Source: Ricordea florida (lineage: Eukaryota; Cnidaria; Anthozoa; Corallimorpharia; Ricordeidae). From it: a DNA stretch of 64,000 nucleotides. The translations under genes and the position numbers were made by a program. Positions 1-64,000 of this stretch are shown in pieces. The stretch covers positions 7,774,632 through 7,838,631 of the forward strand of contig OX453285.1 in assembly GCA_949710005.1 (NCBI GenBank), given 5' to 3'. Every line of letters begins with the position of its first letter. Position 1 is the stretch's first letter. The notes under the pieces were generated by a model. That model was not told where the DNA came from, made no database searches, and worked only from the letters and a program-made list of their open reading frames with translations.

Positions 1-373
1 GCTTTCCCATACCTTCCATACCCCTTTTACATAAGGATTTTTTATTTTAAAATTGTTTTAAAAAGCAATTGAAATTCCTAAATGATTATTTCCTTAGCCT
101 CTTTTTCTTCAACTCATGAAATCCCTACCCTTTTTATATATCTGTTGCTTGTTAAAGGGGCCCTTTTTGATGGGAGCACCATGTACATCTAGTCCATTAT
201 AGACAATACCCTCCCTTCTCTGGGGAAGCTGACCTTGACTGTTCATTTGTTGGTTTCAATAAAACAGTAGCAAAAATAGTTAACATGACTGTCTAATCCA
301 TAAAACGAAAATACAATATCAACATGTGGAACAGAGGGAGCTATTTTTCATTTAGTTATCATATCTCATTCAG
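1..373. other. unassigned sequence left of Harbinger partner exon
   Basis: AT-rich sequence with no convincing coding region. If the exon at 374-609 is the last exon of a plus-strand gene, this stretch is its last intron and the earlier exons lie outside the window. Confidence 0.4.
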
Positions 374-609
374 GATCGAAAAAAAAGCCACGCTGCAGGG
401 CAAGTAAAAAGTCAGCCTTAGATATGCTTGCAGAGAAAGCAAGTATGAAGTTTGAAATAAAAGAGCAGGAGTTGGAAGTGAGGAAGATGGAACTTGAATT
501 TCAGAAAAGAAAATATGAAGAAGAGGCTGAAGAGAGAAAATTAAGAGTAGCATTAGAAATGGAGGAAAGAAAGGCCATACTGGCACTACTCAAAGAACGT
601 TTAAGTTAA
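374..609 (+). CDS. last exon of a charged coiled-coil protein, possibly the Harbinger Myb/SANT-like partner
   Basis: An acceptor (ctcattcag) at 365-373 is followed by an open frame ending at a TAA at 607-609. The peptide starts Lys/Arg-rich (SKKKPRCRASKKSALDML) and continues as about 55 residues of Glu/Lys/Arg-rich heptad sequence, a probable coiled coil, ending KERLS. Autonomous PIF/Harbinger elements usually encode a second, Myb/SANT-like DNA-binding protein whose C-terminus is often such a helix. A Harbinger transposase lies 0.7 kb away on the opposite strand, so this is a reasonable partner candidate. No Myb repeat is visible because upstream exons are outside the window. It could instead be the tail of an unrelated host gene. 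The incoming phase is 1. Confidence 0.45.
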
Positions 610-1332
610 ATTAAACTGCATTCTGTTCCAAAGGTAAATATTTGATATTGCAGTATTTGTGTTTCTCAATTTGTCCAGAAACGATCTTGAAAATTAATAT
701 GATTAACAGTAGTACTAACATGAAAGTGCAATTCAAAATACTGTTATAAGTTCTAAGTCTTTAATAGTTTGTTGGCATTTATTTATTGTATTTATGTGAC
801 AAGGGAGTCCATTAAGTCCATTTGTTGTTGTTATATATTTGGAGATATATACATGTATATTGGACTTTGCAGACACATGTTGAGTAATCATGTAATGCAT
901 CAATTTTATTTCTCAGTTTGCAAAATAAATAAAAACTGTAATAGAAAGGTTACAATAACTGTTCATTGTTTACACAGGTATATGTCCAGTTGAGGGGGAT
1001 CCAATCTATGTCCAATCAAAGTGCTTATTTTACATCCATATAAGCAAGTGTGGCAATTTGGTTATTAAAAGCAGTTAACTAAGTAAGCAGCAGCAAGCTT
1101 CACACACACTTTCCACGTGGAAAAGTACTTGGCAAAACATAAGCCTTTACATTTGAAATACCCTGCCATAAGAAGATCCACTCCTTATTCAAGAAATGAG
1201 TTTGGATTCAATATTTTGGTACAACTGAATATACCCTAAAATTAATAACACTGAGAACATCAATTCAAGTGTATCTCCAAAAAATTACCCATCCAAAATT
1301 TTGCTTTAGGTTCCTAGATGTTAACTTTCTTT
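610..1332. other. non-coding spacer between convergent genes
   Basis: AT-rich spacer between the plus-strand coiled-coil exon and the 3' end of the minus-strand Harbinger transposase. I recognise no gene, RNA or repeat. It would hold both 3' UTRs if the two genes belong to one transposon. Confidence 0.4.
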
Positions 1333-3213
1333 CTAGATGTTGGATAGGTATGATTCAAGAGATGGGGGTTCCAGCTCAAAAAAAGAACTAGTAGCAGAAC
1401 CATATAAACATGTGTGACAGTTAGTCAGGAGTGCTCCAACTGCATAATACTTCCCCACAGGTTGCAGAAGGACTTTCAAGTTCTTGTGAAAATCTAAGTA
1501 TGCAAAAAATTGTGAAATTTTACCAAATCCCCATTCAACACTCATACGAACTTTGCTCATGTCACTGTTGAACTGTTGCTGAAGTGGAGTTAGATGTGCA
1601 CCGCGAAATGGAGAAATGATATGGCGTGATATCCCATATGCTGGGTCACCGTAGATCACATATGGATCTCCATTAGGTTTAGTTATTCTTTCTAGTTGCG
1701 GTAGTAGGCCACTAACACCTAACATAAAAGCATCGTGCCTCTTTCCTTCAATAGGTCCAAAAAGGTTGGCAATCAATCCATTAGGAACAATAACAGACTG
1801 GAATTTAAAAAAGTTGGAAAAGAAAAAAATTAGATTTTCAGAGTAAGATTGTATTGTATTAGCTCCCAACATTGACTTGCTTAGATTATGAAATTTCACT
1901 CATAAAAAAACAAAATGTAAATTGACTTCCTAATTAGAAAGAATTAATGGTACTTCTGGATAATCCTGCTTCTCACTTGTATTTAGGTTCACCTTCAGAG
2001 GGTTTACAAAATACAACAAATCCTGCAACAACGTTTAACTGCCACTTTCAAATAAGCTTACCTTGCCTCAAACCAACCTTGAAATATGTTAAGGCTTAGA
2101 TTTTGCAGATTTACAGTTAGGAGTATTTTTTATAAGGACATGCAGCAGTACTGTTTAATGGACTGTGTAATAATTTGTAAAACTGTTAGTAAAATAATTA
2201 ATTTCTTACCTGAAATTTCATGCAGTGGATCCGTTTGTGCCCACTGAACATGACATGCTGATTTTGCAAAGGTCTAGCAATCTGTTGGGCGGTCCCATCT
2301 ATGAAGCCTCAACACTGGTCTAGTGGAGCTCCCTTCTGATGTATAACGCGAGCAAAGAGTGCTGGATCCAGCCATGCTAAGTCCAAGGAATTCAGTAGAT
2401 GATAAAACCGAGTGTAGATGTCATCTACAATCTAACAAGGAAATTATGTAGAAAAAAACTGATGATTCATCCAGTATTTTTTCACTTGAACACTCAACAC
2501 TTTTATGCTGATAAGACAAATCAGGGGCATACTATAAATATTGTATTTATCATTTAACAAAATATTGTACAACAAATTGTTCATTACCATGTTAAAAATT
2601 AAGCTAAGTTCAGCCTCAGCCCTCCCAAAGATGTCAACCAGATCACACCATCTGTTGGGATATGCCAGTCTACGCAGCATAATCATAAGGGCTTCCATCC
2701 CAGAAAAGACAGAGCCCTGGTAACCTGTGTAGAACCTGGGAATTTCTAAAGCTCTCAGAAGGCGTATCATGTAATCTTTTTCAAATCTGAAAGTTCAAAA
2801 TAATCATAAATTATCATGCGTCGTACACAAATAGGCGTGGCTCTGAATAATCATACAGAAAGGCCATTCAGTAATTCAATTGCAGCGAGAAGACTTACAA
2901 TATCACATTTAACATCTTGCGCTCAGTAACTGCTAACACGTTGACGATAAACTATACAGAATAAACTATACGGAGCTTTTGCATTGAAACCCAAATTACA
3001 TTTACATGAATTACTTTATTCCGAACAGAAAGGAAATCTTATGTAGTCAATTAAGTCGTACCTAAACATTTCTTCACACTCAACTTCACTAAGGTCCGCA
3101 ATATTGAGTTTCTTGTCTAGCGTTCGACTTTCTCCAAATGCGGTCAAAATAGCCAACATATCCAAGTCGTCTTCATCGCTAGAATCTGAGGTGCTGTCAT
3201 CATCGTGTAACAT
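1333..3213 (-). pseudogene. PIF/Harbinger (DDE_Tnp_4) transposase with one in-frame stop
   Basis: Four minus-strand exons join with consistent GT-AG sites and phases: 3213-3062 (ATG at 3213-3211, acidic N-terminus MLHDDDSTSDSSDEDD), 2786-2588, 2431-2210 and 1797-1333. Together they make about 345 codons, normal for this family. Exon 2 holds the HTH-like region (GSVFSGMEALMIMLRRLAYP). Exon 3 ends in the first catalytic block, GFIDGT. Exon 4 carries the second Asp (YGDPAYG) and the Glu (VEWGFGK). The DDE nuclease cuts and pastes the element. A TGA at 2311-2309 stands just before GFIDGT, where the family usually has Trp, so this copy cannot make a full protein unless the base is an assembly error. 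A domesticated HARBI1-like gene is an alternative, but the stop argues for a dead transposon. Confidence 0.82.
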
Positions 3214-3292
3214 GATGGTTAAAACGTCTCTGAAGTCTCTCCTTAGTCAGAGAAAACACAAACTCAATATTTTCCTTTTGATGGAACAAAGA

Positions 3293-5103
3293 TAATCAAT
3301 CAATCAATAAACTTTATTAATGTGTCAAGGCCACATAGCCTGGGAAAATCCCATACTAATTTGGGGACACAATTAACAAATATAATAATATGTAAAAAGA
3401 GAGTTTAAGATACTTAAACCTATATAAAATATATTTATGATAATCAGATATTGAAAATATGTAAAAGAGAGTTAAAAATACTTAAAACTGTATAAAATAA
3501 TTATGAGGAGCACAGGGAACAACCCTTGCAGCCATCATCTATGAGCAGACTAATATCATATTTACGTATCTGTTTCCTAAAAATATTTAACGTTTTGGCT
3601 GATCTTACGTCTGGGGATAATTTTCCCCACAATTTAGGCCCAAGATATCGTAAAGAATGTTTACCATATGTAACGGTATTAAAACTTGGGGTGGAAAAAA
3701 GTAAGAAGAGTTATGATTATTAAAAATATTACAAATATAAGTAGGACATAACCTGTGCTTCACTCTGTACATTAGGATGCAAATATCCTGCAAGCGCCTG
3801 TTCATGAGTGTTGGTAACTCAGCTCTTTTGAGTAATTGTGAATAGCTTGAAAGCTTGTCTCTATAAACCGCCCTCAATCCTCTTTCTTGCAGCCTTTCTA
3901 GCTTTCGCGCGTCACTAGATCTACAAAAGTGCCAAACTAAATGACAGTATGTAAGGTACGGTAAGACTGCTGATTTAAATAGAACTAGCTTAGCCTTTGT
4001 TGGAATTAAGTTTCTGAGTCTCATAATAACGCCGATCCTTTGACTTGCCTTCTTACAAATTGAGCTTATATGATCAGTGAAACTGAGTTTGGAGTCAATT
4101 GTGACACCCAGGAGATTGAGACTTTCTACTGTTTTGATTTCCTCATTGTTCACACAAATTGCATGTGCCTCGCTGTTATCCTTACTGTAGCCAATGTTCA
4201 TAGTTTGATATTTTTTGAGGTTTCCAGCAAGAAGGTTGTGATCATACCATTTGGTAGCAGTGCGCGCACTGTCCCTTAGTTTGGATGTTACACTGGATTG
4301 GTTACAACCAGTATGGTAGATTTGATGGTCGTCTGCGTACATTGATAAGTTTGTCGTTACACAGTATGACAGGTCGTTCTGGAAGATGTTCCATAGCAAC
4401 GGGCCTAGGGCAGAGCCCTGGGGGCAGCCACGGCTGACGGTCCTGCGTGAGCTAACATGATTTCCTAATTTTACACGGTACTTCCGGTTAGACAGATAGC
4501 TGTTTAGAAGTTGTACTGCGCTGTCCTGGAAACCATATGCTTTGAGCTTGCTCAGAAGCAATGGCGGATGTAGCGAGTCGAAAGCCTTTGACATGTCGGT
4601 CGATAGAATGCTCACAGCCAATTTATTGTCTCTCGCCTTTCTCCATCCCTCCACTAAGTTAATCAGAGTTGTTTCGCAGCTGTGTACTTTACGGTAAGCG
4701 GACGAGTATTCATACATGTGACTGTCAAAGCCAGCAGTGAGTTGCGTACCAACTAGCTGCTCAAATACTTTATCCACACATGGTAGAACAGTTATGGGCC
4801 GGTAATTTTCTTTAAAACACTTATCATCCTTTTTGTAAACAGGAGTCCAATCCCCACGCTTCCAGTCACTTGGCCATACACTGTTATGTATGCATGAATT
4901 AAAGAGATCAGTAAGTGGTTGAGATAATTCTTTGGCGCCGATTTTCATGACTTTTGGCGGGATACCGTCACAACCAGTAGCCTTGTTAGTGTTGAGCGAC
5001 TCTAAAGCAGCTAGGACTTGTCCTTGCGTAACAGGTTTCACAGTAGGGGTCAGTGACCAGTTCTCACTTTCTTGTTTAATTCTCTGGATACTAGGATGAT
5101 CTT
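3293..5103 (-). mobile_element. 5'-truncated non-LTR retrotransposon (CR1/jockey-like LINE)
   Basis: A minus-strand reading frame from about 5102 to 3605 encodes a LINE reverse transcriptase. It starts inside the linker that precedes the fingers (DHPSIQRIKQESENW). It then shows NKATGCDGIPP, the palm motif MSKAFDSL, GCPQGSALGPLLWNIF and the catalytic YADD box (MYADDHQIY), followed by the thumb and C-terminal region. The apurinic endonuclease part is missing, as expected for 5' truncation during target-primed reverse transcription. The 3' UTR ends on the minus strand with an AATAAA-like stretch and a short TTGA/ATTGA tail at about 3293-3310. It inserted about 80 bp upstream of the Harbinger ATG. 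The clade is uncertain. Confidence 0.85.
3605..5102 (-). CDS. reverse transcriptase fragment of the LINE
   Basis: Open reading frame of about 495 codons with reverse transcriptase motifs in order: PVYKKDDKCFKENYRPI, the Asp-bearing STDMSKAFD, RGCPQGSALGPLL and MYADDH, then the thumb with LLGVTIDSKL. No in-frame stop was seen. The original start lies upstream in the missing 5' part, so the first internal Met (5041) is not a real start. The frame ends at 3605, about 300 bp before the repeat tail. It is probably not translated on its own. Confidence 0.8.
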
Positions 5104-5394
5104 TAAAATCTTTTAAGGTCTTTGAAGTCTTTTAATTGAGAAAGGAACAAGAGGAAATGAAATGAGGTAAGAGTTTCAATGTTACCTCCGTGAAGCCGCC
5201 ATGTTTGTTTTGCTTGATTCCCTATGATGCTTTGGGTCGAATGAACGCGACTCTTAATACCAGAATGAGGTATACCACAAACGTCGAACGGCAAACTTGA
5301 AACCGCCGTTTGGGGTCCGCGGTAAACTTCGATCTTAAGGTGTCTATTGTCTGGCTTTGTTTTACGTCATCTGTGCCGGTACACGGAGTAGGAG
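5104..5394. other. unassigned sequence between the LINE and the repeat block
   Basis: No gene recognised. Around 5265-5315 there is a short GC-richer patch with small inverted motifs (AACGGC and GCCGTT around a 13-nt spacer) that could be a worn transposon end. I cannot show a matching partner. Confidence 0.25.
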
Positions 5395-7010
5395 CCAGAA
5401 TCAGAAGGCGAACGACAAAACAGATTACCATATCGTCGTGAAAAAAGTGCCAGGAAAGGGGAAACAGAAACCAACCGCAAAGAAATGAAAGATGACAGTC
5501 ACGTAGTATTAATACTGCAATGAGAATGCAAGTAGGTATTTTTCGTAGTGAAACGTTTGCCTTCCATTTGAAAGAAATTCCCAATACAGAGATTGCAGTT
5601 GTGATAGCAATTATTTATAATTATGTGATCTGATATCATTGCAACAGTGAAAATATATTGTAGATTTGTTTGATGTAGCAGTTATGTTCAGCATTTTCAA
5701 CAGAATAGATACCAAACAATAAGTTACCGGTTCTGCAATATTATCACTGTTCAATGCAATTATTTGTAAATAAAGCAGATGTCGTTACGGACTTCTGAGT
5801 AGTATTTCTCTTTGCTCTATTTCTTTGCTACATATATGTATTACGTAATTAAAAAGTTTCGTTGGGACAGACAAGTTCCATAGCCATTTCAAAATGGGTT
5901 TTTACCTTTGAGTTCCATGCATTCCTGGGAATTACTCTCTTAGCACCCACCCTTTTCCCACAAATGAAAAGTTAATTTAAGCCCTAATTTGCAAAATTAG
6001 ACAACATCTTAACCTTTTTCCTTAATGCTGTTTAATTCATTTTAATGATGTCAAATACAAATATTTAATAACAACCACAATATGCAGTTGACCTTTTACA
6101 TTGGAAAAACTCTACAAGGGAGAAACTAAAGTTTGAAATGCTAAAAGTTTTAGCTGTTTTTCTGTTTGCTGTTTTATGTATTCATTGCAAGGGTGCTGTA
6201 TGTAATAACAAGTCTTTGAAGTTTCCTAAATGCCCTATGCTTTCAATCATGATTTTCCACACTAACTGTATGGACAAATGACTGCACTGGCATGATTGCC
6301 ACAGGTCAGAAAATGGTAAGGAAAAAAATTCTTCAAGGTCAGTGAAAAGTAAGGGAATTTCAAATCAAGTCAGGGAAAAGTGAAATTTAATACTACTAAT
6401 TTATTTCTTGCCAATTCAGCTTTGGTTTGGTGTGGTCAAGAATGTGACATGAAATGTGTTGGATTGGTGGAATTAAATGACAAGCTGATTTTGGGTTTCC
6501 AAGAAAATCAATCCTTTTTCCATGAATTGGTTATCGTAAGAAACTATCAATCCACGTACACTGTATGTGACTTTCTGAAAGCATATTAAATAAATGGGTG
6601 GAGAGGTTGGTTGTGAGAGGAGGTTGGAGGTCACTACCAGGACTAATTTGTGACTTTTCTAATTTAGTTGGTAAGGGAAATTTTACATTTGTCAGGGAAA
6701 AGTCAGGAAATTTAAAGATCTTATGGCTGTGGCAACCATGACTAGATTCTAAGCTTAAAAGAAGAAATGGTATTGTTCAGAGTTGAGTAATTTTTACTTC
6801 CTATGATACAAACCCTATTCACAAGAAAAACAGAATTGCATGTAGTTGTAGAGGAACAATACCTTTTCCCAGATTAGGACATACAACCCAACCCAATAAC
6901 AGTATATTATGTTAAACATAAAAAATAACAATGCTAATAATAATATCAATACCAGTAATAATATTAAAAATGATAATGATAATAATACGATAATAATAAT
7001 CATGATAATT
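5395..7010. repeat. diverged copy A of the 2.7-2.9-kb segmental repeat
   Basis: From about 5395 to 7010 this aligns by eye to 7740-8840 and 10700-11790 (for example GAAATTCCCAATACAGAGA, TGATATCATTGCAACAGTGA and CCCTATGCTTTCAATCATG), but with many substitutions and indels. It is interrupted at 6289-6740 by an insertion absent from both other copies. No coding potential was recognised. Confidence 0.7.
6289..6740. mobile_element. 452-bp TIR insertion with ACT target duplication
   Basis: Ends are inverted (CATGATTGCCACAG at 6291-6304 and CTGTGGCAACCATG at 6727-6740). ACT flanks both sides (6286-6288 and 6741-6743). The paralogous copies near 8571 and 11521 read straight through the empty site as GACTGCACTAGATTCTAAG. 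Inside are repeated AGTCAGGGAAAAGT motifs and no recognisable protein. It is a non-autonomous DNA transposon; I do not assign a superfamily. Confidence 0.7.
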
Positions 7011-7129
7011 GCAAAAAATGAGAAAGTACAAAAAGTAAAAATAATATAATTCCTCGCGAAGCGAGGCCGAAGGCCGAGCGTAGCGAGGTTACTAATCGTG
7101 TCGGTTCCGGTCAGACCACGTGGCTCGCA

Positions 7130-7205
7130 AGCCCGAGTAAATCGAGCCGAGAGTTTTTATATATGTATATATATATATTTATATATATGTTTATATATAT
7201 CTATA
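7130..7205. repeat. TA-rich microsatellite at the left edge of copy B
   Basis: Imperfect (TA)n with TATG/TATC interruptions. A similar tract at 10146-10175 precedes copy C, so the duplicated unit begins at the same kind of tract both times. Just upstream, 7052-7089 is a GC-rich patch with inverted CTCGC/GCGAG words. Confidence 0.7.
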
Positions 7206-8077
7206 TTTTAAAGGTGTCCGTTCGCAGGCCAGGTTACCTGGCAATAGTAACGCACTTGAGAACTGCTGAATTTCCGCCATTATTCGGTGATGCCTTTTTG
7301 AAAGTAATGTAAATTTTGTGGAAACCGATTTCACTCGTCCTGGAAGTACATCCCAGCAAGGTGATCTCCAAGATATTCAAGAAATATTAGCACGAGATCG
7401 TCGCTGAGTAAGTTCGAATACCGTGAAAATCAACACGAGGAAAGCACGACTCAAAGCAGGGATAGAGAAACGACAGCAGGGAGAATAACAACAGAAATCG
7501 CAGCCAAGACAACAACTGCTCGCTCCAAAAAAAGGCAAACGAAACAGCAGGGAAAAGGACCAGGAATTCAATCAAGTTAGTTTTGAATTTGAATGTGTTA
7601 TTGATAGAAATACAGGACATGAGTGAACGATTACATAACGAAATATATTGGTGTACTACATTTAGCAAAACGACTTAGAAGGGACACCGAGTAAGAACGA
7701 CTTCAACGATTGGAGATGTCTCTGGAAAATAATTCTATTAGTCTAAAACCGGAATCGGAAGACGACCAACAGATTACAAGAGAATGTAAATAGGTATTTT
7801 TCATAATAAAACGATAGCGTTTCCAGTTTGAAGTAATTTCCAACACAGAGAGTTGCAGTTGTTATAGCAATCATTTATAACGATGTGATCTGATATCATT
7901 GCAACAGTGAAAATATTGTAAATTTTCTTGATCTAGCAGTTATGTTAAACATTTTCAACAGAATATATACCCTGTGTCACTATAAAGTACTGGTTCTGCA
8001 ATATTATCAGTGATCAATGTGATCATTTTAAAATAAAGCAAATGTGATTACTGAATTCTGAGTAGTATTTCTCTTTG

Positions 8078-8121
<44 letters not shown>

Positions 8122-10043
8122 TCTCTGATTGAAAGGTTTCAATAATATTGTGTAGAGACAAGTTTCATAGCCTTTTCACAATGGGTCAGTTTTACCTTAG
8201 AGTGCAATGACCCCCCCCCCCCCCCCTGATAATATTGCTATCTAGAACCCCTGCCCTTTTTTCACAAATGAAATGTTAATTCAAGCCTTAATTTGCAAAG
8301 TTAGACATAACATATTAACTTTGTTACTTTCTGCCGTTTACTTTATTTTTATGTCAAATATCAATATTTCATAACAACCACAACATGCAATTAACCTTTT
8401 ACATTGGAAAAACTTTATAAAGAAGAAAATAAATTTTGTAATGCCAAAATGTTTATGATCTTTCTCATATATTCATTGCAAGTGTGCTGTATGTAGTAAC
8501 AAGTGTTTCAAGTTTCCTAAATGCCCTATGCTTTCAATAATGATTTTCCACACAAACTTTCTAGACAAATGACTGCACTAGATTCTAAGCCTTTAAGAAG
8601 AAATGGTATTGTTTGGAGCTGTTTTGATTACTACCACCTCTGATGGAAAGCCTATTAAGAAGATTTTTGTATTGCTTTTAGTAGTAGAGTAACAATAACT
8701 TTACCAAGATTAAGACATGAATCCCACCCCATAAAAATATATTATGTTTAACATAAAAAATATAACAATAATAATATCAATACCAGTAATAATAATAGTA
8801 ATGATAATAATAATGATAATAATATAATGATAGTTCTTCTCGTTACTATATGTCATTGGTTACAGTTCAATACCTCTGGCTGCCATGACTTTTTCGATGA
8901 AATACCGTCCTTATATTAAATCTTTCTTCTGCAGTTTTTATAATAGAAATTTTCATATATTCAAAATAATGTACTATTCTATGGTTGGGTATGGATATTT
9001 TGCCTGTTTCTGTAACAGCACAATTAAACTTTCATGTGGTATATACTTTTGACTGATTGATGTTGATTTCACATTATTTTTTTACAGGAGTACGTAGTGC
9101 AGCAATCTTTTTGAACATATTAAGATTTCAATAACTCTTTCTTACATGTATTGTTTTTATGATATGACCTAAAAATAGCACAACCACATACTATACAGTG
9201 GGCACTCACTATTACCAAACCTTTATTCAAAGCTTTTGTAGAATCCAATTGTTTTACCCCCAATTTGTTGATATGGCATCTCTTTTGAGGGAAGAGGAAT
9301 TTTTCTATCTACCACTGGGGGTACCATTGCAACTGGAAAGAGTACACACATTAAAACATGCACTATTCATAATGCTCTCAATTGTGGTTACCCGGGAATG
9401 AAATAATGACTGCAGTAGACAATAAAATATCTAATCAGAAGATTCTTCTTACAATGAATCTCATGCAATTATAACCAAAAAAACATAAACAAAAAATAAT
9501 TGGAGCGTTCAGCTCATCCTCTGTGTAAGAACATATTGTGTTCAAAAGTGATGTACAACAAAGAAGACAAAGCAGTAGAGACTAAGAAAATAAAACTAAA
9601 GAAAAAAAACACAGGTTTTTACACCGTGGTAAACACAAGCATTCATATCAACTCTTCAAGATTTCACCTGCAAAAGATTTACAATCATTTTCAATTTGTG
9701 TTAAGTGAATATTATTGTGATACTTCATCGACTCTGTATTCCCTGTCAAGATAATAAATAATTTTACTTCTATTCCCTCTGGTGCAATCTCAGTGGCAGT
9801 GAAAGAGCTAAATGAAGGTCAATTTTTAAGCACTGTGTTGAGCGGTATACTGATCTTGTAATTTGCACCAGGTGTCACTAATTGTGTACCAAACACAGCA
9901 TAAGAAATAAAATAATGGAGATTACGCTAATATAAAAAATAAAATATATAATATAAAAAAAAATAAAGAATAAAATATGAAAGCATTGTGACTTCTTCAA
10001 AAACTAGCTTCGCGAGGTTTTTGCGGGAGTCGTATTTCTAGTA
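7206..10043. repeat. copy B of the tandem segmental repeat
   Basis: About 2.8 kb of AT-rich non-coding DNA, nearly identical to 10176-12824. It starts at TTTTAAAGGTGTCCGTTCGC and ends with a 45-bp GC-rich block (CTAGCTTCGCGAGG...TATTTCTAGT). It contains a (TA)n tract near 8074-8110 and a poly-C run at 8211-8226. Short open frames at 7377-7668 recur in copy C with frame-altering indels, so they are not genes. Confidence 0.85.
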
Positions 10044-10175
10044 ATAAGTAAATACGTAAATTGGGGTCTTATACCTCATAGGAAAAACCATTAGGAGTCC
10101 TTTACAAACTAGCTTCGCGGGGTTTTGCGGGAGTCGTATTTCTAGTATATATGTATATATATATATATATATCTA
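10044..10175. repeat. junction between copies B and C
   Basis: A short unique piece is followed at 10106-10146 by another copy of the unit's terminal block (AAACTAGCTTCGCGGGG...TTTCTAGTA). A TATATATG microsatellite then runs into copy C. The terminal block therefore occurs three times: 9998-10043, 10106-10146 and 12779-12824. Confidence 0.75.
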
Positions 10176-12824
10176 TATTTTAAAGGTGTCCGTTCGCAGG
10201 CCAGGTTACCTGGCAATAGTAACGCACTTGAGAACTGCTGAATTTCCGCCATTATTCGGTGATGCCTTTTTGAAAGTAATGTAAATTTTGTGGAAATCGA
10301 TTTCACTCGTCCTGGAAGTACATCCCAGCAAGATGATCTCCGAGATATTCAAGAAATATTAGCACGAGATCGTCGCCGAGTAAGTTCGAATACCGTGAAA
10401 ATCAACACGGGGAAAGCACGACTCAAAGCCGGGATAGAGAAACGACAGCAGGGAGAATAACAACAGCCAAGACAACAACTGCTCGCTCCAGAAAAAGGCA
10501 AACGAAACAGCAGGGAAAAGGACTAGGAATTCAATCAAGTTAGTTTTGAATTTGAATGTGTTATTGATAGAAATACAGGACATGAGTGAACGATTACATA
10601 ACGAAATATATTGGCGTAGTACATTTAGCAAAACGACTTAGAAGGGACACCGAGTAAGAACGACTTCAACGATTGGAGGTATCTCTGGAAAATAATTCTA
10701 TTAGTCTAAAAACGGAATCGGAAGACGACCAACAGATTACAAGAGAATGGAAATAGGTATTTTTCATAATAAAACGATAGCGTTTCCAGTTTGAAGTAAT
10801 TCCCAACACAGAGAGTTGCAGTTGTTATAGCAATCATTTATAACGATGTCATCTGATATCATTGCAACAGTGAAAATATTGTAAATTTTCTTGATCTAGC
10901 AGTTCTGTTAAACATTTTCAACAGAATATATACCCTGTGTCACTATAAAGTACTGGTTCTGCAATATTATCAGTGATCAATGCGATCATTTCAAAATAAA
11001 GCAAATGTGATTACTGAATTCTGAGTAGTATTTCTCTTTGCTATATATATATATGTATGTATTCTCTGATTGAAAGGTTTCAATAATATTGCGTAGAGAC
11101 AACAAGTTTCATAGCCTTTTCACAATGGGTCAGTTTTACCTTAGAGTGCAATGACCCCCCCCTCCCCTGATAATATTGCTATCTAGAACCTCTGCCCTTT
11201 TTTCACAAATGAAATGTTCATTCAAGCCTTAATTTGAAAAGTTATACATAACATATTAACTTTGTTACTTTCTGCTGTTTACTTTATTTTTATGATCATC
11301 ATGTCAAATATCAATATTTCATAACAACCACAACATACAGTTAACCTTTTACACTGGAAAAACTTTATAAAGAAGAAAATAAATTTTGTAATGCCAAAAT
11401 GTTTATGATCTTTCTCATATATTCATTGCAAGTGTGCTGTATGTAGTAACAATTAAGTGTTTCAAGTTTCCTAAATGCCCTATGCTTTCAATAATTTTCC
11501 ACACAAAATTTATAGACAAATGACTGCACTAGATTCTAAGCCTTAAAGAAGAAATGGTATTGTTTGGTGCTGTTTTGATTACTACCACCTCTTATGGAAA
11601 GCCTATTAAGAAGATTTTTGTATTGCTTGTAGTAGTAGAGTAACAATACCTTTGCTAAGATTAGGACATGCATCCCACCCCATAAAAATATATTATGTTA
11701 ACGTAAAAACTATAACAATAATAATAATATCAATACCAGTAATAATAATAGTAATGATAATAATAATGATAATAATATAATGATAGTGCTTCTCGTTACT
11801 ATATGTCATTGGTTGCAAGTTCAATACCTTTGCCTGCCATGACTTTTTTGATGAAATACCATGCGTATATTAAATCTTTCTTCTGCAGTTTTTATTATAG
11901 AAATTTTCATGTATTCAAAATAATATACTATTCTCTGGTTGGTTATGGATATTTTGCCTGTTTCTGTAACAGCACAATTAAACTTTCATGTGGTATACAC
12001 TTTTGACTGATTGATGTTGATTTAACATTATTTTTTACAGGACTATGTAGTGCAGCAATCTTTATCAACATATTAAGATTTCAATAACTCTTTCTTACAT
12101 GTATTGTTTTTATGAGATGACCTAAAAATAGCACGACCACATACTATACAGTCGGCACTCACTATTACCAAACCTTTATTTAAAGTTTTTGTAGAATCCA
12201 ATTGTTTTACCCACAATTTTTATTTTATGTAATGACATTGTATCTCACACTTCTGTTGATATAATAACAAAAAACATAAATAAAAAATAATTGGAGCATT
12301 CAACTCATCCTCGGTGTAAGAACATATTGTGTTTAAAAGTGATGTACAACAAAGAAGACAAAGCAGTAGACTCAGACTAAGAAAATAAAACTAAAAAAAA
12401 AAAAACACAGGTTCTTACACCGTGGTAAACACAAGCATTCATATCAACTCTTCAAAATTTCACCTGCAAAAGATTTACAATCATTTTCAATTTGTGTTAA
12501 GTGAATATTATTGTGATACCTCATCGACTCTGTATTCCCTGTCAAGAGAATCAATAATAATTTTACTTCTATTCCCTCTGGTGCACTCTCAGTGGCAGTG
12601 AAAGAGCTAAATAAAGGTCAATTTTTAAGCACTCTGTTGTGCAGTATACTGATCATGTAATTTGCACCAGGTGTCACTAATTGTGTACCAAACACAGCGT
12701 AACAAATAAAATAATGGGGATTACCCTAACATGAAAAATATCAAATAAAAAATAAAATATAAAAGCATTGTGACTTCTTCAAAAACTAGCTTCGCGAGGT
12801 TTTTGCGGGAGTCGTATTTCTAGT
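10176..12824. repeat. copy C of the tandem segmental repeat
   Basis: Matches copy B from end to end with scattered substitutions and indels, including a missing 12-bp piece near 10470 and a stretch lost near 12215-12255. The near-identity makes this a recent tandem duplication. No conserved reading frame was found. Confidence 0.85.
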
Positions 12825-14814
12825 TTACCCATTTTCTTGTGTTTCAACTTCCCACCGACGCAGCACCAGTTTCTTTAGAAACTATCCCCACAATACTCCT
12901 GCTCGGAAGTCCGATACACTAACCACTACACTAATGTGCCTTCACAATCTTAAAAATACAATGCACAAAACACGAGACTTACCCTATTTGTCCCGTTATT
13001 TTTGATGGAGCTTGCCTGCTAAAGCAACTCTTTTTGTAGGGAATCTCTCTCATAACAAACACAAAATTAGCAAGTTCGCATCTTGCGGGAAACTCACAGG
13101 AGGCCAAAACATTATATTTCTAAGGTCAAGCCCTTATACTTGTACTGGACACTGTGGTCCTCCCTACTGTTGATTAGGTACATGCTCCGACACGTAACGC
13201 TGTAACCCATCTGAAAAGCCAGAACCCTAAAAATGGGTCTGTTAGAGTGAAACATTATCGCAAGAAATTTTCCAGACCTTTTTTCCTGACAAACAGTACC
13301 GTTTAATAATGACGACTTCCAAAACACGAGCTACATTCCGAGAGAGAGAGAGAGAGTCGAAAATATAAAGGTGAAACTTAATCCTCATTGAGGGCATTTC
13401 CTAAATGTCAATCAAGATTCCGATAGCGAGACCGTTCACGTAGAAATGCAGTCCTAATCTAACAGGGTCCATTCTTTTTCCCCTCGGCCTTCTTGATTGC
13501 CTAAATTGCTCATTGCTCACTGAGAGGTCACGCTTTCCTGAGGACATTGCTAGACCATTCGCAACAGAGCTAACAGAATGATTCAAAGTGGATGAAACAG
13601 TAATTCGATACATTAGTGGCTTGGAAGAGACGAAGTTCCGATTTGATGATAATAAGGAAACGTATTTCCTGTGCAGTACTTCTGCTATGTCTGCTGTTGT
13701 AAAATGGTGCCTCAAAAGTACTTTTTGCCACAATTGCTACTCATCTCGGAATCTGATTGGCTAATTTGCCGTTGTCGATGAGAGTCTAGACAACGTTGCT
13801 CGCGTAAATGTGTCACGCAATGCAATAGCCAATCACAAACGCGAGAAAGTTATAGACAACGCCTGCTCTTTCTTTGTGTCACGACCTTGGTCACGCTCTG
13901 AGACAAACATTTTCTTTCACGTTGATATTGTGGTAAAAAACAAATCGAATGTCATTCGATTTGTTAAATTCATCGATGATGAAAACAGATCAAACCTTCG
14001 GAAGTTTCTGACATATAAACAACCAGTCATTCCCACGAGAAAATGAAGAAAACACAAAAAATAGCGAATAAAAGTGTTTTTATCTGACTGAATGCCATAA
14101 GAGCCTGTGGAAATTATGGATCACTATTATTCAACTTTACATCGTGCATAAGCGAGCGTACCACGAAATATTACAGTTTGTGCCTAGTGGTGACTAATTT
14201 CATACTTTTCGATTTACAATTTGCAAAGCAAACGTTACAAGATTAATTTTCTAGCTAATGGGCTAATATACTCGATACACCCGACCAGAGACGATTCTAC
14301 TGTGGAGCAAGACGATTCGACAACAGAAAGGCGATTCGCGGAATCTTGCAGAAATATTGTTAAGAACGAGGCAGGGTCATGTTATCATTGCTTCATATTT
14401 GTAATCTTCATCTTTCGTGGAACAGACACGCTAGTGCTTGCAAACTTTGTTTCCCTAATCAACTTAAGGTAGTCGAATCTTCATGGCCTTTAGTCGATTC
14501 GAATGGGGTGGGCTGTATTCAAGTTGGACATGTGTAGCTACTGGAATGGCGCCAAACGTTTCTAGGAGCTTAAGTTGTAAGTGTTTCTTGGTGCTTCGGA
14601 TATATCGCTGATTTTATCAGTTTTATGCTTGTTTTGCTCAGTTTTTGTTTGACATTTTTGGGTGTAGCATCACTCACAGCAACAAATAAACGATTTAAGA
14701 GCTCGGATCTACGCCATGTGAAGTTAAAAATTACACAAGTGTCCTTAGTACAAGAAGTTGGTCTTTTTGAGCGCGTGACCAAATTTGCAACTTTGCAACC
14801 AACTAAAACTTCAT
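12825..14814. other. no recognised gene; dispersed repeat fragment at the left
   Basis: 12831-12894 repeats, with few changes, at 35751-35815 (TTTCTTGTGTTTCAA and CGACGCAGCACCAGTTTC), so it is a piece of a dispersed family. A short GA microsatellite lies at 13339-13354. Open frames up to 110 codons at 13401-13733 (minus) and 13810-14046 (plus) have no recognisable domain. Confidence 0.4.
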
Positions 14815-15129
14815 CTACCGCAATACTTCACTATAAATAGAATATTTCTTTTGGTGGAATTTATCAGGTGCTGTGGCTTTTTTCAGGATGTTATGGTCGC
14901 ACGTTTGAGTGGTCATATCGTAATTGAGGCTCATACAGCGAGAGTCATCCAGACACGTGCTAAGGCATGCTGGGTAGCCTTCTACTTTCTTTGTGCTGTA
15001 GGCCAATTCCTCCAGGGCGAAATGCATCTCAGATGACGTTCGTTCGCACTGCTGTTTGGCAGATATGGATCTGAGCAAGACCACGCAGGCAATTGTCACA
15101 ACAGCAGAAAGGGATAAGGAACGTTTCAT
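14815..15129 (-). CDS. first exon of a secreted PAN/apple-domain-like protein
   Basis: The peptide begins with a classical signal peptide: MKR, then a hydrophobic stretch, LSLSAVVTIACVVLLRSISA. A Cys-rich module follows with C-E-R, ACLSTCL, SRCMSLNY and TQTCDHN in the order seen in PAN/apple domains, which mediate protein or carbohydrate contacts outside the cell. The frame reaches a stop at 14815, but a possible donor (GAA|GTATTG) near 14824 would end the exon after one PAN domain. The rest of the gene would then lie at lower coordinates. I did not find a following exon, so a single-domain small secreted protein is also possible. ATG at 15129-15127 is the only Met that precedes the signal sequence. 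Confidence 0.6.
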   Translation of the reverse strand: MKRSLSLSAVVTIACVVLLRSISAKQQCERTSSEMHFALEELAYSTKKVEGYPACLSTCLDDSRCMSLNYDMTTQTCDHNILKKATAPDKFHQKKYSIYSEVLR

Positions 15130-15426
15130 TTCAACCTAAAATATAGAATAAATTGATTTTGGTAAATTACCCAGTTTTAACTTTTAAATATATTCTGACT
15201 TAAACACTCAGATCGACATACTAAAAACGTATGCTTTAGAGAGCAGTTAATTTGTACTATGGCACCGCTTCATTTATCATAACGTGCAGCTTCAACTGTC
15301 CAACTTTGGTCAGTTGAACTTTGCTTGTACTTAAACCGTTCCTATGAGCTATTTGAAAATTGACCGTGGTTCTGCTTGTTTTCGTTATTTTCACTTTTTC
15401 CTTTGGAACGTAAACATTTTCTGAAA

Positions 15427-15795
15427 AGCTACTGAACAGCACTATACCGTGGAACTGTTTATTAAACTATACAGTGTGGTTCTAACCTTTCATCTGTGGA
15501 TCAAACCATGCAGTGTAACCATTCTTTGTAAAGCTACTGAACAGTACTGTACTGTGGTACTGTTTGTTTTACTATACAGTGTGGTTCTAACTTTTTTCAT
15601 CTGTGGATTAAATCATGCAGTGTGACCATTCTTTGTAAAGCTACTGAACAGTACTGTACTGTGGTACTGTTTGTTTTACTATACAGTGTGGTTCTAACTT
15701 TTTTCATCTGTGGATTAAATCATGCAGTGTGACCATTCTTTGTAAAGCTACTGAACAGTACTGTACTGTGGTACTGTTTAGTTTTCTTTACAGAG
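15427..15795. repeat. 106-bp tandem repeat array, locus 1
   Basis: About 3.5 head-to-tail units of 105-107 bp, phased by ACTGAACAG at 15431, 15536, 15643 and 15750. Each unit holds the near-palindromic word CAGTACTGTACTGTGGTACT. The same unit appears in reverse complement at 52157-52390 and 52785-53235. Confidence 0.9.
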
Positions 15796-16175
15796 TGATC
15801 CTTGCATGGGTACTCAGATTTCTCCTGTTATAATTGATTTAAAACCAGGAAGGTATTTAAGATATAGACAGCGTAAGCGTTTTCAGGGGATTAGACATCA
15901 TTTCTTAGTTTCACTTTTACTGTCCGAACCTCTAAAATGAACCTTGCGCGGCATTCGTAAATAATTAACTCTTAGTTGACACGTATTGATATAATGCAGA
16001 TAACCTCGCAAGGACTCCTGGGCAGCCTTAATTTTCGCACAAATGGAGTCAAATAAATTTGTATCCCTTGTTTTTTAAAAGGTTCTACCGCGGTCACAGT
16101 AGATACCTTTCTCACGGACCATCTAATTTGCGCTTGATCAATACTTTTTGGCTAAACGATCACCCTATGAAGCAA
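15796..16175. other. no recognised feature
   Basis: Unique-looking non-coding sequence between the 106-bp array and the TTAA-flanked MITE. No gene, RNA or repeat seen. Confidence 0.4.
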
Positions 16176-16473
16176 TTAAGTAATGGTCCGCGTAAGAACT
16201 AGGCAAAAGAACAATAGGCTAGTGCAATAGCTCTAACTTTTGATTGGCGCATAGAACAATGCTAATATTTGACCGTGATGTAGACAGGAGGGACCAGGGG
16301 AAAACTAAGGAGAAAAATGTTGTTTATGTCGGGTTTTTCATTGTTTTTTCGGCGATTTTTGGTCGTCCACCAATCAGATTCGTCGATTTAATTGATATTA
16401 ACAATTAGGAGTTCACACTTTTTAATCGATTTTGCGTTTGACCTGCCTAGTTCTTACGCGGACCATTACTTAA
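16176..16473. mobile_element. 290-bp MITE with TTAA target duplication
   Basis: The body spans 16180-16469. Its ends are perfect inverted repeats of about 27 bp (GTAATGGTCCGCGTAAGAAC at the left; reverse complement at the right). TTAA is duplicated at 16176-16179 and 16470-16473. TTAA duplication is the hallmark of piggyBac-type and a few other TTAA-specific elements. The interior has no coding capacity, so the element depends on a transposase elsewhere. Confidence 0.85.
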
Positions 16474-18044
16474 GACTTTGCCCAGCACCTGCTATGATAT
16501 TTTATAAAACGGTTTCCTTTTAACACTGCATATGGTTAAAATGTCGCAGCCGGAGTTGAAGAAATGCTTCGTGTTTCATTCTGTCGCAAATTAAAGATGT
16601 TAATTGTCGAATTTAATTGGACTACACGCAAGATTCGTTATGAGATTGTGGCATAATGGCTCAATGACAGGTAGAAATGTTTCCAGCTAATTTCAGAGCA
16701 CTGTATTCTAGATTATTGCAACGAGTCTTAGAACAAATAAAACAAATAATTTTCAGTTTGTATGACCATTACACTTTGAAAAATAATACATCCATCCATT
16801 ATCATAACAATTTCTTGAATTGAATTTTGCTTAAATCTTCTTGCAAATTCTTGTAAAAAATTGTAGATTTTTGTCTTACAAACTGCGATAACTGTAATTT
16901 GAAACTTTCCTTTTGTATTGCTAATGTAGGTGCATAAATTTTTGTTTAAGTCTTGTGGTATCGTTTCATCGATTTTTTAACAGAAAATACTGTCAGACTG
17001 TAAAAGGTATGATAGAAAAAAGTTCAACGAAAACGGTGTAAAGACAGCACGAATTATTGTGCTTCAATGGACCGTAAAGTTGATAAGAAGGGTTCCTAAA
17101 TCAATCGATGGAGCTAATCGATATAACAAGACCTTTTCAGAGATAAGAAACACAGTAAAATTTGCGCTAGGCCCTGAAAAAAGGAAACTCTTAAATTATG
17201 CTTACCATATCGCAAAATGTTCAGTCAAGAGGGGAATAATAAATAGTTTAAACACCTTCGTTTCAGAGGTTGATATTCCGAACTAATTCATATCCTCAAC
17301 GACAGCTGCATCAAGTTGAACTCGAGCAATAATCTCCCGTAAAACAAGCTGATTGTTGATTGGTTCGCGTTTTGATAAATGTATTTCTTTTAGGTGTTTA
17401 ATTAGGTTGCTTGGTATGGGTTCCCATTGGGATAATCAGGGCTTTATATACCACTCCTTGTGAATATCACACCACTTCACGCGGACCAGTTCACCCGGGG
17501 CCGGTTTTTCCTTATCGCTGATTTCGCCGCCGTTTACACTAAATAACGTGTGACATGTTCTTGATATTTTCTCTGCCTTGTAACCTGTATTCAGCGTTTC
17601 CCAAATCCTTGTGAATAAACCTGATCGGCGGCTCCGTCCACTATTTGTTGTATTGCTTGTCTCCTCCACTTATAATAGAATTGTTTTCTATTCGGCTGAG
17701 CGAAGCCAAATAGAACAGAACTTGAAAACAAATCATAATGCTTAGAACATCAAAATGCTGCGTGTGAATTGATAAGCACCTTTAAGAAAATAGTGATAAA
17801 CATGTGCAACTTTAACAAGTGAAAGACAATCGCAGTGATGTATACAACTTAAAGAAGTATATTGTCGCAGAAGGGTTAAGTTTATTGGGGGGAGGGGTGT
17901 GTGGGGGGTGGGTCTCAAGGGTCCTGGGGCGTGCTCTCCTAAGAGATTTTCAACTCTGGATCCCTTAAAATAACATTTCCAGTCTTTTTGAGGCTCGAAC
18001 GGCTATTTTTCCAGCCTTTTCTTGGCTACTTACTGCATATAAAA
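16474..18044. other. no recognised gene
   Basis: Mostly AT-rich. Open frames at 17059-17286 (plus) and 17436-17669 (minus, 77 codons, ending CDIHKEWYIKP) look protein-like by eye but match nothing I recognise and have no supporting splice context. 17895-17912 is a G-rich run. Confidence 0.35.
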
Positions 18045-18265
18045 TAATGCAGGAATCAATATGTCAAAGGAAACACGAGTGATTGAGTGAGTGAAGGAGC
18101 CAATCAGCGCGTGCCTAGTATTTAGCCAATCGATTTATTTTTAAACTCAAAAGAGAATATGTAAAAGTAATGAAATCGAGGAAAAGCGATAGGTATGGCA
18201 AAAAAGTCCGAATAAACTTAATTAATGCAGTAGCCACATGCATGCAATGCTTGCCTACTTTGATA
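18045..18265. repeat. dispersed repeat segment (related to 50.6 kb and 57.2 kb)
   Basis: 18045-18110 is the inverse of 50637-50711 (for example GAGTGATTGAGTGAGTGAAG). 18150-18262 is the inverse of 57249-57362 (for example GCGATAGGTATGGCAAAAA). These are pieces of a dispersed repeat. The open frames across them on both strands are incidental. Confidence 0.75.
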
Positions 18266-18482
18266 CCTGTTAGCGTGCGAACAGGCTCCCAGCGAGGGCG
18301 GGAAAAAAATCGGCGAGCGAAAGCGTATTTCCGTGAGCGAAGCGAGTGGGAGTCGGAGCACGAATCCCCTGTGCACTCCCTCGTCACTAGACCGCTCTCG
18401 GCTCGTCCCGCTCGCCCTAAACTACACTCGGCTAGCTCGCTCTAAAACCAACCGGGAGCCTGTTCGCAGGCAAGATACCTGT
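18262..18482. mobile_element. 203-bp MITE with 9-bp target duplication (Mutator-like)
   Basis: The body at 18271-18473 has inverted ends (TGCGAACAGGCTCCC at 18276-18290; its complement at 18454-18468). It is flanked by GATACCTGT on both sides (18262-18270 and 18474-18482). A 9-bp duplication fits Mutator-like elements. The GC-rich interior has reiterated GAGCGA/CTCGC words. Confidence 0.75.
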
Positions 18483-18530
18483 GCAATGCACTAACCAACT
18501 GAGCTATTAAGCTAACTGGAGCTAATCATT
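18483..18530 (-). repeat. fragment of tRNA-derived SINE head
   Basis: On the minus strand it reads AATAGCTCAGTTGGTTAGTG, the D-arm/A-box part of a tRNA-like head, cut off before a B box. It lies immediately beside the 9-bp duplication of the neighbouring MITE, so the MITE may have inserted into or next to the SINE. Confidence 0.5.
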
Positions 18531-18630
18531 TTGACATTTGCAGGTCTTGTCTTTACAACCGCTAAAGTCGCCATGGTCTTACACTTCTTAAATCTTTGTT
18601 CCGCGGTTCACATGTGAAATTTTCACATAT

Positions 18631-18930
18631 TTAGGGACGGACCATTAGAAAAGTGATGGGAGATGGGTGGGGAATTTTCAGCTTGCATGAATGTTTTTTT
18701 TCGCTCACTGCTTGTGCAGGAATTTTTTTTTCAGGTGAACCCCTCTGCACGAATTTTTTTTTACTACGTGTGAAAAAGTCACAATTGGACCTTCCTTCTG
18801 CATGAATTTTTTTTTTTACCTTCTTCTTTTCATGTATTTTTTTTCTTGGCATTTTCCCTTGCATGAATTTGTTTTTGTTTTCTTCCCCACCCCCCCCCCC
18901 CCCATCACTTTTCTAATGGTTCGTCCCTTA
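18631..18930. mobile_element. Harbinger-type MITE, copy 1
   Basis: Body 18634-18927. Inverted ends read GGGACGGACCATTAGAAAAG at the left and its complement (one change) at the right. TTA is duplicated at 18631-18633 and 18928-18930. The interior is T-rich with spaced TGCATGAATT words and a poly-C run before the right end. A TWA duplication fits PIF/Harbinger. Sister copies are at 21411-21693 and 25877-26136. Confidence 0.88.
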
Positions 18931-19247
18931 TATTCATATGTGTAACTTAATCACCCACAAAAATTTTCGCAGCCCCTTTATAATGGAGTATCTTATCAAT
19001 TAACTTAGAGGCTGTAATACACAAAAAAAACATCATTAACACAATGTTTTTGTGAGTTATGGCATAAATGTAACTCCGAGGCTCATTTCGGTAAGGTGTT
19101 GTGCGGTGCCGGAGGACACAATTAACCTTAAATGTCAAGTCTGGTATTTTTTGAAAGACTGTCGCAGGTGTTTGTCGGAATTGCATTTATGTAATCGGAT
19201 AATTTTTTTTTTACTTTGCGTAATCGACCGCACACCATGTGATATTT

Positions 19248-19291
19248 AACAATTAGACCCGTAGCCCTTGAGGGCTAAGGGTCTAATTGTT
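19248..19291. repeat. 44-bp hairpin with AACAATTAGACCC arms
   Basis: AACAATTAGACCC at 19248-19260 pairs with its complement at 19279-19291 around a smaller GTAGCCCTTGAGGGCTAAG stem. A related element with AACAATTAGAC arms is at 28048-28151. Confidence 0.75.
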
Positions 19292-19298
19292 TTTAGTA

Positions 19299-19484
19299 TT
19301 ACCCAACTAGTCGGACAGAAAAAGCAATACTAAAGTTAGCAAATGCAAGTTGAAGAAAGATTTATTTGGGAATGAAACAAAAGAAAGCGCCGCGAATTTC
19401 GCTACTCGAGGACTATTACTAATAGTCCTCCAGTAGCGTAGCCAATCAGATTGCGGCATTTGCATTGGTCCACTAGTTGGGTGA
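19299..19484. mobile_element. 186-bp MITE with TYACCCAACTAGT ends
   Basis: TTACCCAACTAGT at 19299-19311 and ACTAGTTGGGTGA at 19472-19484 are inverted. The centre contains a near-perfect 23-bp palindrome (GAGGACTATT...AATAGTCCTC) at 19408-19430. There is no coding potential. Confidence 0.65.
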
Positions 19485-19769
19485 TTAATAAGGTTTATTG
19501 TTATATTCCTAGACTTCCCTTCAATCAAATATGAACTGCCATTGTTTAATGCTTGGTCACGAGGCCTTGACTAATTCCAAGTGTATCCCGAACAATCCCG
19601 AACGGGATGCGATTCATATTATGGCCCGCTTGGGATAACCAGCACGTGATCGAGGCATGGTGGAAGACGGTGCTCCAGAAGGGACAAAACACTTCCATGA
19701 TTTTGCTTTCGTGAATGAGCTCAACAACACTAACATGGAGCTTAAGAATAATAAATAAAGAACACGACA

Positions 19770-20010
19770 GAGACATCCGCCTCGTTTGAACTCAAAACTA
19801 TGCCGTTTCAGAACACGCCAACGAAACCGGGCACATGCAAGCCGCTTCGGGAAGGAAGTTAAGTTTACTGATCGTGATAATCACTGGTACACGAGGAAGG
19901 TCAAAGAGGCAATTCACATAGGACTGCACCTCAATAACATCAAAAGGGACAACGGAATTGAAATTCCAGACGCGTGATTGCCGACGATCAAGAATATAGT
20001 GAATATATGG
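19770..20010 (+). pseudogene. retroelement C-terminal fragment, probably Penelope-like (GIY-YIG associated)
   Basis: Two overlapping frames give AVSEHANETGHMQAA, then after a shift EVKFTDRDNHWYTRKVKEAI...NNIKRDNGIEIPDA, a TGA at 19976-19978, and LPTIKN. This order resembles the region that follows a GIY-YIG endonuclease in retroelement proteins common in cnidarian genomes, where Trp stands at the TGA. The frameshift and stop mark it as a relic. The family assignment is from memory of the pattern and is tentative. Confidence 0.45.
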
Positions 20011-20399
20011 CATACATTGCTCTCCATAGCCATACACGATGCTTACACCACGTACCTACCTCTGCACAACAGGCGTGATTTTTTTTGCGCATTAATTTCA
20101 GGCGAACAGAGGCAAAAACGAGGCGAGCGCGACTGCGTGTCGCGCGCGAGGATAGGAGCAGAAGTAGTGTGGCCCATATAGGACATCAACAACAATTTTT
20201 AGATTAAAAACTTTCACTCCATTTTTTGTTTTCCAAAATCTGCATTTTGTAATTTTCTAAGCATACAACGTGGATTTCTACCGCGAATATTCGACTTATA
20301 AACATGTCTTAATGTACAACGCTGATTTTTTCACAAAAATTCGAGTTGTTTAATTTCCAAATAATTTTGAAAATCTGAGGTGCAATCTGGTGCATTTCA

Positions 20400-21110
20400 G
20401 GCCCAAAAGGTTGCTTTTGTTATCACCGTAAGGCTTTTCGCGGATTATACAACATAAGACAGATCAGAAATTTCCTCACCGTTCAATCGACTAAGACGCT
20501 AGTCCACGCCTTTGTATCCTCACACCTTGATTGCTGTAATGCACTTCTCTTCGGTCTACCTAAATATCAACTCGACCGTCTACAGAAAGTTCAGAATGCT
20601 GCGGCTAGAGTGATTTTTCAGATTTCGAAATTTGATCATATCACACCCGCACTTATCGATCTACATTGGCTCCCAGTAACGTTCTTAGTTCAGTTTAAAT
20701 TACTCCTCCTTGTTTACATGTCATTACGCATCCAAAGTCCTCCCTACATTAAAGATCTTTTGTCCCTGAAACCAGCTACTAAATACGCTCTTCGCTCGTC
20801 TGCACAATCTCTACTGTTCGTTCCAAAAGCCAACTGCTCTTCACTTGGGGATCGGGCCTTTGGTCATGCTGCACCTGTTTTATGGAACTCGCTGCCATTA
20901 ACTATAAGAACAAGTAGTAGCCTCGCCATTTTTAAAAAGCAACTTAAAACATTTTTATTTAGGAAAGCTTTTAGTTTGTTTCAATAGTTCTTACGTTTAT
21001 TGCCTGTGAGTATTTTAATTAGTATAGAACCTTAACTTATGTAAAGTGCTTCTGAATATTATTTATAGTTTTAGCGTTATATGAATTCCTTATCATTATC
21101 ATTATCACTG
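20400..21110 (+). mobile_element. 5'-truncated LINE 3' end (CR1/L2-like)
   Basis: A plus frame from about 20450 to 20987 encodes the C-terminal region that follows the thumb of LINE reverse transcriptases: NIRQIRNFLTV, HLDCCNALLFGLP, LDRLQKVQNAAARVI, LHWLPV, GDRAFGHAAPVLWNSLP and LKTFLFRKAF. All catalytic motifs are missing. The 3' UTR ends in a TTATCA microsatellite tail at about 21086-21108, as in CR1/L2-type elements. Similar 3' ends are at 41160-41640 and 48842-49097. Confidence 0.85.
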
Positions 21111-21410
21111 TATACTGGGTTAAAAGCGGCTGTGATTTTTTCCTTTTGATCTGTGACTAGGACTGTGCAACGTTTCTCATGGATTCATGGCAAACAGTTT
21201 CAAACGCGATGTGGCCAGAGAAAACGACCGGACAACAAATAGCAGGATCGGCGGGAAACCGCGAAATGGTTTCATTGGCTGGTTTCCGGCCCAATTTTTA
21301 TCTGTAATACTGGAAAAACGAAGAAAATTCCCAAGAACAAAGAAGTTCATCTTGAATTTTATATTACAGGCATTGCAATTTTAATTTGGGCTGAAATTTG
21401 AGTCCTTAAC

Positions 21411-21693
21411 TTAGGGACGGACCATTAGAAAAGTGATTGGGGGGGGGGGTGGGTAATTTTCAGCTTGCACGAATTTTTCGCTCACTGCTTGTGCAGGAAT
21501 TTTTTTTTTCAGGTGAACCCCTCTGCAATAATTTTTTTAGTACGTGTGAAAAAGTCACAATTGGACCTTCCTTCTGCATGAATTTTTTTCTTTACCTTCT
21601 TTGCATGATTTTTTTTCTTGGCATTTTCCCTTGCATGAACTTTTTTTTGTTTTTTTCCCCACCCCCATCACTTTTCTAATGGTCCGTCCCTTA
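21411..21693. mobile_element. Harbinger-type MITE, copy 2
   Basis: Body 21414-21690 with the same GGGACGGACCATTAGAAAAG ends as copy 1. TTA is duplicated at 21411-21413 and 21691-21693. The interior matches copy 1 with poly-T and poly-G length differences. Confidence 0.88.
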
Positions 21694-21819
21694 CCACATC
21701 AACTCATACTTGGCACCTTGTAAAAGCAAAAAGAACCCGGCACTAACGCTCGAAGTAGCCGGTGATTTGTGTCGGGCGCCGGCTGCTTTTAAAAACCCTG
21801 TAATACGTTGAAATTTTAC

Positions 21820-21865
21820 TTTTGAGCAAGAGTGAGTACAATAAAGATTGATTGATTGTTGTTAT
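21820..21865 (+). repeat. retroelement 3' tail (AATAAA plus GATT repeat)
   Basis: GTACAATAAAGATTGATTGATTG resembles the polyadenylation end and short-repeat tail of the LINE/SINE relics at 3293 and 61660. The body upstream is too diverged to identify. Confidence 0.45.
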
Positions 21866-22140
21866 GTACCCTCCACACTCCCCGCCCCAGTCCCCCACTT
21901 GTCGTTGGAGTGCTATAAGGTGGAATAATTTTAGGCCAAATTTTTTCAATTTAAAAATACCCTCCCTTGTAAATTAAAGATAAAGTTTAAAATGTGCATC
22001 GGTAAATAATTGATAAACATTATTTTTTAATACCAGTTTGCTTACTATTTCATTCTTACAAGTTTGTGGCCGTTACATATTATAAGCGTATTTGTTCTAT
22101 CGTGAGATTACGCTACCTGTGACAGATCTTGATCATCTAT
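21866..22140. other. no recognised feature
   Basis: Non-coding AT-rich sequence without a gene or obvious repeat. Confidence 0.35.
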
Positions 22141-22149
22141 TTAGTGGTA

Positions 22150-22262
22150 TCATCACGAGAACGTATCTTCCATACTGGGTTCTCTTACTATGATAAGGGG
22201 ACAGAATCTATTTTTACATCCGGAAACGATTTTAACTGACCAACGGTTACGGATTTGTTGTA
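22150..22262. repeat. partial copy of the 23.8-kb MITE
   Basis: The stretch with GGGTTCTCTTACTATGATAA and CAGAATCTATTTTTACATCC repeats at 23820-23930 with few changes. Only the left part is present here. Confidence 0.7.
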
Positions 22263-23170
22263 TCGTCAAATTATGCTACCTATACAGATCATCTATTTAC
22301 TGGTATCACGATACATAGCGTCGCAGGATGGTATTGGTCATACCTTATAGTTTTGTCAATTGAATCTTAAGGTTGTGTCCAAAGACACAACAGCACTAGT
22401 GTTAACTGAAGGCTGTACTCTAGAGAACAAAGCGTTTTTAAATACAACTTGAACTGCAGGACTTGGGGCAAACTGTCTCGTAGTAGGAGTCGGTGCATAC
22501 CTCGGGTGTACACCAATCCTTGGTGTCTTTACAGTCAGTGCCTAGAAGAAAGCAGTATTTTTTCATTATTCCTTAATATTTGTCCACAGGATTTTACACT
22601 CTGCTGACAGTGATAACGAAATGTCATCACATATATAATTATCATCCTTATTATCATCAGCTTTATCATCAGTGTCATCCTCGTGATAATCGTCGTCATT
22701 ACTATCATCATCATCTACACCACGATCAGCGAAGTTGTGTTCTTTTTTTCATTTTATCTCTGTCTGATTTGTAGCAGACGGCAACATGATAGGTAACAAG
22801 GTGAGCCAACACTCAAAATGAATCAATATAGAAATTACTCTTACATTCTTGAGCAAACAGATGATGTAAAAAGCTCAAGTGAGTTTATTTTGTCTGGCAC
22901 TAACTTCTTCAACTGAGGTATGTTAGTAATGATCGTACGACACTCACTGAGGAGGATTACCGCTCAAGTCTGGAGATTGAAATTGTTACATAGTTACATG
23001 TTAATGTCACCAACTTGTAATCATCAGTCATTTTTTCACCAGTTCAGTAGATCTTCATTCTTTCTTTGTCACCTCATTCCAATAGCCAATAATTTGTAAT
23101 TGTTTATAGTAACTTTCTCACAATTCATCTCAGCATATATTACGTCCAAAAAATATAAATGCTCACTGTA
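22263..23170. other. no recognised gene; degenerate ATC/ATT microsatellite
   Basis: 22620-22730 is a degenerate TCATCA-type simple repeat. The rest shows no coding or RNA signal that I can identify. Confidence 0.4.
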
Positions 23171-23179
23171 ATTTTCAAG

Positions 23180-23182
<3 letters not shown>

Positions 23183-23229
<47 letters not shown>

Positions 23230-23275
23230 TCTCTTTCTCTCGCTCTCTCTCTCTCTTTTTCTCTCTTTCACTTCA
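23183..23275. repeat. (CT)n microsatellite
   Basis: About 90 bp of CT dinucleotides with a few interruptions. Confidence 0.95.
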
Positions 23276-23599
23276 TTTTATTTTATACGTTTTGTGTAGT
23301 TGTTCGATAGTTTGTTCCATTATTGCAGTAAATTAATGATTTCTCAAAGTGAATAAAAATCTGTGGAAGTAGAAGTAGTCAACAGAAATGGCCAACTGAA
23401 TCCTAGCGGGTCGGTTAAAATTTATAACTGGACTCAGTTTGTAAAGGAATTGGTTTTTTTGGCTGTCACAGAACCAAAAAAAGTCAAGTTAAAAGTAGAA
23501 GATATTATTCTTACGCTTCTCAGGCGGTATTCGATAAGCCGGATGGCGGAAGTATCCTTCTGGTAGGATCTGTTAGAGCAAGATTTTAAATCTATGTTA

Positions 23600-23695
23600 G
23601 CAAGATGCTCAATTAATAGTAATAATAATAATAAAAATAATAATAATGATAGTAATAATTACAATAACGATAACGATAATAATAATGATACACTT
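23600..23695. repeat. AAT/GATAAT-rich simple repeat
   Basis: Degenerate trinucleotide repeat of AATAAT and GATAAT words. Confidence 0.7.
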
Positions 23696-23854
23696 TTTGC
23701 TGTTCCTTGTTTACTTGGGAGGCCATTTTGAAATAAGGCATACAAACAAATATTAACGTGCATAACCCATTCACTAACATTTTCATCACACTGTCTGAAA
23801 TCCAGAGAAAATGAGATAAGAGAACGTATCTTCACTACTGGGTTCTCTAACTAT

Positions 23855-24023
23855 GATAAGGGAACAGAATCTATTTTTAGATCCGGAAACTATTTTAACT
23901 GACCAATGGCTGATGTCTTTCTCATCACGTGGTTGTAATTTCAATGCGCCACGTGGAAAGCGCTCAGCCATGTAACGAGATATAAATAGATTCCGCGCTA
24001 AAAATAGATTCTGTCTTCTTATC
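23855..24023. mobile_element. 169-bp MITE with GATAAG...AGAATCTATTTTTAG ends
   Basis: GATAAGGGAACAGAATCTAT at the left is inverted at the right (ATAGATTCTGTCTTCTTATC). There is a CACGTGG motif in the centre and no coding capacity. A partial relative is at 22150-22262. The minus-strand open frame spanning it is incidental. Confidence 0.7.
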
Positions 24024-24294
24024 ATATCAGACAGGGTTATGCTCTCTTTCTTCATTTTCTCTTGCTGAAATTCATTAAAAGCATTCCTGGACAGCGTTAA
24101 GTATGGACAGGTGGATGAGAGAAACATTAATGCCTGCGCGTGTACAAACAAAAGTTGACGATTTCCTGTAATAAGTAAAACATACGCCTTAATCAATCAG
24201 AGTTACGATCATGAATACACAAATAGAGTGGGACTCCCATGTCTCTTTGGTATTGAACTGTAAAGTAATGGGGTTAAAAATGCGTCGTGTTAAC

Positions 24295-24477
24295 TAATAG
24301 GAGGGTCTCAATGGGGTGGTGACTTTTACGGCTAACGGTTAATATTTTTGAATGTTTTACGGCTAACGGTTAATATTTTTACGGCTAACGGCTAAAATTT
24401 TTCAATATTTACGCCTAACGGCTAATTTTTTTGCCCGTTTCACGGCTAACGGTTAACCCCATTGAGACCCTCTAATA
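24295..24477. mobile_element. MITE with internal ACGGCTAACGG repeats
   Basis: The 17-bp inverted ends GAGGGTCTCAATGGGGT (24301-24317) and complement (24456-24472) enclose five copies of a TTTACGGCTAACGGTTAAT-like unit. TAATA lies on both sides (24295-24299 and 24473-24477), a possible 5-bp target duplication. Confidence 0.75.
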
Positions 24478-24639
24478 ACGTCATTTTACGTATCCTAAAA
24501 TGTGTTACCAGTTTCCTTTTAAGCCGAGGCATTGCAGAAATACAGACGAAGGACAGAATGATGACAAAGGCAACAAATTTAGCATCCATGTTTGTACCTA
24601 AAACTAGTTACAAAGATCAGAATTAGAAGAATGCGAATA

Positions 24640-24945
24640 AATTAATCAACAGCTCAATTAATATGACGGTGTGGTCAAAGACGCTACATGAACACTTTTA
24701 TTTCCTCAATGTTAAATAGATCAGTACGTAAAGCCAATAGTTTTATGAATTTTAGATATCTACAAATTGTTTTTTTTGTATTTGTAAATTTTTTAAATAA
24801 TCTTTTTCTTATTATTATTCACACTTTCATATTGTAAATTGTCATGCCAATCAGCCTTTCGGCTGCTAGATGATATTTTCAATAAATCTTTCTATCTATC
24901 TATCTATCAATCAATCTATCATTCAATCTATCTATCTGCTTGCGC
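24640..24945 (+). mobile_element. LINE 3' end with (CTAT)n tail
   Basis: The 3' UTR shows a short stem (CAGCC-TTTC-GGCTG), then AATAAA followed by TCTATCTATCTATC and CAATCAAT variants. This is the usual end of CR1-like LINEs. No coding part remains. Confidence 0.65.
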
Positions 24946-25079
24946 GCACAAGAGGTCATTCGAGGTCATGTTCACTGAAAGGTAAAATTCGTTCCCTATT
25001 ATTTGATATACTTGAAACTAGTGATGCTTATTATGATTTAGATGAAATAATTTTTGAAATGAAGAAAAGAACATTTTGA

Positions 25080-25370
25080 CTGTATTTATTAAGTTATTTA
25101 GCTATTTAATTCAATTTTTGTTTAGCTCCTGCTTAGAATCATAGCCCACAAACGTTTCCTCTTCTTTTTTCTCTCACTTTACAAACACTTGAATACAGTT
25201 TTTTTTTTTATAGCAGTCTTCTCTTTTTTCCTATATATTTCCTGGCCCGCCTAGACTTCTCTGCTATTTGCGGTGCCAGGAAACCTGTAATACTATTTGT
25301 TTGTATAATACAATAAACTCAAACTCAAACTCAACTCAAACTCAAACTCAACTCAAACACCTGACCATGC
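25080..25370 (+). mobile_element. second retroelement 3' end with (CTCAAA)n tail
   Basis: A CCTGGC...GCCAGG stem-loop at about 25243-25280 is followed by AATAAACTCAAACTCAAACTC repeats. The layout matches the previous relic but with a different tail motif. No coding part remains. Confidence 0.55.
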
Positions 25371-25407
25371 CATTGAAACCAGAATTGACAGAAGAAACAG
25401 TTTCTTT

Positions 25408-25483
25408 GACTATCTATCAATCAATCTATCTATCTATATATCAATCAATCTCTCTATCTATCTATCAATCAATCTCTCTATCC

Positions 25484-25562
<79 letters not shown>
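25408..25562. repeat. (CTAT)n microsatellite
   Basis: About 150 bp of TCTA/TCAA tetranucleotides. The plus-strand open frame across it (IYLSIYLS repeats) is a by-product. Confidence 0.95.
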
Positions 25563-25876
25563 AAGGAGCTAAATAAGTAAAGGTGATTAAATGGATTTGA
25601 GTGCAATTTGGCGTGACTGAACAAAAGTAAATTTTTCAAAGACTGAAAAAATTGCCCGAGCCGGGAGGGTGAGTGCAATTTGTTGTCTTGCGAGTCCTTA
25701 TTCAGATACAAAATTGCACTCGAAATCATTTCATTACTTATCAATGATATACGCTGTATATGTAACAATTTAAAATCCGATAACTCAAATTCCTGCACTC
25801 AATTTCAACTTTCCGCACTGTTTGGGATCAATTGACGAGCTCTCTGCCAATCAGCGCATTTAGGTGCATATATTAT

Positions 25877-26136
25877 TAAGGGACGGACTATTAGAAAAGT
25901 GACGGGGGGGGGGGGGGGAGGTGGGGAATTTTCAGCTTGCACCAATTTTTTTTTTTCGCTCATTGCTTGTGCAGGAATTTTTTTTTTCAGGTAAACCCCT
26001 CTGCACGAATTTTTTTTACTACGTGTGAAAAAGTCGCAATTGGACCTTCCTTCTGCATGAATTCTCTTTTTACCTTCTTCTTTGCATGAATTTGGTCCCC
26101 CCCCCCCCCATCACTTTTCTAATGGTCCGTGCCTAA
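25877..26136. mobile_element. Harbinger-type MITE, copy 3
   Basis: Body 25880-26133. The left end is GGGACGGACTATTAGAAAAG and the right end its complement with two changes. TAA is duplicated at 25877-25879 and 26134-26136. Internal poly-G and poly-C runs flank the T-rich core. Confidence 0.85.
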
Positions 26137-27546
26137 TTTTGAAACAAATCTGTAATTCAGGGAAGAAATACTTGTTTCCTTAGCCCAGCTGAATCCTTAA
26201 ATTACCCCTTCAAAACAAGCCAGCACAGGGATGAGGAACTCACTTAAAGAAATAATATAATCCCCACTATGGCAAATCGTAGCCCCAGTGGTGTGTTCTT
26301 CAAGGAAAGTGCACGTGGGGCGCGCGCGTAGCAGGATGGAGGGGAGGGTGGTGGGATCTCCCAACCCAAACGCGCGCGATTGAATTCACTCGATAACGTC
26401 CTGCATACACTCTCGGTCTCCCCACTCTATTTCCCTGCTTTTTTGGTGTCTGCCACGCACGCTAGCAAGACAGGGAAATTCTCTGCACAATATGCGTATC
26501 TTTGCATTGTACTCTGTGTAATAACTGAGCTCACGAAACAATATAGGGGATACCTTTCCTGAGTGCAAGTAAACACAAATTTCTCTAGAAAAATACCATC
26601 CTGTCTAAAAATAATTCTGGATTTGGGAGGCGACATTTTAACGCAGTGATGAAAGTACAACGAAAAATTAAACAAACAATAAATTCAGAGACTCTACTGA
26701 AGAATAATTGATCTGCCTATAGATTCGTTCTTAGCTAGGAAACCAACTTTACAAACCACTAACGGTAACCCCTGTGCAAACTCAATCAGTTACGAAAAAT
26801 AGCTAGAAAATTGTATGGGCATTCACAGATTTTAATTCAAAGTTGACATACCTTTCTCCTTTAATTTGTAGAGTGAAAAACTTTCTCTAATGCATTGGAC
26901 TTAAGGCAAGACTCTGCAGACAGCAATGAGCGCAAAGCCAGCGTCTGCACGATGTATAAGATTGAATTGTTATGCTTGAATAATTATGAAAGAGCGCGCG
27001 CAATTGGTAAGGGGAAAATTATGCCCACATAGAAGATACTACTTGACCGCGCGGATACGAAATTTCTCTCCGAGTTAAATGTTTTTCAATGCGAGAACAG
27101 AAATTTCCTATCTCCAATTGGCCAAGTTATGTTCTGCTTATTGTGTAAAACACCAATGACATAACAAACCATTTCGTTTCAATAAATGTCTACTGTACTT
27201 CTAAGCCGCGATTTACTATGTAATTATGGCAACAGCGTTAATTTCACGCATGATTTTCACGTGTGAAAATATCATGTTTTTCGCGCGAAAACCCAGCTTG
27301 TGTTATTTCACTGGTGTTTATATGTTACAGCCTTAGATTTCCATGTTGTTAATCGAAATTTGTTACCAAAAACATCAGCACCAAATAAAGGAGTGCAACG
27401 TCTTAAGGTTAAAAATGTCTTGCTCGAGTAAAGCCCAAAGCGAAGCAGTTCGTTATTCATAATTAGTAGGAACCATCGCGCATAAATTACGAATCCTACA
27501 ATCTGATTGGCTAACATACTCAAGCTCGCCTTAGAAGACAACGTAC
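26137..27546. other. no recognised gene
   Basis: Overlapping open frames on both strands at 26380-26675 and one at 27308-27541 lack any domain or splice support. 26310-26375 is GC-rich with CGCGCG words. Nothing else recognised. Confidence 0.4.
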
Positions 27547-27986
27547 GTAATAAGCCCGGGAGGGGGGGGGGGGTACTCCCAGGAAAATTGGGTAGGGGTG
27601 TGCGGCCCGCTTCACAAAACCCCTACCCTACTTATGACCAAAATCGAAAAATTTCCCTCCCCTTTTTATGACCTGACCCTTAAATAAATAACCTGTTTCA
27701 GACCTACCTTGATTATCTCCCTAGTTAAGATCAATGTTATAGTCAATGTTCATCTGCTTTTTCTGAGGCATATTACAAGACTGCTTGTGCAACGTTTCGA
27801 GCTCAAGATTCCACACTATTACGCGAGTGAAAAAAAATCGATACTCTATTTATATTACCAAAATGGCATCAAAATGGCTAAAATCGATACCACATTTAAG
27901 ACCAAAACGGCTGAAAAACCATACCCTTTAGGGCCGCACATACTATGGCCCATACAAGGGAGTACCCGGCTCCCCGGGGTAATAAG
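27547..27986. mobile_element. 424-bp hAT-like non-autonomous element with 8-bp target duplication
   Basis: Body 27555-27978 with imperfect inverted ends (CCCGGGAGG... and ...GCTCCCCGGG), with GGTACTCCC facing GGGAGTACC further in. The octamer GTAATAAG is duplicated exactly at 27547-27554 and 27979-27986. An 8-bp duplication fits hAT. There is no transposase, and the 93-codon plus frame is incidental. Confidence 0.8.
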
Positions 27987-28047
27987 CTGAAAAATCATCA
28001 AATATTGGTATGAAATCGACCGTATTATGTTGGTTTGTTTCTACTTG

Positions 28048-28151
28048 AACAATTAGACTACCCGTTCCTGCTTTCTTTGTACGTGTCTTATAATGAGCTC
28101 GGCGCTTAGTGTTTCGTCGTAGACTAAGCTCGAACCCCCAGTCTAATTGTT
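28048..28151. repeat. 104-bp foldback with AACAATTAGAC ends
   Basis: AACAATTAGAC at 28048-28058 is inverted at 28141-28151. It shares its arms with the hairpin at 19248-19291. Confidence 0.65.
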
Positions 28152-28607
28152 AATGATTATCAGAATTAATTATGAAAGAGAAATAACATGAATAAATTAG
28201 TAAAGGCCCGAATTGAAGATATGATTGAACTGAGATGTTACAGTAGAGAACACTGCCTACAAGCCATTTAACGTATATTTGGTGATTGGAACATTAGAGC
28301 TAAATAACTTCACAGTGTGAACAGTCAACTGTAGCGTCATAAAACGTAAAACTGGTTGTGTGAGTGAAATGCCTAAATGCAATACGCGCCAAACGCTCTT
28401 ACACGATGCGCTTGATCGGAGAACCTAATAAAACTTAGGAAATTGCATCTTCAAATATAACAGCTTCAGACATATAATTAAGCTTTTTGAAAGATCAAAG
28501 ATGCGTGTGGAAAGAAAAGGGGGGTAGGGGTGGGTTGTGACATATCCCCTTAAGGAGGCATGGGTCAGGAGCCTATTGAGCTATCTTTGGAGAATTTCTG
28601 AAATTTT

Positions 28608-28737
28608 GCAATGAATTAGGCTCGATTTCCAGCCGCTTTTTCGGGAAAATGAGCCCGCGGTCACCCCCGAAAGCACTTCTCTCGGGGAGGAAAGACCGAA
28701 CACGAGAGGACGGCGGAAATCGAGCCTAGCAATGAAT
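28608..28737. mobile_element. 112-bp MITE with perfect 9-bp target duplication
   Basis: Body 28617-28728. Inverted ends TAGGCTCGATTTCC (28617-28630) and complement (28715-28728), extending imperfectly to about 18 bp. GCAATGAAT is duplicated at 28608-28616 and 28729-28737. This is Mutator-like by duplication length. Confidence 0.88.
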
Positions 28738-28996
28738 CTGTAGCGAGCGAACCAAACCGAACATGAACCAGAGTAAAAGAGGATCTTTGAAAGCCAATCA
28801 GGAGCCCTTGGTGATGGGTTACCGGCCAGTGGAGCATAGCTAATACCCTGTCTTAGTAAGCAATAGATGCAGATCCCAAAGGATGATAAATCCCTCCTCT
28901 ATGTACATAATTTTCCATATCCGCGGCAGTCTAGAAAATGGCTGGCGTCACTAGCCACTTTACAAGGCTCCCGAGGCGCATTTCTCGAGAGACACG

Positions 28997-29373
28997 GGTT
29001 GTTTACCATTTACCACAAATTCACGGAAATTTCGGTTTGGAATTTTCGTTCGGAAAGAACGGTACGTGTCGTTTACCATTTGCCCCCAAATTTCCGGATT
29101 GTCGCGCCGCGCTAGACTGGATTCATATTTGTTGTTGTTGTTGAAGCGATTGCGCTCGGAGAGGCCTGAAACTAGTACGAAACTCGAGGAACTTGTAAAT
29201 GGTAAACGAATTTCCATTTGGAACTTCTCTGGCGTCCCAACCGGGAAAACGGGACTACCTTTTCAGAATTTCCGTTTGTCCCGGGAATTTTCCAGTGGGA
29301 CGAACCGAAAAAACGTTTACCATTTAGATCCCACTCGGAATTTCCGGGAATTTGTGGTAAATGGTAAACAACC
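28997..29373. mobile_element. 377-bp foldback element with repeated GTTTACCATTT words
   Basis: GGTTGTTTACCATTTACCAC at the left is inverted at the right (ending 29373). GTTTACCATTT also occurs inside in both orientations near 29070, 29195 and 29318. Long open frames appear on both strands because the sequence is largely self-complementary; I do not treat them as genes. Confidence 0.75.
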
Positions 29374-29833
29374 ACGGTGACTCCATGGGTCCGGAGCTCA
29401 ATTTTTAGGTCGACATCAAGCGCATGTTTTTGACGTTTTTTAGCAAACAAACTGTCTTAGCATACAAGTTAACAGAGAATTGTATTGCGTAACCTTGAAT
29501 ATCAAGAATGTTGTGAGCCCTGTTGCCATGATGAATAGCTTCCCGAACCCGATAAGTTGCGGGTTCTTTGATAAACGGGGCCCGTGGTCTTTAAAGGGTG
29601 CGCACGGCCGTTATTGGGAGAACGGATTTCGATGAGTGTTTCAGAAAATTATTTTTTAGAAGCACTGTATAAACTAAATTTGGTATGTTGAACTGGTCCT
29701 CCTAGGATCGCGTGCAAATCTTCGGATGGGGAAGGCTTGGGTCCATCGTGACACCGTTAGTAAAAAGATGTTGTTAAATGACGATGGTGTCTTTTGTCTT
29801 TTTCTTTCATTTACCTCTTTCAAGTACGTTTCT

Positions 29834-29880
29834 CAACCTCGTTCCTAGGGTCCTCTGAGAGGACCCTGGGAACGAGGTTG
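29834..29880. repeat. 47-bp near-perfect hairpin (CAACCTCGTTCC arms)
   Basis: CAACCTCGTTCCTAGGGTCC is followed after a 2-3-nt turn by its complement, with one mismatch. A second copy with a longer loop is at 33618-33680. Confidence 0.85.
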
Positions 29881-30189
29881 GTACGTTTCTGTGAACATTG
29901 TGAGCGCTGGGCAGAGACACTAGCAAAATAGACCAGAGGACACTCTATGTACGTTACACCGCCAACATGTCCAGGATGTACTCTTACGAAAGTTGACCGA
30001 GAGACTGGGTACTGCTATGGCGGCCATGTTGATAAAGTTGCATGTGTGAGAAAGTTTGTAAGAATTGTTTACAAGACAGGACATTATGGTTCGGCCAAGT
30101 TAGTGCTCCATTACGGGTCTCTAACGTTAGAAATCTGTTCGTCTCATTTAGTGTGGGTAGAGCTAACTTCAAGTATGTTTTTATTTCAG
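29881..30189. other. region expected to hold the GNL3L-like first exon
   Basis: The first recognised coding exon starts in phase 1, so a short upstream exon with the ATG must exist here or further left. I tested ATGs near 29972 and 30042 but found no donor that gives an open phase-1 junction. Confidence 0.3.
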
Positions 30190-30242
30190 AGAAGCAGAGC
30201 AAGCGAATGACTTCACATAAACGATTCAAGATACAGCGCAAG
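30190..30242 (+). CDS. GNL3L: GNL3L-like exon E1 (basic N-terminus)
   Basis: Acceptor TTTATTTCAG, donor AAG|GTTAGT. Enters in phase 1, leaves in phase 0. Encodes [17 protein letters not shown], the conserved nucleolar-localising basic start of the family. Confidence 0.93.
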
Positions 30243-33200
30243 GTTAGTTGAGTGATACTTAGTTGAACCTAAGATCTAATCTCTGTCTCTTACCGCGGAA
30301 TTATATATTTAGGCTAGGAACAAGAACTAGAATAGTAGATATCGACCAGATTTCCGTATTACCCCATACTTCATTATGGTAATGATTTATATACCGCACA
30401 TATCCACTATATAATTGTCCATGGCGGTTTACAATTCTAATTTCTCAAAAACTTAAGAAAATTTCACTTGCAAGACCCTTCAGGCTGAAGCAGCTACATG
30501 TATGGCAGGCATAATAAACAATTATTGCATGATGTTTTTGTGATATCCAGAATAATCAAGGTGAAGGTAAGGGTTATCGGCAAAGCCAAAGGCTGAGGCT
30601 TATAACCCCTACCAAGACATTGGTTATTCTGGATATCACAATACCGAATCGAATAATTGTTTTATTATACATTGAACGAAAAAAATGGTCGCGAGGAACT
30701 TTGACAAGCAAACTTGACATGATTAGCCTTAGAAATCATGCACCGCGGTCATACATGACATGATTACCCGTGACCTTGAGTGTTCTTGACATGATTACTG
30801 TATAATCTGCAGTTATGACATCACAGGTGCTGATTTTGAAAATTCACTCTATGCTTTCGGCCAATCAGAAAACAGATAGTGAGTTCAATGTATAATAATA
30901 AAGGTTAACGCACTCTGAGAGTGAATTATTGGGACTTACTCAAAATTTTCAATATGGCACTCAGCTTGTTATTCAAACTTCTGTAGTTACTAAGACATGG
31001 AAAGACCTAAAACCACCTACAACCACCTTAAAAAATCAAAGTAAGATTTTAGGGGGAGGGGGAGGTTTTGTTCGCTTCTTGTATTTCACGTATGTGACAT
31101 GTTGCTGTCTCGCCTTATTTTAGCTATTTATGCCTTTTTTCATATGGTTTTAGATTGTTTGCAAGTGGCTGTGGATGTTTTTGAATTTGTTGTTGAGTTT
31201 TTTGAGGTGGTTGTAGATGGTTGTAGGTGATGTTAGGTTGTTGTAGGTGGTTTTTGGTTGTTCCATGTTTTTGTAACTACGTTCAAATTTCTTGTTCAGT
31301 GTTAATGAACGAGTACAGGTATTCCGCGACCAGGCATTTTTTTTGGCGAACAGGAAAGGGAAAAAATAAATTACGCCTGATACATTTACTTTGCCGCCCC
31401 TCAGATGCCTACTTGTCAACACTGCTGTTATCTTTCGTTATGTTCTGCTATGTTTATGTCGGCCAGTGAGAATTTACCAGAAATTCACGCAGCTTGTAGA
31501 AAAGCGCAGAGGCAAAGTCATTGTTATTCCTATGAATCTAGTTTAGCCATTGGGGCGATTCCTTTGTTTGCACCGTCTAAAATTACAGAACTGACGTATA
31601 AAATCAGTGGAACTAAAGTGTTGGAATAATCCTTGACTCTGCGGGTGCAAGTCTTTCATTACTTTGCAAAAAGTGCACCTCTAACATTGTTAATTGTTGT
31701 ACTAAATTCCACAAAATTCAAAAGGTTGACATGTAATCGTGTAACCAATCAGAACAGGGCATGAATACTCTTTTGTTGAAACTACCAATCGGCGTATGGG
31801 CAGACGGTTGATGACGTAAATATATCAGGTGCTCTTCCTGCCTTACGCCATACAAAGAACAATAATCCTGATAATTTGTGAGCAGTGAGTGTGTTAACAT
31901 TTTTATTATTCAAACTGAGTACACTGCACAAAGAAACACTGCATTGAAACCACTACATAAGTCATGGTGTAATGACAGTCGCATGTTGAATGTACATCAT
32001 GTGTATTACACCATGATAATGACGTCAAGGAGGTTGTTTTGTCGCAAACCAAGTGTCACTCGGTACAAGTCAGCCAATCAGAAAAGCAGAATTTGTGCAC
32101 TGTATGAAAGTTGAATAATAAATGTTTTTAACTTTCCATGTCAGGTCAGAGAGCATCTAAGAAAGCAAAGGAAAGAGGCCAAGCAGAATGGACCATCACG
32201 AAGTAATGTAGCACATTTTGGTATTAATCTTATTTGGTATTAATCAAAATTAGGAATAAGGGAATGCAAACTTTAGGGACAAACTGCAATGAAACATACT
32301 TGTTGCTGGGTAACTAAACAACTTTGTTGTAGAATAATGCAAAATAGAACATTTGACAAAGATAGTTAGCCATCTTGATCATCATCATCATCTTTTTAAA
32401 GTGATGTTAGTGATGTCACCATAATTATTGTTTTAAAATTTGTCTTGTGTAACCTGTATTACAGGCCTTCTGATATTACGCGATGGTGTGATTTCACACA
32501 ATCGACCTCAAATCGCATCCGATCGCACAATTCACGAAACATCGCATAATTAAAAAAATAACGCACAATGTTCATAAAATAAAGCATGAATCAACAAGTT
32601 TCTTTGGAATTCCTGCAAAAATACGCCATTTTCAAGATGATTTACCTTGGAAAAAGGCTAACAAGACTCTTTGACCTTCGATTTCGTATTCATTCGAAGT
32701 TAAGGCCTTATTTTGAATGTCAAGGACCTGGTACGAGTCTCATTCTTAAAGAGTCGCCTATTGGTGTAACACAAACACGCCCCTTGTTCAGATTAGCCAA
32801 TCTGAATGGCTGTAATTTCTGGCCGTTTACCCGCACGGCGGACTACCCCCACGGGTGATTTTTGCCAAAAGGAAAAAGGGAATCGTCAGAACACGCACTT
32901 GCAGATAACCCGCACACAAAAACAAAAGAAAGTTATGCAAAACAGTTAGAGAACTCACAAAATTTGAAGCGATGGAGCGCTTTGAAAATTGCTCTGAGCC
33001 TTTCAGGCATTTTTTAATTGAACTCGTATTTCTCGTAATTGAGTCGTGGAAACACTTATCGTATGGTATTAGAATCGAAGAAAACTTTATTCCTTGTATT
33101 TTGCTTAACAAAATACTTTTCAGCATGCTATTAGCAAGTTTTCAGAACCACTGAAAACTATTGAGAATTGAACAAACTTGTAAAATTCGGTTCGCAATTT

Positions 33201-36200
33201 CCTCAAGAAACAATATCTTGGGATCTTCCGGGTCTTAGAAATTGCTTGAAACGGGATGCATCGAGTATTTTGGTATTATTTCTATCCTTGCAGGAGCCCA
33301 TTACCCCGATCCTGGGCTCCTGATCCTTATCAGTGTTTTGTTTACATGCGTGCCGACAATTATATTTTTATCGCCTTGAACTAATTATGCGGCGCTATGA
33401 ATTGAACAGATCACCAAAACATTTATTTATCTCAGGTTCTACTTAGTCTAAAAAATCACTTGAAACGGGAATATACTCCACAACGTAAGGTAGTGCTAGC
33501 TAGGAATATTTCGCTGATGCGTTGAGTATTCTTACATTATTTTTTTATCACAGACAATGTTAGGTTTGCACTGCACGTGTGTCGATTGACGTCAGCATCG
33601 TGTTTCAGTTTAGCTCCACCTCGTTCCCAGGGTTCTCTCCTACTCGTGGGCCGAGTGGGAGAGGACCCTGGGAACAAGGTTGAGTTTAGCTTTGTGTTTT
33701 ACACAATAAAATTGTTTCATATAAGCAGAAACGCATTCAAAATGTCTTAAGAGCAGCAAAAAAGTGTTTTTCTTATCTTGAAACCTTATAAAACAAGCTT
33801 AAAATTGCTCAGAAAAAAATCGCACAATCTTCATTATTTATCGCATAATTGGCCTCTGTAATCGCATAATCTGCCCTGCAAATTTCGCATAATTTGCATT
33901 TTTTTATCGCATCCTATCAGAAGGCCTGGTATTAGGAACTCTAGTAGTAAAAAGCCTCTGACTGCCATAATATTACCATACTCTTATCAAGTCATTTCAA
34001 ACATTGCTTAGTGGTATGTCAATTATTTATCCATATTTTGTATATTACACCAAATGCATATGCCTTGATGATATACATGTGCATGCATGCTTTTTATGTA
34101 TGGCAAAGTACTCTAAATCCTGAAAATCCTGAAATCCTATGTCTAACCAAAACTGGATTTTATTGAAGTAGAACAAAGCGCAGCAGTACAAAATATTTAT
34201 TTATAAGAAAAATTATATTTATGGCTTTGTTGATAATGGAATGAGAGTTGTTTTATTTCTTGTTGGAGATAAGTACCACAGATCAGAATCAAGACAAAAA
34301 ATTAAATTTTGCTGAAACTGAACACTCAAAGAGCTTGTAAATCACTTGCCTGCAGCTCGTGATTTTACAAGCTCTTCTTGTGGTAAAGCCATAGAAACTG
34401 GGGTTTATTGCTTAAAGACTCCTTGTGGAAAGCGTTTGTTATTGTTATGGTAAACAGAAACCCAGCCTTGAGTAGTGCGAAGTCAGGAAAAGTAAGAAAA
34501 AATTTCATTGAAGTCCAGACATTTTGACAACTAAGAGAATCATGATCTCAAAAACAAAAAATATCGCTTACTGTAGTACAAGTACACGGTAAGGCACGAT
34601 AAGATCGCGCTTGAATCTTACACACAAGAAAACCACGGACACTTAATGTAATAAAACTTCTGTAAATTTGCTGTCGGTCAACAATGAATTAATGTTTTCT
34701 TGCTTCTCCACTGTTCCTGGACAGATTGCCACAAATATATCGTGTTCAAATCCTCTGTCCTGCGAGGTCTTCCACAAGGCTTTTTGGACGCCATTGCAAA
34801 TATCTCGATGACATACTGGTATTTGTTAATGACAAAATTGCCTTGAAAAAGAAGCGATTTTGAACAAAATAATCGCCCTCGCGAAAAGAACCATATTGAT
34901 ATTGTTGATGAAGAGTGATAGCTAATTGAAAATCAAGTTAGATCGCCCAGATTGTCAGATCATTACGAAATTCAAGTCAAGGCGTGCAATGCATACCAGT
35001 CAACAGAGAGTCTTAAAATAATTATAATTTTTCACTAGCAAAAATGTTGTATTGTTGTGGATTGTACACAAAAATAAGCAGTAATTTATTTATGATTAAA
35101 ACAACACTCATTGCAGCTTAGGTCGACAGTATTGCGTGGTCATTTTAATAGCCACTTTGTAACTTCTGTTGCCATACTATTCATCAGGACACAGAAAAGA
35201 TCCTGGAGTTCCCAATTTGCTTCCATTCAAAGAAGAAATTCTAAAAGAAGCTGAACAAAGGAAAATTAAGGTTTGTTAATAAAATATTACTACTGCTGAA
35301 CATACAGCATGTACAGTACTTAGCATTTCATAGTGTGGATATTCATTAAATTCAGAACAAATACATGTACAAGTTAGTATAACAGAGTTTTTCATTGTAT
35401 GTGGTGTGGCTTTCAGCACCTTTTTAGGGATAACATTGCTTGACTGTTGCAAAAATAATTATTATACTGTTGAAAACCTTTTCTCATTAGTTTAAAAACC
35501 GACATGAACAAGATTCTCTTTAGGCACAGCCACATCATGCCTTTGCACTGAATACTGTAACTTTTGTTATCTTCACTGAAGTTGATCCACTGTAGGGCCA
35601 TTTTACGATGTATATGATGGGTACAAGAAATTGGGATAATCCAACGAATTGATAAAGTATGTTATACCACCATAAGGTTAAAGGGAGGTGGTATAACTTT
35701 ACTTTACAGTGGTATAACTTACTTTATCAGTTCGTTTGATTATCCGACTTTCTTGTGTTTCAATTCCCCACCGACGCAGCACCAGTTTCTTTAGAAACTA
35801 TCCTCACAATATATGATGGGTAATCTGAAGTTTGTGGGCTGGGGTTTTGTGGTTTCCACTGCAGCTGCTATTACCGTACAGTATTAATTTTGTCACATTA
35901 TTGCTTTACAGCAGAAAGAGGCAAATCAGAGAAGAAAGCAAAACAGGCAGAAACAACTTGATAGGAAAAGAAATTTAGAAAGTCTACAAAAAGATGCACA
36001 GAAAAGAGGAAACGAATTTGAGCAAAAGGTAAGCATTGCATGAGGCTGCATTTTTAATGGTGGTTTTGAGCTTCGTTGACACAGTTAACACTGTGAGCCA
36101 GCATGGAAGCAGTCTTATACTGTATCAGGGTGTTCATTAGGCATCAGAGATCAGAGAATTCTTTGGCTACTATGATGAATTCTCTGACTACTATGATGAA

Positions 36201-38812
36201 TTCTCTGGCTACTATGATGAATTCACTGGCTACTATGATGAATTCTCTGGCTACTGTAATGAATTCTCTGGCTACTATGATGAATTCTCTGACTACTATG
36301 ATGAATTCTCTGACTACTATGATGAATTCTCTGACTACTATGATGAATTCTCTGACTACTATGATGAATTCTCTGGCTACTATGATGAATTCTCCGGCTA
36401 CTATGATGAATTCTCTGGCTACTATGATGAATTCTCTGACTACTATGATGAATTCTGTGGCTACTATGATGAATTCTCTGGCTACTGTGATGAATTCTCT
36501 GGCTACTATGATAAATTCTCTGGCTACTATGATGAATTCACTGGCTACTATGATGAATTCTCTGGCTACTATGATGAATTCTCTGGCGACTGCGAAGAAT
36601 TCTCTGACTACTATGATGAATTCTCTGGCTACTATGATGAATTCACTGGCTACTACGATGAATTCTCCGGTCAAATTTAGATTGCTTGAGCTGGTTTTAA
36701 ATTCAGACATGGAGCGCATTCAAAATATTCTCCTGTTACTTTACACAATTTTCCTGCTGCTACAATTCTTATTGAAAACCCTGTGTATGTAAAAACAAAC
36801 AAAAATATTTCAAGAGCAAAAACAGTGGTTGGACTTTCTAAGACCATTTATTAGTCGGGCAACCGACTATAGGTTTACACTCGAGTTTCATCGCAAATCG
36901 CAGTCACGTGCAATGGGGAATACCGCAGACACGTAATACAGGCGCAACCGTCTTTCTACGATGTCGAAGTCGATGGCGAATATGTCGAAAACAAATGGTG
37001 TCATCTTTTCTACGCTCAAACATACAGACCCACACACCGTTCGCGGTAGACCCACTCTAAAAGATGGCTTGTGTAATGAGCGTATATTTCGAAACGGGTC
37101 GTTCCGCGAACTGAAAATAGCAAAAGAATCAAATGATGTAGCGAATGTCTCACTAGAATCAAACCACAAATCAAACGAGTTTCTAGTGAACAGAAAATGT
37201 GGACAGAGTGACAGAAGAGCATTTGCTGATAAAGATAAGGTGCCTCGCGATGAAACTCAAGGAAACGACAACAAAGATGCCACGTTGGAAACCAGGACCT
37301 TGGTACCCTTAGCATTTCTTTTTTGGACCACTCCGCACCATAAGTTGTCGACACTCATAACAGCACGTCTACCTGTTGCCCGACTTACGATCTTAGATCG
37401 TCTTGTTGAAAGAATAATGGCTGTACAATAAAAGTAAATTGCTGGAAATCACTATAAGGGTCTTGTTTTTCCGTTTGTACACGTTATGCTGAGTGGGTGT
37501 TAGTATTCTATGGTATTTTATTTATTATAAACGCTTATTTAAAATTTAAATATGGTAGGCCATGTGCCACCCAAGATGGTGGCTGATGGAAAAACTATTC
37601 ATCTTAGTTTGAACTAAATTTACGCTTTCGTGTTGATCATGAATGCTTTGAAAACATCATAAAAAGCAGGCTTCCTTTTCTCCATCAGACACAGAACTGT
37701 GAGCGCCATGCTTTTGAAGAGTGTTTTGATTAACGGTGACCTCTGACTTCATTTGTCCGTCTTCGCGGTGTGCCAACAGCAGCACTTGGTTTTTGTTGTT
37801 CCTGGAAGTTCTGATCACTCGATAGAGACGTGTTTTTTTTTTGTAAGGTGTTTTGATCAAAGTCAGTTAAGTTCATTTACAGATCAAAATTGAAAACTTT
37901 TTTAGTTGTAGTACTAACAACTTGAACTGCAGTTGTTAACAACTAGCTACAGTAAAGCTTTTAATTGCTCTTTAGAGCAAGTAAAGGCTTTACTGTAGCT
38001 AGTTGTTAACAGAAATCGTGTCCTTTTGGACACGATGGTTGCATGGCTCGAAATTTAAAATTGTATTGAAATGTCTAAACAGTTTTGTCCAGGGTTGTAG
38101 CCCTTCCAAGCCAATCTTTAAATTCTGGTCAAAATAAATATATTTTTGTTTTACTTTCACTCCTTACCCCCTGGGCGACTCCCTTTCTGTGGCACTAGAC
38201 ATAAGACATACTTGCTGTTGCTCTCATGATGCTCTACACTGTGTCCTTTACCTCACCTTAGGAGGCACTGAAAGCAAACTCGAAAGCTGATGCATCTGGT
38301 GGTGGCAGGTTAGGTGAGGCTATATACATACCTCTTAATAACCGAGTTGGAGGTCTGTACTGTAAGTTATAGACCAATGTTTTCCTTGCGAATTTATGGC
38401 CCAAACACGAAGCGCGCGTGCAATAAATCTGAGCTGAAAAAACAAGGATCCGTAACTTGTAGTACGGACCAAGAAGACGAGGTTCGTGATATAGTTATTA
38501 TATCTCAAAACAAACTTTTGAATCTAGCGGGCCATACAGTGCAGTACAGCCCGCTAAATTGACTAATCGCAGTGCACATACTGAGAGATGTAATAAACTG
38601 CATTTAGAAAACAGTCCTAAGAAAATACGTGCGCTGATTCAGTGATTGGTTAGAATTCGTGTTTCTATAACTCGATAGAAACACAGAACTAGCACGAGCT
38701 GTTGACGTAATGATGACGCGACTAAAGAGAATTTACATTCTGGTCATCAAAATTAGAAAGTTGTTTTCCTTTTTTTCGTCGCGGTGTTTCCTAAAAGAAA
38801 TAGAAAACATGA

Positions 38813-38844
<32 letters not shown>

Positions 38845-38865
38845 TGTGAAAGTTTGGGAAAACTC

Positions 38866-38896
<31 letters not shown>

Positions 38897-38897
38897 C

Positions 38898-38928
<31 letters not shown>

Positions 38929-40482
38929 TTTCCACTCGTGTTTCTATAACTCGATAGAAACACGGTATATGTTTTCTATTTCTTAAATAATGCACTGCTG
39001 TACGGTACATGTATGTGCAGTAAAGTTGAACCTTGCTATCTTGAACTCAGACCCATTTTCTGTGGGTTTGCCCTTGTTCCTTCAATTATTATCGGCTTTC
39101 TCGAACTTGGCTATCTAAAACTCCCCGCTATCTTAGACTACTTTTAGATAGGCTTGGCCACCATAAATGGCATAGTTGATAGAGAAGCAACAGAAAGTGT
39201 CAGAACACAACTGAAACCTTAATTACACTATGAATTTGTAGATAGTTTGTCCATTAAAGATCGAGTTGTTGTCCTGCTGCATCAGTTAAATAAAATGCAT
39301 TTTTCTGCAATAAAATTTTATGTATATGTTGTGGTTCAATTTTATCCAGGTTGGTTCCAATTTTATTTTCCTTTGTTTCAAACTCATTATCATCAAATTA
39401 CCATAACCAAAACAAAGCAAAACCAAATTTGAACCTAGGATAAAATTGAACCACAACATAATATACATGTAAGTGCTACCAAAATTTAATGTGAGACAGT
39501 AGATACTGTATAAAAATAATGTTAATGATTAGTAGATTTAATTAAATTTGACCAGGATCCATTTATCTTGAACCCCAGCTTTCTCAAATTATAGAAATTG
39601 GGATAATGAAACGAATTGATAAAGTAAGTTATACCACTGTAAGGTAAAAGGGAGGTGCCGACGTTACGAGCGTTAGCCCTTCGTCTATTTAACCATTTTT
39701 TGCGGATTATTCTCTTATCACAGAGGGCTCATTAAAGGCTTATTACAAAGAATTCAAGAAGGTCAGTACATTATTCCCATGGAATTGAAAAAGTCTGAGT
39801 GCATTTACTAACCTTGTACTTCAGGATTAACAAGTAGCAGAGGGATGCAGCGTGGCCGAGTGGGTAGGGTTTCGGACTTGCAATCAGCGATTCTGGTCAC
39901 AGGGTGTTCATTGGGCATCGGAGATCCGAGAATTCTCCGGCTACTATGAAGAATTCTCCGGCTACTTCGAAGAATTATCCGGCTACTACGAAGAGTTCTC
40001 CGGCTACTACGAAGAATTCTCTGGCTACTACGAAGAATTCTCCGGCTACTACGAAGAATTTTCCGGCTACTATGAAGAATTCTGCGGCTACTACGAAAAA
40101 TTCTCCGGCTACTACGAAGAATTCTCCGGCTACTACGAAGAATTCTCCGGCTACTACAAAGAATTCTCCGGCTACTACGAAGAATTCTCTGGCTACTACA
40201 AAGAATTCTAACGGTCAAATTTATATGGCCTGAGCTAGTTTTAAGTTCAGACATGGAGCTCTTTCAGATATTCTCCTGTTACTTTGCACAATTCTCCTGC
40301 TGCTGCAATTCTTATTGAAAACCCTGTGGTCATCCAGGGTCCGCTTTCAGTCTTGTAAACAAGCAGAAAATATAACCGTATATGTAAATATACAATATAT
40401 GTAAATATGTAAATAACCCGCTCCAAAGGACTATATACCAGGCTGAACATCCTAGTTTAGCCTGAGTCTACAAGGAATGGAC

Positions 40483-40574
<92 letters not shown>

Positions 40575-41158
40575 CTTTATTCAATACTCATTAAAAAGAA
40601 CAGTGCTTCGCTTAAAAGGAATTACAACGAAATTTGCACCTTGGATATCTGTTAGAAAGAAAAGATCATAATATCTCAATATTTCTTGAAATATAATCCA
40701 CGACATTGTTTCTCTACTAATTATTATTACTATTATCTTTAGCAATTACTACCGATATTAAACATCTTTTTTTCTCTTTTAAATCTGGCACGATAAGAAT
40801 ATTCAAAATAGTAAAAAAGAATTCATTATTTACAAGTCATTTCATTCAAAAACACTAAAATCAAAATCTATCGTCCTGAAAGTCTTCTTTCGATGTCAAA
40901 ATCCATCTCTTTTAGGTTGAGATTTACTCTCCTCAATGAACGCGATCCCCTTAAACACAAGAGGGATGTTCTCAGAATGGCAAATGAGATTTTGGTTCTA
41001 ATTCAAGACATCGTAGTCGAATAATCCTCGCCTTTCTTGACTGACAGGTGTTCCGCTAAACGCTTGTGATAGACTTGACATTTAGGTGCCATGCCACCTG
41101 TAGTGGTGAACACCAGCGGCGTGAACGTGGCTTGTTCCACCTCCATAAATTATTATTA

Positions 41159-41201
<43 letters not shown>

Positions 41202-44200
41202 GTTCATTTCTATAGCGCTCACATCCACTAATTGCCCGAGGCGCTTTACAAAACTAAAATTAAAAATTAAAATTAAGAATAAGAAAAACTAGAATTACCA
41301 GAATTAAAAGTTAAAAATATGATAAAGAGTTGCGCTTAATAAATTTAGTAAAAAAGAAAGTCTTGAGCTTTTTCTTGAAAAATGAAACTGTACTAGATTG
41401 ACGTATTTCTAAAGGTACCGTGTTCCAAATCTTCGGAACGCATACAGAAAAAGCTCTATCACGATATGTTTTAGTTTTACACGTTGGCTGCATTAGCAGG
41501 TCTTGAAAGTTCGAGCGAAGAGATCTAGTTGATTTCAGACGATGGAAGAGTTCTGTTAGATATTGTGGGCAAAGACCATTGAATGATTTTTCAATCTCTA
41601 AATTGTAGGTAGTCAAATGCAATATTATTTTATTCTACACTGTAGTGCCAACTACGTTGACATTTGAATAAAGTGAGTCCTATTATGCATTTGTAAAGGT
41701 AATCATACGGTTTCGAGTTTAATTTGGAATTAATTTGCGCGAGTGAGTTTCTTAAGAAGCAGAAATTGCACGAGCCGCATCGGTGAGTACAATTTCAGCT
41801 TTTTGAAAAACTCACAAGTGCAAATTAATTCCAAATTGAACGAGAAAAACCGTATGATTACTTATTAATAGTATAAACATGAAAAAATTCGCCTGAAGGA
41901 AGTGCCGGAAGATCTCATTGCGGACAGGAAGTGAGCATTTGACGCGGATTTGACACTTTATTTACTGATTGGCTGATGAAGATCAGCTGATAACGCTACG
42001 AACTCAAAGCGGTTCGTTTAAAAATATTTGCTCATGGAAATCGTCGAAAAAAAAATCGTCGATGTGTAATTTGCATTGGTGTTACACTTTTTGCACTGGT
42101 GTTGCACTTTTTTGCACTGGTGTTGCACTTTTTTGCACGGGTGTTGCACTTTTTTGCACTGGTGTGACACTTTTTGCACTGGTGTTACACTTTTTGCACT
42201 GGTGTTGCCCTTTTTGCACTGGTGTTGCACTTTTTGCACTGGTGTTGCACGTTTTGCACTGGTGTTGCACTTTTTTGCACTGGTGTTACACTTGAACGAC
42301 ACTGCTCTCAGCCAATCAGAATCGAGTAATTTTTTCATGTATATTATTAGTGCCATAATGATTGTAGTTCTGTTAAATGAATTGCTTATTTTTCCATCTT
42401 CCTTAACCGTAAGATTAGAAGTGTATTGCTAATTAGTACATACCACACAAGTGAATAGTGCATTTCGCGAGTTCTGATTGGTTTACTTGGAGGTGATTAG
42501 CAAATTACCATTCAGCTCCAAGCAGCCGAAGAGAAACAAAACGCCCTCCCGTTTCGGTTTCCGAAGAAGAAATTATTTGAATAATCGCTAGTTAATTAGC
42601 TTGTTTGGTATATACTAAAAAAGTTATTCACCTCAGTGTCGATGAAAGTGGTGGATATGTGCCTCGCCGCTTCGCGGCTTGGTAAATATCCACCACTATT
42701 CACCTTCACTTCGATAAATAATTGTTAATTATTGTATTGATCACCTCTATCATTATGGTCTTTTCTCTTTAGGTTGTCGATGCAGGGGATGTCATATTGG
42801 AAGTCTTAGATGCACGGGATCCCATGGGCTGCCGGTGTCTGCAGGCGAGTTATACTGTACAGCTGTTTATGTACAACACAAGCTACAGGTTTACATGCAC
42901 AGTGTAAGCATGCACAGTTAGGCACACCAAATGAACCCTGTTGTGCCAGATGCGGAACTGTTCACAGTTAAGTTCACCCCCCCCTTCCCCCTCTCTCTCT
43001 CTCTCTCTTAAGTAATATTGTGGGGGCAGTGAAGCTTAGAATAAAACAAGACGCTCTCAGTGCGCGCACTTGTGCCTTGTGCCTACTCGTGATTAAACAA
43101 ATCGGACTCCCGCTACGCGGTCGTCCGATTTTGTTAATCACTCGTGTGATTACAGACCGAATTGGACTCCACTCAGGGTCTGTTGTTTCCGAGATAATGG
43201 TTACATGAATGACTGTGTAATATCTCATGTAATTTTGCAACTTTTAACACAGGTAGCTCTTACACTGTCGTGCAGAGTGCATCCTTCCCTTAATTAAAAT
43301 ATTTTATTATATAGACACGAGTGTTTTACTGGAAAATATACCACTCGTAAAATTCATAAAAATTACATCCGGGACCCGAGTGGTTTATTTTCCATAATCT
43401 CATACGTGAGTTTATCGATGACGTAATTTCGGTAATTTCCCACCGAAATTCTTTTTGTCTATATAATATAAAGAACATTACACGGCGGCTTGAAGATATG
43501 AATTTATTTTCTCGTGGCAAAAACAATATTTTACTCACTCGCTGCGCTCGTTCGTAAAATATTGTTTTGCCACTCGAAAATAAAATTCATATCTTCGCGC
43601 CACCGTGTAATATGCTCTATGTAAATTTCTAGTCTGCAGTTTCGTACATGCATTTACATGTTCACTTACTTGAATGCAATTTCTGATTTCTTTTTCCAGG
43701 TTGAACAATCAGTGCTGTCATCTGGGATAAACAAGAAATTGGTCCTTGTTCTTAACAAAATTGGTAAGCTATTTGGCCTGCCTCGAATAGCCTTGCTAAC
43801 TGCAGGCCAGTCCCAATGTATCTTTTGTTATATATTTAAATAAAGTTGTTGTTGTTGTTGTTGTTATTTGGACCATCACTATGTAGTACCTCAGTGTAAT
43901 TGATCGCAGTTTGTCCTGGCAGTGGCTTTGGTTGACAGAAGAAATGCACGTACCTCTGAGCTCTAGAAGTAGAAATAGAATGTGTAACACTTACAGCAAA
44001 CCAATAGGCCTTATTCGTATTCCCGGACTAGCCTGGGACAAGTATTTTTTTCGCGCGAAAGTGCACGAAAGCGAGGCTCATGCGGGGGAAAATGAAAAAA
44101 ACTCTTTGACACAACTGGAAAAATCAGGCGAAAGTCTCCTTGGTTTGCAGTATTTGAAGTTGAAATCATGGTTAAACATAATTGCTGTGCTTATGCGTGC

Positions 44201-47200
44201 TCCAACAGCACTGAAAAACAAAAAAACCGTCTGAAATATCCAGAACTCAAGGAAATAACATTTCACGCTTTTCCTATGGGCGACCGAAAGAAGACTTACG
44301 CACCCGAAATGAATGAAAGCGAGAGAAGAAAAAGGTGGATAGCTGCTTGTCGTTTGAGCAGTTTAAATGTCACAAGACATACACGAATTTGTTCAGCACA
44401 CTTCGAAGGTGGATTAGGACCCACAAAGCTTAATCCGGTCCCAACAATTTTCAGTTTTCCGACTCATTTGCAGCCCAAAACCCAACGGAAGCGAACAGAT
44501 CCAGAGGAAAGAAGACGAGGAGCTTTGAATTGTTTACAAAACAAAACCAAGACTGCACCAAGGGAAAAAGTAGGTAAAGCAACAAGAACAAGGAAAACCA
44601 AGAACCAGAGGGCCTGTCATCACAACTCCAGGTAACTGCGTGTTCGAGCGACATGGATTTTATTTTATCTGAGGAGAGTGAGATGAAAACTGAACAGGCA
44701 CCTGATCCAAGGTCCCTTGCAGACAAGTGTATCCAAACTGACCTTACTTGTGAAGATATCGGCTGCATGGAAGCAGCCAAGGCTAAACTGGAAAATAAAC
44801 CAGAACTGAAGAGAGAAATGTTTATAGATGACGTGCTGAAAAGCAACAAGTCTGTATGTTTCTACACTGGACTGCCCTCCTATGCCTGTCTTATGATGTT
44901 GTTCTCCTTTCTTAAACCTCTTGCAAATACAATGAAATATTGGGACAACAAGAAAAAGGGACAGAGGGAAACATATCAGGTATCTTAATTTCATTTATTT
45001 TAACATTAATAACGTTCTTGTACAGCAGTCTTGTTATTAATATTTCCTTTCAGTTGGTCTCAAACATTGAAAATTATGGCATAAAATGTTTCAGTTTTGA
45101 TATTAATGGTAATACAACATTCTAATTCTAAAAATTATAAGATTATTGCATAGGAATGTTTGCCTCATCAACTCAACTCTGCACATTTTTACTTCACAGG
45201 AAGATGAACATGTTGGCAAGCCTGGACGAAAGAGGCAGATGTCATTATTTGCTGAATTTGTAATGGTACTTGTGAGACTCAGCCTTGGACTGCTACAGAG
45301 TCACCTGGCTGACATTTTTGCAATTTCTCAAAGTTCAGTTTCCAAGATTTTCACCACTTGGATTAATCTTCTGTATCATGTATTTAAGGAAGTTCTTATA
45401 ATATGGCCTGCAAAGGTTCAAATTCAAAAGCACATGCCCAAGAGCTTTAGTAAGTATCCTCGGACCCGTGTAATTATTGACTGTACAGAGTTCTTCATAG
45501 AGAAGTCCACTCAACCTTCTGCTCAAAAAATTACTTGGAGTGACTACAAGTCACATAACACTTTCAAACTTTTAGTTGGTATTTCACCATCAGGAGCGTT
45601 CACATTTGTCTCTAAACTTTGGTCTGGGGGAGTCTCTGACCGTAATATTACCCAGAAATCTGGACTGATAGACAAGTTGGAGCCTCTAGATGATGTGATG
45701 GCTGATAGAGGATTTAATATTAGAGATATGGTCACAAAGAAAAAGGCCACATTAAACATTCCCCCCTTTGCAAAGGGGAAGTCCCTTTCAACAAAGGCAT
45801 GTACAAAAACCAGGAGAATAGCTGCAGTTCGCATACATGTGGAAAGAGCAATCCAACGGCGTAAGTGTTTCCGAATTTTACGTGGTGTAATACCTATCAC
45901 CCTTGCTGCAGTTGCCGATCACACTGTGTTTGTTTGTGCATCACTGTGTAACTTAATGAAGCCTCTTGTTTCAAAGTAAATGTAGTTTTCAAGTGTCCAA
46001 ATAAATCAATTAATTTTAATCAAACTAAACTGTAGCAATGAACATGTAACCCATTAGCTACTAGGTATGAGTGGAATGGTCATACATTAACACAGGCTCA
46101 GTGTGACAAAAGGTCTGTCTCTAGAAGCTGAGTCTCTACATTATATGTATATCATTAGTTATTATCCATACTGTGTTACACTCTACGAGTCTGGCCATAT
46201 TTAACCTTTGGAAAAGCTAGCTCTGGTAAAATGACTGAGTCAAAAAACAAATCCAGCTTAGCTAGCACTGGAGACCAAAACTCTTGATCAAATAACACTT
46301 TCTCAACATAAATACCACCACCGTGGCCACAAGCAACAAATATCCCCCAGGGATAAGTTGTTGCAAACATTTGTTGATGTAGTTGATAAAAGTATTTATG
46401 ATTTCTATTAAGGGCTATACCATTACTTCGTTTTACACAAATATGCTGTTTCAGTAAAATATCTTGAAGGGTTTCCCCTGCTTTCACCTGAAGAAATTTC
46501 ATTTCAACAACACCTGGGCTAGACTCGGATTGATCATACATAATTCTATCTGGAGAGGCACCAATATGTCCGTGAGTCTTGCTTATGACAAATCCACACT
46601 TTTCCACTCTTACATCAGAATGACCATTCTGTTCCATGTATTTTATTAGTGCCTGTTCAATTTCGTCTTCCTTTTCCAAGCCCTCCTTCATGGCAGTTGT
46701 TAAAGGGACTTGGTTATAACTCAAAACCTCCCTTAAGGCTTTAGTCGGAGACCTGGTTGCTTTCAAGCTTGCGATTCGTTTACAGTGAGAAGCTGTGATT
46801 CTTCCTTTTTCACTAAATCAATTTCATCATCTGTAAACTGAAGTTTTCTTTTTATTGCCTTTCCCCTTTCTTTAATCTCATCCAGACTGGGTGGCAGAGG
46901 TTTCATTGGTGACAGAGAATCTAATGTAAATGTACGAGCAACAGGATTTTCTTCTCTTGTGTCATTTATATTTTCTGGATCAAGCTGATGATTTAGTTGA
47001 CTATTCTCTGGGTCGGGTAACAGGTGCAGTAATACAGCTGAAGGAACAGTTTCAGCCACAAGCCTTCTAAAATTCTCAGCCAAATTTACATTTGCATCAT
47101 ATGAAGTCCTGGGGTCATAAGTATCACACCTGGGTTTCAGTCGCTTCTTTTTGTCCTTGTTCATTGTGGGTTTAGTAAAGTCCATGTCTAATGCTTGTGT

Positions 47201-48839
47201 CATGCCCTCATGAGTCCTCTTCCTTTGTTTCCAAGTACATTTCCTCCCAGTGCAGGTTATTACAACATTTTCTCTTAGTGTTGCTTCAAGGTCAATAAGC
47301 GAGGCACCAATGTGTCGGCAAGCACCATCAGCCTTGATCAAGAAATCAGGAATTAGGAAAAGTTTCAACAGAAATATTTTGATTAGCAAAGTCAAAGTTT
47401 TAAATATTAAATAAAATTACATTATTCTGAAAGCCATAGACTTCACATAATTCAGATGTACTCAACAATTTGGAAATGAAGTACAAAATCTCACAAAGCT
47501 GCAAATTATTATTTTGTATATTGCCAAATATTACCCTTCTGTCAAAAATCCATGAACTCACCCTCCTGTACAAGGACAATGCGCTGTGTAAACTGATCCA
47601 TCTGACTGAATTATTATCCATCCATCATAAGTTGGTTTCTGTCCAATTTGCGTTTTCTCTCGTTCCGTTGGCTTTACTCCAAATTTCACGTAGTGGTATC
47701 CACTAAACAAGTTCTTGTTGTTCATCAATTTTAAGACATGGCCATCCCAAAACAGGCGAAAGCCTTCGAACGACTTGTATGCCTTGAGAGACTCATGATC
47801 ATAGCCCTCCTTGTTGATTAAGTAAGCATACATGTCACCGGATGTGAAGTTCGGAAAATCAGAAAAGTCAGAAGTCCAGTCAGAGTGTAACGTGTTGGGA
47901 CAGGGGAGCGAACCTTGCGTAGTCTGCAACTTATTGACTATCACATCCTCCGGTTTCTCCCCATCGTCGATCGGTTCTAGTGAAAGATCGCGAGCTTTCT
48001 CCACCAATTCTACCAGTTCCTCTTTTCTCTTTTGCGAAACGGTTATTCCACGGCTCTGTAAATACGATTTCAACTCAGGAACTTTCCATTTTTGAACTTC
48101 ATTCTCTGCAGCTTCAGCCATATTAGAAAACCCAAATCCCCCGCATGAGCCTCGACATCGTGCACTCGCCCAAGGCCGTCCGGGAATACGAATAAGGACT
48201 ATTGTCAAAGGCCAAAAGAACGTATTTATCTTGCTTAAAACGTCCTCTTTACAGGGAATAAAATAGTTTTTTAATGATTCAGTTACTTGGTGACCATTTC
48301 TAGGAGTAGACTGCAAGCAGTTTCTCTTCTTTGTCGCTATTTCAGAGCGAGCAGAAATCGACTGAGCAGAGATGGTTTAACAGTAGGAGCTATCTTGTTC
48401 CTGTCGCATTTCCCTGTGTGGGGATCCTCTTTAATTTTCTTGTTTAGTCTTGATGAACGAAGGGAAAGATGGTTTTACATGCATCGCTAATTGGTCGGTC
48501 TAGCTGTCGGAAAACTGGATTAACTTGTTGAGCGTAGCCCTATGAAAACTAGATTTACTTGTTGAGCGTAGCCCTATGAAAACTGGATTTACTTGTTGTG
48601 CTTGGCCCTATCAAAACTAGGTTTATTTGCTGAGCTTGGCCCTATGAAAACAGGATTAACTTGTTGAGCTTGGCCCTATGAAAACTAGATTTACTTGTTG
48701 AGCCTGGCCCTATGAAAACTGGATTTACTTGTTGTGCTTGGCCCTATCAAAACTAGGTTTATTTGCTGAGCTTGGCCCTATGAAAACAGGATTAACTTGT
48801 TGAGCTTGGCCCTATGAAAACTAGATTTACTTGTTGAGC

Positions 48840-48873
<34 letters not shown>

Positions 48874-51800
48874 TGACATAGTTCCCAGTGTGGTGGTCTA
48901 TCTCTATATCTTGTTTCATCAGTCATTTCATGTATGGGTTGGGTGGGTGGGTGAGATCATGTATGGACTGATAGCGGCAGCCAGAGGCGCCTTTACATGC
49001 TGACGTCCGATCTCACCCAGTAGAAGTGTAAAGCGCCTTTGAACATATTCATATGAAAAAGTGCGCTCTATAAATTCATTATCATTATCATTATCATTAT
49101 GAAAACTAGATTTACTTGTTGAGCTTGGCCCTTTGAAAACTAGATTTACTTGTTGAGCTTGGCCCTATGAATACTGGATTTCATGTAACTTGTTGGGCTT
49201 GCGCTCCTTGTTACTAGGATTTTTCTGTGCTCGCAGTAATCACGCCACCACACTTCAGCACAAACGTTGCAAAGCCTCAAACGATTCCTAGTCTTGGTCA
49301 GAGTTGCTCTAGGAAAACTGGATTTACTTACAAAAACCCGATGTTATTATAAGTATTTTCTTTCTTCATTTTTAGATCTTGTTCCCAAAGAGATTGTGGA
49401 TAAGTGGCTTAAATACCTACGTAATGAATTTCCTACAGTAGCGTTTAAAGCATCCACGCAAAGTCAAAAACAGACTCTGGTAAGTCCTCTACTTTGGTAT
49501 GTCCTCCACTCTGTCTTATCGGAGCGCGTGTATTGGTTGGTTGATTCTTGGTCATGTGCCGCCGATCAAATTTTAAATGTATCTCGACAGGGATACAATT
49601 GCCCAGTTGTTGCCCGCGCCGCAATTGTGCCGTCTTTGTTTGCTTGTTTTTGCTATATTTTGTTTCAGGGAAAGTCTAAATATATAACAAAGCACTTAAC
49701 GTATGGTCCCGCGGGAAACTAGTTAGTTTTGTTTTCCCTCGAGTTCTGATGTTTCCCTCGACTTCGTCTCGGGAAACATCAGGACTTTCGGGAAAACAAA
49801 ACTAACTGTTTCTCTAGGGACCATACATTAAGTATACATTAATATCAGTCCCTTCTTTCAAAGTACACGTACCGTTTTTTGTCAGGCAAGCCCGCTATTA
49901 TATTCAAGAGAGCTGTTTTCTTTTCGCAGCATCAAAGTAAAGTTTCCGCGTCGTTGGCACCAGGGAACCTACTTTCGTCCAATGCATGTTTAGGAGCAGA
50001 AACGTTACTAAAACTCCTTGGAAATTACTGTCGCAACAAGGACATCAAAACAGCGATTACAGTTGGAATAGTTGGTACGTTTATGGGAGTAAATACAGTC
50101 AAATCTGCTTATAACGATCAGGATCAATGGACGTAAGTGGGCAACTGTGCACCTACCCCTCCCCTAACCCAACAAGTTATAATAAGTTAAAAAGTTAGCG
50201 TTAATGTTGGGTTAGGGGAGGGGTAGGTGCACACTTGCCTTGATACCTCGATTGATCCAACGATCACCCAGGTGGGCCGGTGATATATACAGTGCGACGG
50301 CTAATTACAAGCTTCCTTTAAACATCACTGGAAGTTAATGAATAAAGTTTTATGCGAAAATACTCACTCTACATGGGTGGATCTAGGATTTTTGTCAGGA
50401 GGGGGTGCGCCTGTAGCATGATATTTGTGACTTGTAGGAGAGGAAAGACCTACTACGTCATGAATATCATTGGCCAATTGTAGGCGCTGTTATATACCAT
50501 GGTATTTCATCACAGCCTATGCGCTGGAATAAAACCTGTCTTGCTATTGGCCATATCGTTCTATGACGTGTCAGGGTCACAGCCATCACGCTATCAGCTA
50601 TTATCGGTGAATATTCACCTCGACTTGATTCACCTCGACGGCTGATTGGCTCCTTCACTCACTCAATCACTCGTGTTTCCTCTGACATATTGGCTCCTGC
50701 ATTATTTCATAGCGGAGCTCCACAGCGGCTCGAAGAGCCGCAGAGCGGAGCCCCATAACTACCGTGCGAGGATAGAAATTGAGAAAACCATGCGTTTGAG
50801 TTTTCATGGTCATCGTGGCTAGCGGCATGGCTCGCGGGCGCGTGCGCCTAGCGACGACGACGACGACGACGTTGCCCCAACATGGCGGCCATAGTCACCC
50901 GGGATATTTAGAAGGTCTTAAACCGAAACGAGGCTTTGTTTTTCGCGCGCTTTTCGCGGCTTGCCGTGGCTACACAACCTACAGCCAGCAGTCTACAGCA
51001 ATCTACAATGTTTTGCTGAAGAAACGAATTATTCATAGCGGTTTTGGAGGAAAAATTTTCTTCCTACAAGTTTTCAAGCGTTTTTGGAGGGACATAAGCA
51101 TAAAGCTGAGTGTCTATTTTTCATTTGTTAAAGAACTGCCTAGCTGCTTTTGGTGTTGCTTTAAGAGTATTATAATTTTGCTGACCAGGTAATGGTTGAG
51201 TCGCGAGCCAGATGTTTTTTTTACGATTTATTTCAGCTATCGAATCTTCTTTAAGTAGTTGCGTACACCAGGCGTATTTAATAACTTTAGTGACAGCATT
51301 TTCAATGTGTGAGGGTCTGTGTGAGGAGCTCCGCTTTTAGGCTTGCCTAAATCTATTAATTAAAACTTGGTTCATGTACCAACAACTACAAATAATTTGT
51401 TTGATAAGCTCTACCAGCTGAGCTATAAGCCAGTTGACGGCTGGCGATGGGAGTGGTCGAATAGGTAAGAACTGATCTGCCCGCATTCTGTGATATATTA
51501 CAACGATTCTGTAAACTAATCCTTACCCACATTAAGTATAAATACCCAGGTGATTATACAAATCGCGCGCTCTGATTGGTATGCTATCTCGGATTATCAG
51601 CCGATATCACCTCGACGAACAAAATGGCTACCAGTCGTTCGCGTGCTTTTGATGAAATAAAATTTTTTCGTGTTGTACAATGCTTTTTCTTTTCTTTTTT
51701 TGAAATAATCACCTGTGTATTTATATTAAAACAATTTTTCGCCTCAGGCTCAGTGATTATCTGAATATTCACCGATAATCACTTCGTCTTCAGCGAATAA

Positions 51801-54800
51801 TTGTTAAATATTGGCCCACTCCCATTGTCCATAAGCTAGTAGAGCATCTGACGCCTCAGTAACGTTAAGGTTAAGGCTTTATGTCTCGTTAGATTTTGTT
51901 TTGCTTTTCAACTGGGTAGAAGTTTACACTAAAACCTTAAATATCCTCAGTTTTGTAGCACCGTGGTGGAACATTTTCTTCTATTTGTTCCTCCACTTTG
52001 GGAAATAAATATTTTGTAAATTGGTCGTAAATGTAACTTGTCTCCGAGAGAAATTCACTTTTTGGATGTTTCTTTATTGCAGGATTTCCTAACGTTGGAA
52101 AAAGCAGGTGCGGCTTACGCCGATAAATGCGTTGTTTTCAAGTCAATCAGTAGCTTTTCACACACTAAAGAATGGCCACTGTACATGGTTTGACCTTCAG
52201 ACGAAAAAGTTAGAACTGCGCTGTATAATAAAACAAACCGTACCACAGCACAGTAATGTTCAGTAGCTTTTTAAAGAATGTTCACACTACATGGTTTGAT
52301 CCACAGATGAAAAAAATAGAACTACACTTCGTGATAAAACAAACAGTATCACAGTATTGTACTGTTCAGTAGCTTTCTATAGAATAGTCAATCTGACTGG
52401 TGCTGTATAAAATAAAACTACTGTAAACGCAGGTTTTATTTCTCCTCTACGCTGGTCTCTGATAAGCCTCACGTCGTAAGAGTATCAGGTGATGTATTTT
52501 ATCCAGTATGTTGTACGAAAATTATTGGGTGGGGATTTATCTTTCTAATACTCTCAAACAAACACTAGTCAACAGCCCATAGGTAGAGAAATTTGTATTG
52601 GCTACATACTTTAAACACTCTGATATTTTGATTCTCTTTGTAGTATCATAAACAGTTTAAAGAGGTGCAGAGCCTGTACAGTTGGCGCCACGCCCGGGGT
52701 TACAAAGTGAGTAACAGTGTGTTCTATCAGTCCTGCATGGTTCGATGTATAGATAATATTTAGAACCATGCCTCATTAAGTAAAACAAACTGTACCACAG
52801 TACAGTACTGTTCAGTAGCTTTCCAAAGAATGGTCACACTGCATGGTTTGATCCACAGATGAAAGGTTAGAACCACACTGTATAGTAAAGCAAACAGTAC
52901 CACAGTACAGCACTGTTCAGTAGCTTTACAAAGAATGGTCACACTGCATGGTTTGATCCACAGATGAAAAAGATAGAACCACACTGTATAGAAAAACAAA
53001 CAGTACCACAGTACAGTACTGTTCAGTAGCTTTACAAAGAATGGTCACACTGCATGGTTTGATCCACAGATGAAAGATTAGAATCACACTGTATAGTAAA
53101 ACAAACAGTACCACAGTACAGTACTGTTCAGTAGCTTTACAAAGAATGATCACTCTGCATGGTTTGAGTCACAGTTGAAAAAGATAGAACCACACTGTAT
53201 AGTAAAACAAACAGTATCACAGTATAGTATTGTCCTCTGGCGTCCCCCAAAAAATGGCTACACTTTTTGTTTTCCAGGAGTATGCAAGAAATTCAACTGG
53301 ACAAACATGTTAAGCTTCTTGACAGTCCGGGTATTGTTATGGATAGTGGAGATTCAGACGCCGCTGTTATACTCAGAAACTGCGTCAAGGTACAGCAACA
53401 CAAGCAGTAATAGTAATAGTAAATGAAAAATACCTCTTACTAACCGAGGTCGAGGTCCGTACTGTAAGTTACGAACCTAGTTAGTCCGCTCGAATTTATG
53501 GTCCAAGCGCGAAGAAACTACCATATTTGGAAAATCCAAATAAACGAGATAAACCAATCACATTGGCTTCAATAGCATGGCATACTAACCTACTTACTGG
53601 GAAATACGCCTTTCTGTCTGGTTTCTGCTCAAAAACATGGCGAACTCCTTTATTCAACCTTTATTCAAAAATTTATAGTCCTGCAAAGGGGTTACCATCG
53701 CGCAAGACGCCAACTCGTCTCTCAAAATCCGCTTACTGACCGAGCGCGAGGGCTGCACTTGGGAATATTGGCCAGTTGTCGTGACTAAAACGACCGAGGG
53801 TCAATATTTCCCAGTACAGCCCGAGCAAGCTGGGGTTAACCGATGTTTAGACACTCCTGTCTGGCTTCTGCTCAAAATATGGCGGACTTGCAGTGTTGCA
53901 TCCAGGTTTTACTGGGTAGGGGTCCTATGGACCCCTTGGACAAATATTTGGGGGTCCAGACCAGAATCTTGGGGGTCCTATCATAAATATTGATTTCAAT
54001 CACCTCTTAATTTGATGATGAAGACGAGTGAAAAATCGCATTGTCGGTGTCCGCCATTTTGAAACCTGCGATTACTGGGCCGAGTAAATATTTCTTCGTT
54101 CACCTCTGCGTAACGCTACGGGTCTCTCAAACTAAAAAGCTTTTGTTATGAGAAGTCAGAACTCAAAAAGCGCGGTGGCAATTGTCACTTGTCTCTGTCG
54201 CAAATTCGTGTTGTTTACGGTGCGCTACGGAACATATTTATAAAGATCAGACTGGGGCAAGCAATTTCCCAGTGCGGTACATATACTTGGGAAATATTGA
54301 ATCTGGACAAGCTATGAATGCGTATTGCACGTTTGAAGTCATCAGAGGGCTCATCTCCGGTTTTTATTCTTGTTGACATCTCGACTTTACTGTTTTCCTC
54401 TTGATTTTTTTTTGGTGTTTAGGTTGAGAACATCAGTGATCCATCACCGGCTGTGGAGGCCATTTTAAGGAGATGTAACAAACGGCAGGTGGGTTACAGT
54501 AAACAGAATGTCAATCACTGCAATTTACTTAACCTTCATACGTACGCTACATCTCTTCAATTATTGTTAAGTGAATATCTCTTACTAACCGAGTTCGAGG
54601 TCCGTACTGTAAGTTACGGACCGAGTTTATCCGCTCGGATTTCTGGCCGAACCGCGAAGCGCGCGGATCATAAATCCAAGCGGAAAAAACGAGGATCCGT
54701 AACTTAAAGTACGGACCGAGAAAACGAGGTTCGTGAAAAATTTATGATATGTAATGACAATAATTGATCATCGCAGTTATGTACACAACTTAAGCAGCCG

Positions 54801-57800
54801 TGAAATTAAAGCCTGAAAAAATATTCAGGCCTGAACGGGATTCGAACCCATGACCTCTGCGATACCGGAGCAGTGCTCTACCAACTGAGCTATCAAGCCA
54901 ACTGGGAGCTGATCATATTGTGAGTTCGTAATATACCCGTAAATGGAGAAGAATGAAGATATCTCAAAACAAACTTTTGAATTTAGTGGGCCGTACAGTG
55001 AAGTACCGCCCGCTAAACTGACCAATCACAGCGCGCGTACTGAGAGATATAATAATTTAGTTTAACCAGTCTACAAAAGTCTTGTTTTATGTGTTGCTGT
55101 TAAGCAGATTTACCATCTTAAAAGCAAAAAGGTTTGCTACGAAACAAGGTCACCTCCAGCCTCAGTTTTTTTTAAAGGCGAAGGGCCTGTTTCTCGAAAG
55201 ACCCCGTAGTTTTACCGGCCCAATGCTCCAGTTTTAGGTCGGAGTCTTCCGAATGTTTTTGCAGTTCTTAGCGAACAAATAATCCTTACTTGCTAGTTAA
55301 CCGAGAATTGCCGCGTCAACTTGAAAACTTACAAAACGGCAGTTCCCTTTGTAAACATTGCGATCATAAAATTATTTTCTGGGCCCAGTAAGTTACTGAG
55401 CCTTTAAAGAAATGGGCCCCAGTATCCCAAGAACAGAATTCTAGAATAGCTTATATACGGTCTCGTAGTGCATATTTACTCTCAAAATCCGCGTACTGAC
55501 CGAGCGTGAGGGCCGCACTGGGGAATATTGCCCAGTGGTCGTGACATTACGGACCGAGCGCAACGAGGTCCCGCACAAAGACGACCGACGGCCGATATTC
55601 CTCAGTGCGGCCCGAGCAAGCTGGGGTTAACCGATGTTTAGACACTCCTGCCTGGTGTCTTCCTTACCCGTGAGCTGCATTCAGACGGGCCATGCATGCT
55701 TATTCTTCTGTTAAAACACACTTCGTATGGAAACGGTCCGCATGATAAAATCCCGACCGAAGAAGAACTGATCAGAACGTTCGGCATATTATAAATATAT
55801 TTTATATATCTTACTGACCAAGCGTGAGCGCCGCACTGGGAGAATATCGGCTATAGGTCTTGGCAGTTCGGTCCGAGCGCAGCGAACAAAAAAAGTCTAG
55901 GGCCGAAATTCTCCCTTACTGTCTCGAGCAAGTCAAGTTAATAAATATATGGTATTTACCGAGGTCTTGAGTACTCAAGACCAAGAGCACAGTTTTTTTC
56001 CTATACGGACCGACCTTGCTCGGTAAATAATTTATTAGTCGGGCAACCGACTATAGGTTTACACTCGAGTTTCATCGCAAATCGCAGTCACGTGCAAAGG
56101 GGAATACCGCAGACACGTAATACGGGCGCAACCTTCTTTCTACGATGTCGAAGTGGATGGCGAATATGTCGAAACCAAATGGTGTCATCTTTTCTACGCT
56201 CAAACATACAGACCCACACCGTTCGCGGTAGACCCAATCTAAAAGATGGCGAGTGTAATGAGCGCATATTTCGAAACGGGTCGTTCCGCAAACTGAAAAT
56301 AGCAAAAGAATCAAATGATTTAGCGAATGTCTCACTAGAATCAAAGCAGAAATCAAACGAGTTACCAGTGAACAGAAAATGTGGACAGAGTAACAGAAGA
56401 GCATTTGCTGAGAAAGACAAGGTGCCTCGCGATGAAACTCGAGGAAACGACAACAAAGATGTGACGTTGGAAACCAGGACCTTGGTACCCTTAGCATTTC
56501 TTTATAAGTGGTCAACACTCATAACAGCACGTCTACCTGTTGCCCGACTTACGATCTTAGATCGTCTTGTTTTTTTTAATGTCTTCCTGTTAAAGTAAGA
56601 AAAGATTTAGGAAATTGCTACAGTGGGGAAAAAATCCGGCCCGTGGGCCGTATCGTAAAAAGCTGGACCGGTCAGAGGATTCTGGCCCGCTCAGATGCTT
56701 GAGAAAAAAATGAAGAGATTTATGACACGACTGGAAACTGCATTTAGACTTTGCGTACTAAAAGAAAAGTGACAACCTGAAAACTCGGCGAAAATATTTG
56801 TATTTCAAGACTGAAGCAGGGTGTAGTTGTGGTAGCTATCCATTCATGAATTTTGCCTTGATTTTTGCCAAGAAAATGTATTTCGTACTATCCGCCAGTT
56901 TGATTTGGAAGACGAAATACCGACTTTGAATTGTACGGGATTATTCGGGACATTACCCGGTCCGATACTGTAAAAGTATTGGCTCTCGGGGGACCGAAAT
57001 GAAGAAATGTGATTGGCTGAGTTTTATTATTGGCCCTCGAACTGCTTTAGTCGCATAAGAACACGTCTTATTATTTTAGTAATACCGTATCTAACACGCT
57101 TTTGAACTTATCTAGGTCATGGAAAAGTATTTAGTTCCTGATTACAATGATGTCCATGAATTTCTCGCACACCTCGGAAAAAGGCTCGGGAAACTGAAGA
57201 AAGGTAGGCTTGACAGAACTGAATGCGTAAGCGACCACCTCACTATTCAAAAAGTAGGCAAGTATTGCGTGCATGTGGCTACTGCATTTATTCAGTTCAT
57301 TCGGACCTTTTTGCCATACCTATCGCCTTTCCTCGATTCCATTACTTATACATATTCTCTTCTGAGTCCGGGAATTTTTAATTTTTTGCGTTCTGAATGG
57401 CAACCCTGAAAATAGTCTAGTAGCTGTAATATTAAAAAGTCACTTTATTTTTGATTGCTAAAGAATAGTTTTGCAAGTTTATTGCCAACTCATCGATAGA
57501 GATTGAAAACTGACTTGTTGAAAGTTTGAGTTACGCGTATCAGACTCTTTGAGAGGTCGCTTACGAGAACTTAAAAACAAAGCAAAAGACCAGTTGGTAA
57601 TTTTCAATAGTGGTCGCGGTCGCTTACGAGTGTGAGCGCAAGGTGATCTACAGGTGTAGTATACAAGATTGGGCATTCTTTAACTGGCGATGTTCTGGTC
57701 CGACAAGCGAACCTTTCTCGGAGCCTAAGATGCTGTAAGCTATAAGAAGCTTGTAAGTGTAGCGAGTTATGGTTTGAAAATAACTCCCAAGTTCTTTGTA

Positions 57801-60800
57801 ACATTAAAAAAAAGAAATGATTTATGAAATAAGCGTTACCCCTTTTGCCAATTTCGCTCGAAACGTCAGCACCCGTTATAACTTACGGTGGTACAAGTAA
57901 CACTTAGTCTTACTGATCCCTTGGGATACGGGAAAATTTTGTTTCCCGAGTCGAAGTCACGTGCAACCGCGGTCAGCATTTCACGAGTAACAGTGAACTG
58001 TTTTCCGTTTGGCGTCATTGTTTTCACAATCTTGCCCGCTCATGGCATTTGGCGGTAAACAGTTTTGTTGTTAAATGTCGTGTGATCATAAACAAGCCAA
58101 TGCATGGCGCGCTAAAGCGGGAAAAACGCCAGCTTTATAAAAACTTCCTTTATTATTCATTACTGGGTTGTCATGGCAATCCAGTATTAAAATGGGGTTG
58201 CTATATGTTTTTTTTCTCCGTGAGAAATTGCAATTCTTGCGCAATATTGCCCATACAAGGGTTAGTAAAGACGCCGCCGCTGTCTGATTGGCTCGGCATA
58301 AACATCGCCATAACAACCTGATTGAAGTAAGCACGATGGTGAAGAGAACGTGAAAAGTTTCATGTGGACTCCATTCGCCTAAGTGTTTTTCTTGTGCAGA
58401 GCTGCTCTCTTTTCGAGCTGTTAACTCGATTTATCCACTAAATGACTTTATTAGTGTCTATGTTTGCTATTCCTGGATGTGTTTACGTGCTGGAGAGTGT
58501 TTTCTTCTTTAAACGTTGAGGTCTGTGGTGTTAGCGATTCCCTCGGTGAAAGGATTCGCATCTTTTTTGTTGGAAATGTAGAGCTTATTTTTAAGAATTG
58601 GTTCACGCTTAGCAGACCACGTCCATCGAGTTCATGAGTCGATCCACGCGTGAAGTTTGAAAAGCAAGAGTGTGGCTCGCTGTGACATGTATTATTTTGA
58701 ATCCGAGATAACAAGCTGGTTACGCACGTCAAAATACGATACTTCGTCTTAACTTGACTTCTAAAAGCGATCAAATCGAAAACATCGGGGGAAGCATTCT
58801 CATTAAGTGTTCATTTATATTTATAGCGTTGGATCCTCTATACTGTACAAAAACTGCAACACCCGATATATAATCAACTATGGCAAAAGCAGTCCGGTGG
58901 TATGCAGCTTCATTGAATTTCAAAATCATTATTTGCGACAACACCGAAACCGGCACATACCCACCAGTTTAAGGAACTTATCTATTTCTGGTGAACTTCA
59001 CGCTTTCAAATAAAATGTTGAACCTCCAAAACGGGTCAGAGGAAGAGAAGATGCCAAGCATTCACGGCTGGGTTTTTGCTGTCGTGTCACGTTTCACTTT
59101 CCCCATAAAATAAAACACGTTCGTCAATGTTTACCACAAATTTGTCAATTCTACGACGGCGTCTTCATTCTAGTTATCGGTTTCCAGATAAAGCCTCGGG
59201 AATGACGGACTACCTTTCATGAACGTTGAAAAATGAGATATAAATTTTACAGCTTCACTCAGTAGAGTGTACGAGCGAAAGATCTATAACATATAAAACA
59301 TAAGCTATACCCTTGGTAACCAGGTAATTCTGGATGGTCTAATGAATAGCATTCCGCAGATGGCCCGAATTCAATCCCCAGTGAGAGTATTCTTGACTTT
59401 CCTTTTTTGTTCTTTTTTGTTCTTTTTCAAAGATACCCTTGTCTATATAGACATGGAACACGAGATGGCAGAGCCCTACAGGCCTTTCTTGATTAAATTA
59501 TGATGACGTCAAGTGTCCAAAAATCCATTCTATTATCCTACAATTGACATCAATTGACGCCAATTGTATAAGATAGATTTTTGGACACTTGACTTTACGG
59601 AACTTGTATATCTGAGAGAGCATGAAAATGGCATTTTATTTTAGAACTCAATAAAGTACATTTTGTCTTTTAAAGCTCTGGAAATATTTCGAATGCATGA
59701 TAAAACAATTATTGTATTCTCGTAGAAATATTCGTAGTATTATTATTCGTAGTCATTGTTATCACCCTCCTCTGCATAATTCTTCGTATCATACTCAGCC
59801 TCATCCAATAACTGTTAAACTGTCAACTTGTTGTGGTTTTTGATTTCCCACCAGCGCAGCTCCCTTGTCTTTGTAACGGTATTTCGATTCTCGAGCAACA
59901 CGCGCTCGTCGAACTGATATACACTGTGCGAATGAGAGACTGTGAGAATGTATTTTGCACGTTCAGTTTCATTGTTTCGTTCATCAACGCTATTGTTTGT
60001 TGCCGTTGTAGTCGACGTCGTCGTCGTGGTTTGCTTAAGTTCCCTTTTCAGATCTACAACGGCGACGTTCATGAAAACGTCATTGAAAATTGCCAGTTTA
60101 CGTTTTGCAGAGTTTTAGTGATTATTCCAGTTTGTTCAACTTCTACAATTTATCTGAATTATCCAGGAACTGAATTTTAGGAGGAACGCTGTTCAAGCTA
60201 TGAAAGAAAATCAAAGTTCTCCGTCGTGTGTTCGCGTTTTCCTTAAAACTTGGTCATATGACTTTGTAGATTGCCAGTGAACGGCAAAGGAAGGTACCAA
60301 AGTTCAAAATGCACGTGGAGAAAAAAAAAACACACACACACACGCACGCACGCACACGCACGCACGCACACATACACACACGCACGCACACGCACACACA
60401 CACACTTTAATAGCTGACGCAATTACTGGTAACCCAGTAGTTTACACTGTGGGCTATAAACATAAACTCTTTGCTAAGAATCCCAACTGGCGGAAGACAG
60501 ACCAGTTGGCTATTTACAAGCGTGGCCGATGATATGAAGGATATGAAACTCAGGATTACCGTATTACATATCCAGGTAGTGGTCAGGACGGGAATCAAAC
60601 CCTGGACCTTGACCAGATTACAAGTCCGGCGCCCTAACCACTCGGCCACGCTGCCTCCCTATAAAGAGAGAGCCATTGTTTTGTGCATTAAAGACTATTG
60701 TGTGGTGGCGTTCTCGCTGATGTTCTCGTCGTAGGTCTTCAAGTCCGTACAGTTAAACTTGAAACTCATTTAATGAAACTGTAATATATATACAAACAGT

Positions 60801-62067
60801 TCCAACGGGGTATTCCCTGCTTTTCTTGATGTTTCTATTGAGCGACCACCTCCAATAAGTGAACATATTTTCATGGGTCGTTGCCTAAGAGTGAGTTAAC
60901 TGCAATAATCATTAACTTCGTAGGTGGTATCCCGAATGTTAACGCCGCTGCTAGAACTGTGCTCAAAGACTGGAACAGGTTGGTGCAAGGTTTTCCTTCT
61001 TATTTATTTATTTATTTTTATTTTTATTGTTTATTTTTTTATTTTTTGTTTTTCTTTCATCGGAGGTATTCGTGTTAAAGTTACATTTATATTGAAGGAA
61101 TTATACCGCAGAAAATGTTGTACACTAAATGTATGATCCCGAGGGAAACAGGTTTCGGTTTCCCGAGAGTCCTGATGTTTCCCTACAAAGTCAAGGGAAA
61201 TATCAGGACTCAAGAGAAAGCAAAACTAACTAGTTCCCCAAGGGACAATACAATAAGTGCTTTGTTATATATTTAGACTCTCCCTTTTACAAAATATAGC
61301 AAAAACAAACAAACAACGACGGCACAACCTGCGCACTGGCAACAGCGGGATTCATTTAAATTTGATCGGGGGCACGTGACCAAGAATCAACCAATCGCAG
61401 TGCTCGTTTTATTGAGTGAAAGTCTAGGTACTATAACAATGGTGGATATTCATACATGCACAGACGATAAACCGTATGTCCTGTTTCACAACCCTTGTTC
61501 GTTTAACTTCGTGGGACATGATAGAACCCACACACTGTTCGCAAAGAGTAGGGGACGTAGTTCCCGGTGTTGTGGTATGGCCTTTGTGAATGTAACTTCA
61601 CACATGTACGTATTATAAACGAGCACGTACAGCTCTTAGACGTTACGTGTATAAATAAACGATTGATTGATTGATTGATTGATTAATACAAATCGCACTG
61701 TAATTCTTGTCCATAAATCTCATTAAAATGGAATAAACAAACAATTTACAACTTGAGCAAAACTGTTGTTGTATAAACGTTTTCGTTTGTCTGACGACGT
61801 AGTCACTTGAATGTAGATCGCGACGTTTCGACCGAAGAAAGACTGTATGTCACTTCGTTTCAGCAGAAGGAAACCTATATGTCCGTCTACCAGGTATCTT
61901 TAATAGAGTGTTTTCTTGTTGTAAGTAGGGAGTATGTTTATTATTGTTGGTTTTTGTTTGCTACCAGCGGCAAAATAACGTTTTACACTCATCCGCCGGA
62001 GCTGCACAGTTTACCCACTCATCTGTCAGCTGATATTGTCAGCCAATGGAGTCAAGAGTTTGATTTG
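30190..62067 (+). CDS. GNL3L: nucleostemin/GNL3L-like nucleolar GTPase (17 internal coding exons, ends missing)
   Basis: Joining the 17 exons listed separately gives about 431 continuous codons with every GT-AG (one GC-AG) phase closing. The protein starts with the basic nucleolar segment ([18 protein letters not shown]) and a coiled coil rich in Lys/Arg/Gln. A circularly permuted GTPase domain follows: DAR motif [11 protein letters not shown]4 NKID, G5 FKAST, G1 GFPNVGKS, G2 GATPGVT and G3 DSPG. The later part ([28 protein letters not shown], then [12 protein letters not shown]) resembles GNL3L more than vertebrate nucleostemin; invertebrates often have one gene for both. The family acts in the nucleolus in pre-rRNA processing and 60S assembly. 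The initiator exon and the acidic C-terminal exons are not identified, and the gene probably runs past the window. Introns total about 30 kb and are full of transposons. Confidence 0.95.
32145..32202 (+). CDS. GNL3L: GNL3L-like exon E2
   Basis: Acceptor CCATGTCAG, donor CGAA|GTAATG. Phase 0 in, 1 out. Encodes [19 protein letters not shown], continuing the basic region. Confidence 0.93.
32456..33934. mobile_element. 1.47-kb TIR element in intron 2 with GTATTA duplication
   Basis: Body 32462-33928. Perfect 14-bp inverted ends CAGGCCTTCTGATA. GTATTA is duplicated at 32456-32461 and 33929-33934. Both sub-terminal regions carry reiterated ATCGCATAATT words (32500-32560 and 33810-33910). No transposase was recognised, so it is non-autonomous. 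A GGAGCCC...TGGGCTCC hairpin at 33294-33321 and the foldback at 33618-33680 lie inside. Confidence 0.85.
33618..33680. repeat. second CCTCGTTCCCAGGG hairpin
   Basis: ACCTCGTTCCCAGGGTTCTC and its near-complement enclose a GC-rich loop with CTCGTGGGCCGAG. It belongs to the same family as 29834-29880 and is nested inside the 1.47-kb TIR element. Confidence 0.8.
34329..34376. repeat. 48-bp hairpin in intron 2
   Basis: AAGAGCTTGTAAATCAC pairs with GTGATTTTACAAGCTCTT across a 13-nt loop. Confidence 0.75.
35188..35270 (+). CDS. GNL3L: GNL3L-like exon E3
   Basis: Acceptor TTCATCAG, donor AAG|GTTTGT. Phase 1 in, 0 out. Encodes [20 protein letters not shown]..., matching the conserved DPGVPN-PFKE block of nucleostemins. 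Confidence 0.95.
35634..35745. repeat. 112-bp foldback in intron 3
   Basis: GGATAATCCAACGAATTGAT at the left is inverted at the right with few changes, and GTTATACCAC also inverts. A half copy of the same family is at 39600-39655. The dispersed CGACGCAGCACC fragment follows at 35751-35815. Confidence 0.75.
35912..36028 (+). CDS. GNL3L: GNL3L-like exon E4 (coiled coil)
   Basis: Acceptor TTGCTTTACAG, donor AAG|GTAAGC. Phase 0 in and out, 39 codons. Encodes a Lys/Arg/Gln-rich helix ([20 protein letters not shown]). Confidence 0.93.
36110..36800 (+). mobile_element. minisatellite-bearing repeat element, copy 1 (intron 4)
   Basis: Flanks (GGGTGTTCATTAGGCATC at the left; TCAAATTTAGATTGC...TTATTGAAAACCCTGTG at the right) match the element at 39840-40335. 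The core at 36153-36669 is about 25 units of a 21-bp repeat (ACTATGATGAATTCTCTGGCT). The 21-bp length is divisible by three, so frames stay open on both strands (MMNSLAT, EFSGYYD and REFIIVA heptads). I read these as artefacts of the repeat, not a gene. Confidence 0.8.
36851..37405. repeat. dispersed 0.55-kb repeat, copy 1 (intron 4)
   Basis: About 95% identical by eye to 56031-56571. The left end TTAGTCGGGCAAC and right GTTGCCCGACTTA are inverted, but similarity runs a further 18 bp to the right (ATCTTAGATCGTCTTGTT). The real end may therefore lie there. Overlapping frames of 90-156 codons on both strands occur in both copies with indels. Confidence 0.8.
37935..38010. repeat. 76-bp foldback with 24-bp arms
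   Basis: GTTAACAACTAGCTACAGTA (arm 24 bp) is exactly inverted at 37987-38010. The loop contains a smaller TTGCTC-TTTA-GAGCAA stem. Confidence 0.85.
38262..38313 (+). CDS. GNL3L: GNL3L-like exon E5
   Basis: Acceptor CTCACCTTAG. The donor TTAG|GTGAGG is chosen over AG|GTTAGG because only it gives phase 1, which matches the next exon. Encodes [17 protein letters not shown]. Confidence 0.82.
38326..38596. repeat. dispersed CCGAG/CGGACC foldback repeat, copy 1
   Basis: Matches 54575-55050 minus its SINE insertion. The ends are ACCTCTTAATAACCGAG and CTGAGAGATGTAATA. The left half contains stems of the ACTGTAAGTTA / TAACTTGTAGTAC type. It begins only 12 bp after the exon E5 donor. Confidence 0.75.
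38659..38684. repeat. 26-bp palindromic word GTGTTTCTAT...ATAGAAACAC
   Basis: A free copy of the hairpin that also occurs twice inside the foldback at 38795-38984. Confidence 0.7.
38795..38984. repeat. 190-bp foldback with about 53-bp arms (intron 5)
   Basis: AAGAAATAGAAAACAT, then GTGTTTCTATCGAGTTATAG, are repeated in inverse at the right. The centre is GCCTGCGGC. The RNA would fold into a long stem. No protein is encoded. Confidence 0.85.
39325..39460. mobile_element. 136-bp MITE with TATGTTGTGGTTCAATTTTA ends
   Basis: About 25-bp inverted ends, nearly perfect, in intron 5. No clear target duplication. Confidence 0.8.
39724..39761 (+). CDS. GNL3L: GNL3L-like exon E6 (38 nt)
   Basis: Acceptor TTATCACAG, donor AAG|GTCAGT. 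Phase 1 in, 0 out. Encodes [13 protein letters not shown], the helix before the DAR motif. Confidence 0.92.
39840..40335 (+). mobile_element. minisatellite-bearing repeat element, copy 2 with tRNA-like head (intron 6)
   Basis: It begins with a tRNA-like A box (GCGTGGCCGAGTGGGTAGGG) at about 39849-39868, so the family may be SINE-derived. The core at 39930-40210 is about 14 units of the 21-bp repeat (GGCTACTACGAAGAATTCTC). The right flank matches copy 1. Confidence 0.8.
40484..41155 (-). mobile_element. decayed LINE 3' end with (TTA)n tail
   Basis: The minus strand from 41151 to 40878 reads the C-terminus typical of invertebrate LINE proteins ([35 protein letters not shown], then [18 protein letters not shown]). 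An in-frame TGA at 41005-41003 stands where Trp is usual. The 3' UTR ends in a 90-bp (TTA)n tail at 40484-40574. Confidence 0.75.
41160..41640 (-). mobile_element. LINE 3' end fragment (CR1/L2-like)
   Basis: The minus frame 41622-41311 encodes the post-thumb tail ([50 protein letters not shown]), homologous in layout to 20610-20987. Its 3' UTR has the GTAAAGCGCCTCGGGC / GAGCGCTATAGAAATGAAC end and a (TTA)n tail at 41161-41200. Confidence 0.82.
41699..41861. repeat. 163-bp foldback with about 55-bp arms
   Basis: GTAATCATACGGTTT and AATTTGGAATTAATTTGC at the left are inverted at the right. The centre contains GCACGAGCCGCATCGGTGAG. Confidence 0.82.
42071..42294. repeat. 19-21-bp minisatellite (GCACTGGTGTTGCACTTTTT)
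   Basis: About 11 units of 19-21 bp in intron 6. Frames stay partly open on both strands (ALFCTGV and CNTSAKK peptides), which I read as a by-product. Confidence 0.92.
42615..42725. repeat. GGTGGATAT foldback next to exon E7
   Basis: GTGGTGGATAT and ATATCCACCAC are inverted around a GCCGCTTCGCGGC core, with ATTCACCT/AGGTGAAT further out. It ends about 50 bp upstream of the E7 acceptor. Confidence 0.7.
42773..42844 (+). CDS. GNL3L: GNL3L-like exon E7 (DAR motif), GC donor
   Basis: Acceptor TTCTCTTTAG. The donor is CAG|GCGAGT, a GC-AG intron; otherwise a consensus donor context. Phase 0 in and out. Encodes [20 protein letters not shown] then RCLQ, the DARDPxGCRC signature of circularly permuted GTPases. 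Confidence 0.93.
42978..43008. repeat. (CT)n tract in intron 7
   Basis: Short C-rich then CT-dinucleotide run. Confidence 0.85.
43477..43611. repeat. 135-bp foldback with about 60-bp arms (intron 7)
   Basis: ATTACACGGCGGCTTGAAGA, then TTTACTCACTCGCTGCGC, meet their complements almost immediately, giving a long stem with few mismatches. It lies 89 bp upstream of the E8 acceptor. Confidence 0.88.
43700..43763 (+). CDS. GNL3L: GNL3L-like exon E8 (G4)
   Basis: Acceptor TTTTTCCAG, donor ATTG|GTAAGC. Phase 0 in, 1 out. Encodes [20 protein letters not shown] plus I; G4 NKxD is completed by the next exon. Confidence 0.95.
44002..44089. repeat. left terminal inverted repeat of the ISL2EU element
   Basis: The outer 26 bp match the right end with one mismatch. 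The inner block at 44073-44089 matches 48137-48153 inverted. About 12 extra nt separate the blocks compared with the right end. Confidence 0.85.
44168..45979 (+). CDS. ISL2EU transposase: THAP + HTH + DDE_Tnp_4
   Basis: ATG at 44168 starts a THAP zinc finger. Its C2CH ligands lie in HNCCAYAC and RICSAHF, with FHAFP, RWIAACR and the LNPVPTIF motif; it binds the element's DNA ends. After about 135 codons the frame must shift. The continuing frame ([20 protein letters not shown]) is open from about 44577 and runs to a donor at 44979|44980 (CAG|GTATCT). A second exon runs 45200-45979 (TAA). It carries the HTH ([19 protein letters not shown]) and the DDE catalytic set: Asp in VIIDCTEFF, Asp in VMADRGF and Glu in [10 protein letters not shown]. 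The intron phase is 0. The THAP-to-middle shift is either a 1-nt indel or an intron too short for me to trust. Length, about 530 residues, is normal for the group. Confidence 0.88.
45980..46175. other. spacer between the convergent ISL2EU genes
   Basis: AT-rich 196-bp gap with an AATAAA-like word for the plus gene near 45999. It holds both 3' ends. Confidence 0.5.
46176..48121 (-). pseudogene. ISL2EU second protein: SAP - SWIM - YqaJ exonuclease, frame-damaged
   Basis: Exon A, 48121-47562: ATG, SAP DNA-binding motif ([20 protein letters not shown]), a middle domain, and the first half of a SWIM zinc finger (YTAHCPC), ending at a strong GG|GTGAGT donor. Exon B from 47332 resumes with [17 protein letters not shown], completing CxC...CxH. 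The phases differ by one base, so either a base is lost or I have the wrong acceptor. A further frame change near 46803-46812 (an A5 run on the minus strand) joins TDDEIDLV to [18 protein letters not shown]. The YqaJ domain follows with GASPDRI and GVVEMKF, the Asp and Glu-x-Lys of the lambda-exonuclease/PD-(D/E)XK fold. It ends at 46176. It probably processes DNA ends during transposition; that role is inferred. Confidence 0.82.
48137..48204. repeat. right terminal inverted repeat of the ISL2EU element
   Basis: Inverse of the left end: tcccccgcatgagcctc (48137-48153) followed outward to CGAATAAGGACTATTG at 48189-48204. Confidence 0.85.
48509..48841. repeat. 34-bp minisatellite with higher-order structure, part 1
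   Basis: About 9.8 units of 34 bp (GAAAACTAGATTTACTTGTT plus GAGCTTGGCCCTAT). Variants run in a four-unit order (about 136 bp) that repeats twice, at about 48571-48706 and 48707-48841. Confidence 0.9.
48842..49097 (+). mobile_element. LINE 3' tail inserted in the minisatellite
   Basis: A 256-bp fragment ending AAAGCGCCTTTGAACATA, GCGCTCTATAAATTC and an (ATTATC)n tail, like CR1/L2 3' ends. Both sides carry TATGAAAACTAGATTTACTT..GAGCTT, which can be a target duplication or simply two array units. Confidence 0.78.
49098..49185. repeat. 34-bp minisatellite, part 2
   Basis: About 2.5 further units continue the array right of the LINE tail. A lone degenerate half-unit (GAAAACTGGATTTACTTAC) is at 49314-49332, just before exon E9. 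Confidence 0.85.
49376..49479 (+). CDS. GNL3L: GNL3L-like exon E9 (G5)
   Basis: Acceptor TTCATTTTTAG, donor CTG|GTAAGT. Phase 1 in, 0 out. Completes G4 (NKID) and encodes [19 protein letters not shown] then PTVAFKAST, the G5 region. Confidence 0.95.
49490..49850. repeat. dispersed foldback repeat, copy 1 (spans the intron 9 interior)
   Basis: 49538-49850 is the reverse complement of about 61130-61393 (for example GGTTGATTCTTGGTCATGTG and AATATATAACAAAGCACTTA). The core is a foldback of GTTTCCCTCGA / TCGGGAAACATCAGGACT and AAAACAAAACTAACTGTTTC words. A third related copy is at 62255-62395. Confidence 0.8.
49930..50074 (+). CDS. GNL3L: GNL3L-like exon E10
   Basis: The acceptor TTTTCGCAG (after a pyrimidine run) is chosen over the earlier TTTTGTCAG at 49885 because only it keeps phase 0. 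Donor GTTG|GTACGT. Encodes [20 protein letters not shown], then [15 protein letters not shown] and ITVGIVG, the lead-in to the P-loop. Confidence 0.9.
50140..50239. mobile_element. 100-bp foldback MITE, copy 1
   Basis: About 33-bp nearly perfect inverted ends (TGTGCACCTACCCCTCCCCT...) and a 32-nt AT-rich loop. It starts 65 bp after exon E10. A second copy with the loop reversed is at the right window edge. Confidence 0.88.
50637..50711. repeat. dispersed repeat fragment
   Basis: Inverse copy of 18045-18110 (CTTCACTCACTCAATCACTC and the flanking GCTCCTGCATTATTTCAT). Confidence 0.75.
50711..51335. mobile_element. 625-bp element with AGCGGAGCTCC inverted ends
   Basis: AGCGGAGCTCC at 50711-50721 is inverted at 51325-51335, with more GAGCC/GGCTC words near the left end. 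It contains a (GAC)n stretch (50851-50870). A 128-codon plus frame at 50806-51192 has no domain I recognise. Confidence 0.55.
51540..51790. repeat. probable MITE around GATTAT...ATAATC words
   Basis: CTCGGATTATCAGCCGATATC at the left and GATATTC-like ACCGATAATCACTTCG at the right form imperfect inverted ends of about 20 bp. The boundaries are uncertain. Confidence 0.4.
52083..52107 (+). CDS. GNL3L: GNL3L-like exon E11, a 25-nt microexon with the P-loop
   Basis: Acceptor TCTTTATTGCAG, donor AGCAG|GTGCGG. Phase 1 in, 2 out. Encodes FPNVGK with split codons at both ends: the Gly before Phe starts in E10 and the second Ser after Lys ends in E12. Together they give G1, GFPNVGKSS. Confidence 0.92.
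52157..52390. repeat. 106-bp repeat, locus 2 left part (diverged)
   Basis: About two degenerate units in inverse orientation to locus 1, between exons E11 and E12. Confidence 0.8.
52644..52706 (+). CDS. GNL3L: GNL3L-like exon E12 (G2)
   Basis: Acceptor TTCTCTTTGTAG, donor AA|GTGAGT. Phase 2 in and out. Encodes [20 protein letters not shown] then T, with the G2 region GATPGVT. Confidence 0.95.
52785..53235. repeat. 106-bp repeat, locus 2 main array
   Basis: About 4.3 units, phased by TTCAGTAGC at 52811, 52916, 53022 and 53127 (spacing 105-106). They are the reverse complement of locus 1. The array fills most of the 571-bp intron between E12 and E13. Confidence 0.92.
53278..53389 (+). CDS. 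GNL3L: GNL3L-like exon E13 (G3)
   Basis: Acceptor GTTTTCCAG, donor AAG|GTACAG. Phase 2 in, 0 out. Encodes [20 protein letters not shown], then [22 protein letters not shown] is G3. Confidence 0.95.
53430..53830. repeat. mosaic of CCGAGCG-type foldback pieces (intron 13)
   Basis: TACTAACCGAGGTCGAGGTCC at 53439 matches the 54575 element. 53710-53830 (ACTGACCGAGCGCGAGGGC...CAGCCCGAGCAAGCTGGGGT) matches 55492-55640. They are fragments of a related set of foldback repeats. Confidence 0.65.
54423..54488 (+). CDS. GNL3L: GNL3L-like exon E14
   Basis: Acceptor TTGGTGTTTAG, donor CAG|GTGGGT. Phase 0 in and out. Encodes [20 protein letters not shown] then RQ, matching the DP-P-VE-ILQRC block of GNL3L. 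Confidence 0.94.
54760..54957 (-). mobile_element. tRNA-derived SINE inserted in a foldback repeat
   Basis: Its head is the 72-nt tRNA-like sequence at 54899-54828. The tail continues leftward with a GCCTGAATATTTTTTCAGGC hairpin that includes a T6 run, a possible Pol III stop. Confidence 0.75.
54828..54899 (-). tRNA. tRNA-like SINE head (not a functional tRNA)
   Basis: Folds as a 72-nt cloverleaf. The acceptor stem GGCTTGA/TCAGGCC, D arm GCTCAGTTGGTAGAGC and T arm ATGGGTTCGAATCCCGT are intact. The anticodon loop CCGGTAT would read GGT (Thr) but lacks U33, and the anticodon stem has a mismatch at its last pair. Pieces recur at 18483-18530 and 51410-51440. I therefore call it a SINE head. Confidence 0.7.
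55150..55440. repeat. dispersed repeat related to 29385-29640
   Basis: CAATGCTCCAGTTTTAGGTCGG, TTCTTAGCGAACAAATAATCC and GTTAACCGAGAATTG correspond in order to words at 29390-29490. Confidence 0.55.
55485..55935. repeat. two foldback repeats of the ACTGACCGAGCG family
   Basis: 55492-55650 and 55807-55935 each consist of inverted GC-rich arms (GGGCCGCACTGGGGAATATT and complement-like AATATTCCTCAGTGCGGCCC), with CGACGACC/GTCGTG words between. Confidence 0.7.
56031..56571. repeat. dispersed 0.55-kb repeat, copy 2 (intron 14)
   Basis: Near-identical to 36851-37405 in the same orientation, with a small deletion near 56505 relative to copy 1. Confidence 0.8.
57116..57203 (+). CDS. GNL3L: GNL3L-like exon E15
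   Basis: Acceptor ACTTATCTAG, donor AAAG|GTAGGC. Phase 0 in, 1 out. Encodes [20 protein letters not shown], then [10 protein letters not shown]. Confidence 0.94.
57245..57365. repeat. dispersed repeat piece next to exon E15
   Basis: Inverse of 18150-18262; begins about 40 bp after the E15 donor. Confidence 0.75.
57366..57945. other. intron 15, no recognised feature
   Basis: Intronic sequence without recognisable repeat or gene. Short minus-strand frames at 57479-57804 have no support. Confidence 0.4.
57950..58145. repeat. dispersed repeat, copy 1 (related to 62400-62605)
   Basis: Shared words in order: AGTAACAGTGAACTGTTTTCC, TTGCCCGCTCATGGCATTTGG, GCTAAAGCGGGAAAAACGCC. Confidence 0.78.
58146..59320. 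other. intron 15, no recognised gene
   Basis: No conserved coding signal. Open frames of 60-107 codons on either strand lack domains. Confidence 0.4.
59325..59395 (+). repeat. possible tRNA-derived SINE head
   Basis: GGATGGTCTAATGAATAGCA resembles a D arm/A box, and CCCGAATTCAATCCCC resembles a T arm/B box 45 nt later. The rest does not fold convincingly. Confidence 0.4.
59508..59593. mobile_element. 86-bp MITE with 18-bp perfect ends
   Basis: GTCAAGTGTCCAAAAATC (59508-59525) and its exact complement (59576-59593) flank a 50-nt core with CAATTGAC/GTCAATTG-like words. Confidence 0.88.
60323..60405. repeat. (CA)n / CACG microsatellite
   Basis: About 80 bp of CA dinucleotides with CG interruptions, preceded by an A run. 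Confidence 0.95.
60572..60657 (-). mobile_element. tRNA-derived SINE head (class II-like)
   Basis: On minus it reads GGCAGCGTGGCCGAGTGGTT (A box), GGACTTGTAATCTGG (anticodon arm), a long variable arm, then GGTTTGATTCC (B box). The A-box head also occurs at 39845-39870. The body extends to about 60480. Confidence 0.75.
60924..60978 (+). CDS. GNL3L: GNL3L-like exon E16
   Basis: Acceptor AACTTCGTAG, donor AACAG|GTTGGT. Phase 1 in, 2 out. Encodes [18 protein letters not shown]; the next exon completes NSGK. Confidence 0.9.
61130..61393. repeat. dispersed foldback repeat, copy 2
   Basis: Reverse complement of the 49538-49850 copy, in intron 16. Confidence 0.78.
61500..61690 (+). mobile_element. 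LINE/SINE 3' end with (GATT)n tail
   Basis: GAACCCACACACTGTTCGCA and AGTTCCCGGTGTTGTGGT match the 48842 LINE tail. It ends AATAAACGATTGATTGATTG. Confidence 0.7.
61968..62067 (+). CDS. GNL3L: GNL3L-like exon E17 (last one recognised)
   Basis: Acceptor TTTGCTACCAG, donor TTG|GTAAGG. Phase 2 in, 0 out. Encodes [20 protein letters not shown], then [14 protein letters not shown], matching the PPP-HTLPTHLSAEIV block of GNL3L. A good donor follows, so at least one more exon is expected beyond it. Confidence 0.94.
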
Positions 62068-63890
62068 GTAAGGTTCGCTTGCTTTTTTTTTTTTTTAATT
62101 CTCACGGCTCAGTTTGCAAGAGGCGTGAGGATAAATGGAGAATGATACATGGGCGCGTCGAGATATGAAATTTCTCTTCGAGTGTTCAAATCGATATTCC
62201 ACGAGTGAACTAAGCGAACGAGTGAGATATAGACTAAACTATTCAAGTATTACAATTAACACTTAATGACTGGTCCCGAGGGGAACAGTTAATGTTTCCG
62301 TCAACTTCGTCTCGGGAAACATTGAGATTCGAGAGAAACAAAATTAACTGTTCCCCAAGGGACAAGTCTTTAAGTGATTTGTTATACAGCAAAACAAAAA
62401 CGCTCTGATCACGTGCCACAGCGTCATCATTTCGCGGGTAACAGTGAACTGTCTCCGTTTGATGTCATAGTTTTCGCAATGTTGCCCGCTCAGGGCATTT
62501 GGCTGTAAACAGTTTCATTCTTAGTTGTCATGTGACCGAGGATTAGCCAATGAATGGGGCGCTGTAGCGGGAAAAAACGCCAGTTATACAACAATTTTGT
62601 TTGTCGAGCTCGATCCTTCGATTGCAAGTAGTTCTGAAAAGAACTGTCTTTAACGCTAACAACAGTTCGGTTCGTAACTACTTTTTTTTAATAATGTATT
62701 TGCGTTACATGGTCTGTGTTGTTACCGTTTTATAGGGATTGCGTGACATCCGGGAGACTAAGTATGTAAAACTTATACCATGTGACCTAGTTGGTTTAAA
62801 AGTGGTCGATCGATTGTTATCGGCGGTTTTAACCTGAGTTTTACCCAGGAGTTTTAGTATTAAAATCGTTGAGTTTCGAGAGTTTTGAGTCTAGTTGATA
62901 GTGGAATCAACAGTCTGTGTAACAGAGATAGCTACGTGCTAGGTACAGCAATACACTGATGAAAAACGAGCGTGATGATTAACAAATTGAAGAAATTCAT
63001 TTGTCCAGTTTCATGTTTTTGTCCGCCACATTTCATGGACTCTGGATATTACTCTTGATATCCCTTTATTGCGTTGTAACTTGTCGGGACAAGTTGTACT
63101 ATCTTGCCTCTCAGTTCTATTCTTACACTTTTAAGTCCTACCTTGATATCAGTAACTAGTAACTACTTGCACTGGATCACTCGAGCTCGTCTTGGGCTCA
63201 AACAAATCACAGTGTCACATTTTTTACGTCATGGTATGTATGGCATACCATGAGGTATAGTAATGGTTGGATTTGTCACTCCATTCCCGTTAGACAATTA
63301 ATTTATGCATTAAATCCGCACTAAATGTGAATTAAACAGGTTCTCCCCTATCTCCCCCGCTAGGTTTGGTTTCTTCCACAAAGTGGTGCAATTATTTTAT
63401 GTTCACATATGTGGGGGGAGGGGGTGAGACAAAGCGGCAGCACATGTTAACAAAATGGCGTCTGTTGTGTTGAGGCCGACGCAAAGATTTTCAAGGCGGG
63501 TTTTCGTTCTTTTCGCTCCATATTTGATCAAAATACACTTTTGAAGATCTCGCGAACGAACAGGAAATGTGTTCAAGAATGCTCGAAGGCAAAGAAATGG
63601 GTTTTAAAGTCTTAAAAGTGACGATGTCTCCAAGTTGGACGACGAGTAATCGATCAGTCGTAGCAAGATTGCACAAAACGAACTATTCGAAATGAACGCT
63701 TTATGGTCTGGGGAAAGGACAGCACTCCATGGAATAATTACCACAGACCATGAGGTAGCTCGAAGGAGCCTTTGATTAGTACTCATCAAAGGACTGCGAA
63801 GCTTTGGTACTGGGAGGTTGATAGCAAAAACTATTCCATGAGTGAGTTGCCGATTATGGCGCACGCTAAACTTACCAGGATGAATGTCAG
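62068..63890. other. intron 17 or downstream DNA; repeats, no recognised exon
   Basis: 62255-62395 is a third foldback copy (GTTTCCGTCAACTTCGTCTCGGG) and 62400-62605 repeats 57950-58145. A CATGGTATG/CATACCATG hairpin is at 63231-63253. I could not find the acidic C-terminal exon of the GTPase, which is poorly conserved in this family. Confidence 0.5.
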
Positions 63891-63896
63891 TATCTG

Positions 63897-64000
63897 TGCA
63901 ACTGTGCACCTACCCCTCCCCTAACCTAACATTAACGCTAACTTTTTAACTTATATCATAACTTGTTGGGTTAGGGTTAGGGGAGGGGTATGTGCACAGT
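63897..64000. mobile_element. 100-bp foldback MITE, copy 2 (cut by window end)
   Basis: The same GTGCACCTACCCCTCCCCTAA ends as 50140-50239 with the loop in the opposite orientation. One arm has an extra GGGTTA hexamer. Confidence 0.85.

Follow-up and report, generated by a model that had tools for sequence, protein, structure and literature searches.

What does the nuclease encoded by a two-gene DNA transposon do for its element? The question is raised by a locus in Ricordea florida, in a stretch of 64,000 nucleotides that was analysed as a whole (the window) and that comes from a genome of 538 Mb. An initial annotation of this stretch had placed a two-gene ISL2EU transposon at 44002..48204, inside an intron of a nucleolar GTPase gene. 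According to the accessible part of PMC4482050, the functions of the additional genes of this superfamily, and any tie of these genes to transposition, are unknown. The role of the nuclease is not readable from the dead copy in the window alone, and it is the comparison across the family that bears on it.

Anatomy and class of the element

The element at 44006-48200 is an ISL2EU transposon, a kind already known from animals. This identification follows from a transposase with THAP, HTH and DDE parts, a YqaJ second gene, the convergent order of the two genes, inverted ends, a duplication at A|AT|T and the presence of further copies. The identity given in the initial annotation holds, with 44006-48200 as the exact limits. 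The features of the locus are:

43764..49375, + strand, intron of the GNL3-type GTPase gene in which the element lies (the preceding exon ends at 43763, the next starts at 49376)
44004..44005, no strand, left target-site duplication AT (supported by the empty sites of copy L021)
44006..48200, no strand, whole ISL2EU element, 4195 bp (inverted ends, comparison of copies)
44006..44037, + strand, left terminal inverted repeat (the matched arm 44002-44037 takes in 4 flanking bases)
44060..44089, + strand, left subterminal inverted repeat (90% complementary to 48137-48166)
44168..44979, + strand, transposase exon 1, put out of frame by the loss of one base near 44580 (sister comparison)
44183..44449, + strand, THAP domain (Pfam PF05485, E 1.9e-12)
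44980..45199, + strand, transposase intron, removal of which opens a 531-aa frame in sister copy L017
45200..45979, + strand, transposase exon 2, with HTH_Tnp_4 at 45236-45388 and DDE_Tnp_4 at 45476-45952 (Pfam)
46176..47333, - strand, nuclease exon 2, with the second half of the SWIM-like motif, a linker and YqaJ at 46353-46808 (Pfam, sister comparison)
47334..47561, - strand, nuclease intron, its 3' splice AG reading AA here (AG in L017, L018, L021-L024)
47562..48121, - strand, nuclease exon 1, with the SAP domain at 47993-48097 and the first half of the SWIM-like motif, CxC (Pfam SAP, E 9.7e-8)
48137..48166, - strand, right subterminal inverted repeat (inverted-repeat match)
48169..48200, - strand, right terminal inverted repeat (inverted-repeat match)
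48201..48202, no strand, right target-site duplication AT (supported by the empty sites of L021)

The inverted ends reported earlier are present as outer arms of 36 bases each (44002-44037 and 48169-48204), which are 86% complementary, and as a second pair of 30 bases inside them, which is 90% complementary. The 20-base terminal sequence is found at only two places in the window, the two ends of the element, and at none in 100 shuffles. On the + strand, the Pfam matches to THAP (E 1.9e-12), HTH_Tnp_4 (3.5e-14) and DDE_Tnp_4 (1.2e-43) all lie above their cutoffs, which bears out the proposed THAP/HTH/DDE gene. Furthermore, the catalytic D, D and E are conserved in 15/15, 16/16 and 16/16 aligned domains, respectively.

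The convergent gene had been described as carrying SAP, SWIM and YqaJ domains. SAP (E 9.7e-8; 31.9 bits against a cutoff of 23.9) and YqaJ (E 1.8e-8, and 1.2e-10 in L017) match on the - strand above their Pfam cutoffs, and these two domains stand. The SWIM-like motif, CPC...CRH, spans the nuclease intron, so that CPC is joined to CRH on splicing. The SWIM profile gave no match in the 590-aa nuclease protein at E up to 0.1, and in a relative, L030, it scored 14.6 bits, below the cutoff of 19.6. SWIM in the window family is a motif call only, a CxC...CxH pattern that the profile does not support.

Three host exons join into a 76-aa peptide, whose best match among solved structures is guanine nucleotide-binding protein-like 3 (8fkp_NB, E 1e-24); a Pfam scan of the same peptide gave GTPase matches below cutoff only. 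By this sequence match the host gene is of the GNL3 type. The transposase lies in sense and the nuclease in antisense to it, in agreement with the claimed layout within a nucleolar GTPase intron.

Decay of the window copy and target site of its family

The window copy is inactivated in both genes, and neither can give a full protein. It is 98.8% identical to L017, 98.2% to L018 and 97.6% to L020. Relative to these three sister copies, it has lost one base near 44580, between the THAP and DDE parts of the transposase, and 49 bases near 46804, immediately ahead of the YqaJ GRITAS motif. In addition, the 3' splice site of the nuclease gene at 47334-47335 has lost its AG. The statement that all catalytic residues are present is correct residue by residue, but it fails as a hint of activity, because both genes are broken. 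A reading of the window copy as a host-domesticated gene was also considered and is out: the ends and duplications persist around two disrupted frames.

Among the three sister copies compared, a full copy with both genes open is represented by L017 (transposase 531 aa, partner 590 aa). L018 has a stop in the nuclease gene, and L020 carries a 716-base insertion and a 1001-base deletion. A search with the first 259 bases recovered the whole left end in four copies (window, L017, L018 and L020), and 11 further copies that lack about 71 bases ahead of the start codon. In all four of these 11 that were read (L021-L024), the same internal stretch of about 1.65 kb is missing, and with it the second half of the DDE domain and the YqaJ catalytic domain. 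At least eight transposase fragments in the genome stop at the same residue as these derivatives, which must have moved using enzymes from elsewhere. The initial annotation could have failed for want of a THAP or YqaJ match or of other copies with the same ends; both domains match above cutoff, and L017, L018, L020 and the derivatives share the ends.

Eight copies of the family were examined for their borders. All six in which both ends are readable (window, L017, L018, L021, L023 and L024) are bordered by AAT (left) and ATT (right); L020 and L022 are without a clear right end. Taken alone, AAT...ATT borders fit a longer inverted repeat as well as a duplicated AT. The derivative L021 is inserted into the edge of another repeat, and a search for its empty site with the joined flanks listed 22 matches across the joint. 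Eight of these were read, and all eight have TAATTG(G/A)C. Since AT is present once in the empty sites and twice in the filled one, the element inserts at A|AT|T and duplicates AT. The same duplication at the same target is described for ISL2EU in the accessible part of PMC4482050.

The partner nuclease across the genome

Searches of the genome gave at least 147 transposase matches and at least 150 YqaJ matches, and 28 stretches (L017-L044) were taken around chosen hits, not as a random sample. Both genes are present in 24 of the 28, tail to tail in all 24; seven of these two-gene loci are members or derivatives of the window family, and one more, L019, is a 73% relative of it. YqaJ only was found in L025, L026, L029 and L038, where the sequence beside the L029 YqaJ reads N, and L042 carries an additional YqaJ on the opposite strand. 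The trees of the transposase and YqaJ domains agree over 16 locus pairs (Mantel r=0.690, p=0.0001), as they do without the Ulp1-bearing clade described below (r=0.568, p=0.0001) and with one locus per clade (r=0.558, p=0.0002), in permutations that ignore shared ancestry. Furthermore, pN is below pS in all 32 comparisons, a direction only, as synonymous sites are saturated; qualitatively, this shows purifying selection.

Nineteen YqaJ domains were aligned, of which 14 of the 18 others are 21-30% identical to the first, while L018 is 99% identical to L017. E85, P124, D125, E140, K142 and Q180 are invariant in all of them. With a profile of these 19 domains, the matches were LHK-Exo at 3.4e-20, mimivirus R354 at 1e-13 and lambda exonuclease at 7.5e-9; PHROGs gave a RecE-like exonuclease (2.8e-14). 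In the alignment to lambda exonuclease, D125 falls on the PDG position and E140-K142 on ExK. An AlphaFold model of the domain has a mean pLDDT of 90.7, and its top Foldseek ranks are LHK-Exo, lambda exonuclease, R354 and herpesvirus nucleases. The invariant active site, the agreeing trees and the modelled fold support the view that the partner is a working nuclease of the lambda-exonuclease kind, inherited with its transposase. In IMG/VR, the DDE, YqaJ and A1 queries gave pattern matches and no confirmed relative, and the DDE query had no match against phages.

In four relatives of the window copy, the partner is a single frame of 994 aa (L031), 899 aa (L037), 878 aa (L039) or 971 aa (L040), and contains a SWIM-like CxxC...CxH motif, YqaJ, two PHD patterns and an Ulp1/C48 domain. 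The L039 frame is ended by a stop after the Cys box; in at least two further copies of this type the frame stays open for 897 aa. The Ulp1/C48 Pfam scores are 25.9, 40.0, 25.1 and 41.2 bits for L031, L037, L039 and L040, against a cutoff of 20.7. The Ulp1 residues H889, D907, Q939-Q941 and C947 are invariant in 4/4 frames, as are the proposed catalytic and zinc residues of the PHD/Ulp1 partner as a whole. C48 had no match in the partners of 13 other scanned loci, several of which were scanned as single exons. A structure model of the 994-aa fusion was unusable (mean pLDDT 33).

Pfam PHD had no match above cutoff in the four frames. A profile built from them matches the ING fingers of YNG1 (2.1e-9), ING3 (5.1e-9) and ING1 (1e-8), and also R354, as well as SENP and Ulp1-like proteases (the proteases at 4e-5 and weaker). 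In ING-type PHD fingers, a W before FH helps in methyl-lysine reading. The matched ING fingers have this W, whereas at the same place PHD1 has T, S, E or Q, and PHD2 has F. Because the W is replaced in PHD1, methyl-lysine reading by this finger is doubtful.

The genome holds 26 transposase frames of 519 aa that are 98-100% identical, and at least 24 partner frames of 994 aa. At the level of sequence, these frames show that the L031-type clade spread recently. Of 11 L031-type copies, ten have AT on both sides and one has TT/AT. A repeat in the window, at 43303-43623, is an empty paralogue of the L031 insertion, reading AATT there with AT once. This repeat was also considered as an internally deleted L031-type derivative; the reading was rejected because the L031 element is inserted inside that repeat, and ten other copies, compared by eye, are without such sequence at the equivalent positions. 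Among the titles and beginnings of abstracts that searches of the open literature listed, none is on a YqaJ-PHD-Ulp1 transposon protein, Repbase Reports and most subscription papers being outside the scope of that search. The fusion is thus apparently undescribed in the open literature, and we do not claim priority for it.

Role of the partner and comparison with known systems

Is the partner needed by each element that moves? Among the matches listed, the transposase has an Ulp1 match no more than 7 kb away in 27/27 L031-type copies, 9/9 of a group at 59-61% identity and 11/12 others, that is, in 47 of the 48 copies of the two-gene groups. A group with a 548-aa transposase has such a neighbour in 1/35 copies, and 34/35 are without one among the matches listed. 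These counts use the best 150 or so of 193 Ulp1 matches, and are the same with 92 rows. The YqaJ list (145 rows) is a weak control, giving a neighbour for 1/12 of the mixed group and 4/9 of the 59-61% group. L045, the only locus of the 548-aa group read directly, has a partner reduced to its N-terminus, and 21/35 of the group, judged by eye, are without a stop in the listed catalytic part. As 34/35 are without a listed Ulp1 partner nearby, the partner seems not to be needed in cis. Related two-gene elements may supply it in trans.

The explanation that we favour is plausible as a whole but falls short of probable. The window element is what is left of an autonomous cut-and-paste ISL2EU transposon that inserted at an AATT site of the GNL3-type intron and has since decayed. 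In live members of the family, the inverted ends would be bound by the THAP-HTH-DDE protein, which would excise the element and insert it at A|AT|T by cuts staggered by 2 bp. The partner, which has SAP, SWIM-like and YqaJ parts and accompanies the transposase, would be an active lambda-exonuclease-type nuclease. With the excision break as its putative substrate, it would resect the ends 5'-to-3'. Such resection may favour repair by copying, with a sister or homologous element as the template, so that the element is restored or multiplied. Resection with copy repair is favoured because the active site stays the same in strongly diverged domains, whereas other modules vary. The varying modules include SAP, above cutoff in the window family, and PHD and Ulp1, which occur in one clade. 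Internal deletions are common (the window copy has lost 49 bases, L020 1001, and 4/4 of the derivatives read about 1.65 kb) and are as expected from interrupted gap repair; elements without a nuclease also undergo internal deletion, which weighs against the deletions as proof of resection.

Strict gene pairing and an invariant active site would fit a nuclease that acts within the transposition reaction, trimming flanking bases or the non-transferred strand of the excised ends before joining. Kolobok, another DDE superfamily, has likewise recruited different nucleases, of lambda-exonuclease-like type in KolobokE (accessible part of PMC9587614). However, Spy relatives encode a transposase alone and native Spy transposases are active (accessible parts of PMC4482050 and PMC11304231, respectively). 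This, together with the 34/35 copies of one transposase group that have no Ulp1-bearing partner nearby among the matches listed, argues against trimming, and we regard this role as rather unlikely. The partner might instead be mainly a DNA-binding or recruiting cofactor, with its nuclease secondary and its SAP and SWIM-like parts bringing the transposase to the ends. The analogy is with Harbinger, whose second gene is Myb-like and whose transposition in vitro needs both genes, as stated in the accessible part of PMC9179366, and the SAP match above the Pfam cutoff agrees with such a role. Catalytic residues that are invariant in 19 domains would be unexpected for mere binding, and the cofactor role is unlikely, though it deserves some weight.

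Least probable, and quite improbable, is that the second protein counters the host, with nuclease, PHD and Ulp1 parts removing silencing chromatin or SUMO marks or protecting the transposase. This would suit a PHD-PHD-Ulp1 fusion that keeps its proposed catalytic residues in a recently amplified clade. Yet C48 is absent from the 13 other scanned partners (several scanned as single exons), PHD1 is without the aromatic residue that the matched ING fingers carry before FH, and there is no known host target. Resection with copy repair remains the preferred reading. If the nuclease does repair its own excision break, the element would be a self-contained copy-number device, and the PHD and Ulp1 fusion would link a DNA transposon directly to SUMO and histone signals. 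The genome offers material for testing this: 26 near-identical transposase frames (519 aa) and at least 24 partner frames (994 aa), together with demonstrated target sites and a series of natural deletions.

Compared with ISL2EU of the PHIS superfamily, as described in the accessible parts of PMC4482050 and PMC9179366, the window element is alike in its THAP, HTH and DDE transposase, its separate YqaJ protein and its A|AT|T duplication, and similar in length (4195 bp against a published average of about 4840). Taking AT as the duplication, its ends begin with AGG and AGT, one base off the GG that is usual in the published elements. The window family adds SAP and a SWIM-like motif to the partner, which the accessible parts of these two papers do not mention, and the window copy is inactive. 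The partner resembles lambda exonuclease, LHK-Exo and R354 in profile match, modelled fold and catalytic E, D and ExK; it differs from these by the fused SAP and SWIM-like knuckle, and its identity to the LHK-Exo and lambda exonuclease chains is 14-21%.

KolobokE and KolobokD are likewise DDE elements that have gained an exonuclease (a lambda-exonuclease-like one in KolobokE), but their transposase belongs to another superfamily than that of ISL2EU (accessible part of PMC9587614). A Crypton with a C48/Ulp1 peptidase carries an Ulp1-type protease on a transposon, as do L031, L037, L039 and L040. It is a tyrosine recombinase element, the accessible part of PMC3212892 mentions no YqaJ or PHD fusion, and this comparison excludes the window copy. 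The second gene of ISL2EU may be a modular repair-and-chromatin machine that would read chromatin, strip SUMO and resect its own excision break, a speculation that we consider possible but not likely. By analogy, and with the same reserve, this machine might be an independent parallel to the layout of RAG1-RAG2. RAG-like transposons, in the accessible part of PMC7204232, have a DDE enzyme tail to tail with a PHD-bearing accessory protein, which parallels the PHD-bearing ISL2EU clade only. Their accessory core of kelch type is unrelated and their transposase is of another family, so that the likeness is one of layout and not of membership.

Partner nucleases carrying PHD fingers and Ulp1

At four loci of the Ricordea florida assembly, the ISL2EU partner, the second gene of the element, encodes in a single frame a SWIM-like motif, a YqaJ nuclease, a pair of PHD fingers of the ING type and, in addition, an Ulp1/C48 protease:

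L031:2877-5858, partner with all of these parts
L037:1499-4195, the same architecture
L039:2116-4749, the same architecture
L040:1381-4293, the same architecture

Elements of the L031 type have undergone a recent burst of amplification.

Transposases, YqaJ genes and Ulp1 sequences elsewhere

The 548-aa transposase group (L045, contig C6:56103 and others) has at least 35 copies, and for 34 of these no Ulp1 match was present within 7 kb among the matches listed (about 150 of 193). At L045, the single locus of this group that was read, the partner is truncated. The YqaJ partner genes of two further stretches, L025 and L026, are 57% identical to the window family, and no transposase was found beside them within the 9 kb read.

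Six Ulp1-like fragments, all with internal stops, form one array at C9:9800725-9895745, spaced about 18-21 kb apart. An Ulp1-type match at C3:33836525-33837061 is contained in a 2067-aa open frame, which adjoins an ISL2EU transposase frame of 571 aa.

An empty insertion site in the window

The host intron also holds, near the ISL2EU element, a repeat array of aaaactggatttacttgttgagcttggccctatg type (48517-49180, by eye). A further repeat is found in the window:

43303-43623, repeat of roughly 320 bp, one half palindromic

This repeat is 96% identical to both flanks of the L031 element, and is an empty paralogue of that element's insertion site.
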